From: Candidatus Zixiibacteriota bacterium
GTDB lineage: Bacteria; Zixibacteria; MSB-5A5; JAABVY01
NCBI GenBank assembly: GCA_014728145.1
Contig: WJMC01000138.1
Span: 1 to 41,305, forward strand
Length of the DNA stretch: 41,305 nt
Direction: 5' to 3'
The notes under the pieces were generated by a model. It was not told where the DNA came from and did not search any database. It worked only from the letters and a program-made list of their open reading frames with translations. Below, one piece after another: positions 1 through 41,305 of this stretch (position 1 is the first letter of the stretch; each line of letters opens with the position of its first letter). Position numbers and translations under genes: made by a program.

Positions 1-945
1 GGAACATTCCACCTGATGACCCACGCCTTCTTCAAGGCCTGCCTGTTTTTGGGCGCTGGTTCGGTGATCCACGCGGTCCACACCCAGAACATCCATCACA
101 TGGGTGGACTCTCGCGTAAGATGAAAATAACTTCGATAACTTTTGTAATAGCTTCGCTGTCAATCGCCGGAATCTTCCCGCTTTCGGGGTTCTGGTCAAA
201 AGATGAAATTATTGCTTCTGCCGAAGGTCACCCGTTTTTCCTGGTGCTGGCAATCGCGGTTGCTTTCATGACGGCGTTTTATATGTTCCGGCTTGTGTTT
301 CTGACCTTCTTTGGAGAGCCCCGAGACCAGAAAGCACACGATCACGCCCATGAGTCTCCGTCGACAATGACCTGGCCGTTGATCATTCTGGCTTTTCTGT
401 CGATCTTTGCCGGATGGGTCGGGATTCCCTGGTTGCCCAAAAACTTCGGCTCTTTCGTGTTAGATTACGGCCATCACGATCATCATGTGCATTTCAACTG
501 GATGCTGGCCGGAATATCGACTGTTGTCGCCGTCAGCGGTATCCTGCTGGCGTACCTGATGTACATTCGCAGGTCGATCTCATCGGAGAAGCTGACACAG
601 CAGTTCAAAGCGATACATACGTTCTTGTTCAATAAATGGTTCTGGGATGAAATTTACGATACGATCGTAATCGGACCGACCTTGTGGGCGGCCGGTTTTT
701 TGGCTGTCTTCGACAAGCTGGTGATCGATGGTATCGTGAACTTCATGGGCAAGTCGACTTTAGTGCTGTCATGGGTATCCAACCTGTTTGACCGCTATGT
801 GGTCGACGGCGCGGTCAACGGGGCGGGTTATGTCACCCGCGGGTTCGGATTATTGTTCTCCCGCTTCCAGACCGGACGAGTATTCAACTATGCCTTCGTG
901 ATAGTGCTGGGCGTGGTAGTAATTTTGATCATTAAGTTATTCTAA
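1..945 (+). CDS. nuoL: NADH-quinone oxidoreductase subunit L, C-terminal part (5' end outside window)
   Basis: This is the C-terminal half (about 314 residues) of a proton-pumping membrane subunit of respiratory complex I. The frame is open from base 1. The opening residues HLMTHAFFKACLFLGAGSVI match the conserved NuoL/ND5 segment around a transmembrane helix, and GIFPLSGFWSKDEI follows, another NuoL hallmark. Several membrane helices come next, then a His-rich loop (residues about 115-160), and finally the long amphipathic and terminal helices that NuoL uses as a lateral brace. The real start lies upstream of the window, so the ATG at 16 is internal. nuoM follows after a 31-base gap and then nuoN, the usual complex I order. 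Family assignment is secure; only the upstream part is missing. Confidence 0.96.
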   Translation, partial: GTFHLMTHAFFKACLFLGAGSVIHAVHTQNIHHMGGLSRKMKITSITFVIASLSIAGIFPLSGFWSKDEIIASAEGHPFFLVLAIAVAFMTAFYMFRLVFLTFFGEPRDQKAHDHAHESPSTMTWPLIILAFLSIFAGWVGIPWLPKNFGSFVLDYGHHDHHVHFNWMLAGISTVVAVSGILLAYLMYIRRSISSEKLTQQFKAIHTFLFNKWFWDEIYDTIVIGPTLWAAGFLAVFDKLVIDGIVNFMGKSTLVLSWVSNLFDRYVVDGAVNGAGYVTRGFGLLFSRFQTGRVFNYAFVIVLGVVVILIIKLF

Positions 946-976
946 TAGAGACGGTAAACATAAGGAGTGCATGCTT

Positions 977-2548
977 ATGGAATCTTTTTCATTCCCGATA
1001 CTGACTTTGATGATCTTCATTCCGCTGGTGGGGATGATCGTTCTGGCCTTCACAAAGCAATCCCAGTTGACGGCGATTCGCACTATCGCTTCGATTTTCA
1101 GCGGTATACCGATGATACTGGCGGTCATCCTGCTTGCCAATTATAATCCTTCAGGTGATTTTCAATTCGTCGAGAAAGTCTCCTGGATTCCGTCTTTGAA
1201 TATTAACTATTTTCTGGGCGCCGACGGGGTGTCCATGCCGATGCTGGTATTAACTGCACTCCTTTCTTTTATATCGATCGTGGCATCGTTTGGAATCACG
1301 CACCGCGCCAAGGAATACTTCATATTCTTTTTGCTTCTGGAAGTTGGTATGATGGGTGTCTTTGCGGCACTCGATTTCTTCCTCTTCTATATCTTCTGGG
1401 AAATTATGCTGGTTCCGATGTACTTTTTGATCGGAATCTGGGGCGGGCCTCGTAAGATCTATGCCGCCATTAAGTTCTTTTTGTACACGTTGTTCGGATC
1501 GATTTTCATGCTGGTCGGCATCCTGATACTGTATTTCTTCGCAGTCGAACCCGGTTCAGCCGGCGAGGTGGCCCGCAACCTGCATACTCTCGATCTGACA
1601 GTTCTGGCCAGCATGGCCCAGAATGAAAACGGCCTCTTTTTGAGAGAAGGCCTCCAGCTTCTGGTCTGGATGTTCTTCTTCATCGCCTTCGCGATTAAAG
1701 TCCCGGTCTGGCCGTTCCATACATGGTTGCCCGACGCTCACGTGGAAGCGCCGACTGCGGTTTCAGTCATCCTGGCCGGTGTCCTGTTAAAGATGGGTAC
1801 CTATGGTCTGCTGAGAATTTCATTTCCGATTCTGCCCTACGGCACCGACTATTTCTCGAAATTCATGGCAGTCCTGGGGGTGATCGGCATTATCTATGGC
1901 GCGCTGGTGTCGATGGCACAAAAAGACCTGAAAAAACTGGTGGCTTATTCCTCGGTTTCGCATATGGGCTACTGCCTGCTGGGAATGAGCGTCTTCTCCT
2001 ATTTCGGTGAGCCGTTTATCGTCGGCATATCCGGCTGTATGTTCCAGATGGTTTCCCATGGCCTGATCACCGGCGCACTGTTCCTTCTGGTCGGGGTAAT
2101 CTATGACCGGGCTCATACACGCGAGATTGCAGCCTTCGGAGGTCTCTGGACCAAGGTGCCGGTCTACGGCTCCCTGATGACATTCTTCTGCATGGCATCT
2201 CTGGGGCTACCGGGCCTGTCCGGGTTTATTTCAGAATTTCTGGTATTCGTGGGAGGTTTCGCCCAGTACAAAGTCCTGACCGGTATCGCGGTTATCGGCG
2301 TGGTCCTGACCGCGGGTTACTTCCTGCGCATGATTCAAAAAGTGTTTTTGGGACAGTTCAATGTCAAATGGTCGAATCTGACTGAAATCAATTTCCGCGA
2401 GATATTCACAGTCGTGCCACTGGCAATCCTGACCATCATGATCGGTATCTATCCGCGCGTTTTGTCTTACATGATGGATGATACCCTGATGAAGCTGTCT
2501 GACAAGATAATTAACGGCGTCAATATCGTTAAGGGGATACTTGGATGA
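977..2548 (+). CDS. nuoM: NADH-quinone oxidoreductase subunit M
   Basis: An antiporter-like membrane subunit of complex I that translocates protons, about 523 residues with roughly 14 hydrophobic helices. Hallmarks are FWEIMLVPMYFLIGIWGG, carrying the essential helix-5 glutamate, and KVPVWPFHTWLPDAHVEAPT, carrying the conserved lysine of the broken helix 7. KDLKKLVAYSSVSHMG follows. Two ATGs are possible, at 971 and 977. AAGGAG at 962-967 lies 3 bases before the first and 9 before the second, so 977 (MESFSFP) is preferred. The stop overlaps the nuoN start (ATGA), which points to translational coupling within the nuo operon. Confidence 0.97.
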   Translation: MESFSFPILTLMIFIPLVGMIVLAFTKQSQLTAIRTIASIFSGIPMILAVILLANYNPSGDFQFVEKVSWIPSLNINYFLGADGVSMPMLVLTALLSFISIVASFGITHRAKEYFIFFLLLEVGMMGVFAALDFFLFYIFWEIMLVPMYFLIGIWGGPRKIYAAIKFFLYTLFGSIFMLVGILILYFFAVEPGSAGEVARNLHTLDLTVLASMAQNENGLFLREGLQLLVWMFFFIAFAIKVPVWPFHTWLPDAHVEAPTAVSVILAGVLLKMGTYGLLRISFPILPYGTDYFSKFMAVLGVIGIIYGALVSMAQKDLKKLVAYSSVSHMGYCLLGMSVFSYFGEPFIVGISGCMFQMVSHGLITGALFLLVGVIYDRAHTREIAAFGGLWTKVPVYGSLMTFFCMASLGLPGLSGFISEFLVFVGGFAQYKVLTGIAVIGVVLTAGYFLRMIQKVFLGQFNVKWSNLTEINFREIFTVVPLAILTIMIGIYPRVLSYMMDDTLMKLSDKIINGVNIVKGILG

Positions 2549-4020
2549 GTTCACTGTACCGTCTCGACCTGATGGTTCCGGAGCTGTTTCTGTTCTGCTG
2601 GGCCATCCTGATATTCACTGTCGATCTGTTCATACTCAAAAAGAACAAGACTCCGCTTCTTTATCTTACGCAATTCGGATTTCTGGCTGCCATGGCCCTG
2701 GTGGTGATAACTCCCAGTGGGCCGGAACAGGTCTCATTCGGATTCATGTTCTACAATGACAATTTCGCTTCATTTTTCAAGATAGTCTTGCTACTGGCCG
2801 GTTTCATGGTGGTCTCGAGTTCTCATGAAACTGTCAAAAAGTATATTACTAATCCGGGCGAATACTTCGGGTTGCTCGCTATCTCTACTGTCGGTATGAT
2901 GTACCTGGTTTCTGCTACCGAGCTGGTATCACTGTACGTCGCCCTCGAGCTGTCGACCATACCGCTGTTCGTTCTGGCGGCCATTCAGAAGAAGCAGATG
3001 AAATCATCCGAGGCTGGGTTAAAATACTTGATTCTGGGAGCGCTGTCTTCCGCTTTCCTTCTGTACGGCATAAGCTTCATCTACGGTATGACCGGTTCAA
3101 CCGTCCTGGTTGAGGAATCGATCGCCATGCTTCTGAACAGCGGAAAAATTCAGTACGGTATGGTGCTGTCGTTGGTGTTCATCCTGGCCGGTCTGGGTTT
3201 CAAACTGGCGGTTGTGCCGTTTCATATGTGGGCTCCGGATGTTTACGAGGGAGCGCCTACGCCGATAACCGCCTATCTTTCAGTGGCCTCCAAAGCCGCG
3301 GCCCTGGCCGCTCTGGCGCGCATCATCTATGGTGTTTATACTGTCGGCACAGCCTCTGACCATTGGGGCCTCCTGATCGCTGTTCTGGCATCGCTGGCAA
3401 TGATTATCGGCAATGTAGCCGCTATCCTGCAAAACAATATCAAACGCATGCTGGCTTATTCATCGATTGCCCAGGCAGGCTATATCCTGGTCGGCTTCGT
3501 CGCCGCCTCGCAACTAGGGATTTCCAGCATTTCGATTTACATATTCGCCTATCTGTTTGCCAACCTGGGAGCGTTTGCGGTCGTAATCGCCGCCGGCCAT
3601 AAACTTGAAAGCGATCAAATCAAAGATTATGGCGCCCTGGTTAAAAAATCACCGTTTTTAGCGGCCTGCCTGACCGTGTTTTTGCTGAGCCTGGCGGGTA
3701 TTCCACCCCTGGCCGGTTTTATCGCTAAATACCGGGTTTTCATGGCGGCGATCGAGAATGGAAACTACTTCTGGCTGGTCATGATCGCTGTCGCGACCTC
3801 GGTGGTTTCGATATTTTACTATGTTCGCGTAGTCAAGGAAATGTTTATAACCGAAAAGAGCCCGCTCGACAAGGAAGGTGAAACTCCGGCCCGCTGGCAG
3901 TTGTCCTCACCGGTAACCGTCGCTATCTTGATCGGGCTGATCGGTACACTCATCGTAGGGATATACCCACAGCCGTTTTTGGATCTGGCCGACACTGTCA
4001 CTCAGTCTTTTGTCTATTGA
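2545..4020 (+). CDS. nuoN: NADH-quinone oxidoreductase subunit N
   Basis: The third antiporter-like subunit of complex I (491 residues, about 14 membrane helices). It is recognised by ELVSLYVALELSTIPLFVLA (helix-5 glutamate), KLAVVPFHMWAPDVYEGAPT (helix-7 lysine and the NuoN-typical APDVYEGAP), and NIKRMLAYSSIAQAGYILVG. The length matches the family. The start ATG overlaps the nuoM stop by 4 bases, and AAGGGG at 2531-2536 is a well-spaced ribosome binding site. It is the last gene of the local nuo operon: the next gene is over 300 bases away, with a hairpin terminator between. Confidence 0.97.
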   Translation: MSSLYRLDLMVPELFLFCWAILIFTVDLFILKKNKTPLLYLTQFGFLAAMALVVITPSGPEQVSFGFMFYNDNFASFFKIVLLLAGFMVVSSSHETVKKYITNPGEYFGLLAISTVGMMYLVSATELVSLYVALELSTIPLFVLAAIQKKQMKSSEAGLKYLILGALSSAFLLYGISFIYGMTGSTVLVEESIAMLLNSGKIQYGMVLSLVFILAGLGFKLAVVPFHMWAPDVYEGAPTPITAYLSVASKAAALAALARIIYGVYTVGTASDHWGLLIAVLASLAMIIGNVAAILQNNIKRMLAYSSIAQAGYILVGFVAASQLGISSISIYIFAYLFANLGAFAVVIAAGHKLESDQIKDYGALVKKSPFLAACLTVFLLSLAGIPPLAGFIAKYRVFMAAIENGNYFWLVMIAVATSVVSIFYYVRVVKEMFITEKSPLDKEGETPARWQLSSPVTVAILIGLIGTLIVGIYPQPFLDLADTVTQSFVY

Positions 4021-4022
4021 TC

Positions 4023-4050
4023 TTGACATCGTCAAAGCGATGGTTTTATT
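4023..4050 (+). promoter_or_regulatory. Candidate sigma70-type promoter
   Basis: TTGACA at 4023-4028 is followed after 16 bases by TTTATT at 4045-4050. The -35 is perfect and the spacing equals that of other candidate promoters in this window. The -10 is weaker. It lies just downstream of the nuoN stop and about 100 bases upstream of a terminator. Confidence 0.35.
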
Positions 4051-4148
4051 ACGGCTGGATGACGTTATGAATCACAATGAACTGACTGATATATCGCATG
4101 GCTGGCCGGCAACCGGCAGGCTGATAATTTATCCCGCATTGCTTATTC

Positions 4149-4180
4149 AATCAGGTAATTGCTACCTGATTTTATTTTAC
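4149..4180 (+). terminator. Intrinsic terminator downstream of nuoN
   Basis: A perfect 9-bp stem pairs AATCAGGTA (4149-4157) with TACCTGATT (4163-4171) around a 5-base loop. A T-rich run (TTATTTT) follows immediately. It would end the nuo transcript, or a short RNA started at about 4057. Confidence 0.65.
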
Positions 4181-4338
4181 CGGATGGTAATAGACCCGGA
4201 TTATCATCGCTATTACAATATCGCCTCCGGCAGGATGGTTGACAGCAGAAAATTTTTCTCACGAATTGGTGTCTCGATAATCGATCAATTTACTTTACCC
4301 GAGCGGAATCCGGCCGATAATAAAACAGGGGTCGAAAT

Positions 4339-5250
4339 TTGAGTATGAAACTCAGCCAGCTTTTAGACAGGGATCTGATTGTGCCTGATCTGAAGGCACG
4401 AATCAAATACGAGGCGATTACTGAAATCCTCAACCAGATAATCGGCAAGTACCCTTTTCTAAACCAGAGAATCATCACCGAGAGAATCATCGAACGAGAA
4501 AAGATCGAGGATACTTCCTACGGTCGCGGATTCGCCTTTCCCCATGCCCGTACAGACGCGGTCGACCGTATGTATATTGCCCTGGGAATCTCCAAGCAGG
4601 GTCTCGAGGACCGCACCTCCGACAACCAGAAGCTGCACGTGGTCTGCCTGATGCTGACTCCCTCTAAAATTTCCAAAAGCTATCTGCAGACCCTTTCGGC
4701 TTTTGCCAACCTGGCCCGTACACCGGGCCACACCGAGAAGCTTTTGACTTCTCGCGGGGTCGATGATATCATGGGGGTAATCGACGACAGCGGTGTTGAA
4801 ATCAAGCGTGAGCTGACGGTTTCGGACGTGATGAAGCGCGATGTGGTCACGGTCAATCCGGACTGCAGTTTGAAGGAAGTCGCCAATGTTCTCTTCGAGC
4901 ACCGTATCTCCGGCATCATCGTTATCGATGATGATGATATAGTGGTTGGTATGATCGACAACCGCCAGCTTGTCAAGGCCGCCCTGCCCGATTACCAGTC
5001 ATTGATTTCCAACCTGGCGATGTCCTACGATTCCGAATCGTTCGAAAATATCCTTCGGACCGAGGAGGATGTCAAAGTATCGCAATTGATGGATACCAAT
5101 GTCGAGACACTGGGCGAAAACACTTCCGTGGTCGAAGCGGCCGCGCTGATGCTTTTCAAAGACCTCCGAAGGGTGCCGATCGTCATCGGCAAAAAACTGA
5201 TCGGCGTAATCACGATTTCTGATATAGTCTCCAAAATTATCCGCGGTTAA
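4339..5250 (+). CDS. PTS EIIA-type (nitrogen/fructose class) domain fused to a CBS pair
   Basis: About 303 residues in two parts. Residues about 5-150 form a PTS_EIIA type-2 domain. It has GRGFAFPHARTDAV (residues 62-75), whose His69 fits the phospho-acceptor position of that family. Residues about 158-212 and 248-303 are two CBS motifs (VSDVMKRDVVTVNP and VSQLMDTNVETLGEN), which normally bind adenine nucleotides. No EIIB or EIIC partner is present, so a sensory or regulatory role is more likely than sugar uptake. A cation antiporter gene follows 81 bases downstream (69 to a GTG alternative), and this protein may control it (inference). The TTG at 4339 sits 7 bases after AGGGG (4327-4331), whereas the ATG at 4345 sits 13 after it, so TTG is slightly favoured. 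Confidence 0.85.
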   Translation: MSMKLSQLLDRDLIVPDLKARIKYEAITEILNQIIGKYPFLNQRIITERIIEREKIEDTSYGRGFAFPHARTDAVDRMYIALGISKQGLEDRTSDNQKLHVVCLMLTPSKISKSYLQTLSAFANLARTPGHTEKLLTSRGVDDIMGVIDDSGVEIKRELTVSDVMKRDVVTVNPDCSLKEVANVLFEHRISGIIVIDDDDIVVGMIDNRQLVKAALPDYQSLISNLAMSYDSESFENILRTEEDVKVSQLMDTNVETLGENTSVVEAAALMLFKDLRRVPIVIGKKLIGVITISDIVSKIIRG

Positions 5251-5331
5251 TCAGCTTCCGTTCATTTCATCCGATTTATTTTGTAATCGCCAAAAATTCT
5301 TTGTATATAGCGATCGTTTGTGGATTCTGAT

Positions 5332-6270
5332 ATGCTGATGATAATTATATACATACTTTCAGGCGGTGTCCTGCTCTATTTCGGCGGTGAATGGCTGGTG
5401 AGCGGATCTTCATCTTTTGCTCTTCGGCGGGGTGTCTCCAAGCTGATCATCGGACTGACGATTGTCGCTTTCGGCACTTCTGCTCCCGAACTGTTTATCT
5501 CCAGCGTGGCCGCCTTCAAGGGCAGTGCCTCGATTTCTATCGGCAATATCATAGGTTCCAATATCGCCAATATAGGACTGATACTCGGCTTCTCCGCACT
5601 CATATTTCCACCTCAGGTATCGGCAGTTTCAATCAAGTTCCAGGTGCCGTTCGCTATCGGGGTGGCGATTTTACTGCTGTTGCTTTCGCTGAACAGCTTA
5701 ATCGGACCGATCGATTCTCTCGTGTTTTTGGCAGGCTTTGTATTCTTCAACCTTTACTGCGTGAAGAAGTCCCGTGAGGGCGTGATCAAAGTCGAAACCG
5801 AGGTCTCCGGTGTTTTGCGCAGTCGTTTCCACGATTACCTGTTCGTAATACTGGGCCTTTTGGCACTCCCGGCCGGATCGGAACTGTTCGTGCGCGGGGC
5901 TATCGACCTGGCGCGTTTGATCGGTGTTTCCGAATTCATGATCGGCCTCTCACTCGTGGCTTTGGGGACTTCACTGCCGGAACTGGCTACCTCGATCGTG
6001 GCCGCCGTACGCAAGGAATCTGATATCGTGGTCGGCAATGTGATCGGATCGTGCATTTTCAACATCCTGCTGGTAATGGGTGTGGTCGGGCTGATCAAGC
6101 CGGTCAGAGTCCCCACAGAATCACTGTATATCGATATTCCGCTTATGATCGTGATTACTATAGCCCTCTATCCGATGTTTTCTTCGGGCAGGAAAGTCAG
6201 TCGGCTGGAAGGAGTAATGCTGCTTTCGGTGTATGTCGGATACATCGTGTTTGTTGCCCTTAGAGGATAA
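5332..6270 (+). CDS. Calcium/sodium (CaCA family) antiporter, YrbG-like
   Basis: An inner-membrane cation/Ca2+ exchanger of about 312 residues with roughly 10 helices. It contains the two inverted alpha-repeats that define CaCA. The first is GTSAPELFISSVAAFKG followed by GNIIGSNIANIGLILG. The second is GTSLPELATSIVAAVRKE followed by GNVIGSCIFNILLVMG. The acidic ELF and ELA positions form the ion site in characterised relatives. The exported ion (Ca2+ against Na+ or H+) cannot be read from sequence. The ATG at 5332 gives the usual N-terminus; a GTG at 5320 is an alternative, and neither has a strong ribosome binding site. It may be co-transcribed with the EIIA/CBS gene upstream. Confidence 0.9.
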   Translation: MLMIIIYILSGGVLLYFGGEWLVSGSSSFALRRGVSKLIIGLTIVAFGTSAPELFISSVAAFKGSASISIGNIIGSNIANIGLILGFSALIFPPQVSAVSIKFQVPFAIGVAILLLLLSLNSLIGPIDSLVFLAGFVFFNLYCVKKSREGVIKVETEVSGVLRSRFHDYLFVILGLLALPAGSELFVRGAIDLARLIGVSEFMIGLSLVALGTSLPELATSIVAAVRKESDIVVGNVIGSCIFNILLVMGVVGLIKPVRVPTESLYIDIPLMIVITIALYPMFSSGRKVSRLEGVMLLSVYVGYIVFVALRG

Positions 6271-6291
6271 TAAATTATTCTCCCATAAGCA

Positions 6292-6319
6292 TTTACATCT
6301 TCACAAAAATACCGATATT
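6292..6319 (+). promoter_or_regulatory. Candidate promoter for the DUF1648 gene
   Basis: TTTACA at 6292-6297, a 16-base spacer, then GATATT at 6314-6319. Each hexamer is close to those seen elsewhere in the window, and the spacing is the same. A start near 6326 would give a leader of about 35 bases. Confidence 0.3.
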
Positions 6320-6360
6320 ATCAGTGAATAACTCTGTTACGCAGGTGTATCTATTCTGAG

Positions 6361-6900
6361 ATGAACAGGTTTTTGAAAATATCATGGTTTGGGCTGATGG
6401 GATTAATGACAGTTCAGATCCTGTTTCATTATCCCGAACTGCCCCAGAGAATGGCCTCCCATTTCGATTTCAGCGGAAAGCCGGATGACTGGATGGATAA
6501 GACTACCTTTTTTGTAGTCTGGATCGCTATGCTGGCGTTTATGAACCTTATGGTTCCGCTGGTTAACTGGTTAATGAAGAAAGCTCCCCGCTCTTTGATC
6601 AATGTGCCAAACAAAGAAATCTGGATGGGAACTGAAAGCAATCTCAAAAAGCTGTCTAAAATCCTGGAAAACACGATGCTTATGATGATCCTGGGAGTGG
6701 ATCTGATCTTTCTCTATGCACTGCAACATACCTATGAGTACAACACTACTGGACAGGCTGAACTTATGACAGGCTTCTTAATCGTAATGATTGTGGTTGT
6801 GATGATTATACCGCTGGTTTACCTGTTCAGGGCTCTCAGAGTCACCCCGGAAATACGCCGTCGCTACGAACTTGAAAAAGCCCGACAGTCGAGCGAATAA
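6361..6900 (+). CDS. DUF1648 domain membrane protein
   Basis: A 179-residue integral membrane protein. The N-terminal part after the first helix reads YPELPQRMASHFDFSGKPDD, the conserved extracytoplasmic motif of DUF1648. This domain also occurs in SdpI-type immunity and transport proteins. About four hydrophobic segments are visible (residues roughly 5-22, 53-73, 103-122 and 136-158), with a basic cytoplasmic tail. No SdpC- or SdpR-like partner lies nearby, so an immunity role is not supported here. The function is unknown. The gene stands alone between its own candidate promoter and the terminator it shares with convergent serC. Confidence 0.8.
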   Translation: MNRFLKISWFGLMGLMTVQILFHYPELPQRMASHFDFSGKPDDWMDKTTFFVVWIAMLAFMNLMVPLVNWLMKKAPRSLINVPNKEIWMGTESNLKKLSKILENTMLMMILGVDLIFLYALQHTYEYNTTGQAELMTGFLIVMIVVVMIIPLVYLFRALRVTPEIRRRYELEKARQSSE

Positions 6901-6933
6901 AAAAACCGGGCAAACCAACTGGTCCGCCCGGTT
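6900..6933 (-). terminator. Intrinsic terminator of the serine operon (possibly bidirectional)
   Basis: AACCGGGC (6904-6911) pairs with GCCCGGTT (6926-6933) in an 8-bp stem with a 14-base loop. Read on the minus strand, the stem is followed by seven T's, so it is a strong terminator 18 bases past the serC stop. On the plus strand only a short TTAAAT follows, so it may also end the DUF1648 transcript, less efficiently. Confidence 0.8.
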
Positions 6934-6950
6934 AAATAATCGCACATCAA

Positions 6951-8030
6951 TCAGTTTTTCTTTTTGAATTTCTCCATAAATTCGGCCAGTTTTTCCGCGC
7001 CCTTGAGCGGGAAAGCGTTGTACATCGAAGCTCGAATACCACCCACCGAACGATGGCCCTTGAGGCCGTGCAGGCCTTTTTCCTTGGCCTTGGCGATGAA
7101 TTTCTTTTCGAGCTCTTCGTTTTCCATGCGCATGGTGAGGTTCATGATCGAACGATCCTTGACTTCTGCGGTACCCTTGTAGTAACCGTCGGAGTTGTCC
7201 ATGGCCTCGTAAATCATGCCCGCTTTTTTGCGGTTGATCTCCTCGACTTTCTCCAGACCGCCCTGTTTTTTAACCCAATCCAGCACAAGTTTAACCATGT
7301 AAATCGGGAAAACCGGCGGGGTGTTGAAAAGGGAATTCTTCTTGATATGGGTGCCGTAGGAAAGCATGGTCGGCAGACCCTCTTTGGCCTTGGCCGCGAA
7401 ATCCTCGCGCATCAAAATAACAGTCACGCCCGACGGTCCCAGATTCTTCTGCGCGCCGGCATAGATCATGGCAAACTTACTGACATCAAACTTGTAACTG
7501 AGTATGTCGGAAGACATATCCGCCACCAGCGGAGTTGCGCCTGTATCCGGGAAATTGTGCCACTGCGTGCCCTTGATGGTGTTATTGGTAGTGATGTGCA
7601 GGTAGGCCGCGCCATCGGTAAGGTTGTAGTTTTCCGGGATATAACAGAAATTCTTGTCCTCAGAAGATGCTATCACATTGCCTTTGGCAATGATATCAGC
7701 TTCCTTGATTGCCTTGGTCGACCAGGTACCGGTGTTGATATAATCAGCTGAACCGCCGTCCCCAATGAAATTCATCGGGATCATGGCAAACTGCAGGCTG
7801 GCGCCGCCGCCCATAAAGAGGATATGGTAATTATCCGGAATCCCCAGAAGCTCCTTGAAAAGAGCCTGGGCATCGGCCAGCACACCCTCGAATTCGGGCG
7901 AGCGATGTGAGGTCTCGATGATCGACATTCCGGTATCGCGATAATCAAGAAATTCTTTTTTAGCTTTTTCGAGCGCATCCAGCGGAAGAGTCGCCGGGCC
8001 GGGATTGAAATTGTACACTCTGTCTGACAT
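6951..8030 (-). CDS. serC: Phosphoserine aminotransferase
   Basis: A PLP enzyme of class V that transfers an amino group from glutamate to 3-phosphohydroxypyruvate, giving O-phosphoserine (second step of serine synthesis). At 359 residues it has the usual length. It starts NFNPGPATLP, the typical SerC N-terminus. SHRSPEF at 41-47 is the phosphate-binding region, MGGGASLQFAMIP follows, and Lys195 in YAGAQKNLGPSG is the Schiff-base lysine. The C-terminal RSVGGIRASMYNA motif is intact. It lies 22 bases downstream of a 2-hydroxyacid dehydrogenase gene and is the last gene of the operon, ending at a strong terminator. Confidence 0.97.
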   Translation of the reverse strand: MSDRVYNFNPGPATLPLDALEKAKKEFLDYRDTGMSIIETSHRSPEFEGVLADAQALFKELLGIPDNYHILFMGGGASLQFAMIPMNFIGDGGSADYINTGTWSTKAIKEADIIAKGNVIASSEDKNFCYIPENYNLTDGAAYLHITTNNTIKGTQWHNFPDTGATPLVADMSSDILSYKFDVSKFAMIYAGAQKNLGPSGVTVILMREDFAAKAKEGLPTMLSYGTHIKKNSLFNTPPVFPIYMVKLVLDWVKKQGGLEKVEEINRKKAGMIYEAMDNSDGYYKGTAEVKDRSIMNLTMRMENEELEKKFIAKAKEKGLHGLKGHRSVGGIRASMYNAFPLKGAEKLAEFMEKFKKKN

Positions 8031-8052
8031 GGTGCACCTCTTGTTTTAAATG

Positions 8053-8937
8053 TTAATCAAGCTTGCCATCGACAAACTTTCCGATCAATTCCTCGATAAT
8101 ATCACCTATACGAAGCAGGTTTTCTTTTGTGGACGCTCCGATATGCGGAGTCAGAACCGTGTTGGGAGCATCGGTCAGGGGTGTGCTCTCGGGCGGATCC
8201 GAATACCAGACGTCGTTGCCATAGCCCGCGATCTTGCCCGACTTGAGAGCCTCGGCCACATCTTCTTCAGCCACGGTCTTACCGCGACCGGTATTGACGA
8301 TATAGACGCCGTCTTTCATCTTGGCGATCATGTCCTTGTTGACGATGCCTTTAGTCTCGTCAGTCAGGGGCAGATTGAGAGAGAGATAGTCGCAACGCCC
8401 CAGCATACCGCCCATATCGGTCTGCATCTCCATCAACTCATGGGTCGTGACAAACGGATCGCATCCCAGAACCGTCATGCCAAAACAGCGCGCGCGACGG
8501 GCGACCTCGGTGCCGATACGACCGCATCCGATGATCCCCAGGGTCTTGCCATAGAGTTCGGTGCGCTTAAGCTGTTTTTTAGCCCACTCGCCTTTTTTCA
8601 TAGTGTTATCACCTTTGACGATATTATGGGGCATAGCCATCATCAGGGCCATAGCCAGTTCAGCTACCGCGATCGAGGATGCCGCGGCGGTATTATAAAC
8701 TTTTACACCTTTGGTCTTGGCGTATTCAAGATCGATATTGTCGAGCCCCACGCCACCCCTTATGATAAGCTTCAGGTTCGTGGCGGAATCGATATACTCT
8801 TTGGTGCATTTGGTCTTGGAGCGCACCAAAACCACATCAGCTTCGGCCAGCTGAGACTTGTCATCGGTAACCTCGCCGAATTTCGACAGCTTGTCAGGAA
8901 GCCCGGGATCGAAAGCATCGGAAATCAATATCTTCAT
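8053..8937 (-). CDS. serA: D-3-phosphoglycerate dehydrogenase (short form, no ACT domain)
   Basis: An NAD-dependent D-isomer 2-hydroxyacid dehydrogenase of 294 residues. The Rossmann motif is GCGRIG (137-142) with Asp160 as the NAD-ribose acidic residue. The catalytic Arg218 lies in NTGRGK and His265 in LTPHIGAST. The usual catalytic Glu (in EP of DVFxxEP) is Asp247 in DVWYSDPP. Location between serC and DUF1015 argues for the first step of serine synthesis. It lacks the C-terminal ACT regulatory domain, so no serine feedback through ACT is expected. AGGAG abuts the ATG at 8943 but is 6 bases before the ATG at 8937, so 8937 (MKILISD) is chosen. Confidence 0.9.
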   Translation of the reverse strand: MKILISDAFDPGLPDKLSKFGEVTDDKSQLAEADVVLVRSKTKCTKEYIDSATNLKLIIRGGVGLDNIDLEYAKTKGVKVYNTAAASSIAVAELAMALMMAMPHNIVKGDNTMKKGEWAKKQLKRTELYGKTLGIIGCGRIGTEVARRARCFGMTVLGCDPFVTTHELMEMQTDMGGMLGRCDYLSLNLPLTDETKGIVNKDMIAKMKDGVYIVNTGRGKTVAEEDVAEALKSGKIAGYGNDVWYSDPPESTPLTDAPNTVLTPHIGASTKENLLRIGDIIEELIGKFVDGKLD

Positions 8938-8971
8938 GATCATCTCCTGTATCTTTATTTATCTTTGCTCT

Positions 8972-10210
8972 CTAAAGCAGATGACTGACCATACCGCTTC
9001 TCAGTTTTGGTTCAAACCAGGTCGACTTGGGTGGCATCACCTTGCCGGCGTCGGCCACATCGATCAACCTCTCGACAGAAGTCGGGTACAATGAGAAAGC
9101 CACTGCGAATTTGCCGGAGTCAACCAGGCGCTTGAGTTCTGAGTTGCCACGGATTCCGCCCACAAATTCGATACGCGGATCGGTTCGGGGATCGCCGATA
9201 CCCAGCACCGGTTCTAAAAGGTTGGTCATCAGTATATTGACATCCAATGCCTCAAGTACGCTGTTGATCATGAAAGTGCCCGGCCTGGGGGTCAGCATAT
9301 ACCAGTCCCCGTCGAGATACATACCGAATTCATGTTCGTTTTCAATGGAAACGGTCTTATCGAGCTTGTCGCAGTTGAATTTCTCGCCGACTTTCTGCAG
9401 AAATGTATCCTTGTCGAGATCATTCAGATCGGTTACCACACGATTGTATGGCAGTATCTTCAGCTGGTTGTCGGGGAAAATCACTGACAGAATCCAGTTG
9501 TAAGGTTCATCTCCGGTATGCTTCGAGTCTTTTTCTTTGCGCAGTTTACAGACATTGGAGGCGGAGGCTGTGCGGTGATGGCCGTCGGCGATGTAGGTAG
9601 CCTCGAGCTTTTTAAAGGCATCGACCACACGCTGATTGAAATCCGTATCATCGACTACCCAGAGCTGATGGGTTACCTCATCGGGAGTTGTGAAATTGAT
9701 CAGCGGTTCTTCCGAAGTTGCCTCCTCCAAAAGACCATCCAGGATCGGTTGATGCTTGTAGAGCAAAAACACGGGCCCCACCTGGGCGTTCATGACATCG
9801 ATCAGCTTAGTACGGTCGGCCTCTTTTTTGGGGCGGGTGAATTCATGCTTTTTGATTCGTCCCTGGTCGTAATCTTTGACCGATGAAAGACAGAAATATC
9901 CGGTCTGGGTATGTCCTTTCCAGACCTGGCGATAGATATAAAGCGAATCCTGATTATCCTGGACCAGTATTCCCTCTTCGATAAAGCGTTTGAGATTGTC
10001 ACGGCCGGTTTGATAGACCAGATCGTCGTAAGGGTCAGTTCCCTCCGGCAGATCGATTTCCGGTTTATTGATATGTAAAAACGTATACCTGTTTTCGCCG
10101 GCCATGGTGCGGGCTTCCTCCGATGAGAGAACATCGTAAGGTGGAGCCGCCACCTGTTCCGCCAGTTCAACTTTTGGCCTGAGTCCCTTAAATGGTCTAA
10201 TCGTAATCAT
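8972..10210 (-). CDS. DUF1015 family protein, first gene of the serine operon
   Basis: A soluble 412-residue protein that matches DUF1015 along its length. The N-terminus reads RPFKGLRP, then AAPPYDVLSSEEAR (21-34), KHEFTRPKKEADR (121-133) and ADGHHRTAS (208-216). The ADGHHR stretch resembles the GHHR-type motif of ParB/sulfiredoxin-fold proteins, a group that includes the free serine kinases SerK and SbnI. No biochemical function for DUF1015 is known to me. It is the promoter-proximal gene of a DUF1015-serA-serC transcript, 34 bases from serA, so a role in serine or phosphoserine metabolism is likely (inference). AGGGG upstream supports the ATG at 10210. There are no membrane segments or signal peptide. 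Confidence 0.88.
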   Translation of the reverse strand: MITIRPFKGLRPKVELAEQVAAPPYDVLSSEEARTMAGENRYTFLHINKPEIDLPEGTDPYDDLVYQTGRDNLKRFIEEGILVQDNQDSLYIYRQVWKGHTQTGYFCLSSVKDYDQGRIKKHEFTRPKKEADRTKLIDVMNAQVGPVFLLYKHQPILDGLLEEATSEEPLINFTTPDEVTHQLWVVDDTDFNQRVVDAFKKLEATYIADGHHRTASASNVCKLRKEKDSKHTGDEPYNWILSVIFPDNQLKILPYNRVVTDLNDLDKDTFLQKVGEKFNCDKLDKTVSIENEHEFGMYLDGDWYMLTPRPGTFMINSVLEALDVNILMTNLLEPVLGIGDPRTDPRIEFVGGIRGNSELKRLVDSGKFAVAFSLYPTSVERLIDVADAGKVMPPKSTWFEPKLRSGMVSHLL

Positions 10211-10272
10211 AGCATCCCCTAAAGCTTGTCGACCTCCTGAAAGTAGAGATATATTTCCTTAAATCAGGCTGA

Positions 10273-10300
10273 AATTTAAGCATTTCGCCTCAAATTGCAA
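10273..10300 (-). promoter_or_regulatory. Candidate promoter for DUF1015-serA-serC
   Basis: On the minus strand TTGCAA (10300-10295) is followed after exactly 16 bases by TAAATT (10278-10273). The -10 is identical to those found before acn and the ABC-F gene. A start near 10266 gives a leader of about 55 bases, which includes an AGGAGG whose use is unclear. Confidence 0.45.
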
Positions 10301-10388
10301 GTGATAAGTTTGCCGGTTTTGTGTAAAATAGCTGTTGAATTTTGGCCCGGATTAAATTATTTTCGTTTGATTAAGTGGGAGAATTTAT

Positions 10389-10940
10389 ATGCATAACATG
10401 ACGCCTAAGAAGATGTTTTTAACCCGCGGTGTGGGGATTCATAAAGAAAAACTGAATTCATTTGAACTCGCGTTGCGCGATGCAAATATCGCCATGTACA
10501 ATCTGGTCACGGTCTCCTCGATTCTTCCGCCCGGAGCAAGAATTATCCCCAAGAATGAGGGACTCAGCCTCCTCGAACCGGGTCAGGTAGTCTATGCGGT
10601 CATGAGCCGTAACTCCACCGATGAGCCTAATCGCCTGATTTCAGCCTCAGTGGGAGTTGCAATTCCACAGGATCGTAAACAGTACGGTTACCTGTCCGAG
10701 CATCATGCCTACGGCTGGACCGGCCGTCATGCCGGCGATTATGCCGAGGACCTTGCGGTTGATATGCTCGCCACTACTATGGGACTGAAAATCAACCTGG
10801 ATAAGAGCTGGGATGAAAACCGCGAAATCTGGAAAGTTCAGGGCAAGATTATCCGTACACGCAATTCTACTCAATCCGCAAAGGGTCATAAGTCCGGTAG
10901 CTGGACAACCGTAGTAGCCGCCGCCATCATGATTCTATAA
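10389..10940 (+). CDS. pdaD: Pyruvoyl-dependent arginine decarboxylase
   Basis: A 183-residue proenzyme of the PvlArgDC family, which converts arginine to agmatine. Self-cleavage between the two serines of NLVTVSSILPPG (Ser43-Ser44) should leave a small beta chain and an alpha chain starting with a pyruvoyl group. Other family marks are MFLTRGVGIHKEKLNSFELA at the N-terminus, LEPGQVVYAVMS, and GYLSEHHAYG. The length fits. It heads an operon with a DHS-like gene (16 bases downstream) and agmatinase, which fixes its role at the start of polyamine synthesis. GGGAG lies about 8 bases before the ATG. Confidence 0.95.
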   Translation: MHNMTPKKMFLTRGVGIHKEKLNSFELALRDANIAMYNLVTVSSILPPGARIIPKNEGLSLLEPGQVVYAVMSRNSTDEPNRLISASVGVAIPQDRKQYGYLSEHHAYGWTGRHAGDYAEDLAVDMLATTMGLKINLDKSWDENREIWKVQGKIIRTRNSTQSAKGHKSGSWTTVVAAAIMIL

Positions 10941-10956
10941 TCCGGGAGGGAAGAGA

Positions 10957-11991
10957 TTGAAGAAATACCTCGATACGCCTACACAACCATTCGAAGTCGA
11001 TAAAAACTCCGATGTCTCCGATCTCCTCGAAAATATGAAAAAGATATCGTTTCAGGGTCGTACCCTGGCGCAGACATATTCGATCTGGAAAAAGATGTTA
11101 TCAGAGAAAACTTTGATCTTTCTGGGATTGTCGGGCGCTATGGTACCCGCCGGGATGCGCGAAATTTTGGTCTACCTGATCAAGAATCGATTCATCGACT
11201 GCCTGGTTTCTACCGGGGCCAACCTGTTTCACGACGCCCATGAGTCCATGGGGCATCACCACTATATAGGCAGTCATCTGGTCAATGACACGGCATTATT
11301 CGAACAAAAAGTGGACCGCATTTATGACACCTTTGCCGATGAAGATGAATTCCGCAAGCTGGAAAAACATATCGACGACTGGGCCCATTCCAATCTCGAT
11401 CTGTCTCGCGCGTATACCACACGTGAATTCTTCTATCTCTGGGGCGAGTATCTCAATAGCGTCAAAAAGCAGGACGGTATCTTGACTTCCTGCTATGAAG
11501 CAAATGTCCCGATCTACTGTCCTTCGATCGCGGATTCCTCTTACGGTATTGCACTGGCTGAACGCTTTAAGCGTGGTGGCAGAGTAGTCTTTTTCGATGT
11601 CATCGGCGATGTCGAGGAAACCGCTCTTCTGGCAGCCGAGGCACCCCAGACCGGGGTTGTATATTTAGGCGGTGGCGTACCGAAAAACTTCATCCAGCAG
11701 GCCGAAGTGACAGCGATAATCCATCTCGGCTTCGACTCCCCCGGGCACAGATACGCGATCCAGGTTACCACCGACGCTCCCCACTGGGGGGGATTGTCGG
11801 GATGCACTTTCGATGAAGCGGAATCCTGGGGCAAAATCGCCGAAGAAGCGGAAACTGTCACCTGCTACGCCGATGTTACCATCGCCCTCCCGATCCTGGC
11901 CACAGCACTGGCGCAGGGCGCAGAAGATATTGCCAGAAAGAGAAGCAAACCAGGTTTCTCAATGGGCAAAAAACTCGAGTTCAGCTACTGA
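10957..11991 (+). CDS. speY: Deoxyhypusine-synthase-like protein, probable homospermidine-type polyamine synthase (SpeY)
   Basis: A 344-residue NAD-dependent enzyme of the deoxyhypusine synthase fold. The catalytic lysine is present as Lys293 in ESWGKI, with Glu287 and Trp291 beside it. STGANLFHD (85-93) and LGGGVPKN (237-244) are nucleotide-binding stretches of the bacterial branch. Two residues that hold spermidine in human DHS differ: the KHH histidine is Asn in PKNF, and Asp of GSDSG is Leu280 in GGLSG. Bacteria lack eIF5A, so it should join free amines, for example making homospermidine from putrescine or an aminobutyl/aminopropyl derivative (inference). The start is TTG, with GGGAGGG (10944-10950) 6 bases upstream. 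Agmatinase follows after 2 bases. Confidence 0.88.
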   Translation: MKKYLDTPTQPFEVDKNSDVSDLLENMKKISFQGRTLAQTYSIWKKMLSEKTLIFLGLSGAMVPAGMREILVYLIKNRFIDCLVSTGANLFHDAHESMGHHHYIGSHLVNDTALFEQKVDRIYDTFADEDEFRKLEKHIDDWAHSNLDLSRAYTTREFFYLWGEYLNSVKKQDGILTSCYEANVPIYCPSIADSSYGIALAERFKRGGRVVFFDVIGDVEETALLAAEAPQTGVVYLGGGVPKNFIQQAEVTAIIHLGFDSPGHRYAIQVTTDAPHWGGLSGCTFDEAESWGKIAEEAETVTCYADVTIALPILATALAQGAEDIARKRSKPGFSMGKKLEFSY

Positions 11992-11993
11992 TT

Positions 11994-12872
11994 ATGGCCG
12001 GCTTCTGCGGACATCAATTCAATTTTCTGGGGCTTTCCGATGATGAATCAGTTTATGATAAGTCACGCTTCGTGATACTTCCGGTACCCTATGAACAGAC
12101 CACCACTTTTGGCAAGGGAACTGCCGACGGCCCGCGCGCGATAATATCCGCCTCACACGAGGTCGAGCTGTTCGATGATGAGCTACTGAGTGAACCATAC
12201 CATGCCGGGATTCATACTCTGCCCGAAATGGAAATTACCGCATCCGGCCCCGAAAAGATGACAGAATCAATCTACAAGAATTCATTGCCACTGATCGAAA
12301 ACGGCAAGATCATCTGTATGCTGGGAGGCGAACACTCGATATCGTCAGGCCTTGTTCAGGCATACCATGAAAAGTATCCGAGTCTTTCGGTTTTGCAATT
12401 CGACGCTCATGCTGACCTGCGTGAGACGTACCAGGGTCAGAGGTTTTCTCATGCCTGCGCGATGAAGCGGATTCGGGATTATGTGGATAAAACCGCTGGA
12501 ATCGGAATCCGCAATTACTCGAAAGAGGAGTATGAGCTTATCCAGAAGGATAATATTCCGATTGTGTCCGGATCAGAACTGGATATGCCTGACAAATGGC
12601 TGGATGATATTCTCAGCTATCTCACTGATGATATCTATATAACTATCGACTGCGACTTTTTTGATCCCTCCCTCATGCCCGGGGTCGGCACTCCCGAACC
12701 GGGTGGTGGCAGATGGTATCCGACATTGAATATCCTCAAAGCGGTGGCAAAACGCAAGAACATAGTCGGTTTCGATGTGGTCGAACTGATGCCGATTCCC
12801 GGCAGTTTAGTCTCCGAATTTACCGCCGCCAGGTTAATCTACAAGCTGATCGGATATATCACAGAGCTGTAA
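11994..12872 (+). CDS. speB: Agmatinase
   Basis: A binuclear manganese ureohydrolase of 292 residues that cleaves agmatine to putrescine and urea. The metal motifs are complete: GGEHS (111-115), DAHAD (137-141) and DCDFFDP (219-225), followed by PGVGTPEPGG. The GGEHS variant (Glu for Asp) is common in archaeal and deep-branching bacterial agmatinases. It lies 2 bases after speY and in the same operon as the arginine decarboxylase. Together the three genes form arginine to agmatine to putrescine plus a polyamine-coupling step. Arginase or another ureohydrolase is possible in principle, but the neighbours strongly favour agmatine. Confidence 0.95.
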   Translation: MAGFCGHQFNFLGLSDDESVYDKSRFVILPVPYEQTTTFGKGTADGPRAIISASHEVELFDDELLSEPYHAGIHTLPEMEITASGPEKMTESIYKNSLPLIENGKIICMLGGEHSISSGLVQAYHEKYPSLSVLQFDAHADLRETYQGQRFSHACAMKRIRDYVDKTAGIGIRNYSKEEYELIQKDNIPIVSGSELDMPDKWLDDILSYLTDDIYITIDCDFFDPSLMPGVGTPEPGGGRWYPTLNILKAVAKRKNIVGFDVVELMPIPGSLVSEFTAARLIYKLIGYITEL

Positions 12873-13076
12873 GTCCAATCTCGCTTCTGAGATTTAAAGT
12901 CGATTTTTATGGCAAATTGCAGTCTCCCGACTAAGGCCGAACGCTCAAGACGTGCTATAACGAATCCGGGCTTTGCAGATCTTCTATATTACAAGCATGG
13001 CTCAAACCTTTAGGTAGATTCGAACCATCGAAAACATCAAACTGCGGAGAGAGTTCTGTTTTATGGAGAATCTGAT

Positions 13077-13556
13077 TCAATTTGCCAGGACCGGTTTGAG
13101 CATTTCATGTTCCTCGGTCGCTACCTGCCCCATGACATCCTCGATCACTCCGCCGAAGAGCTTGCTCATCAAACCGATATTCATGGCTGAGATCATAACC
13201 TCACCGGAAGCGGTCTCATAGACTCCAACGCGACAGGGCATCATAGCAGTAACCTTCTTGCGCTCATCGGAGGATAATATCTTATGGGCATGTTCCGGCT
13301 GACATAACGAAACCACCTTCAGCTTAAGTATATCCGTGGTGTAACCGTCCTCGGCCAGGCTCTTCTGCAGGTCATAAATTTTTGGTACCTTCCAGCCCTT
13401 TTCGAGAGCGCTCTGTTTGATATGGTCTACAGTCTGTTCGAAATCGAGTTTGCTCTTCTGCACTGTCAGCATCATCTTCGGCATAAACATTTTAACGCCA
13501 ATTAAAGTTAATCCGATGCCGAGCACGAACCCTGTCAGCAGAATCAAAATCTTCAT
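13077..13556 (-). CDS. Membrane-anchored DUF302 protein
   Basis: A 159-residue protein with one N-terminal membrane anchor (residues about 3-20) and a DUF302 domain, seen in YDLQKSLAEDGY, the conserved MPCRVGVYE stretch and MNIGLMSKLFGG. The domain fold is known but its function is not. The frame can be extended to a GTG at 13565, but that codon lies inside the GAGGTG ribosome binding site. The ATG at 13556 is well spaced and is chosen. It lies 66 bases downstream of the ABC ATPase gene on the same strand and may share its transcript. Confidence 0.85.
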   Translation of the reverse strand: MKILILLTGFVLGIGLTLIGVKMFMPKMMLTVQKSKLDFEQTVDHIKQSALEKGWKVPKIYDLQKSLAEDGYTTDILKLKVVSLCQPEHAHKILSSDERKKVTAMMPCRVGVYETASGEVMISAMNIGLMSKLFGGVIEDVMGQVATEEHEMLKPVLAN

Positions 13557-13622
13557 GTTATTCACCTCATAAATTTGTGCTTTTACTGTTTAGATTGATT
13601 CAGGCGGGAAAGGATTCAAAGA

Positions 13623-14690
13623 TTATTCGATGCGATTCCCGGTGGAGTCAAAGAAATGGCAGTCGGCTGGGCTAAAATATAGTGAGACTTCAGTTTCCGC
13701 TGAAAACTCAACCGGCTTATCGGTCTTGACCCGGAGCTCCTGATCGCCAAGTCGGGCAAAAATTATGTATTTATCTCCGGCGAATTCAGAATAATAGGCT
13801 TTCGCTTTCATCAGCAGGTCATCATTGTGAGAATTCAGATGAATTTTTTCGGGACGGATTCCGAGTGTTACTTCAGAAGATTTAAGCTTATCCATAATCT
13901 CAGCAGGAAACCTCAAAACTGATTCCGCTGAAACCCGGACCCCATCGGAAGACACATTACCAGCCAGCAGGTTCATCCGTGGACTGCCCACAAATCCGGC
14001 GCAGAAGAGGTTTGCTGGTTTGTCGTAGATCTCCCGGGGATCACCGACTTGCTGTAATCTGCCGTCGTAGAGAATCGCAATCCTGTGCCCGAGAGATAGT
14101 GCCTCCTCCTGGTCATGGGTGACATAGATCATTGTGGCTGACAACTCCCTCTGCAGGCGGGCGATTTCGGCCCTGGTCGAGATACGCAGTTTTGCATCCA
14201 GGTTGGAAAGAGGCTCATCGAACAAAAACACCTCCGGCTGGCGTACCAATGCCCGCCCCAGGGCAACCCGTTGACGCTGTCCGCCGGAGAGGGTTTTGGG
14301 TTTACGAGGCAGGAGTTCGCTCAATCCCAGAAGTTCAGCCTGCCTGATTACTATCCGTTCGATTTCCGACTTGTCCATCTTCCTGATTTTGAGCGGAAAC
14401 GCCAGGTTGTCATAGATCGTCATATGCGGATAAAGTGCGTAGTTCTGGAATACCATGGCAACATTGCGATCCTTGGGCGCGACATGGTTGACCTGGCGTC
14501 CGGAGATAAACATCTGGCCTGAATCGATCTCCTCCAGGCCAGCAATCAGCCTCAGGACTGTCGACTTGCCACATCCCGAGGGACCGAGTAGAACGAATAG
14601 CTCACTTTCGGCGATCTCAAGGTCTAATTTTTCGACAACCCGCGTCTCACCAAAAGCCTTGCTGACCTGTTTCATTACAAGTTTCGCCAT
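13623..14690 (-). CDS. ABC transporter ATPase, MalK/UgpC family (orphan)
   Basis: A 355-residue ATP-binding subunit of a CUT1-type sugar or glycerol-phosphate importer. It has Walker A GPSGCGKS (36-43), Q-loop Gln82, signature LSGGQ (134-138), Walker B FLFDEP (155-160) and switch His192. The TOBE/OB-fold C-terminal region (about 235-355) contains GIRPEKI. The ATG at 14690 gives MAKLVMKQVSKAFG, the normal N-terminus of the family; a longer GTG-started frame from 14735 is less likely. No permease or binding-protein gene is near, so it may energise importers encoded elsewhere, as shared MsmX-type ATPases do. The substrate cannot be inferred. Confidence 0.93.
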   Translation of the reverse strand: MAKLVMKQVSKAFGETRVVEKLDLEIAESELFVLLGPSGCGKSTVLRLIAGLEEIDSGQMFISGRQVNHVAPKDRNVAMVFQNYALYPHMTIYDNLAFPLKIRKMDKSEIERIVIRQAELLGLSELLPRKPKTLSGGQRQRVALGRALVRQPEVFLFDEPLSNLDAKLRISTRAEIARLQRELSATMIYVTHDQEEALSLGHRIAILYDGRLQQVGDPREIYDKPANLFCAGFVGSPRMNLLAGNVSSDGVRVSAESVLRFPAEIMDKLKSSEVTLGIRPEKIHLNSHNDDLLMKAKAYYSEFAGDKYIIFARLGDQELRVKTDKPVEFSAETEVSLYFSPADCHFFDSTGNRIE

Positions 14691-14822
14691 ACATTCAAGA
14701 AACCAATTGCAGGCCCTGTTTTCAACAACAATCACGCCATTTTAATAATGTTTTTGCTTTATCCTGCTTCGATCGATTTTATATTGATAGTTGAGAGTAT
14801 ACTAACCTGAAAGGATGCAATC

Positions 14823-16163
14823 ATGACAGATATTCCGGAACATATATTCAAAGCATACGACATCAGGGGTATTTACGGCCAGGATTTGACCGATGAAACC
14901 GCCTACCTGTTCGGGCGGGGCCTGGTACAATACCTCAACGCCTCGGCTGTCGCAGTGGGAAGGGATATGCGTGTATCATCTCCAAAACTGGCGGAAAGCC
15001 TCATGAAAGGGATCATAGACCAGGGTGCAAACGCCTCTGACCTGGGTGAAATATCGACTGACAGCCTCTATTTCGCGGTGGGAAAATTCGGCTACCCGGC
15101 CGGTGTCATGATCACCGCCTCGCATAATCCGTCGGAATACAACGGACTTAAAGTCTGCCGTGAAAATGCTGAACCGCTGTCGGGCGAAGGAGGTCTCAGG
15201 CAGATTCGCGAATTAATGATAAAGGGCTTTCGTGATTCCAGTTACACCGGCAAGCAGACTGAACGAGATATCCTGCCCGAGTTCGCAGAGCATGTGCTCA
15301 GTTTCATTGATCCGGCCAAAGTCAAACCTTTCAAGCTCGCCATCGACGCCGGCAACGGTATGGCCGGAAAGATCCTGCCACCTGTGTTCGAAAAGCTCAA
15401 ATGCGAGGTCACGCCGATGTACTTCGAACCGGACGGCAGTTTTCCAAATCATCCGGCCAACCCGATCGAACCGGAAAACATCAAGGACTTGCAGGAAAAA
15501 GTCAGGCAGACCGGAGCCGATTTGGGTGCCGCTTTCGACGGCGATGCGGATCGTGTATTTTTGATTGACGAAAACGCGCGTCCGTTAGGGGGCGACATGA
15601 TTACGGCACTGGTGGCCCGCAACCTGCTCAAAAAAGAGCCGGGCGCGACTGTTTTATACAACCTGATCTGCTCCAAAACGGTACCCGAAACTATCGAGAA
15701 GCTGGGCGGTACCGCGATTCGTACCCGGGTCGGTCATGCTCTCATCAAACCATTGATGAAAGAACACAACGCTGTCTTCGGGGGAGAACATTCCGGTCAT
15801 TTCTATTTCCGCAACAATTATTTTGCAGACTCCGGCCTGATCGCCCTGCTGGTATGCCTCGAGTTGTTATCTCTGGAAAATAAATTACTGTCGGAGTTGG
15901 TCAAAGAGATCGATCCCTATGTCCGCTCGGGTGAAATCAACAGTAAAGTCAAGAACATCCCGGCTACCCTGGAAAAAATCAAGAGCCATTTCAGTGATTT
16001 AAAGATCGATGAGCTCGATGGTATCACGGTCGAGGGTGAGGATTTCTGGTTTAACGTTCGTCCCTCCAATACAGAGCCCCTGTTGAGGCTCAACCTGGAG
16101 GCGAACAGCTCCGAAATCCTGAAGGCGAAAGTGGCTGAGGTGCTTGAAATTATCCGCGGATAG
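14823..16163 (+). CDS. manB: Phosphomannomutase/phosphoglucomutase
   Basis: A 446-residue alpha-D-phosphohexomutase that interconverts hexose 6- and 1-phosphates through a phosphoserine. It has the active-site Ser100 in TASHNP, the Mg2+ loop DGDADR (239-244), the sugar-binding loop GEHSGH (321-326), and the phosphate-binding loop RPSNTEP (413-419). The N-terminal KAYDIRG is typical of the bifunctional PMM/PGM (AlgC-like) branch. Mannose versus glucose preference cannot be settled from sequence. AAGGA (14811-14815) is well placed before the ATG. A TATACT at 14798-14803 could be a -10, but has no clear -35. Confidence 0.93.
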   Translation: MTDIPEHIFKAYDIRGIYGQDLTDETAYLFGRGLVQYLNASAVAVGRDMRVSSPKLAESLMKGIIDQGANASDLGEISTDSLYFAVGKFGYPAGVMITASHNPSEYNGLKVCRENAEPLSGEGGLRQIRELMIKGFRDSSYTGKQTERDILPEFAEHVLSFIDPAKVKPFKLAIDAGNGMAGKILPPVFEKLKCEVTPMYFEPDGSFPNHPANPIEPENIKDLQEKVRQTGADLGAAFDGDADRVFLIDENARPLGGDMITALVARNLLKKEPGATVLYNLICSKTVPETIEKLGGTAIRTRVGHALIKPLMKEHNAVFGGEHSGHFYFRNNYFADSGLIALLVCLELLSLENKLLSELVKEIDPYVRSGEINSKVKNIPATLEKIKSHFSDLKIDELDGITVEGEDFWFNVRPSNTEPLLRLNLEANSSEILKAKVAEVLEIIRG

Positions 16164-16217
16164 TGAACTTTTTCCGCTCTTCTGCCGATTATTGTACTAA
16201 AGGGGCTTGAAGAGAAA

Positions 16218-16994
16218 ATGACTGCTGGTAATAAAAAACATACGATTTTGATCATCGATGATGATCCGAATCTTTTGCGCCTGATGCATGACACCCTCGA
16301 GGCTATCGGTTACTCGCCGATTTCGCTCTCGAATGGTCACAAGGCACTCGAGCTTGTCAAACGCAACGAGATCGACCTGGTGATCGCCGATATCAGCATG
16401 CCGGAGATGGACGGCCTGCAGATTCTCCAGCGCGTAAAGCAACACAATCCCGACCTTCCTGTGATGCTGATCACCGGTGTAAACATGAACAATATCAAAG
16501 ATCGCGTCTACCAGTACGGCGCTGACGCTTTTCTCGATAAACCATTTCGTATCTCGCGCATTGAGGAACTCCTCGAATCACTTCTTTCCGGTCAGAAACA
16601 GAGAGCTAAAGTGCTGGTAGTCGATGATAATAAAGATTTCCGCTCTGTTTTGGCCGCACAACTGGAAGAACTCGGTTTCCGGGTCTATGAGGCCGAAGAC
16701 GGCCATGAAGCGCTTGAAAAGATGTCCCGGGATCATATCCACTCGGTGATTGCAGACCTGAAGATGCCTAAATTAAACGGTGCCGATCTTGCCAGGAAAC
16801 TGAAATCAGCTTCGCCTTTCACTCACGTTATACTGATCTCAGGTGAAAATGTATCACCCGAGGACCGGGAAATGATGAAATCTTTCGCCGATGCGTTTCT
16901 GCCAAAACCATTCCGGGTGGAAGAGATAAAGAACATGCTGGAAGGTTTTACAAACCATCCCCCCGGAATTCATTCTCCAGAATTCAAGGCCTGA
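16218..16994 (+). CDS. Tandem receiver-domain response regulator without output domain
   Basis: 258 residues forming two complete REC domains. REC1 (about 9-125) has the acidic pair in IIDDD, phospho-acceptor Asp58 in VIADISMPEMDG, and Lys108 in LDKPF. REC2 (about 131-250) has LVVDDN, Asp180 in VIADLKMPKLNG, and Lys230 in LPKPF. Both are predicted to be phosphorylatable. There is no DNA-binding, cyclase or kinase domain, and no histidine kinase gene nearby, so it probably acts through protein contacts or in a phosphorelay. It lies 54 bases after manB and may be co-transcribed. Its 3' end overlaps a relic gene on the other strand by 22 bases. Confidence 0.92.
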   Translation: MTAGNKKHTILIIDDDPNLLRLMHDTLEAIGYSPISLSNGHKALELVKRNEIDLVIADISMPEMDGLQILQRVKQHNPDLPVMLITGVNMNNIKDRVYQYGADAFLDKPFRISRIEELLESLLSGQKQRAKVLVVDDNKDFRSVLAAQLEELGFRVYEAEDGHEALEKMSRDHIHSVIADLKMPKLNGADLARKLKSASPFTHVILISGENVSPEDREMMKSFADAFLPKPFRVEEIKNMLEGFTNHPPGIHSPEFKA

Positions 16995-17341
16995 TCTTTC
17001 TGGCTCATAACCACGCAACCGGTTCCCCCTCCACCCGGTGGACATACTGAGTCAAGCGCAATTCCCGTTTAGCATGAACTTTTTGGATCAAGATAAGCCG
17101 AGAAAGTCCCGGTTCGGTAATCTCTATTTGATAGAACATAATTCTCTCCGTTGTCAGAGTAGTCCATGCATCTCTATTCATAGTCATTACCCATCCCGCA
17201 TGTAGTTGCAGTAACCATATGCGGTAAATCCGAATAATCGTAAACATCGATTGCTTTGCGGTTATCGCAGTCCTCTCCTTCCGCAAATACGTTGAGAGTG
17301 AATACCACTAACAGCGCGAAAACATGACAGAAAAATCTCAC
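16973..17341 (-). pseudogene. Decayed secreted-protein gene (TTCGxGNDY-type domain)
   Basis: A GTG at 17341 opens a frame with a clear signal peptide (HVFALLVVFTLNVFA, then EGEDC) and then TTCGMGNDYE, which resembles a domain of secreted proteins in uncultured FCB-type bacteria. The frame meets TAG at 17174-17176, resumes as RCMDYSDNGE, and meets TAA at 17069-17071 before TGIALDSVCPPG. The expected middle segment appears in another frame as IEITEPGLSRLIL (17127-17089), so at least two frameshifts (near 17145 and 17090) are implied. The fragment is cut off at the response-regulator gene. Signal peptide, Cys motifs and stops are read directly; family identity is from memory. Confidence 0.6.
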
Positions 17342-17567
17342 GTTCTACCATCCACTGATAAAATTTACATAAACACATGGTGTGCTGACACGCACCCTCA
17401 GATAACATTTGCTCTTCACTGTCAAAAGTCAACAAATTTGACCAGTTTGCTGTTAATTCGATATGCAGTTGGGTATTATATGCGAAGGGGATTCTCGATT
17501 TTAGGATTTGACTTTTGCCTGACGTATCTTAAATTAACGTAATTTCAAAAAATCGGCAGGAGGATTT
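16995..17567. other. 573-base stretch without an intact gene
   Basis: Most of 16995-17341 is the minus-strand relic gene described separately. A 93-codon minus-strand frame at 17005-17286 covers one of its shifted frames and is not an independent gene. From 17342 to 17507 I see AT-rich sequence with no convincing ORF, hairpin or repeat. The acn promoter and ribosome binding site occupy 17508-17562. Confidence 0.6.
17508..17535 (+). promoter_or_regulatory. Candidate promoter for the acn operon
   Basis: TTGACT at 17508-17513, a 16-base spacer, then TAAATT at 17530-17535. A start near 17542 gives a leader of about 26 bases that includes AGGAGG just before the acn ATG. Confidence 0.5.
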
Positions 17568-19499
17568 ATGGGACTCACATTAGCTTACAAAATCTTAAAA
17601 AAACATCTTGTCGACGGCGAACTTTGCGCCGGCAAGGAAATCGGAATAAAAATTGATCAGACTCTGACGCAGGACGCCACCGGTACTATGGCTTACCTGC
17701 AGTTTGAAGCGCTCGGGCTCAAGCAGGTCAAAACCAAACGTTCGGTCTCATACGTCGACCACAACACCCTGCAATCCGGATTCGAGAACGCGGATGATCA
17801 CCGCTACCTGCAGTCGGTCGCTAAAAAGTACGGGATCATGTTTTCAAAGCCGGGCAACGGTATCTGTCACCAGGTTCACCTGGAACGCTTCGCTGTACCG
17901 GGCATGACACTTCTGGGATCGGATTCTCATACTCCGACCGCCGGAGGCCTGGGTATGATCGCGATCGGCGCGGGTGGCCTGGATGTCGCCGTAGCGATGG
18001 GAGGCGGGCCCTTTTACCTGCCCTGCCCCAAAGTTGTAGGTGTAAAACTGACCGGCAAACTTCAGTCCTGGGTGACCGCCAAGGATATCATCCTCAAGGT
18101 CCTGAAGGAACTCACTGTCAAAGGTGGTGTCGGTAATATCATCGAATACCACGGCCCCGGCGTCAAACACCTGAGCGTGCCCGAACGCGCCACGATCACC
18201 AATATGGGAGCGGAACTGGGCGCGACAACTTCGGTCTTCCCGTCAGATGAAACCACACGAAAATTCCTGGCCGCCCAGGAACGTGAGAAATCCTACAAGG
18301 AAATGACTGCCGATAAAAATTGTGAATACGACAAACTGCTTGAAATCGATCTGGATAAACTCGAGCCGCTGATTGCCCAGCCTCATTCTCCGGATAATGT
18401 GGTCGAGGTTAAAAAGATCGCCGGCACACCGGTTCACCAGGTCTGTATTGGTTCCTGCACAAATTCATCTATCAAGGACTTGCGCACTGTCGGTAAAGTG
18501 CTTGAAGACAAGAAGGTTGCCGAGGAAGTTTCGCTTACGATTTCGCCCGGATCCAAGCAGGTCTTTACCATGGTGGCCGAGGACGGCTCGATGGCTAAAA
18601 TGATCTCTGCCGGCGCACGTATTCTGGAATCTGCCTGCGGACCATGTATCGGTATGGGTCAGTCACCGCCCTCGGGAGGTGTCTCGGTCAGGTCGTTTAA
18701 CCGCAACTTCGTCGGACGTTCCGGTACCAAGGATGCCCAGGTCTACCTGGCCTCGCCCGAGGTCTGTGTGGCGACCGCGATCAAAGGCAAGATCACCGAT
18801 CCCCGCAAACTGGGCGACCAGCCACGGGTCACGATGCCGAAGAAATTCAAGATAGACGATCGTAATATTGTCAAGCCCTCGAAGAAACCGGACACGGTCG
18901 AAATCGAGCGCGGTCCGAATATTGCTCCACTGCCGACCCGCGGTCCCCTGGAGGACACGATCAAGACGAAACTTCTGCTTCACTTAGAGGATAATATAAC
19001 CACCGATCATATCATGCCGGCCGGGGCCAAAATTCTGCCTTTGAGGTCGAATATTCCGGCTATCAGCGAATATGTTTTCTTCTATGTCGACCAGGACTTC
19101 TCACGCAAAGCCAAGGAAGCCAAAGCATCAGCGGTCGTCGGAGGTGAGAACTACGGCCAGGGCTCCTCGCGTGAGCATGCCGCTTTGGCCCCGATGTATC
19201 TCGGTGTTAAATTCGTAATCGCCAAATCATTCGCCCGGATTCATAAGACTAATCTTGTCAATTTCGGTATTCTCCCGTTGACGTTCAAGAACGCGGCCGA
19301 CTATGATCGTCTCAAAGCTGGTGACGAACTGGTGATTACTGATATCATTAAAAAGCTCGACAAGCGCGAAGATCTCACGGTCGAAAACAAGACTCAGGGC
19401 GCAAGCTTTGAGGTCAGCTACGACCTCTCCGACAGGCAAATCGAACTGCTCAAGGCCGGAGGTCTCTTGAATTACACGAAAAAAACGCAGGTTAAGTGA
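17568..19499 (+). CDS. acn: Aconitate hydratase (short, mitochondrial-type)
   Basis: A 643-residue [4Fe-4S] enzyme of the TCA cycle that isomerises citrate to isocitrate. Cluster ligands are Cys297 in GSCTNSS and Cys357/Cys360 in CGPCIGMG. GSDSHTPTAGGLGMIAIG and GENYGQGSSREHAA carry substrate-binding residues. The length fits the compact aconitase branch of about 640-750 residues rather than the AcnA or AcnB forms of about 900. A leuC or homoaconitase identity is unlikely because both halves are fused in one chain. A strong AGGAGG precedes the ATG. The stop overlaps the next start by one base (TGATG), so translation is probably coupled to gcvT. Confidence 0.96.
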   Translation: MGLTLAYKILKKHLVDGELCAGKEIGIKIDQTLTQDATGTMAYLQFEALGLKQVKTKRSVSYVDHNTLQSGFENADDHRYLQSVAKKYGIMFSKPGNGICHQVHLERFAVPGMTLLGSDSHTPTAGGLGMIAIGAGGLDVAVAMGGGPFYLPCPKVVGVKLTGKLQSWVTAKDIILKVLKELTVKGGVGNIIEYHGPGVKHLSVPERATITNMGAELGATTSVFPSDETTRKFLAAQEREKSYKEMTADKNCEYDKLLEIDLDKLEPLIAQPHSPDNVVEVKKIAGTPVHQVCIGSCTNSSIKDLRTVGKVLEDKKVAEEVSLTISPGSKQVFTMVAEDGSMAKMISAGARILESACGPCIGMGQSPPSGGVSVRSFNRNFVGRSGTKDAQVYLASPEVCVATAIKGKITDPRKLGDQPRVTMPKKFKIDDRNIVKPSKKPDTVEIERGPNIAPLPTRGPLEDTIKTKLLLHLEDNITTDHIMPAGAKILPLRSNIPAISEYVFFYVDQDFSRKAKEAKASAVVGGENYGQGSSREHAALAPMYLGVKFVIAKSFARIHKTNLVNFGILPLTFKNAADYDRLKAGDELVITDIIKKLDKREDLTVENKTQGASFEVSYDLSDRQIELLKAGGLLNYTKKTQVK

Positions 19500-20599
19500 T
19501 GGTTTTTGATTCCAAACAAACACCGTACTATGAAAAGCATCGTGAAGCCGGAGCTAAAATAGTGGATTTTGCCGGTTACCTGATGCCGATCTCTTATAAA
19601 TCTATTAAAGACGAGCATCTGCGTGTCCGCAACTCGGTCGGAATGTTCGATCTATCCCACATGGGAGAGTTCAAGGTCTCCGGATCAGACGCGCTCGATT
19701 TTCTTCAAAGACTTACCGTCAACGATGTATCCGCTCTCGCCGTCAACCAGGTGCACTACACCTGCATGTGCTACCCCGAGGGTGGAATAGTCGACGATCT
19801 TTTGATTTACAATCGAGGTGATCATTATATCATGGTGGTCAATGCCGCCTGCCTGGATAAGGACCTTGAATGGATCAAGCATAACCTGGAAGGTGACGTA
19901 AAAGTCGATAATCTCTCCGATCAGACGGGCCTGCTCGCTATTCAGGGTCCTGACGCAGAAAAGGTTCTGGCTAAGATGACCGACTGCGATCTTTCCAAAC
20001 TCGGCTTTTACTGGTCAGAGACAACCTCTATTGCCGGCGAAGAAGTGCTCTTCAGCCGTACAGGCTACACAGGCGAGGACGGTTTTGAAATTTATCACAA
20101 ACCTGAAATCGGTGACAAGTTGTGGGAGTCTGCTCTCGAAGCCGGTTCAGAGTTTAAAATTGAGCCAATCGGGCTGGGTGCGCGCGATTCACTGCGCCTG
20201 GAAATGAAATACCTTCTTTATGGCAACGATATGGATCAAGACACAAACCCGATCGAGGCCGGGCTGTCCTGGATTGTAAAAATCGATAAAGGAGACTTCA
20301 TCGGCCGCGAAGCGATCCAGAAAGTCAAGCAGGAAAAACCATCCCGCAAGCTGGTCGCATTCGTATTACAGGAGAAGGGCATCCCGCGCCAGGGCTACTC
20401 GATCTTCCGCGACGGCGAGGAAGTTGGAAAGGTCACTTCAGGAATCTTTTCACCCTGTCTCGAACAGGGTATCGGTCTGGGTTATGTACCCCGCAAGATA
20501 TCGAAGTCGGGCAACAGCATTGAAATCGATATACGGGGCAAAAAAGTCGCCGCAAAAGTGGTCAAACCGCCGTTCTACAAGGAAGGATCGCACAAGTAG
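19499..20599 (+). CDS. gcvT: Glycine cleavage system T protein (aminomethyltransferase)
   Basis: A 366-residue tetrahydrofolate-dependent aminomethyltransferase, normally the T component of glycine cleavage. It begins TPYYEKHREAGAKIVDFAGY, the GcvT N-terminus, and has FDLSHMGEF, GGIVDDLLIYN with the conserved catalytic Asp, RTGYTGEDGFEIY, and the C-terminal barrel motifs VTSGIFSPCLEQGIGLGYV. The ATG at 19499 overlaps the acn stop; the GTG at 19496 is a less likely start. No gcvH or gcvP is present here, so the rest of the system must lie elsewhere. It is followed without any gap by comB. Confidence 0.95.
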   Translation: MVFDSKQTPYYEKHREAGAKIVDFAGYLMPISYKSIKDEHLRVRNSVGMFDLSHMGEFKVSGSDALDFLQRLTVNDVSALAVNQVHYTCMCYPEGGIVDDLLIYNRGDHYIMVVNAACLDKDLEWIKHNLEGDVKVDNLSDQTGLLAIQGPDAEKVLAKMTDCDLSKLGFYWSETTSIAGEEVLFSRTGYTGEDGFEIYHKPEIGDKLWESALEAGSEFKIEPIGLGARDSLRLEMKYLLYGNDMDQDTNPIEAGLSWIVKIDKGDFIGREAIQKVKQEKPSRKLVAFVLQEKGIPRQGYSIFRDGEEVGKVTSGIFSPCLEQGIGLGYVPRKISKSGNSIEIDIRGKKVAAKVVKPPFYKEGSHK

Positions 20600-21331
20600 A
20601 TGAAACTTCGACTGTTTTTCACGCCCAATGGTTTAACTGAGGACCAGATCCTCGGGCGGACCACGGTGGTTATAGATGTGTTGAGAGCGACCAGCGTAGC
20701 GGCGGTCGCTCTCAAAAACGGCGCACGGGAAATCATCCCGGTGGCGACACTGGGTGATGCGTCCGGGATGCGCGCTAAGCTGGATCCTTCCATGGTGGTT
20801 CTGGGTGGTGAACGCGACGGCCGGAAAGTCGAAGGTTTCGATCTGGGCAACTCACCTTTTGAATATGGCCCTGAAAGAATCGAAAAGAAATCGATCGTTC
20901 TGGCAACCACGAACGGTTCCGCGGCTCTCCTGATAGGCTCAGAGGGCGATCATTGCCTGGCCTGCGCAATTATCAACACCAGCGAAGTGGCCCGCAGGCT
21001 GGCCGAGATCAAGCAGGATATAGCAGTGATCTGTTCCGGCAACAAGGGGGGATTTTCACTCGAGGACACCCTCTGTGGCGGTATGCTGATCGACAGACTG
21101 AAGTCATCGAGCGATAATTTAAGTCTCGAAAACGACGCCGCCTGGGTTGCACTGGATATATTCAACAAACACAAGCATGACCTGGAGACGGCCCTGAAAC
21201 AGTCTGACCACGGAACAACTCTGGTCAATCTCGGTTTTGAACGCGACGTGAACTATTGTTCGCAGGCGGATAAGATCGAAATCTGCCCGGTCTGGAAGTC
21301 CGGAAGGCTGATCCGTCTCGATTCAGAATGA
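20600..21331 (+). CDS. comB: 2-phosphosulfolactate phosphatase family protein
   Basis: A 243-residue Mg2+-dependent acid phosphatase of the ComB family, which in methanogens removes phosphate from 2-phosphosulfolactate during coenzyme M synthesis. Family marks are VVIDVLRATSVAAVALKNGA near the N-terminus, LGGERDGRKVEGFDLGNSPFEY, TTNGSAAL, and CSGNKGGFSLEDTLCGG. The start ATG directly follows the gcvT stop. No comA, comC or other sulfonate gene is visible in the window, so the substrate in this organism is uncertain. Sulfolactate metabolism or another phosphorylated acid are options (inference). Confidence 0.93.
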   Translation: MKLRLFFTPNGLTEDQILGRTTVVIDVLRATSVAAVALKNGAREIIPVATLGDASGMRAKLDPSMVVLGGERDGRKVEGFDLGNSPFEYGPERIEKKSIVLATTNGSAALLIGSEGDHCLACAIINTSEVARRLAEIKQDIAVICSGNKGGFSLEDTLCGGMLIDRLKSSSDNLSLENDAAWVALDIFNKHKHDLETALKQSDHGTTLVNLGFERDVNYCSQADKIEICPVWKSGRLIRLDSE

Positions 21332-21376
21332 ACATTTTCCGCCGTCGCCTGTATTATTATACAGATTGGAGGACTT

Positions 21377-23263
21377 TTGAGTATTAAGCTGTTTACCAGG
21401 CTTATATTTTTTTTGCTGGCCCTGGCCGTATCTGTTTCGGCTGATTCAACACACAAAGCCCTTTCATTGGAAATCCGCTTTGTGGAAAAACTGTCGGGCG
21501 GCTCTGTTTCCGAAACAGTTATTTGTGATACGCTCTATTTACCCCGCGAAGTCAATCTGCAGGCTTTCTGTGGCAACCTCAGTTTCGATCTGAAGTATAC
21601 TGGCCTGGTCGATTCTCAGGCGCAGGTCGAAATCAACCGTTTTTCTTTACCGCCCGACGGTGGCGCGCGGTTGATGAAACTGTCTTCACCATTGAATGTA
21701 CCTTACATCGAAGACTCGATACTTATAAAGAACAGCAGTGTCTACCAGGTATTCTATACCCCCCTGAAAGAAATAGAATTCGAATCCGGATGTGAATACA
21801 ATCATAACATTGAGGATGATTTCTACCCCGATCCTTCGACCAATTATGAAATTTATTTTGTTCCCAATTCCCTGGGAGATATTCACTGGAACAGGATTCG
21901 TGACTTTTACGAGGCCGAACTCAAACGTTTCAAGAGCTTTCTCGAATTCAAGCAACCGGGCAAGACCAGTTTGTTCTTGTACCCGTGTTCGTCATATCAT
22001 TACGCGCCCTACAAAAACAGCGAGTTCGGGATTCATCCAGCCCGCAGTATGGTTTTTCATGAGTACAGCCACAAAAGCGGAGAAATTGCCGCTCCCGCTT
22101 CCATCATGAGCAGACTCTACCGGTTTTGGGGCTATGCCCCCAGGATGATTGTGGAGGGTTGTGCAAACCTCTCCGATTTTCATCTTTTCTACGCCAGAGA
22201 TTACAAACTAAAAAGTGGACTTTACGAGATCGAGGATATGCTTCAGACCCGCTCTTATGATAATCTGGATGACCCCCACAAGAAACGTCAGCTGGCCGCA
22301 TCATTCATGTTTTACCTGCTTTTGACTGAAAATGCCAGCACGATTCGGGCGATTTATCGCGATGCCACCGACCTGACTGCTGTGAATGTGATCGAGCAAA
22401 AAACCGGAAAGGCCCTGGCGGATATTACCGAGGGATGGCATGAGTATATTGACACTGTTACGCTTGAATCAAAATGGTTCGTGCATTTTGCCGAACGGGA
22501 GATGCTCCAGCGTCATGTTTATCAAGCGGAGTACCTGCTTGAAAAAGGTCTCGAGTATTTTCCTGAAGATGATGATCTGATGCTGAATCTGTTCGGGGTG
22601 TATTTCCACATGGGTCGATACCTGGAGGCAGCCGGGGTGCTCGAAAAAGATAATTTAAGCGAAACTAACAGATTAAATCTAGTGAGCAACATGTACCTCG
22701 CGGGCGGAAAATCCGACCGGGCGGAAAAATACTATCGCCAGGCTGTGCAAAATCCAGCTTCGGATTATCTCCATGAATACAAGCTGGGTTTGATCGAGTT
22801 CTACGATGATAACTTCGAGCAGGCAAAAAAACACCTGAAAAAAGCTATCGACAGTACAACCTCGGCGTCGATCCGGGTAGATTCCCGGCTACACCTCGGC
22901 AGGATCTTGCTGAGTGAACGAGATCGAGAAAGCGCCGACAGTCAGTTTGTAATGGCATACAATTATTCCAGGAGCATGCTCAAGAACAACCCGGATGATC
23001 CTCTGGCGAATTTGCGCGCCGGGCAGGCGTTGATGTATCAGAAAGATATCGAAAACGCAAAAACCTACCTGTCGCTGGCCGAATTCGTGGAGTTCAGGCC
23101 GTTCTACCTGGGTCAAATCTATCTCTCTCTGGGACATCTTTATGACCTCTCTGGTGAACGTGGTCAGGCCGAAAAGTATTACAAGCGTGTAGATGAGATC
23201 AATGCCTCGGCGGTGGATCAGGCCGAGGCCAGAAAATATCTCTCAAAACCATTTGAATTGTAA
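21377..23263 (+). CDS. Secreted gluzincin-like metallopeptidase with TPR repeats
   Basis: 628 residues. An N-terminal signal peptide (FFLLALAVSVSA, then DS) predicts export. Residues about 150-370 look like a peptidase MA-type domain: HEYSH at 228-232 fits HExxH, and Glu260 in VEGCANL fits the third zinc ligand. From about residue 385 to the end there are TPR-like helical pairs, for example AEKYYRQAVQNPASDYLHEY and AEKYYKRVDEINASA. It is probably a periplasmic or surface zinc protease or scaffold. The start is TTG, with GGAGG at 21367-21371. A 6-bp hairpin (21349-21364) lies just before it. The next gene begins 5 bases after the stop. Confidence 0.8.
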   Translation: MSIKLFTRLIFFLLALAVSVSADSTHKALSLEIRFVEKLSGGSVSETVICDTLYLPREVNLQAFCGNLSFDLKYTGLVDSQAQVEINRFSLPPDGGARLMKLSSPLNVPYIEDSILIKNSSVYQVFYTPLKEIEFESGCEYNHNIEDDFYPDPSTNYEIYFVPNSLGDIHWNRIRDFYEAELKRFKSFLEFKQPGKTSLFLYPCSSYHYAPYKNSEFGIHPARSMVFHEYSHKSGEIAAPASIMSRLYRFWGYAPRMIVEGCANLSDFHLFYARDYKLKSGLYEIEDMLQTRSYDNLDDPHKKRQLAASFMFYLLLTENASTIRAIYRDATDLTAVNVIEQKTGKALADITEGWHEYIDTVTLESKWFVHFAEREMLQRHVYQAEYLLEKGLEYFPEDDDLMLNLFGVYFHMGRYLEAAGVLEKDNLSETNRLNLVSNMYLAGGKSDRAEKYYRQAVQNPASDYLHEYKLGLIEFYDDNFEQAKKHLKKAIDSTTSASIRVDSRLHLGRILLSERDRESADSQFVMAYNYSRSMLKNNPDDPLANLRAGQALMYQKDIENAKTYLSLAEFVEFRPFYLGQIYLSLGHLYDLSGERGQAEKYYKRVDEINASAVDQAEARKYLSKPFEL

Positions 23264-23268
23264 GCTCT

Positions 23269-25368
23269 ATGCATTTTCTTAATACAACATTACTGCTTCT
23301 GACATCACTTGCCCTGATACCGCTTTTTATTCACCTCTTCAATCGCCAGCGCGTTAAACGAGTGCAGTTCTCTTCGGTACGCTATCTCAAGGCCCTGCAG
23401 AAGACACGCATGCGTCGTCTCAAAATTCGCCAGTTGATATTGCTTATTTTACGCATGCTGATCATCCTGGTTCTGGTCATGGCTTTCGCGCGTCCGACCA
23501 CAGAGGGCTCATATTCTTCCGCGCTGGGAAGCGCGGCCGAGGCATCAGTCATAATCCTGATAGACAATTCTATGTCGATGGCGCTGGAGGACCGCGAGGG
23601 CTCACTTTTCGAGCAGGCCCGTCTGAAAGCATTTGAAATCCTCGACAACCTGGATATTTCAGACCAGGTGGCCCTGATCGCGTTCAACCAGACCAGCGAG
23701 GTTCTGACGGATGGGTTCACCTCCAATCACGCGTTCGTCAGGGAAGCAGTCGATGAGCTCGAGGTCTCACAGATGGCCACAGAGCCACGGACAGCATTTG
23801 AAAAAGCTACCGAACTTTTGGCTGAGACGGATAACTACGTCAAGGAGATATTTCTATTGAGCGATATGACAGGTGAAAAGTGGGATGGTCTAAAAAGCAG
23901 TGATTACCCCAACATAGAGAACCTGAAGATCTACCTGACCCGTCTCGAGAAAAAGGATTACGACAACCTCAAGGTCGCTTCCATCGATTTCGGCAATTCA
24001 TTGATCTACCCCGGCCGCCCGGTCAGGATCGCATCGCGGATAGTCAACGAAAATCCGCGCCGTGTCGACAACCTTCTGGTCAGCCTGTATATCAACCAGA
24101 AGCGAATCGCCCAGACTGATTTATCGCTTGAAAAGTTTGCCGAAAGCGAGGTGGAGTTCTCATTCACCTTCGATTCAGCCGGTGAGCACAGTGGCTTTAT
24201 AGAATTGGTCGATGATGACCTGATCGAGGATAACCGCCGCTATTTCACGATCAATATCCCCAGACAAATCGAGGTACTGACGCTCTATGAACAGGAAGCC
24301 GACGATCGCTTTTTGAAGCTGGCGTTTAAACCTTTGCCGGACAGCCCGACCCAGATCGAATTGACTTCGGAGCCAATCTCTCGCCTGCCCGCGTTGAATT
24401 TATTCGATTACAACTGCGTTATCCTGAGCCGTATGACCCGCCTTTCGCAGGCGGGATACTCAAAGCTGGCCAGTTTCGTCAAAACCGGGGGATCGCTCCT
24501 GCTGTTTGCTTCATCCGATTCAGGCCAGGCTGATTTGAACACGAACCTGTTCGAGCCGGGCTTTGGCGCACGTCTAATTGAGTCTAAACAGGTCCAGCCG
24601 GGCGAGGGCTTCTATCGTCTCAGTTCGATAGACTACGAACATCCGCTGTTTGTACGTTTCAAAGAGATTTCGCCCGATTATCTGCCCAAAATCGACTTTT
24701 ACAATATTCTGCAGGTCAGTCAACCTGCTGACGGCCGGGTGCTGGCTTCATTTTCGACCGGTTCGCCGGCAATTATCGAGAGCAACTGGGGTGCCGGCAA
24801 ACTAATGGCAGTTCTGACTACTCCGGATCGTCAGGATTCCGATCTGGCATCTTCACCATTTTTTGTTACGCTGGTAAACCGAGCCGCGGAATATCTGGCT
24901 TATGACCTCACCCGCCTGCGTGAAAACTACCTGACCGGGCAGTCGATCAACCGCACACTTTTGCATCCTGCTCCCAGCCAGTCGGTCAGTCTCCAAACTC
25001 CCGCAGGCAACAACATCACACCGGCGTACACATTCTCCGGTACCGAATTGATGCTCAATATCCCTTCCATAAAATCGACCGGGATCAGCCAGGTTTATAT
25101 TGACGACAGCCTGGCGGAGAGTTTCGCGGTCAATTTCCCTTCCCGTGAATCAGTCGGGGGCAAGATTGAAGTTGACGAACTGCGCCGGTCACTTGACGGT
25201 TACGAATTAATCGAGCTTTCGAATTCACAACCGGCCGGCGAGGTAATCGAGGAAAGCCGTCTCGGCAAAGAACTATCCAAGCTCTTCTTTTTGTTGGCAC
25301 TGGGGCTTATCGCGGTCGAGATGTTTTTGGCGCGCGGGGTCGCCTCTGACGAACAGGAACAGGGCTGA
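23269..25368 (+). CDS. BatA-type membrane protein with von Willebrand factor A domain
   Basis: A 699-residue protein. The N-terminal BatA region has two helices (about 4-24 and 55-75) flanking the basic motif HLFNRQRVKRVQFSS. A VWA domain follows with the MIDAS motif DNSMS (99-103). The middle part (about 250-660) looks extracytoplasmic with beta-rich segments and a glutamine-amidotransferase-like stretch around VKTGGSLLLFAS. A C-terminal helix (about 671-690) closes it. Such proteins usually sit with MoxR and DUF58 genes; here those are 13-14 kb away on the same strand. It lies 5 bases after the TPR metallopeptidase gene, so the two probably work at the envelope together (inference). Confidence 0.85.
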   Translation: MHFLNTTLLLLTSLALIPLFIHLFNRQRVKRVQFSSVRYLKALQKTRMRRLKIRQLILLILRMLIILVLVMAFARPTTEGSYSSALGSAAEASVIILIDNSMSMALEDREGSLFEQARLKAFEILDNLDISDQVALIAFNQTSEVLTDGFTSNHAFVREAVDELEVSQMATEPRTAFEKATELLAETDNYVKEIFLLSDMTGEKWDGLKSSDYPNIENLKIYLTRLEKKDYDNLKVASIDFGNSLIYPGRPVRIASRIVNENPRRVDNLLVSLYINQKRIAQTDLSLEKFAESEVEFSFTFDSAGEHSGFIELVDDDLIEDNRRYFTINIPRQIEVLTLYEQEADDRFLKLAFKPLPDSPTQIELTSEPISRLPALNLFDYNCVILSRMTRLSQAGYSKLASFVKTGGSLLLFASSDSGQADLNTNLFEPGFGARLIESKQVQPGEGFYRLSSIDYEHPLFVRFKEISPDYLPKIDFYNILQVSQPADGRVLASFSTGSPAIIESNWGAGKLMAVLTTPDRQDSDLASSPFFVTLVNRAAEYLAYDLTRLRENYLTGQSINRTLLHPAPSQSVSLQTPAGNNITPAYTFSGTELMLNIPSIKSTGISQVYIDDSLAESFAVNFPSRESVGGKIEVDELRRSLDGYELIELSNSQPAGEVIEESRLGKELSKLFFLLALGLIAVEMFLARGVASDEQEQG

Positions 25369-25381
25369 TCGACGATTGCCT

Positions 25382-25409
25382 TTGACAATTGATCCGACTT
25401 TCGTAAATT
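25382..25409 (+). promoter_or_regulatory. Promoter for the ABC-F gene, placed for a leaderless transcript
   Basis: A perfect TTGACA at 25382-25387, a 16-base spacer and TAAATT at 25404-25409. The ATG at 25417 lies 8 bases after the -10, where transcription would start. No Shine-Dalgarno sequence is present between. Confidence 0.55.
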
Positions 25410-25416
25410 CCTATTT

Positions 25417-27294
25417 ATGCGGCAGGTCTACTTAAATCAGGTCGAGATGTCATACCCGGGCAAGGAATTGTTTTCCGGACTCTCATGGCAGATAAACAGG
25501 GGCGAAAAAATCGCCCTGATCGGGCGCAACGGTGTCGGCAAAACTACTTTGTTTCAGATCATCAAAGGCGACCTGACACCGGTCTCCGGTCAGGTCGAAA
25601 AAGCGAGAGCGGTTAAAATCGGTTACCTTCCACAGGAAGCGGAGATAATAAGCGGACGTACTCTGTGGGTGGAGATGCTCGACGCTTTCGCCGAGCTGTT
25701 GAAAATGCAGGCAGAGATCGAATCACTGGAAGCGGATATCGCCTCCGGGGAGGCCTCCCAGGCGATGCTGGAAAAGTATGGCCACCTGCAGGAAAGATTC
25801 GAGCTTCAGGGCGGATTCGACTACGAGGAAAAGATCGAAAGCGTACTTTTTGGACTGGGATTTGACCAGGACAGCTGGACCAAGGAAATCGCCTGCTTTT
25901 CGGGAGGAGAAAAAAACCGCATCTACCTGGCTAAAATCCTGCTCGAGAATCCTGACCTGTTGCTTTTAGACGAGCCCACCAATTATCTCGATATAGAATC
26001 TACCGCCTGGCTGGAGGAGTACCTGAACACTTTCGAGGGCAGTGTGATAGTGGTCTCACACGATCGCTACTTTCTCAATAGAGTCGCCCAGAAGACAGTT
26101 GACCTGACCCCGCATGGGCTCGAGGTTTACCATGGAAACTACGAATTCTACGAGAAAGAATCCGCCGAACGCCGCAGGCTGGCAAAGAAAGCATACGAGC
26201 ATCAGGCTGAAGAGGTAGCCCGTATCAAGGATTTTATCGCCCGCAATATCTATGGCCAGAAGACCAAACAGGCCCAGTCGCGCAGGCGCATGCTGTCGAA
26301 AATGGAGTTGATGGATAAACCGGCCGGCGACGCCTCCGACATGAAACTGCAGATCGAATCATCCGGGCGAAGCTGGCTCAATATTCTTGAGCTCGAGGAT
26401 GTCGCCAAGTCTTTTGGAAACCGCCAGCTCTTCTCCGATGTCAGCCTCAAGCTCCTGCGTGACCAGAAGGTCGGCCTGATCGGACCCAATGGTTCCGGGA
26501 AAACAACCCTGATCCGAATGATCACCGGTCAGATCGAACCTGACCGGGGCGAGATCAAAATCGGTAACAATGTCGAATACACTTATTACGACCAGGAACT
26601 GAATATCCTCAACCCCGAGTCGACTATAATCGACATGATCTGGGAGGAAAAGCCGGATGCCACCGCGGAGGAGCTTCGCTCTTATCTGGGTCGTTTCCTG
26701 TTTTCCGGCGAGGATATATTCAGACCGGTAAAATCACTCTCAGGAGGCGAGAAAAGCCGTCTGTCACTGGCTAAAATCTTTGCTAACCCGGCCAATTTCC
26801 TGGTCCTCGATGAGCCCACCAATCATCTCGACATCGCATCCTGCCAGATGCTCGAAAACGCATTGAAATCATTCGAGGGAGCTGTGCTGGTGATCTCACA
26901 CGACCGCTATTTTCTGGATAATACCGTGGAGAAATTGTTCGCGCTTGAAAATGGATCTGTCAATGAGTACCTCGGCAATTTTTCGTACTACTGGGAGATC
27001 AGGCAAAAACGCCTGCAACAGCAGGCAGAAACTCAGACAAAACAGAAAGAAAACGCAGAGACCCGCAAACAGTGGAAACAGCTCAAAGACAACCGTCGTC
27101 ATCGCAAAAAAATCGAAAAACTGGAAGCGACCATAGAAGAGACTGAAAACCTGATCACGGAGATTGGCGACAAGATCCTGGATCCCGAACTGGCCTCCGA
27201 CTGGGAGCAACTGGCCTCGCTCCAAAAACAAAAAGCCGATCTCGAGGCAGAACTCGAGAGATTGTACGAGGACTATGAACAACTCCAGCAGTAG
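25417..27294 (+). CDS. ABC-F family ATPase (Uup/EttA-like translation factor)
   Basis: 625 residues with two ABC domains and no membrane segments. Domain 1 has Walker A GRNGVGKTT (36-44), FSGGEKNRI and LLLLDEPTNYLDI. Domain 2 has GPNGSGKTT (356-364), LSGGEKSRL and FLVLDEPTNHLDI. The linker between them (about 250-320) is basic and fits the ABC-F tRNA-contacting arm. A C-terminal charged coiled coil (about 530-625) is like that of Uup. Members act on ribosomes, relieving stalling or antibiotic block; which type this is cannot be told. There is no visible ribosome binding site. The flavoprotein gene overlaps its last 20 bases. Confidence 0.93.
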   Translation: MRQVYLNQVEMSYPGKELFSGLSWQINRGEKIALIGRNGVGKTTLFQIIKGDLTPVSGQVEKARAVKIGYLPQEAEIISGRTLWVEMLDAFAELLKMQAEIESLEADIASGEASQAMLEKYGHLQERFELQGGFDYEEKIESVLFGLGFDQDSWTKEIACFSGGEKNRIYLAKILLENPDLLLLDEPTNYLDIESTAWLEEYLNTFEGSVIVVSHDRYFLNRVAQKTVDLTPHGLEVYHGNYEFYEKESAERRRLAKKAYEHQAEEVARIKDFIARNIYGQKTKQAQSRRRMLSKMELMDKPAGDASDMKLQIESSGRSWLNILELEDVAKSFGNRQLFSDVSLKLLRDQKVGLIGPNGSGKTTLIRMITGQIEPDRGEIKIGNNVEYTYYDQELNILNPESTIIDMIWEEKPDATAEELRSYLGRFLFSGEDIFRPVKSLSGGEKSRLSLAKIFANPANFLVLDEPTNHLDIASCQMLENALKSFEGAVLVISHDRYFLDNTVEKLFALENGSVNEYLGNFSYYWEIRQKRLQQQAETQTKQKENAETRKQWKQLKDNRRHRKKIEKLEATIEETENLITEIGDKILDPELASDWEQLASLQKQKADLEAELERLYEDYEQLQQ

Positions 27295-27886
27295 AAAAAT
27301 AATCGCTTTCAACGGCTCTCCCGTGATGAAATCCAACACCGACCTGATCACCCGGGAGATATTAGCCGGAGCAGAACAGGAAGGCTACAAAAGCGAGCAT
27401 GTCTACCTCAACCGTATGGCCATAATGCCCTGCCAGTCCTGCGGCGAATCACCCGGCGAAAAGCTGTGTTTCTACCAGGACGATCTCTTTCCGTTTTTAC
27501 ACACGCTCTCCCAAAGTGAAATTGTGGTGGTCTCCAGCCCGATCTATTTCGATTCAATCAGTGCTCAGACCAAGCTGTTTGTGGATCGCTGCAACTGTTT
27601 CAAACCGCTGGTCGGCTACGAGAGCGGAAACTTCAGGTTTGAACCTGTCAAACACAAAAGGAAACTGGGAGTTATCGTCTTAGTCGGTGGCGAGCGGGAG
27701 AAATTCGTCCATGCCCTGACGGTACTCAAGGGGCTTTTCATCTGGGCCGGTATAGAATTCTTCGATCAACTGTTGTACGCTCATTCCGACTACGGACTCG
27801 GCGCGGTCAAAGATGACCCTGAGACACTTTCAAAAGCCCGCACACTCGGGACTTCAGTTGCTTCATCACGTTGTAAATTAAAATAA
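27275..27886 (+). CDS. NADPH-dependent FMN reductase / iron-sulfur flavoprotein family
   Basis: 203 residues with a flavodoxin-like fold. The N-terminal FNGSPVMKSNT (12-22) is the FMN phosphate loop, and VVSSPIYFDSIS (86-97) contacts the isoalloxazine ring. MPCQSCGESPGEKLC places Cys53, Cys56 and Cys65 where archaeal-type iron-sulfur flavoproteins carry cluster cysteines, though one fewer than the four-Cys consensus. It is probably a cytoplasmic electron-transfer or quinone/oxidant reductase. The frame is open far upstream inside the ABC-F gene, but GAGG precedes the ATG at 27275 and homology starts there. The overlap implies coupled translation with the ABC-F gene. Confidence 0.88.
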   Translation: MNNSSSRKIIAFNGSPVMKSNTDLITREILAGAEQEGYKSEHVYLNRMAIMPCQSCGESPGEKLCFYQDDLFPFLHTLSQSEIVVVSSPIYFDSISAQTKLFVDRCNCFKPLVGYESGNFRFEPVKHKRKLGVIVLVGGEREKFVHALTVLKGLFIWAGIEFFDQLLYAHSDYGLGAVKDDPETLSKARTLGTSVASSRCKLK

Positions 27887-27944
27887 ACTTTTTTACTCCA
27901 TTCTTGTTATATAACCAACACGATCAATTTCAAAAAAGGAGAGC

Positions 27945-28391
27945 ATGGTGAAAATCAATGACATAATACAGGCTCAGGGAGAGAGAAAGATCTTAAGCAT
28001 CAGCCCGCAGTCATCGGTCGGCGATGCTCTGGAACTGATAGTCAAAGAGCGTATCGGCGCACTGCCGGTATTCGAGGGAGAAGATAACCTGGTCGGAATC
28101 ATTACCGAGCGTGATATCCTCTGGCGGATGCACAAGGAAGGCCAGGACGCCCTCCAGCGTCAAGTCAGTGATGTGATGACCGCAAAAGTGATCGTCGGTG
28201 TGCTCGATGATGATATCGAGGTAGCTGAAACCTTCATGACAGTCAACAGGTTTCGTCATCTTCCGGTTATGGACGGCAGTAAGCTGGTGGGCATGATTTC
28301 AATCGGTGACCTGGTCAAGAGCCAGATCAAAAATCTGAAAGTACAGAACCGTTACCTTAAGGATTATATCACCGGCAAGTATCCCGGATGA
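27945..28391 (+). CDS. Stand-alone CBS-pair protein
   Basis: 148 residues consisting of little more than two CBS motifs: ISPQSSVGDALELIVKERIGALPVFEGEDNLV-type sequence at about 19-55, and VSDVMTAKVIVGVLDDDIEV to GMISIGDLVK at about 71-128. A short charged tail follows. Such proteins bind AMP, ATP or SAM and regulate a partner. The next gene, 73 bases downstream, is a ThDP enzyme, which could be the partner (inference). AAGGAG is 3 bases from the ATG at 27945 and 6 from a GTG at 27948, so the first residue is uncertain. Confidence 0.9.
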   Translation: MVKINDIIQAQGERKILSISPQSSVGDALELIVKERIGALPVFEGEDNLVGIITERDILWRMHKEGQDALQRQVSDVMTAKVIVGVLDDDIEVAETFMTVNRFRHLPVMDGSKLVGMISIGDLVKSQIKNLKVQNRYLKDYITGKYPG

Positions 28392-28464
28392 TACACCTGT
28401 AAAGTTTAAAATGGACATTATCGGTAAATAAGCTTAGATTTCAATTCAGGTTTAGAAGATATAT

Positions 28465-30102
28465 ATGAAAGTTTCCGACCTCATCGTCGACTGCCTCGAG
28501 GCCGAGGGAGTAAAGTATGTCTTCGGTGTTCCCGGTGAAGAGACCGAAGACCTGCTGTTTTCGCTGGAAAACTCCAGCATAGAATTTGTCCCCACGCGAC
28601 TGGAACTGGGGGCTGCTTTTATGGCGGATGTTTTCGGCAGACTGACCGGCAAGGCGGGTGTATGCCTGGCTACCCTGGGCCCGGGAGCCACCAACCTGAT
28701 CACCGGTGTCGCCGATGCCCATCTGGATAAAGCGCCGATAGTTGCAATCACCGGCCAGGGTTCTTCCGATCGCATTCATAAAGAAAGCCACCAGAATCTA
28801 GACATAGTAAACCTGTTTAAACCGATCACAAAGTGGAACGCCTCGATCCGCAATCCACATATCACGACCGAGGTTGTGCGCAAAGCTTTCAAGCTGGCGG
28901 AGATGGAAAAACCGGGAGCCACACATTTCGAACTGCCCGAGGATATCGCTGCCCGAGAATGCGATCTCGAACCGATTCAACCTGTCCGCGTACGTCGTGC
29001 CGCGCCCGACTACAAGGCGATCAACCAGGCCCTGGAACTTTTGGGGAAGGCAAAGAGACCTCTTATTCTGGCCGGCAACGGGGCGATTCGCAAGATGGCT
29101 TCCAAGCACCTGCGGGAATTCGTCCAGAAAACTGGCATACCGGTTGTCTCCACTTTTATGGGCAAGGGAGCGATATCGGACGACAGCCCCTGTTCACTCT
29201 ACACGGTCGGTCTGCAAGCGCGCGATATCCACATGGACGCGATAGAAAAAGCCGACCTGATCATAACGATCGGATACGATATTGCTGAATACGCCCCGGA
29301 GCATTGGAATAAACGTAAAGACAATAAAATTATTCATATAGATTTTATGCCGGCTGAGGTCTATGAGTTCTATCAGCCCGAAATCGAGATAGTATGCGAT
29401 ATCTCGGCCGTCCTGTGGGACCTGAATATACAGTTTAAAAGCGCTGAATCGCGCTATGACAGCGGATGGTACGAACCGATCCGCGAAGCGATCAAAGCAG
29501 ACATAGAATCCTACCGGCTAAATGAAAAAGATAAGTTTACCATACCGGGGGTACTGGCGATTATCAGAGATATTCTCAAGGCGGGTGATATCCTGATTTC
29601 AGATGTCGGCAGTCACAAAATGTGGATCGGCCGCAACTACCCGGTTTATGAACCGAACTCGGTGATAATTTCGAATGGCCTGGCCAGCATGGGAATCGCC
29701 CTTCCGGGGGGAATCGCCGCCAAGCTGGCGTACCCCGACAGGCGGGTGGTTGCGGCTATGGGTGACGGTGGATTCTTGATGAATTCGCAGGAGATCGAAA
29801 CCGCTTGCAGGTGTGGTGTCGGATTTACGATCCTGGTATTCAACGACAACGACTACGGTTTGATTTCCTGGAAGCAGATTGGACATACCGGCAAAAAATT
29901 CGGTACCGTCCTGACTAATCCCGATTATGTCAAGTACGCCGAAAGTTTCGGAATCGAAGGTTATTCACCGAAAACCCTCGATGAACTGCGCGCTGTGCTC
30001 GATACCACGATCAGCTCGCAGAAACTTACTATAGTCGAAATTCCAATCGATCCATCGGTCAATTACGAACTCAGCAAGAAACTGAATCAAAACAATAAAT
30101 AA
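28465..30102 (+). CDS. ThDP-dependent decarboxylase, acetolactate-synthase-like; candidate 2-oxoglutarate decarboxylase
   Basis: 545 residues with the three-domain layout of the acetolactate synthase/pyruvate oxidase family. Glu47 in TRLELGAAFMAD is the ThDP-activating glutamate. GDGGFLMNS (433-441) starts the Mg-ThDP motif, ending at about Asn460-Asn462. The classic HEQ around that glutamate is LEL. No small regulatory subunit gene (ilvN) follows. Instead a succinate-semialdehyde-type dehydrogenase starts 17 bases downstream. This pairing and the N-terminal half resemble the cyanobacterial 2-oxoglutarate decarboxylase (Synechococcus 7002 A2770), long annotated as acetolactate synthase. Catabolic acetolactate synthase remains possible. 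Confidence 0.85.
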   Translation: MKVSDLIVDCLEAEGVKYVFGVPGEETEDLLFSLENSSIEFVPTRLELGAAFMADVFGRLTGKAGVCLATLGPGATNLITGVADAHLDKAPIVAITGQGSSDRIHKESHQNLDIVNLFKPITKWNASIRNPHITTEVVRKAFKLAEMEKPGATHFELPEDIAARECDLEPIQPVRVRRAAPDYKAINQALELLGKAKRPLILAGNGAIRKMASKHLREFVQKTGIPVVSTFMGKGAISDDSPCSLYTVGLQARDIHMDAIEKADLIITIGYDIAEYAPEHWNKRKDNKIIHIDFMPAEVYEFYQPEIEIVCDISAVLWDLNIQFKSAESRYDSGWYEPIREAIKADIESYRLNEKDKFTIPGVLAIIRDILKAGDILISDVGSHKMWIGRNYPVYEPNSVIISNGLASMGIALPGGIAAKLAYPDRRVVAAMGDGGFLMNSQEIETACRCGVGFTILVFNDNDYGLISWKQIGHTGKKFGTVLTNPDYVKYAESFGIEGYSPKTLDELRAVLDTTISSQKLTIVEIPIDPSVNYELSKKLNQNNK

Positions 30103-30118
30103 CCCTAAGAGGTGAAAT

Positions 30119-31477
30119 ATGAAGACAGTCAATCCAGCCACCGGCGAAGTCATAAAAGATTACAGCGAACACAATCCCGAACAGATCGACCAGATACTAG
30201 GCGATGTAGATAAAACCTGGCTGGAATGGCGCGAATCGGATTTTGGAAAACGCCGCGAATTGATGAATAAGGCCGCTTCTGTACTGCGCGATAACCAGGA
30301 CGAATATGCGCGCGAGATGTCGATGGAAATGGGTAAACCGATCAGCGAGTCCCGCGCTGAGGTGGAAAAATGCGCCTGGGTCTGCGAATACTACGCCGAA
30401 AACGCCGAAAAATTTTTAGCCGATGAGATAATCGAAACCGACGCTAAAACAAGCTTTGTCGCCTTTCAGCCGATCGGTACCGTATTGGCGATCATGCCCT
30501 GGAATTTTCCATTCTGGCAGGTTTTCAGGTTCGCCGCTCCGGCCCTGATGGCGGGCAACACCGGCGTACTCAAGCATGCTTCCAACGTACCCGGAAGCGC
30601 ACTCAAAATTGAAGAGGTCTTCCGTAAGGCTGGATTTCCAGAAAATGCTTTCCGCACACTGTTGATAGGATCCTCCGCGGTGGAAAAGGTTATCAGGGAT
30701 GATCGTATCAAGGCAGTAACTCTCACAGGCTCCGAACCGGCCGGTATGAAAGTGGCCGCCACCGCTGGAAACGTGCTCAAAAAGACCGTCCTCGAACTGG
30801 GTGGTTCAGATCCGTATATCGTTTTGGAAGATGCCGATATGCCGACCTGCGTTAACACTTCCGCCAGGGCTCGTATGATAAACACCGGTCAGAGCTGTAT
30901 TGCCGCCAAACGCTTTATAGTAGTCGAATCCCGTCTGGAGGAGTTCGAACATGCCCAGGCGGAAATTATGGGCAATATGAAAGTCGGTGATCCACTCGAC
31001 GAAGAGACACAGGTTGGCCCTTTGGCTCGTATGGACCTCCTGAAGGAACTGGATGAGCAGGTCCAGCAGTCGCTCACCATGGGCGCGCGACTTCTGACCG
31101 GCGGTAGAAAAAAAGACGGTCCGGGGGCGTTTTATCTGCCGACGGTGCTGACCAACTGCAAGAAAGGTATGAAAGCCTACGATGAAGAGACTTTCGGCCC
31201 GGTATCGGCAATAATTCCGGTCTCGGATATGGAGGAGGCTATTGCGGTCGCCAATGACTCATCGTTCGGGCTGGGTGGATCGGTCTGGACACAGGATCCC
31301 GAAAAAGGTGAATACGTCGCCCGAAAGGTCGTGACGGGCGCGATGTTTGTCAACGGTATGACCAAATCCGACCCCCGTCTGCCGTTTGGCGGAGTCAAAA
31401 AATCCGGCTACGGACGCGAGTTGTCTCATTACGGCATTCGCGAGTTCGTCAATATCAAAACGATCTGGATGGGTTGA
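30119..31477 (+). CDS. Succinate-semialdehyde dehydrogenase (GabD1/Sad type)
   Basis: A 452-residue aldehyde dehydrogenase. Catalytic Cys260 lies in NTGQSCIAAKRF and the general base Glu226 in LELGGSDP. MPWNFPFWQVFR and KHASNVPGSAL are the substrate- and NAD(P)-binding parts. The short length and the QSCIAAKRF signature are typical of the GabD1/YneI (Sad) branch, which oxidises succinate semialdehyde to succinate. It sits 17 bases after the ThDP decarboxylase gene with an AGAGG ribosome binding site. Together they could convert 2-oxoglutarate to succinate. The exact aldehyde is inferred. A strong terminator follows. Confidence 0.9.
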   Translation: MKTVNPATGEVIKDYSEHNPEQIDQILGDVDKTWLEWRESDFGKRRELMNKAASVLRDNQDEYAREMSMEMGKPISESRAEVEKCAWVCEYYAENAEKFLADEIIETDAKTSFVAFQPIGTVLAIMPWNFPFWQVFRFAAPALMAGNTGVLKHASNVPGSALKIEEVFRKAGFPENAFRTLLIGSSAVEKVIRDDRIKAVTLTGSEPAGMKVAATAGNVLKKTVLELGGSDPYIVLEDADMPTCVNTSARARMINTGQSCIAAKRFIVVESRLEEFEHAQAEIMGNMKVGDPLDEETQVGPLARMDLLKELDEQVQQSLTMGARLLTGGRKKDGPGAFYLPTVLTNCKKGMKAYDEETFGPVSAIIPVSDMEEAIAVANDSSFGLGGSVWTQDPEKGEYVARKVVTGAMFVNGMTKSDPRLPFGGVKKSGYGRELSHYGIREFVNIKTIWMG

Positions 31478-31498
31478 AAATAGCCCTGTTTTAAATAT

Positions 31499-31527
31499 GC
31501 CCGGCCTGATGGCGGGGCTTTTTTTTG
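31499..31527 (+). terminator. Intrinsic terminator after the aldehyde dehydrogenase gene
   Basis: GCCC and GCC (31499-31506) pair with GGC and GGGC (31511-31518) around TGAT, seven base pairs with one mismatch. A run of eight T's follows. It closes the CBS/ThDP/aldehyde-dehydrogenase unit. Confidence 0.85.
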
Positions 31528-31563
31528 AAACTTCCCGAAAACTAAAGACATTTACAGGACGCC

Positions 31564-31959
31564 ATGTTTAAACCGGCAATCATATATGATTCAAATTGCA
31601 GGCTGTGTACCAGCGTGGTCTGTTTTCTGAGCTCGCAGGATATCGACGGAAGGTTCGTCTATCTCTGGCGTGAATCCGAACAGGCCGAAAAGCTCCTGGA
31701 TGAAATCGAGTATCCAAAAGAGCAGACTGATACAATAATTCTAATCACTCCGAAAAAGTATCACACCAGAAGTTCAGCCGCATTAAATATCTGTCGCATA
31801 CTGGGTGGAGTATGGGAGATGCTGTATATCTTCATGTTGATTCCACGCGGTTTGCGCGACAGAATATATAGATTCATCGTGATAAACCGCTACAAGCTAT
31901 TTGGTCGCAAACGTTCCTGTGAGCTTCCCCCTGTCTTCACCCGTGTCGGGCAAGATTAG
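31564..31959 (+). CDS. DCC family thiol-disulfide oxidoreductase-like protein (DUF393)
   Basis: 131 residues. The N-terminal YDSNCRLCTSVVCFL contains Cys12 and Cys15 in the DxxCxxC motif that names the family (usually YDGDCPLC). RSSAALNICRILGG and the C-terminal YRFIVINRYKLFGRK match the conserved later part. It is probably a thioredoxin-fold redox protein with one central hydrophobic stretch. The substrate is unknown. It lies between a terminator and the next promoter, so it appears to be transcribed alone. Confidence 0.88.
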   Translation: MFKPAIIYDSNCRLCTSVVCFLSSQDIDGRFVYLWRESEQAEKLLDEIEYPKEQTDTIILITPKKYHTRSSAALNICRILGGVWEMLYIFMLIPRGLRDRIYRFIVINRYKLFGRKRSCELPPVFTRVGQD

Positions 31960-31998
31960 TCGGAATTACTAAAAGCACCGCAAATAGTGCGGTATCTA

Positions 31999-32026
31999 TT
32001 GACAAAACTAACAGATTCCGTATATT
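31999..32026 (+). promoter_or_regulatory. Promoter for the oadGAB operon
   Basis: A perfect TTGACA at 31999-32004, a 16-base spacer, then TATATT at 32021-32026. A start near 32033 gives a leader of about 69 bases. That leader holds a 5-bp hairpin (CGCAC 32074-32078 with GTGCG 32084-32088) directly before the GGGGGAGA ribosome binding site. Confidence 0.6.
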
Positions 32027-32101
32027 TTTGCTCTGTCAATGATTAATGACCGCTTGAAAACACAATCTACGTACGCACATATCGTGCGGGGGAGATAAAT
32101 T

Positions 32102-32314
32102 ATGGATTCATCAAACCTGCTGGTGATTTGTGCGATCGCCTTTGTGGCGGTCTTCGTCCTGCTGGTAATCCTGGCGGTAATCATGCGCGCGATTATCGCG
32201 CTCTTTCCGCAGGCCGACAGCGTCGAAGATGCCGCATTGTATGCCGCGATCACCGCAGTCGCTCAAGCCAACTATCCTGGAACAAAAATCACAAAAATTG
32301 AGGAAATACAATGA
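32102..32314 (+). CDS. oadG: Small OadG-like (gamma) subunit of a Na+-pumping decarboxylase
   Basis: 70 residues: one N-terminal membrane helix (about 5-30) and a short soluble tail (AALYAAITAVAQANYPGTKI). Size, topology and place before alpha and beta subunit genes fit the gamma chain that holds the decarboxylase complex together. Sequence similarity in such small subunits is weak, so the call leans on context. Its stop overlaps the next ATG by 4 bases. GGGGGAGA gives a very strong ribosome binding site. Confidence 0.75.
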   Translation: MDSSNLLVICAIAFVAVFVLLVILAVIMRAIIALFPQADSVEDAALYAAITAVAQANYPGTKITKIEEIQ

Positions 32315-34170
32315 TAACAGCCAAAAAGCCCAAAACAGTTCGTGTGATGTTCACACCTTTCCGCGACGGGCTTCAGAGCTCGTTCGGCGGTAAGGTGCGC
32401 CTGAATGATTTTCTGCCGGCAATGAAGCTGGCGGCCGAAGCTGGAATTCGCCACTTCGAATTCGGTGGTGGAGCCCGATACCAGGCACCCTACTTCTACC
32501 TCGGCGAAGATCCGTTCGAGGATATGCAGAAAATCCGGGACACAGTCGGTCCCGATGCCGACCTGCAGATTTTGACCCGTTCCGTCTCAGGAGTAACCCT
32601 GACCACGCAGTCAATCGAGGGTCTGCAGCTTCAGGCCAAGCTGATGAAAGAGTATGGTACTACCTGGGATCGCAACTTCGATTACATGAACGATGTACGC
32701 AACCTGATCAATACCGGCAAGCCGATCGTCGAGGCTGGAATGCACCACCAGTGCTGTATCGCCCTGATGGGTCTGCCGTTCGAATCCGACAAGGTTCATA
32801 CACCGGATTTCTATATCAATATCGGCAAACAGCTTCTCGAAGGCGATGTGCAGATCGATTCCCTCTGCCTCAAGGATGCCAGCGGGACGACTGATCCGAA
32901 TACGATCTATGAAACTGTTAAGGGGCTCAAGAAGATTATGCCCTCGGATATGCTCCTCTGGCTTCATACCCATGACACCGCTTCAACCGCGGTCGCCTGC
33001 TATATGGCCGGGATCGAGGGCGGAGTCGACGGTATCGATCTCTCCTGTCGCCCGATGGCTTCCGGAACGGTTCAGCCGGATGTGCGTTCGATGGCTCATG
33101 CCCTCAAGGGCACAGGCTACTCTCTCGATATAGATCCCAAGCGGATGCCCGAAATCGAGCGCGAACTGGCCGAGTTGATGAAGGAATATAATTTCAACCC
33201 GACTACGACCTCGGCTGATGCTCGTGTACTCGGCTTCCCTATGCCGGGTGGTGCGATCGGACCCAATGTGCACATGATGGTTAAAGCTGGTATTCTCGAT
33301 AAATACTCCGAAGTTCTCGAGGAATTCCCGGTTGTGGTAAAAGCCGGAGGCGCCTGGACCTCGGTTACCCCGGGTAGCCAGCAGTATTGGTTGCAGGCTT
33401 TCAACAACGTGCTCTATGGACGCTGGGAGAAAATCAATGACGGCTACGGTAAAGCCGTGCTCGGATACTTTGGACGCACACCGCTTCCCCCGGATCCGGA
33501 AGTTGTCAAGAAAGCCTCTGAGCAACTCGAGATGGAACCGTTTACCGGAGATCCCCTGGAGGCCGCGCCGAAAAATATCGGCAAAGCGAAAGAAGCTCTC
33601 GAGGAACGCAGTTTGCCGGTCAACGACAAGAATATCTTCCTGGTCCTGGCTTCGATGGTGCCCGGCAAGAAGATGGAACTCAACGAGGGTATCCGTCTGC
33701 TGACCGGAAAACCGCGAATCGATATTCCTCTCAAGAAGAAAGATGAACCGAAGCCTGATAAAAAAGCGGTATCCGCACCGCAGGCCAGAATGGAATCCGC
33801 GCCAACCGTCAGCGGACCGGTCAAATCCCGTTTGACCGTGGAGGAAAACGGTCGCAAACGAACCTTTACAATAACTATGGAGCCGGCAGGTGGCGGAGCC
33901 TCACAACCCGCGCCTCAGGCAGTCGAAACATCCGCGCCGGCCTCCGACAACGGCACCCCGGTGCATCATTCTTTCGCTGGATCAGTTGAAGTAGTCGATA
34001 TCAATGTCAAAGTCGGCGATTCCGTCTCGGAAGGACAGGTTATCGCCGCGGTCGAGGCGATGAAAGCCAAGCATGACATCAAAGCGCCGAAATCAGGCAA
34101 GGTCTCGAATATCCAGGCCGAAATCGGCGATGAAATCGATTCAACTCAACCGATCTTAACCATCTCATAG
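32311..34170 (+). CDS. oadA: Biotin-dependent decarboxylase/carboxyltransferase alpha subunit (OadA/PycB-like)
   Basis: 619 residues. Residues about 8-470 form the carboxyltransferase TIM barrel: FRDGLQS (17-23, metal-ligand Asp19), Lys188 in CLKDASG (carbamylated in relatives) and HTHD (219-222, metal ligands). A Pro/Ala-rich linker (about 480-545) leads to a biotinyl domain whose acceptor is Lys585 in VEAMKAKHD. Standard OadA/PycB has LRDAHQS and EAMKM; the FRDGxQS and AMKA forms mark a sister branch, so oxaloacetate is the likely but unproven substrate. It is placed between the gamma and beta genes, 11 bases before oadB. Confidence 0.9.
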   Translation: MITAKKPKTVRVMFTPFRDGLQSSFGGKVRLNDFLPAMKLAAEAGIRHFEFGGGARYQAPYFYLGEDPFEDMQKIRDTVGPDADLQILTRSVSGVTLTTQSIEGLQLQAKLMKEYGTTWDRNFDYMNDVRNLINTGKPIVEAGMHHQCCIALMGLPFESDKVHTPDFYINIGKQLLEGDVQIDSLCLKDASGTTDPNTIYETVKGLKKIMPSDMLLWLHTHDTASTAVACYMAGIEGGVDGIDLSCRPMASGTVQPDVRSMAHALKGTGYSLDIDPKRMPEIERELAELMKEYNFNPTTTSADARVLGFPMPGGAIGPNVHMMVKAGILDKYSEVLEEFPVVVKAGGAWTSVTPGSQQYWLQAFNNVLYGRWEKINDGYGKAVLGYFGRTPLPPDPEVVKKASEQLEMEPFTGDPLEAAPKNIGKAKEALEERSLPVNDKNIFLVLASMVPGKKMELNEGIRLLTGKPRIDIPLKKKDEPKPDKKAVSAPQARMESAPTVSGPVKSRLTVEENGRKRTFTITMEPAGGGASQPAPQAVETSAPASDNGTPVHHSFAGSVEVVDINVKVGDSVSEGQVIAAVEAMKAKHDIKAPKSGKVSNIQAEIGDEIDSTQPILTIS

Positions 34171-34181
34171 AAGGCGCAAGA

Positions 34182-35309
34182 ATGGAGACATTAACAGAGC
34201 TGATACAGAATTCGGGGCTGGCCAATCTCGACTGGGGCAACCTGGTAATGTTCGTGATTGCCGGGGTTTTGATCTATCTGGCGATCACGAAGAACTATGA
34301 ACCACTTCTATTGATTCCGATCGGTTTCGGAACGATCCTGGCAAACCTGCCTTTAGCCGAGATGGGGGCCTATGACAATGGAATAATCGCGCTGATATAC
34401 AAATCAGGAATCAAGACCGAGCTTCTCCCCCCGATCATCTTCCTGGGGGTAGGTGTGCTGACCGATTTTCGCCCGCTTCTGGGACGTCCGATCACCTTTA
34501 TGCTGGGGGCCGCCGCACAGCTGGGTATCTTCGTGGCCGCGCTCGGGGCGGCTTACCTTTTGGGCTTCACTTACAAAGAAGCCGCCGCGATAGGTATAAT
34601 CGGTGGTGCTGATGGCCCGACATCGATCTTTTTGGCCTCACAGCTGGCACCTCACCTGCTGGGACCGATCGCCGTGGCGGCCTACAGCTACATGTCGCTG
34701 GTACCGATAATCCAGCCCCCGATAATCAGGATGTTCACCAGTAAAAAGGAACGCGAGATCGATATGCCACAGGCCCGTCCGGTTTCCAAAACCGCGGTAA
34801 TCCTGTTCCCGATCGTGACCGGAATCATCGCTTCACTGGCAATCCCTTCGGCCGCTCCACTGATCGGGCTTCTGATGTTCGGCAACCTGCTCCGTGAATG
34901 CGGTGTGACCGAACGCCTGCGCAAAACCGCGGGAGGCGCATTAATCGATATCGTCACGCTCTTTCTGGGTCTGGCTGTCGGCGCAACTATGGCCGCGGAA
35001 CACTTCTTGACCTGGCAGACGATCATGATCCTGGTGCTGGGCGCGTTCGCATTTGCCTTCAGTACGGCTGGTGGTTTGGTTTTCGCTAAAATCATTAACC
35101 TGTTCTTACCCGGTACCAAAAAGATCAACCCCTGTATCGGCGCCGCCGGTGTTTCGGCTGTACCGATGGCCGCCCGGGTGGTCCAGAAATTTGTCTCGGA
35201 TCAGACTAACGGCAGGGTCAATCCGCTGATGCCCGCCATGGGACCCAATGTGGCCGGTGTAATCGGGTCTGCAGTTGCGGCTGGAATCTTTTTGAGCCTG
35301 CTGACATAA
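34182..35309 (+). CDS. oadB: Sodium-ion-translocating decarboxylase beta subunit
   Basis: A 375-residue membrane protein with about nine to eleven helices. It decarboxylates carboxybiotin and exports Na+. GIIGGADGPTSIFLASQLAP contains the essential Asp of the family. NPCIGAAGVSAVPMAARVVQKF and GPNVAGVIGSAVAAGIF are the other two signature stretches. The length is slightly below OadB of enterobacteria (about 433) and close to the MmdB/GcdB and short OadB forms. The gene follows oadA by 11 bases and ends at a strong terminator. The sodium gradient it makes could feed the CaCA antiporter encoded earlier in the window (inference). Confidence 0.95.
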   Translation: METLTELIQNSGLANLDWGNLVMFVIAGVLIYLAITKNYEPLLLIPIGFGTILANLPLAEMGAYDNGIIALIYKSGIKTELLPPIIFLGVGVLTDFRPLLGRPITFMLGAAAQLGIFVAALGAAYLLGFTYKEAAAIGIIGGADGPTSIFLASQLAPHLLGPIAVAAYSYMSLVPIIQPPIIRMFTSKKEREIDMPQARPVSKTAVILFPIVTGIIASLAIPSAAPLIGLLMFGNLLRECGVTERLRKTAGGALIDIVTLFLGLAVGATMAAEHFLTWQTIMILVLGAFAFAFSTAGGLVFAKIINLFLPGTKKINPCIGAAGVSAVPMAARVVQKFVSDQTNGRVNPLMPAMGPNVAGVIGSAVAAGIFLSLLT

Positions 35310-35330
35310 TCAGAATACAATTTGTTAAAA

Positions 35331-35356
35331 GGCCCGCTTTGGCGGGTCTTTTTTTT
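35331..35356 (+). terminator. Intrinsic terminator of the oadGAB operon
   Basis: GGCCCGC (35331-35337) pairs with GCGGGTC (35342-35348) around a 4-base loop, with one G-T pair, and eight T's follow. Confidence 0.9.
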
Positions 35357-35446
35357 GATCCCCAGCATCAAACCAATCCGTCCTGAGAGCAGTAAAATTA
35401 AGGGCTCAAGCCGATTATAAGTGTCGCAATAAAATTTCCAAATAGC

Positions 35447-35475
35447 TTGACAAAGATAATGACAGGTCTTTTATT
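35447..35475 (+). promoter_or_regulatory. Candidate promoter for maeB
   Basis: A perfect TTGACA at 35447-35452 with TTTATT at 35470-35475, spacer 17 bases. The -10 is only fair. A start near 35482 gives a leader of about 40 bases ending in AGGAG (35510-35514). Confidence 0.4.
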
Positions 35476-35522
35476 GCCAGATCAATTTATGACATATTTC
35501 ACTCTTTTTAGGAGATGAGAAA

Positions 35523-37769
35523 GTGATTAAGAAAGAGGAAGCGTTAGATTATCACTCTAAAGGTCGTAAGGGAAAAATCGAAGTAGTCCCGACCAAGCCG
35601 ACCGCGACACAGCGTGATTTATCTATGGCTTACACCCCCGGTGTGGCGGAACCCTGCCGCAAAATCGCAGAGAATCCCGACGATGTCTATGAATATACCG
35701 CCAAGGGCAACCTGGTGGCGGTGGTCTCCAACGGTACCGCCGTTCTGGGTCTGGGTAATATCGGCCCGGCCGCAGGCAAACCGGTTATGGAAGGCAAAGG
35801 GGTGTTGTTTAAACGTTTTGCTGATGTCGATGTTTATGACATCGAGGTCGACAGCCAGGATCCCAAGGAAGTCATCAAGGTCTGCAAACTTCTGGAACCC
35901 ACTTTCGGCGGAATCAATCTCGAGGATATAAAAGCTCCCGAATGTTTTGAAATCGAAGAGACCCTGATCGAGGAACTGGATATTCCGGTTTTCCATGATG
36001 ATCAGCATGGTACCGCGATCATCTCCGGCGCGGCTCTTATCAACGCGCTCGAGCTGGTCAAAAAGGATATCAGCGAAGTCCGCGCGGTCTTCTGTGGCGC
36101 CGGTGCGGCCGGTGTAGCCTGCGCTAACCTGTATATCGCCCTGGGTGTCAATCCAGACAATATCCTGATGACTGACTCCAAGGGCGTGATCTACAGGGGT
36201 CGTACCGATGGAATGAACAAATACAAAGAACAGTTCGCGCGTGAGACCCAGAGGCGTACGCTCGATGATGCTATGGAAGATGCCGATATCTTTGTCGGTG
36301 TTGCCGTCAAGGATATGGTCACCAAGAGCATGGTCAAATCGATGGCCAAAAACCCGATCATCTTCGCCATGGCAAATCCCGATCCGGAGATTCTTCCGGA
36401 GGACGCTTTCGACGCCCGCAAAGATATCATCATGGCCACCGGACGTTCCGATTATCCCAACCAGGTGAACAACGTGCTCGGCTTCCCATTTATCTTCCGC
36501 GGTGCCCTTGATGTCCATGCCCGCGCGATCAATATGGAGATGAAGCTGGCGGCGGCTTATGCACTGGCGAACCTGGCCAAGACCGAAGTTCCGGATGCGG
36601 TCGCCCGTGCCTACGGCGGGGTGCATTTCCACTTCGGTCCGGAATATATAATCCCTAAACCGTTCGACCCCCGCATCCTCGTCTGGGAAGCTTCGGCTGT
36701 GGCCAAGGCCGCCATGGATACCGGTGTGGCCAGAAAACATATCGATATTGAGGAATACAAGACCCAGCTCGAAGACCGCCTCGGTATCGGTCATCAGCTC
36801 TCACGCCGGATTATCAACAAGGCACGCATCAAACCGAAACGAATCGTCTTCCCCGAAGGTGCTAATGAAAAGATCCTGCGCGCCGCTCGCCAGATAGTCG
36901 ATGAAAGAATCGCTTCACCTGTCTTGATTGGTCGCGAAGAATCAATTCAGGATACGGCTAAAGAACTCGAGATACCCATGAATGGGATCGAAATCGTCAA
37001 CCATTTGAAAACCGACGACCGAGTTCGATATGCCAAGGGTTATTTTGAAAAACGTCAGCGCAAAGGCGTTACTTTTGATGATGCTATTATCGCAATGAAA
37101 AATCCGATCTCTTATGGAGCTATGATGGTTGCTATGGGTGAAGCGGATGCTATGCTCTCCGGTGTCCGTCAGCATTACCCGGATACGATCCGTCCCGCCC
37201 TGCAGATAATCGAAAAGAAAGAGCACTATTCCACTGTCTGCGGTATTTTCATGCTGATAATCAAGGGCAAACCGTATTTCGTGGCCGACACAACGGTCAA
37301 CCTCGATCCCACTCCGGAACAGCTCGTTGACATTACCGTGATGACTGCCAAGCTGGCGCGCCGATTCAATGTCGAACCGAAGGTCGCGCTTCTGACCTAC
37401 TCCAATTTTGGGTCGGTTCGCAATGCCGCCACTGCTAAAGTCAGGCATGCGGTCGAGCTTCTGCAACAGAATCATCCCGAGATCACCGTCGATGGCGAGA
37501 TGCAGGCTGACACCGCGCTTCATGCGCCAATCGCCGAGGCTGATTTCACGTTCTCTTCGATCCAGGGTGATGCCAACTGCCTGATCTTCCCCAACCTTGA
37601 ATCTGGCAACTCAGCCTATAAACTGCTTCAGCGCCTGGCCGGAGCCGAGGTCTTCGGACCGTTTTTGTCCGGACTCAAAAAACCGGTACATGTGCTTCAT
37701 CGCGCTCAGGATGTGCAGGATATCGTCAATATGGCCGCGATCGCTGTCCTTGAGGCTGCCTCGAACTGA
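35523..37769 (+). CDS. maeB: NADP-type malic enzyme with C-terminal phosphotransacetylase-like domain
   Basis: 748 residues, the MaeB layout. Residues about 1-425 are the malic enzyme: [11 protein letters not shown] (Tyr37), [18 protein letters not shown] (Lys92 region) and [13 protein letters not shown] for NAD(P). From about 430 to the end is a phosphate acetyltransferase-like domain ([16 protein letters not shown], then [15 protein letters not shown]), which in E. coli MaeB senses acetyl-CoA and is not a working transacetylase. It converts malate to pyruvate, CO2 and NADPH. The start is GTG; the ATG seen in GGAGATG is out of frame and stops at once. It has its own promoter and terminator. 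Confidence 0.96.
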
Positions 37770-37796
37770 TCGCACACTTTGATTTATATAGACAAG

Positions 37797-37828
37797 ACGG
37801 CGGATGCTTCGGTGTCCGCCGTTTTTTG
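37797..37828 (+). terminator. Intrinsic terminator after maeB
   Basis: ACGGCGGA (37797-37804) pairs with TCCGCCGT (37815-37822), the stem continues through wobble pairs to a C(TTCG)G tetraloop, and a run of T's follows. UUCG-capped stems are among the most stable terminator hairpins. Confidence 0.92.
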
Positions 37829-37860
37829 TTCACTTGAAACAACTGCCTGGTTTTGCGTCG

Positions 37861-37884
37861 CCTCCCTGACTTTAGTCGGGGAGG
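37861..37884. repeat. REP-like palindrome
   Basis: CCTCCC (37861-37866) pairs with GGGAGG (37879-37884), and the stem continues inward through T-G, G-C, A-T and C-G to a TTTA loop, ten pairs in all. GCGTC and GACGC elements flank it about 6-9 bases out. No T-run follows on either strand, and a complete terminator already lies upstream, so it is not a simple terminator. It is the only copy I can find in this window. Confidence 0.5.
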
Positions 37885-37935
37885 TGTGACCTGACGCTTT
37901 AAACCTGCTCATCTCCTTATCCTGGAAACAATTCC

Positions 37936-37963
37936 TTGTTATACCTGTATTATTTATTATATT
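37936..37963 (+). promoter_or_regulatory. Candidate promoter for moxR-DUF58-nfo
   Basis: TTGTTA at 37936-37941, a 16-base spacer and TATATT at 37958-37963. A start near 37970 gives a leader of about 18 bases containing AAAGGAGA before the GTG start. Confidence 0.45.
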
Positions 37964-37987
37964 TCCAGATTCGCGAAAGGAGACGAT

Positions 37988-38986
37988 GTGGCGGACAATA
38001 AAGATATCGAAACGATCGAGAAGCTCAAAGGCGCGCGAGACACCATAAAATCTGAAATCGGCAAGATCATAGTCGGACAGGAGAAAGTCATCGATGAACT
38101 CCTGATCGCGATTTTATCGAACGGCCATGTACTCTTGATCGGAGTCCCCGGCCTGGCAAAAACCCTACTGGTTTCGACTCTGGCACAGGTTTTGGATCTC
38201 AAATTTTCACGGATACAATTCACTCCTGACCTGATGCCTTCGGATATTACCGGCACAGAAATCCTTCAGGAGGATCGTGCCACCGGAGCGCGCGAGTTCC
38301 GTTTCGTCAAGGGTCCGGTTTTCGCCAATATCGTCCTGGCCGACGAGATCAACCGTACTCCGCCTAAAACTCAGGCAGCGCTGCTACAGGCGATGCAGGA
38401 ACATGAGGTCACCGCCGCCGGGCAGACCTTCAAACTGGAGGAACCGTTTTTTGTCCTGGCGACACAGAATCCGATCGAACAGGAAGGCACATATCCCCTT
38501 CCGGAGGCACAACTCGACCGATTCATGTTCAATATATTGATCGACTATCCAACTTATGATGAGGAAAACGAAATCGTCCGCTCGACTACATCCTGGCGCG
38601 ATCTCAAGCTCGAGACCGTGATCAAAGGCTCGGATATTTCCGCCCTGCAGGATTTGGTGAGACGGGTACCGGTTTCCGATCATGTCATCGACTATGCTGT
38701 TCGGCTGGTACGCGCCACCCGGCAAAGCGATGATTCCGGGCTCGACTATGTCAAAAACTGGGTCAGCTGGGGTGCCGGACCGCGTGCTTCGCAGTACCTG
38801 ATCATGGGCGCCAAGACCCGGGCGATTCTGGATAATCGTCCCACTCCATCAGTCGAAGATGTCCGCATGGTGGCCAAACCGGTGCTTCGTCATCGTATTG
38901 TGACATCTTTCAATGCCGAAGCTGACGGGGTCACCGCTGAACATATCGTCGAACGCCTGATGGATGATGTCAAAGAGAAATCCTGA
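37988..38986 (+). CDS. MoxR family AAA+ ATPase
   Basis: 332 residues. Walker A is GVPGLAKT (52-59), the MoxR form; Walker B is VLADEINR with Asp119 and Glu120. PPKTQAALLQAMQE, the sensor stretch FVLATQNPIEQEGTYPLPEAQLDRF, and the C-terminal lid domain (about 215-330) are typical. MoxR proteins act as chaperones for VWA/DUF58 partners; the DUF58 gene follows 17 bases downstream. The start is GTG; an ATG two bases earlier is out of frame. AAAGGAGA is well spaced. Confidence 0.95.
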   Translation: MADNKDIETIEKLKGARDTIKSEIGKIIVGQEKVIDELLIAILSNGHVLLIGVPGLAKTLLVSTLAQVLDLKFSRIQFTPDLMPSDITGTEILQEDRATGAREFRFVKGPVFANIVLADEINRTPPKTQAALLQAMQEHEVTAAGQTFKLEEPFFVLATQNPIEQEGTYPLPEAQLDRFMFNILIDYPTYDEENEIVRSTTSWRDLKLETVIKGSDISALQDLVRRVPVSDHVIDYAVRLVRATRQSDDSGLDYVKNWVSWGAGPRASQYLIMGAKTRAILDNRPTPSVEDVRMVAKPVLRHRIVTSFNAEADGVTAEHIVERLMDDVKEKS

Positions 38987-39003
38987 TTCCTCCCCGAGAT
39001 AGT

Positions 39004-39918
39004 ATGCCTGACAAAGATAAAGATTACAGAAGGTTTCTGAAGCCGGAGGTTGTCTCGCGGCTGAAGACTATGGAACTTAAGGCGCGCATGGTCGTGGAAG
39101 GTTTCATGACCGGACTGCATAAGTCGCCCTACCATGGTTTCTCGGTTGAATTCGCCGAACATCGCCAGTATATGCACGGCGACAATATCCGCTATATCGA
39201 CTGGAAAGTGTACGGCAAGTCCGACCGTTTCTATGTCAAGGAGTTCGAGGAAGAGACCAACCTCAAAGCTTATCTGCTAGTCGACACTTCAGCTTCGATG
39301 GGCTACACCTCCGACCAGAAAAAGTACCTGCCCAAACTGGAGTACTGCTCCTATCTGGCGGCGGCATTTTCTTTTCTGATGCTCAAACAGCGTGATTCAG
39401 TCGGAGTGGTTGGCTTCGATGACAAGATACATACATATATTCCGCCGCGATCGTCATCATCGCACATTCATATTCTCCTGAAGGAACTGGACAAACTAAG
39501 AGCATCGGAAAAAACCGATATCGCCCATACACTTCACCAGATGGCTGAACGAATCAAACGTCGTGGTTTGATCATCATTATGTCCGATCTTCTGGATGAT
39601 CCGGCGAAGATTATGGCCGGACTCAAGCATTTCCGCCACCGCAACCATGAAGTGATAGTCCTGCATACACTCGATCCATTCGAACGTGATTTCTCATTCC
39701 CGCAGGAAGCGATCTTTGAGGATATGGAAACCGGCGAGGAGATCACTACTCTCCCCTGGCAGATCAGGAAAGCCTATAAGAAAGAGCTTGACCGGGTTTT
39801 CGATAATTTCGCGCGGGAATGCCGGATGTCGAATATCGATTATCACCTGATCGACACTTCGCTGGACTATGACTACTCGCTGTTCGCTTACCTGAACAAA
39901 CGGAGCAGGTTGTACTGA
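39004..39918 (+). CDS. DUF58 protein with VWA-like domain
   Basis: 304 residues, soluble. The DUF58 core reads HRQYMHGDNIRYIDWKVYGKSD (53-74) and then KEFEEETN. The VWA-type fold carries a MIDAS motif DTSAS (94-98). No membrane helix is present, unlike the longer DUF58 forms. It is the standard partner of MoxR and probably binds a metal-dependent ligand, with the MoxR ATPase changing its state (family knowledge). Its stop overlaps the nfo start by one base, so an unrelated repair gene is coupled to this pair. Confidence 0.93.
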   Translation: MPDKDKDYRRFLKPEVVSRLKTMELKARMVVEGFMTGLHKSPYHGFSVEFAEHRQYMHGDNIRYIDWKVYGKSDRFYVKEFEEETNLKAYLLVDTSASMGYTSDQKKYLPKLEYCSYLAAAFSFLMLKQRDSVGVVGFDDKIHTYIPPRSSSSHIHILLKELDKLRASEKTDIAHTLHQMAERIKRRGLIIIMSDLLDDPAKIMAGLKHFRHRNHEVIVLHTLDPFERDFSFPQEAIFEDMETGEEITTLPWQIRKAYKKELDRVFDNFARECRMSNIDYHLIDTSLDYDYSLFAYLNKRSRLY

Positions 39919-40811
39919 TGGCTGAGGGCAAGGAATTTCGCTATCCGCTGATCGGGGCGCATATGTCGATTGCCGGCGGTGTGTCCAATGCTTTCGATCA
40001 TGGTGAGAAAGTCGATTGTGCCGCGCTCCAGATCTTCACAAAATCCAGCAATCAATGGAAATCGAAACCGCTTACAGATGATGAAATCGAACGCTTTCAT
40101 CGACGCCAAAAAGAAACCGGAATATATCCGGTCATCGCGCATACCGCTTACCTGATAAATATCGCCTCGCCCAAAGAGGCGATCTATAAAAAATCGATAA
40201 CTGCCTTAATCGATGAGATCGAACGCTGCCACCTGTTGGGAATTGATGATCTTGTGCTTCATCCCGGTTCATACCTGGATACAACTGAAGAAGAAGGTAT
40301 CCGCAAGATCATAGAGACATTGAATCAGATCAACGACAGCACCCATGCGACAGGTGTGCGGATTTCTCTGGAGACCACTGCCGGTCAGGGTACCAACCTG
40401 GGCTATAAATTTGAGCAGATTGCCGAAATGATTGAAGGTGTCGAGAATAAGGAGAGAGTCTCGGTCTGTATAGACACCTGCCATATCTTTGCCGCCGGCT
40501 ACGATATCCGCGATCGGGAAAGCTATCAGAAAACCATGCAGGAATTCGACGCTACAATCGGATTGAAGTACCTCAAAGCTATTCACATGAATGATTCGAA
40601 GATGGAGTTTGCAAAAAAACGCGATCGCCACGCCCATCTCGGTCAGGGCAATATCGGGGCTGATGCTTTCAGGTTTATCATGCAGGACGACCGTCTCAAG
40701 GATGTTCCCAAGCTTTTGGAGACTCCCAAGGAGGAGGATGGCAAATCGATGGATGAGGTAAATCTTAATCTGCTCAGGAAATTTTATGAAAAGAATGAAA
40801 GCAGGGTCTGA
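39918..40811 (+). CDS. nfo: Endonuclease IV (AP endonuclease)
   Basis: A 297-residue zinc-dependent apurinic/apyrimidinic endonuclease of base excision repair. Zinc ligands are visible in VLHPGSY, LETTAGQGT, VCIDTCHIFAAGYD, IHMNDSK and DRHAHLGQGNIG, all intact. A few residues longer at the N-terminus than E. coli Nfo, it begins GAHMSIAGGVSNAF after about a dozen residues. The start overlaps the DUF58 stop (TGATG). A YchF-like GTPase gene starts 3 bases after its stop. Confidence 0.96.
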   Translation: MAEGKEFRYPLIGAHMSIAGGVSNAFDHGEKVDCAALQIFTKSSNQWKSKPLTDDEIERFHRRQKETGIYPVIAHTAYLINIASPKEAIYKKSITALIDEIERCHLLGIDDLVLHPGSYLDTTEEEGIRKIIETLNQINDSTHATGVRISLETTAGQGTNLGYKFEQIAEMIEGVENKERVSVCIDTCHIFAAGYDIRDRESYQKTMQEFDATIGLKYLKAIHMNDSKMEFAKKRDRHAHLGQGNIGADAFRFIMQDDRLKDVPKLLETPKEEDGKSMDEVNLNLLRKFYEKNESRV

Positions 40812-40814
40812 TAG

Positions 40815-41305
40815 ATGAAAATCGGAATTATAGGTCTGCCGCAGTCGGGCAAAAGCACAGTCTTCAAAGCAGTCTGCCCGCATCACCAGGAATCCCATAT
40901 CGGCGCAGCCAAGATGGAGGTTCGGCGAGGCATCGTTAAAGTTCCCGATGAACGTCTGTGGGAACTGGAAAAGATATATCAACCGGAAAAAGTAACTCAG
41001 GCAGAAATAGAATTTATGGATGTGGCCGGTGTCAGCGGTAAATCCGACCGCGCCAGTCGTTCGGAAAAAGATATCCCGCCCGCGCTCAGGGAACCGGAGG
41101 TTTTGGCCCATGTCGTCCGGTATTTCAAAGACGAGATCGTAATGCATCCGGATGGTTCGGTCGACCCGGCCCGCGATATCGAGAACGTCGAATCAGAATT
41201 GATTTTCTCTGATCTTTTGACAACTGAATCACGGCTGGAGAGAATTGAACGGCAGGCTCGACTGGCCAACGATGAAAAAGCCAAACGGGAAGTCGCGGTA
41301 CTGCA
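40815..41305 (+). CDS. YchF/Obg-like GTPase paralogue (3' end outside window)
   Basis: 163 residues are visible. The N-terminus MKIGIIGLPQSGKSTVF is a P-loop (standard YchF has GLPNVGKST). VPDERLWELEKIYQPEKVTQAEIEFMDVAG and VLAHVVRYFKDE, then DPARDIENVESELIFSDLLTTESRLER-type sequence, follow YchF closely. The conserved switch region between the P-loop and VPD differs, and the SKGEGLGN stretch after DVAG is replaced by SGKSDRASRSE. It therefore looks like a divergent paralogue, not the housekeeping protein. NKxE and the TGS domain would lie beyond the window. It is probably in one operon with nfo. Confidence 0.85.
   Translation, partial: MKIGIIGLPQSGKSTVFKAVCPHHQESHIGAAKMEVRRGIVKVPDERLWELEKIYQPEKVTQAEIEFMDVAGVSGKSDRASRSEKDIPPALREPEVLAHVVRYFKDEIVMHPDGSVDPARDIENVESELIFSDLLTTESRLERIERQARLANDEKAKREVAVL

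Follow-up and report, generated by a model that had tools for sequence, protein, structure and literature searches.

The window analysed here, a stretch of 41,305 nucleotides from a Candidatus Zixiibacteriota genome, contains two adjacent genes that in all likelihood (a probability of roughly 0.8) form an operon for a 2-oxoglutarate decarboxylase/succinic semialdehyde dehydrogenase (SSADH) route, a CoA- and ferredoxin-independent branch beside KorABC and SucCD. The first product, a ThDP-dependent enzyme, would convert 2-oxoglutarate non-oxidatively into succinic semialdehyde and CO2, and the second, a Sad-type dehydrogenase, would convert the semialdehyde into succinate with NAD(P)+, probably NADP+. 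The route would thereby constitute an extra branch in an otherwise ordinary oxidative TCA cycle. The substrate, cofactor, direction and physiological role ascribed to the pair are predictions from sequence comparison. Such a bypass is known from cyanobacteria; what appears to be new is a member in the phylum Zixiibacteriota and its place as a parallel route.

Organization of the gene pair

The features of the locus are as follows.

27945..28391, + strand: gene for a protein with two CBS domains, upstream of and outside the module
28465..30102, + strand: gene for the ThDP-dependent enzyme (545 aa), intact ORF
28600..28608, + strand: codons for L-E-L around the ThDP glutamate Glu47 (Glu50 of the Microcystis enzyme MaKGD), read from the sequence
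29617..29619, + strand: codon of Lys385 (MaKGD Lys386); Ala in AlsS, Gln in IlvB and IlvI
29872..29874, + strand: codon of Lys470 (MaKGD Lys471); Gln in AlsS and IlvB, Trp in IlvI
30119..31477, + strand: gene for a Sad/YneI-type SSADH (SsaD/A2771-like, 452 aa), intact ORF
~31499..31527, + strand: terminator-like hairpin with U-tract closing the two-gene unit (pattern scan; fold −20.9 kcal/mol, z −4.0)

A 545-residue ThDP enzyme preceding an SSADH had been noted in a preliminary description of this DNA, and both ORFs are indeed intact. The intergenic gap measures 16 nt (30103–30118), not 17 bases as first given. The ribosome-binding-like sequence AAGAGGTG precedes the ATG of the SSADH gene, and the hairpin 3′ of this gene carries a U8 tail. 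As previously stated, no ilvN-like small subunit is encoded by the neighbouring genes. The closest named relatives are Candidatus Zixiibacteriota. The host genome is a 3.12-Mb draft (95% complete), in which the absences reported below are profile searches without matches; the ThDP protein is the sole match to PF02776 (TPP_enzyme_N) in the whole of it.

Residues of the ThDP-dependent enzyme

The ThDP protein scored 705 bits (cut-off 509) with the NCBIfam model PRK08322, named “acetolactate synthase large subunit”, but remained under the equivalog cut-offs of AlsS (PRK08617, 479 vs 510 bits; TIGR02418, 432 vs 551 bits) and IlvB (TIGR00118, 392 vs 538 bits). Its residues were compared with those of MaKGD, whose contacts to 2-oxoglutarate or ThDP are given by residue number in PMC10418658; the comparison is thus one by published residue numbers. 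Identical in both proteins, at constant offsets, are E50, Q254, V382, H385, K386, A408, M410, D435, D462, Y465, L467 and K471. These include residues of the 2-oxoglutarate pocket (Q254, V382, K386, A408, L467, K471) as well as those examined for ThDP binding (E50, M410, D435, D462, Y465). In the available text of PMC10418658, docking and not mutation is the basis for the contacts of K386 and K471 (a salt bridge from Lys471 to 2-oxoglutarate in the docked model), and variants of neither residue are reported there.

Catabolic AlsS (4rjj), the closest solved structure family, shares the ThDP core motifs, but differs at the pocket positions (F254, A386, Q408, L410, M467, Q471), while IlvB and IlvI of E. 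coli lack K386, A408 and K471. Both lysines occur without exception in the 29 tree-set homologues (see below) that are followed by a Sad-type SSADH gene, whereas Q254 varies even among these.

The protein differs from MaKGD at A384 (Ser) and Y531 (Pro), and in the LEL around the ThDP glutamate. Since Tyr531 is a docked ThDP contact in MaKGD, its replacement by Pro was counted against the predicted decarboxylase identity. The preliminary description had also pointed to LEL in place of HEQ at Glu47. The glutamate does lie in the context T-R-L-E-L, but the flanks vary within the Zixibacteria clade (MEQ, HES, HEL, LEL, IEG), nearly all other homologues having HEQ. LEL was therefore ruled out as a functional signature and is best regarded as lineage drift.

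The partner dehydrogenase

The best PDB matches of the second protein (513 bits) were 4it9/3vz1, structures of the SSADH of Synechococcus 7002, and its alignment with Synechococcus A2771 is gap-free, with 51% identity. For the cyanobacterial enzyme (3VZ3), residues N131, R139, K154, S157, E228, C262 and S419 have been tested or seen at the substrate in the structure (PMC7510979), and all seven, which comprise catalytic residues and residues that bind succinic semialdehyde, are kept in the window's protein. The presence of S157 and K154 leads to the prediction that it probably prefers NADP. The NCBIfam equivalog cut-offs were missed (PRK09406, 607 vs 730 bits; PRK13968, 478 vs 855 bits), which marks the protein as a divergent member of the Sad/GabD1 group; its assignment is hence based on the residues and the A2771 match.

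Distribution and phylogeny

The ThDP type of the window, defined at an identity of at least 69%, was found in 15 of the 98 genomes of the phylum that were searched. The downstream sequence was readable in 14 of these, and each has the same SSADH gene next on the same strand, which argues against a chance pairing. The pair is also present in Neomarinimicrobiota, Balneolota, Omnitrophota, Acidobacteriota, Bacteroidota and others. Both gene orders occur, the reversed one in haloarchaea, Peregrinibacteria and Nitrospirota. A few of the bins named as archaeal may contain wrongly assigned contigs. Beyond the pair itself, the loci compared share no widely conserved neighbour; one Neomarinimicrobiota locus has acnA and then a fumC-like gene after the pair.

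A quick tree, in which AlsS forms a long branch and which does not include A2770 or MaKGD, placed the ThDP protein in a clade of 37 members (support 99) outside AlsS and IlvB. Sad-linked homologues are split from IlvB/IlvI with support of 100 and from AlsS with support of 92. Within the clade, 32 of the 37 members, from about 10 phyla, adjoin a gene for a Sad-type SSADH. The cyanobacterial bypass would accordingly extend to Zixibacteria, Neomarinimicrobiota, Balneolota, Omnitrophota, haloarchaea and others.

In Nitrosopumilus and relatives (L059, L061, L063, L064, L069, L073, L074, L076, L080), PRK08322-type enzymes with the KGD-like lysines were observed without an adjoining aldehyde dehydrogenase gene.

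Comparison with known systems

The closest counterpart is the cyanobacterial pair OgdA/KGD (SYNPCC7002_A2770; Microcystis MAE_06010) and SsaD (A2771). It has the same gene order, decarboxylase then SSADH, and is alike in protein sizes, pocket residues and SSADH subfamily; its decarboxylase was likewise once annotated as acetolactate synthase. Unlike in the cyanobacterial case, the Zixibacteria host also has KorABC and SucCD. No cyanobacterial homologue of the ThDP protein was present among the best 80 matches of the contig scan, and no cyanobacterial decarboxylase reference was found in plasmids or the PDB.

The literature search for the bypass outside cyanobacteria yielded a single mention, a 2-oxoglutarate decarboxylase/SSADH route predicted in Thiomicrorhabdus (cited in PMC9751133). 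There the route is presented as a substitute for an absent 2-oxoglutarate dehydrogenase, in contrast to the situation in Zixibacteria.

In Haloarcula sp. JP-L23 (CP050015), a locus with genes for a CBS protein, an SSADH and an “acetolactate synthase” encodes a ThDP enzyme 60% identical to that of the window, which adjoins a Sad-type SSADH. However, the SSADH gene lies upstream in this case, and the CBS protein is about 400 aa long and only 28% alike.

Carboligation is frequent among ThDP enzymes of this fold. The protein might accordingly be a carboligase that takes the succinic-semialdehyde carbanion derived from 2-oxoglutarate and couples it to glyoxylate or another acceptor, with the SSADH only clearing leaked semialdehyde. 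Mycobacterial Rv1248c, cited in PMC10418658, offers a precedent. This explanation is nevertheless very improbable: the one-to-one pairing with SSADH is conserved, and the cyanobacterial enzymes form succinic semialdehyde, as assayed by SSADH coupling (PMC10418658).

The acetolactate synthase annotation

According to its automatic name, the ThDP protein would be an acetolactate synthase, biosynthetic or catabolic, with an incidental SSADH neighbour. The name of PRK08322, the catabolic enzymes being the closest solved structures, and a ketol-acid reductoisomerase (KARI)-like protein encoded in the host genome speak for this explanation. The latter (L118:5117-6136, G000 contig C86) scores above the ilvC cut-off and adjoins pdxJ, and it was counted against the decarboxylase identity of the ThDP enzyme. 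On inspection by eye, however, its HEL motif position reads HQI, so that it seems to have Gln in place of one of the metal-binding glutamates of KARI proteins.

IlvD was found in 14/14 controls but in neither the host genome nor any of the 98 searched from the phylum, and no pathway is known by which acetolactate could then lead to branched-chain amino acids. Given the absence of IlvD and an ilvC-level protein apparently short of one metal-binding Glu, a biosynthetic acetolactate role is very unlikely. When the tree position outside AlsS and IlvB, the pocket residues unlike those of AlsS, IlvB and IlvI, the missed equivalog cut-offs and a Sad-type SSADH pairing kept over many phyla are also considered, the acetolactate synthase explanation as a whole is scarcely credible. 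The proposal that this is a 2-oxoglutarate decarboxylase with its SSADH, misnamed acetolactate synthase, is thus well backed by the conserved residues, the adjoining SSADH gene, the tree and the missing IlvD, and the automatic name is very probably wrong. This would correct the widespread PRK08322 name for a large Sad-linked clade, and genome-scale models should give these genomes no credit for acetolactate synthesis.

The lack of any IlvD/EDD-family match in the 98 genomes also suggests auxotrophy for Val, Leu and Ile, or another route to them.

The pair in the context of the TCA cycle

The preliminary description went further and proposed that the pair replaces 2-oxoglutarate dehydrogenase and closes the TCA cycle, as in Synechococcus sp. 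PCC 7002. In line with this, a profile search did not find SucA in the host genome, where the only strong E1_dh match is the pyruvate dehydrogenase E1 alpha subunit. Family searches detected citrate synthase, an NAD-type isocitrate dehydrogenase and COX1, and an aconitase gene lies in the window at 17568–19499. However, sucC, sucD, korA, korB and korC stand side by side on contig C245 of the host and make up an entire korABC-sucCD operon; all 15 genomes that carry the window's ThDP type also encode KorA. Of the searches proposed earlier (sucAB and korAB), the first therefore agreed with the proposal, while the second returned the full kor set, the very finding named beforehand as contrary to it. 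Replacement of Kor by the pair was rejected, and closure of the cycle in place of 2-oxoglutarate dehydrogenase is unlikely.

Because korABC-sucCD occurs in the genome and KorA in all 15, the decarboxylase/SSADH route is better regarded as a parallel branch than as a replacement, and the presence of the pair would not imply that the usual 2-oxoglutarate route is missing. The presence of Kor was also counted against the proposed route, as it leaves the need for it unexplained. A bolder reading, possible though on the whole doubtful, is that the two routes from 2-oxoglutarate to succinate serve different conditions, so that the node could be run in either direction, and that a module spread over about 10 phyla has been misnamed. 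Kor/SucCD, reversible and ferredoxin-linked, would then carry reductive or anaerobic flux, and the irreversible, NAD(P)H-forming decarboxylase/SSADH route would carry oxidative flux.

COX1 was detected in 11/15 genomes with the ThDP type and in 55/83 of the rest of the phylum (p 0.77). Since these frequencies do not differ, an aerobic role of the pair is not supported, and a link of the ThDP type to an aerobic terminal oxidase was rejected. The GABA shunt was likewise rejected as the main source of the semialdehyde, as no match to glutamate decarboxylase was obtained in the host genome.

Another ThDP type, sharing about 53% identity with that of the window, was observed in 17 other Zixibacteria genomes (L103-L116, L129-L132, L135), paired with a lactaldehyde-dehydrogenase-like enzyme about 30% identical to the window SSADH. 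Nine of these 17 genomes have no KorA match (Fisher p 1.9e-4, kinship ignored) and all 17 have COX1, which makes them better candidates than the window for a bypass of the true replacement kind.

Other genes of the window

The CBS protein encoded upstream of the pair had been considered its possible energy-state regulator. Just two genomes, both from the same family, keep the CBS gene there, along with the preceding flavoprotein gene, and in the one of these with enough sequence the ABC-F gene is kept as well; the CBS gene is absent from the other Zixibacteria loci compared. The linkage is confined to one family, where it belongs to a more extensive stretch of synteny, and the regulator hypothesis was rejected.

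Consecutive genes for a pyruvoyl-dependent arginine decarboxylase, a deoxyhypusine-synthase-like protein and an arginase/agmatinase-family protein (10389–12872) represent a probable bacterial polyamine cluster. At 32311–35309, an OadA-like alpha subunit with a fused biotin domain (271 bits vs an oadA equivalog cut-off of 757) is encoded next to a good gene for the beta subunit of a Na+-translocating decarboxylase.
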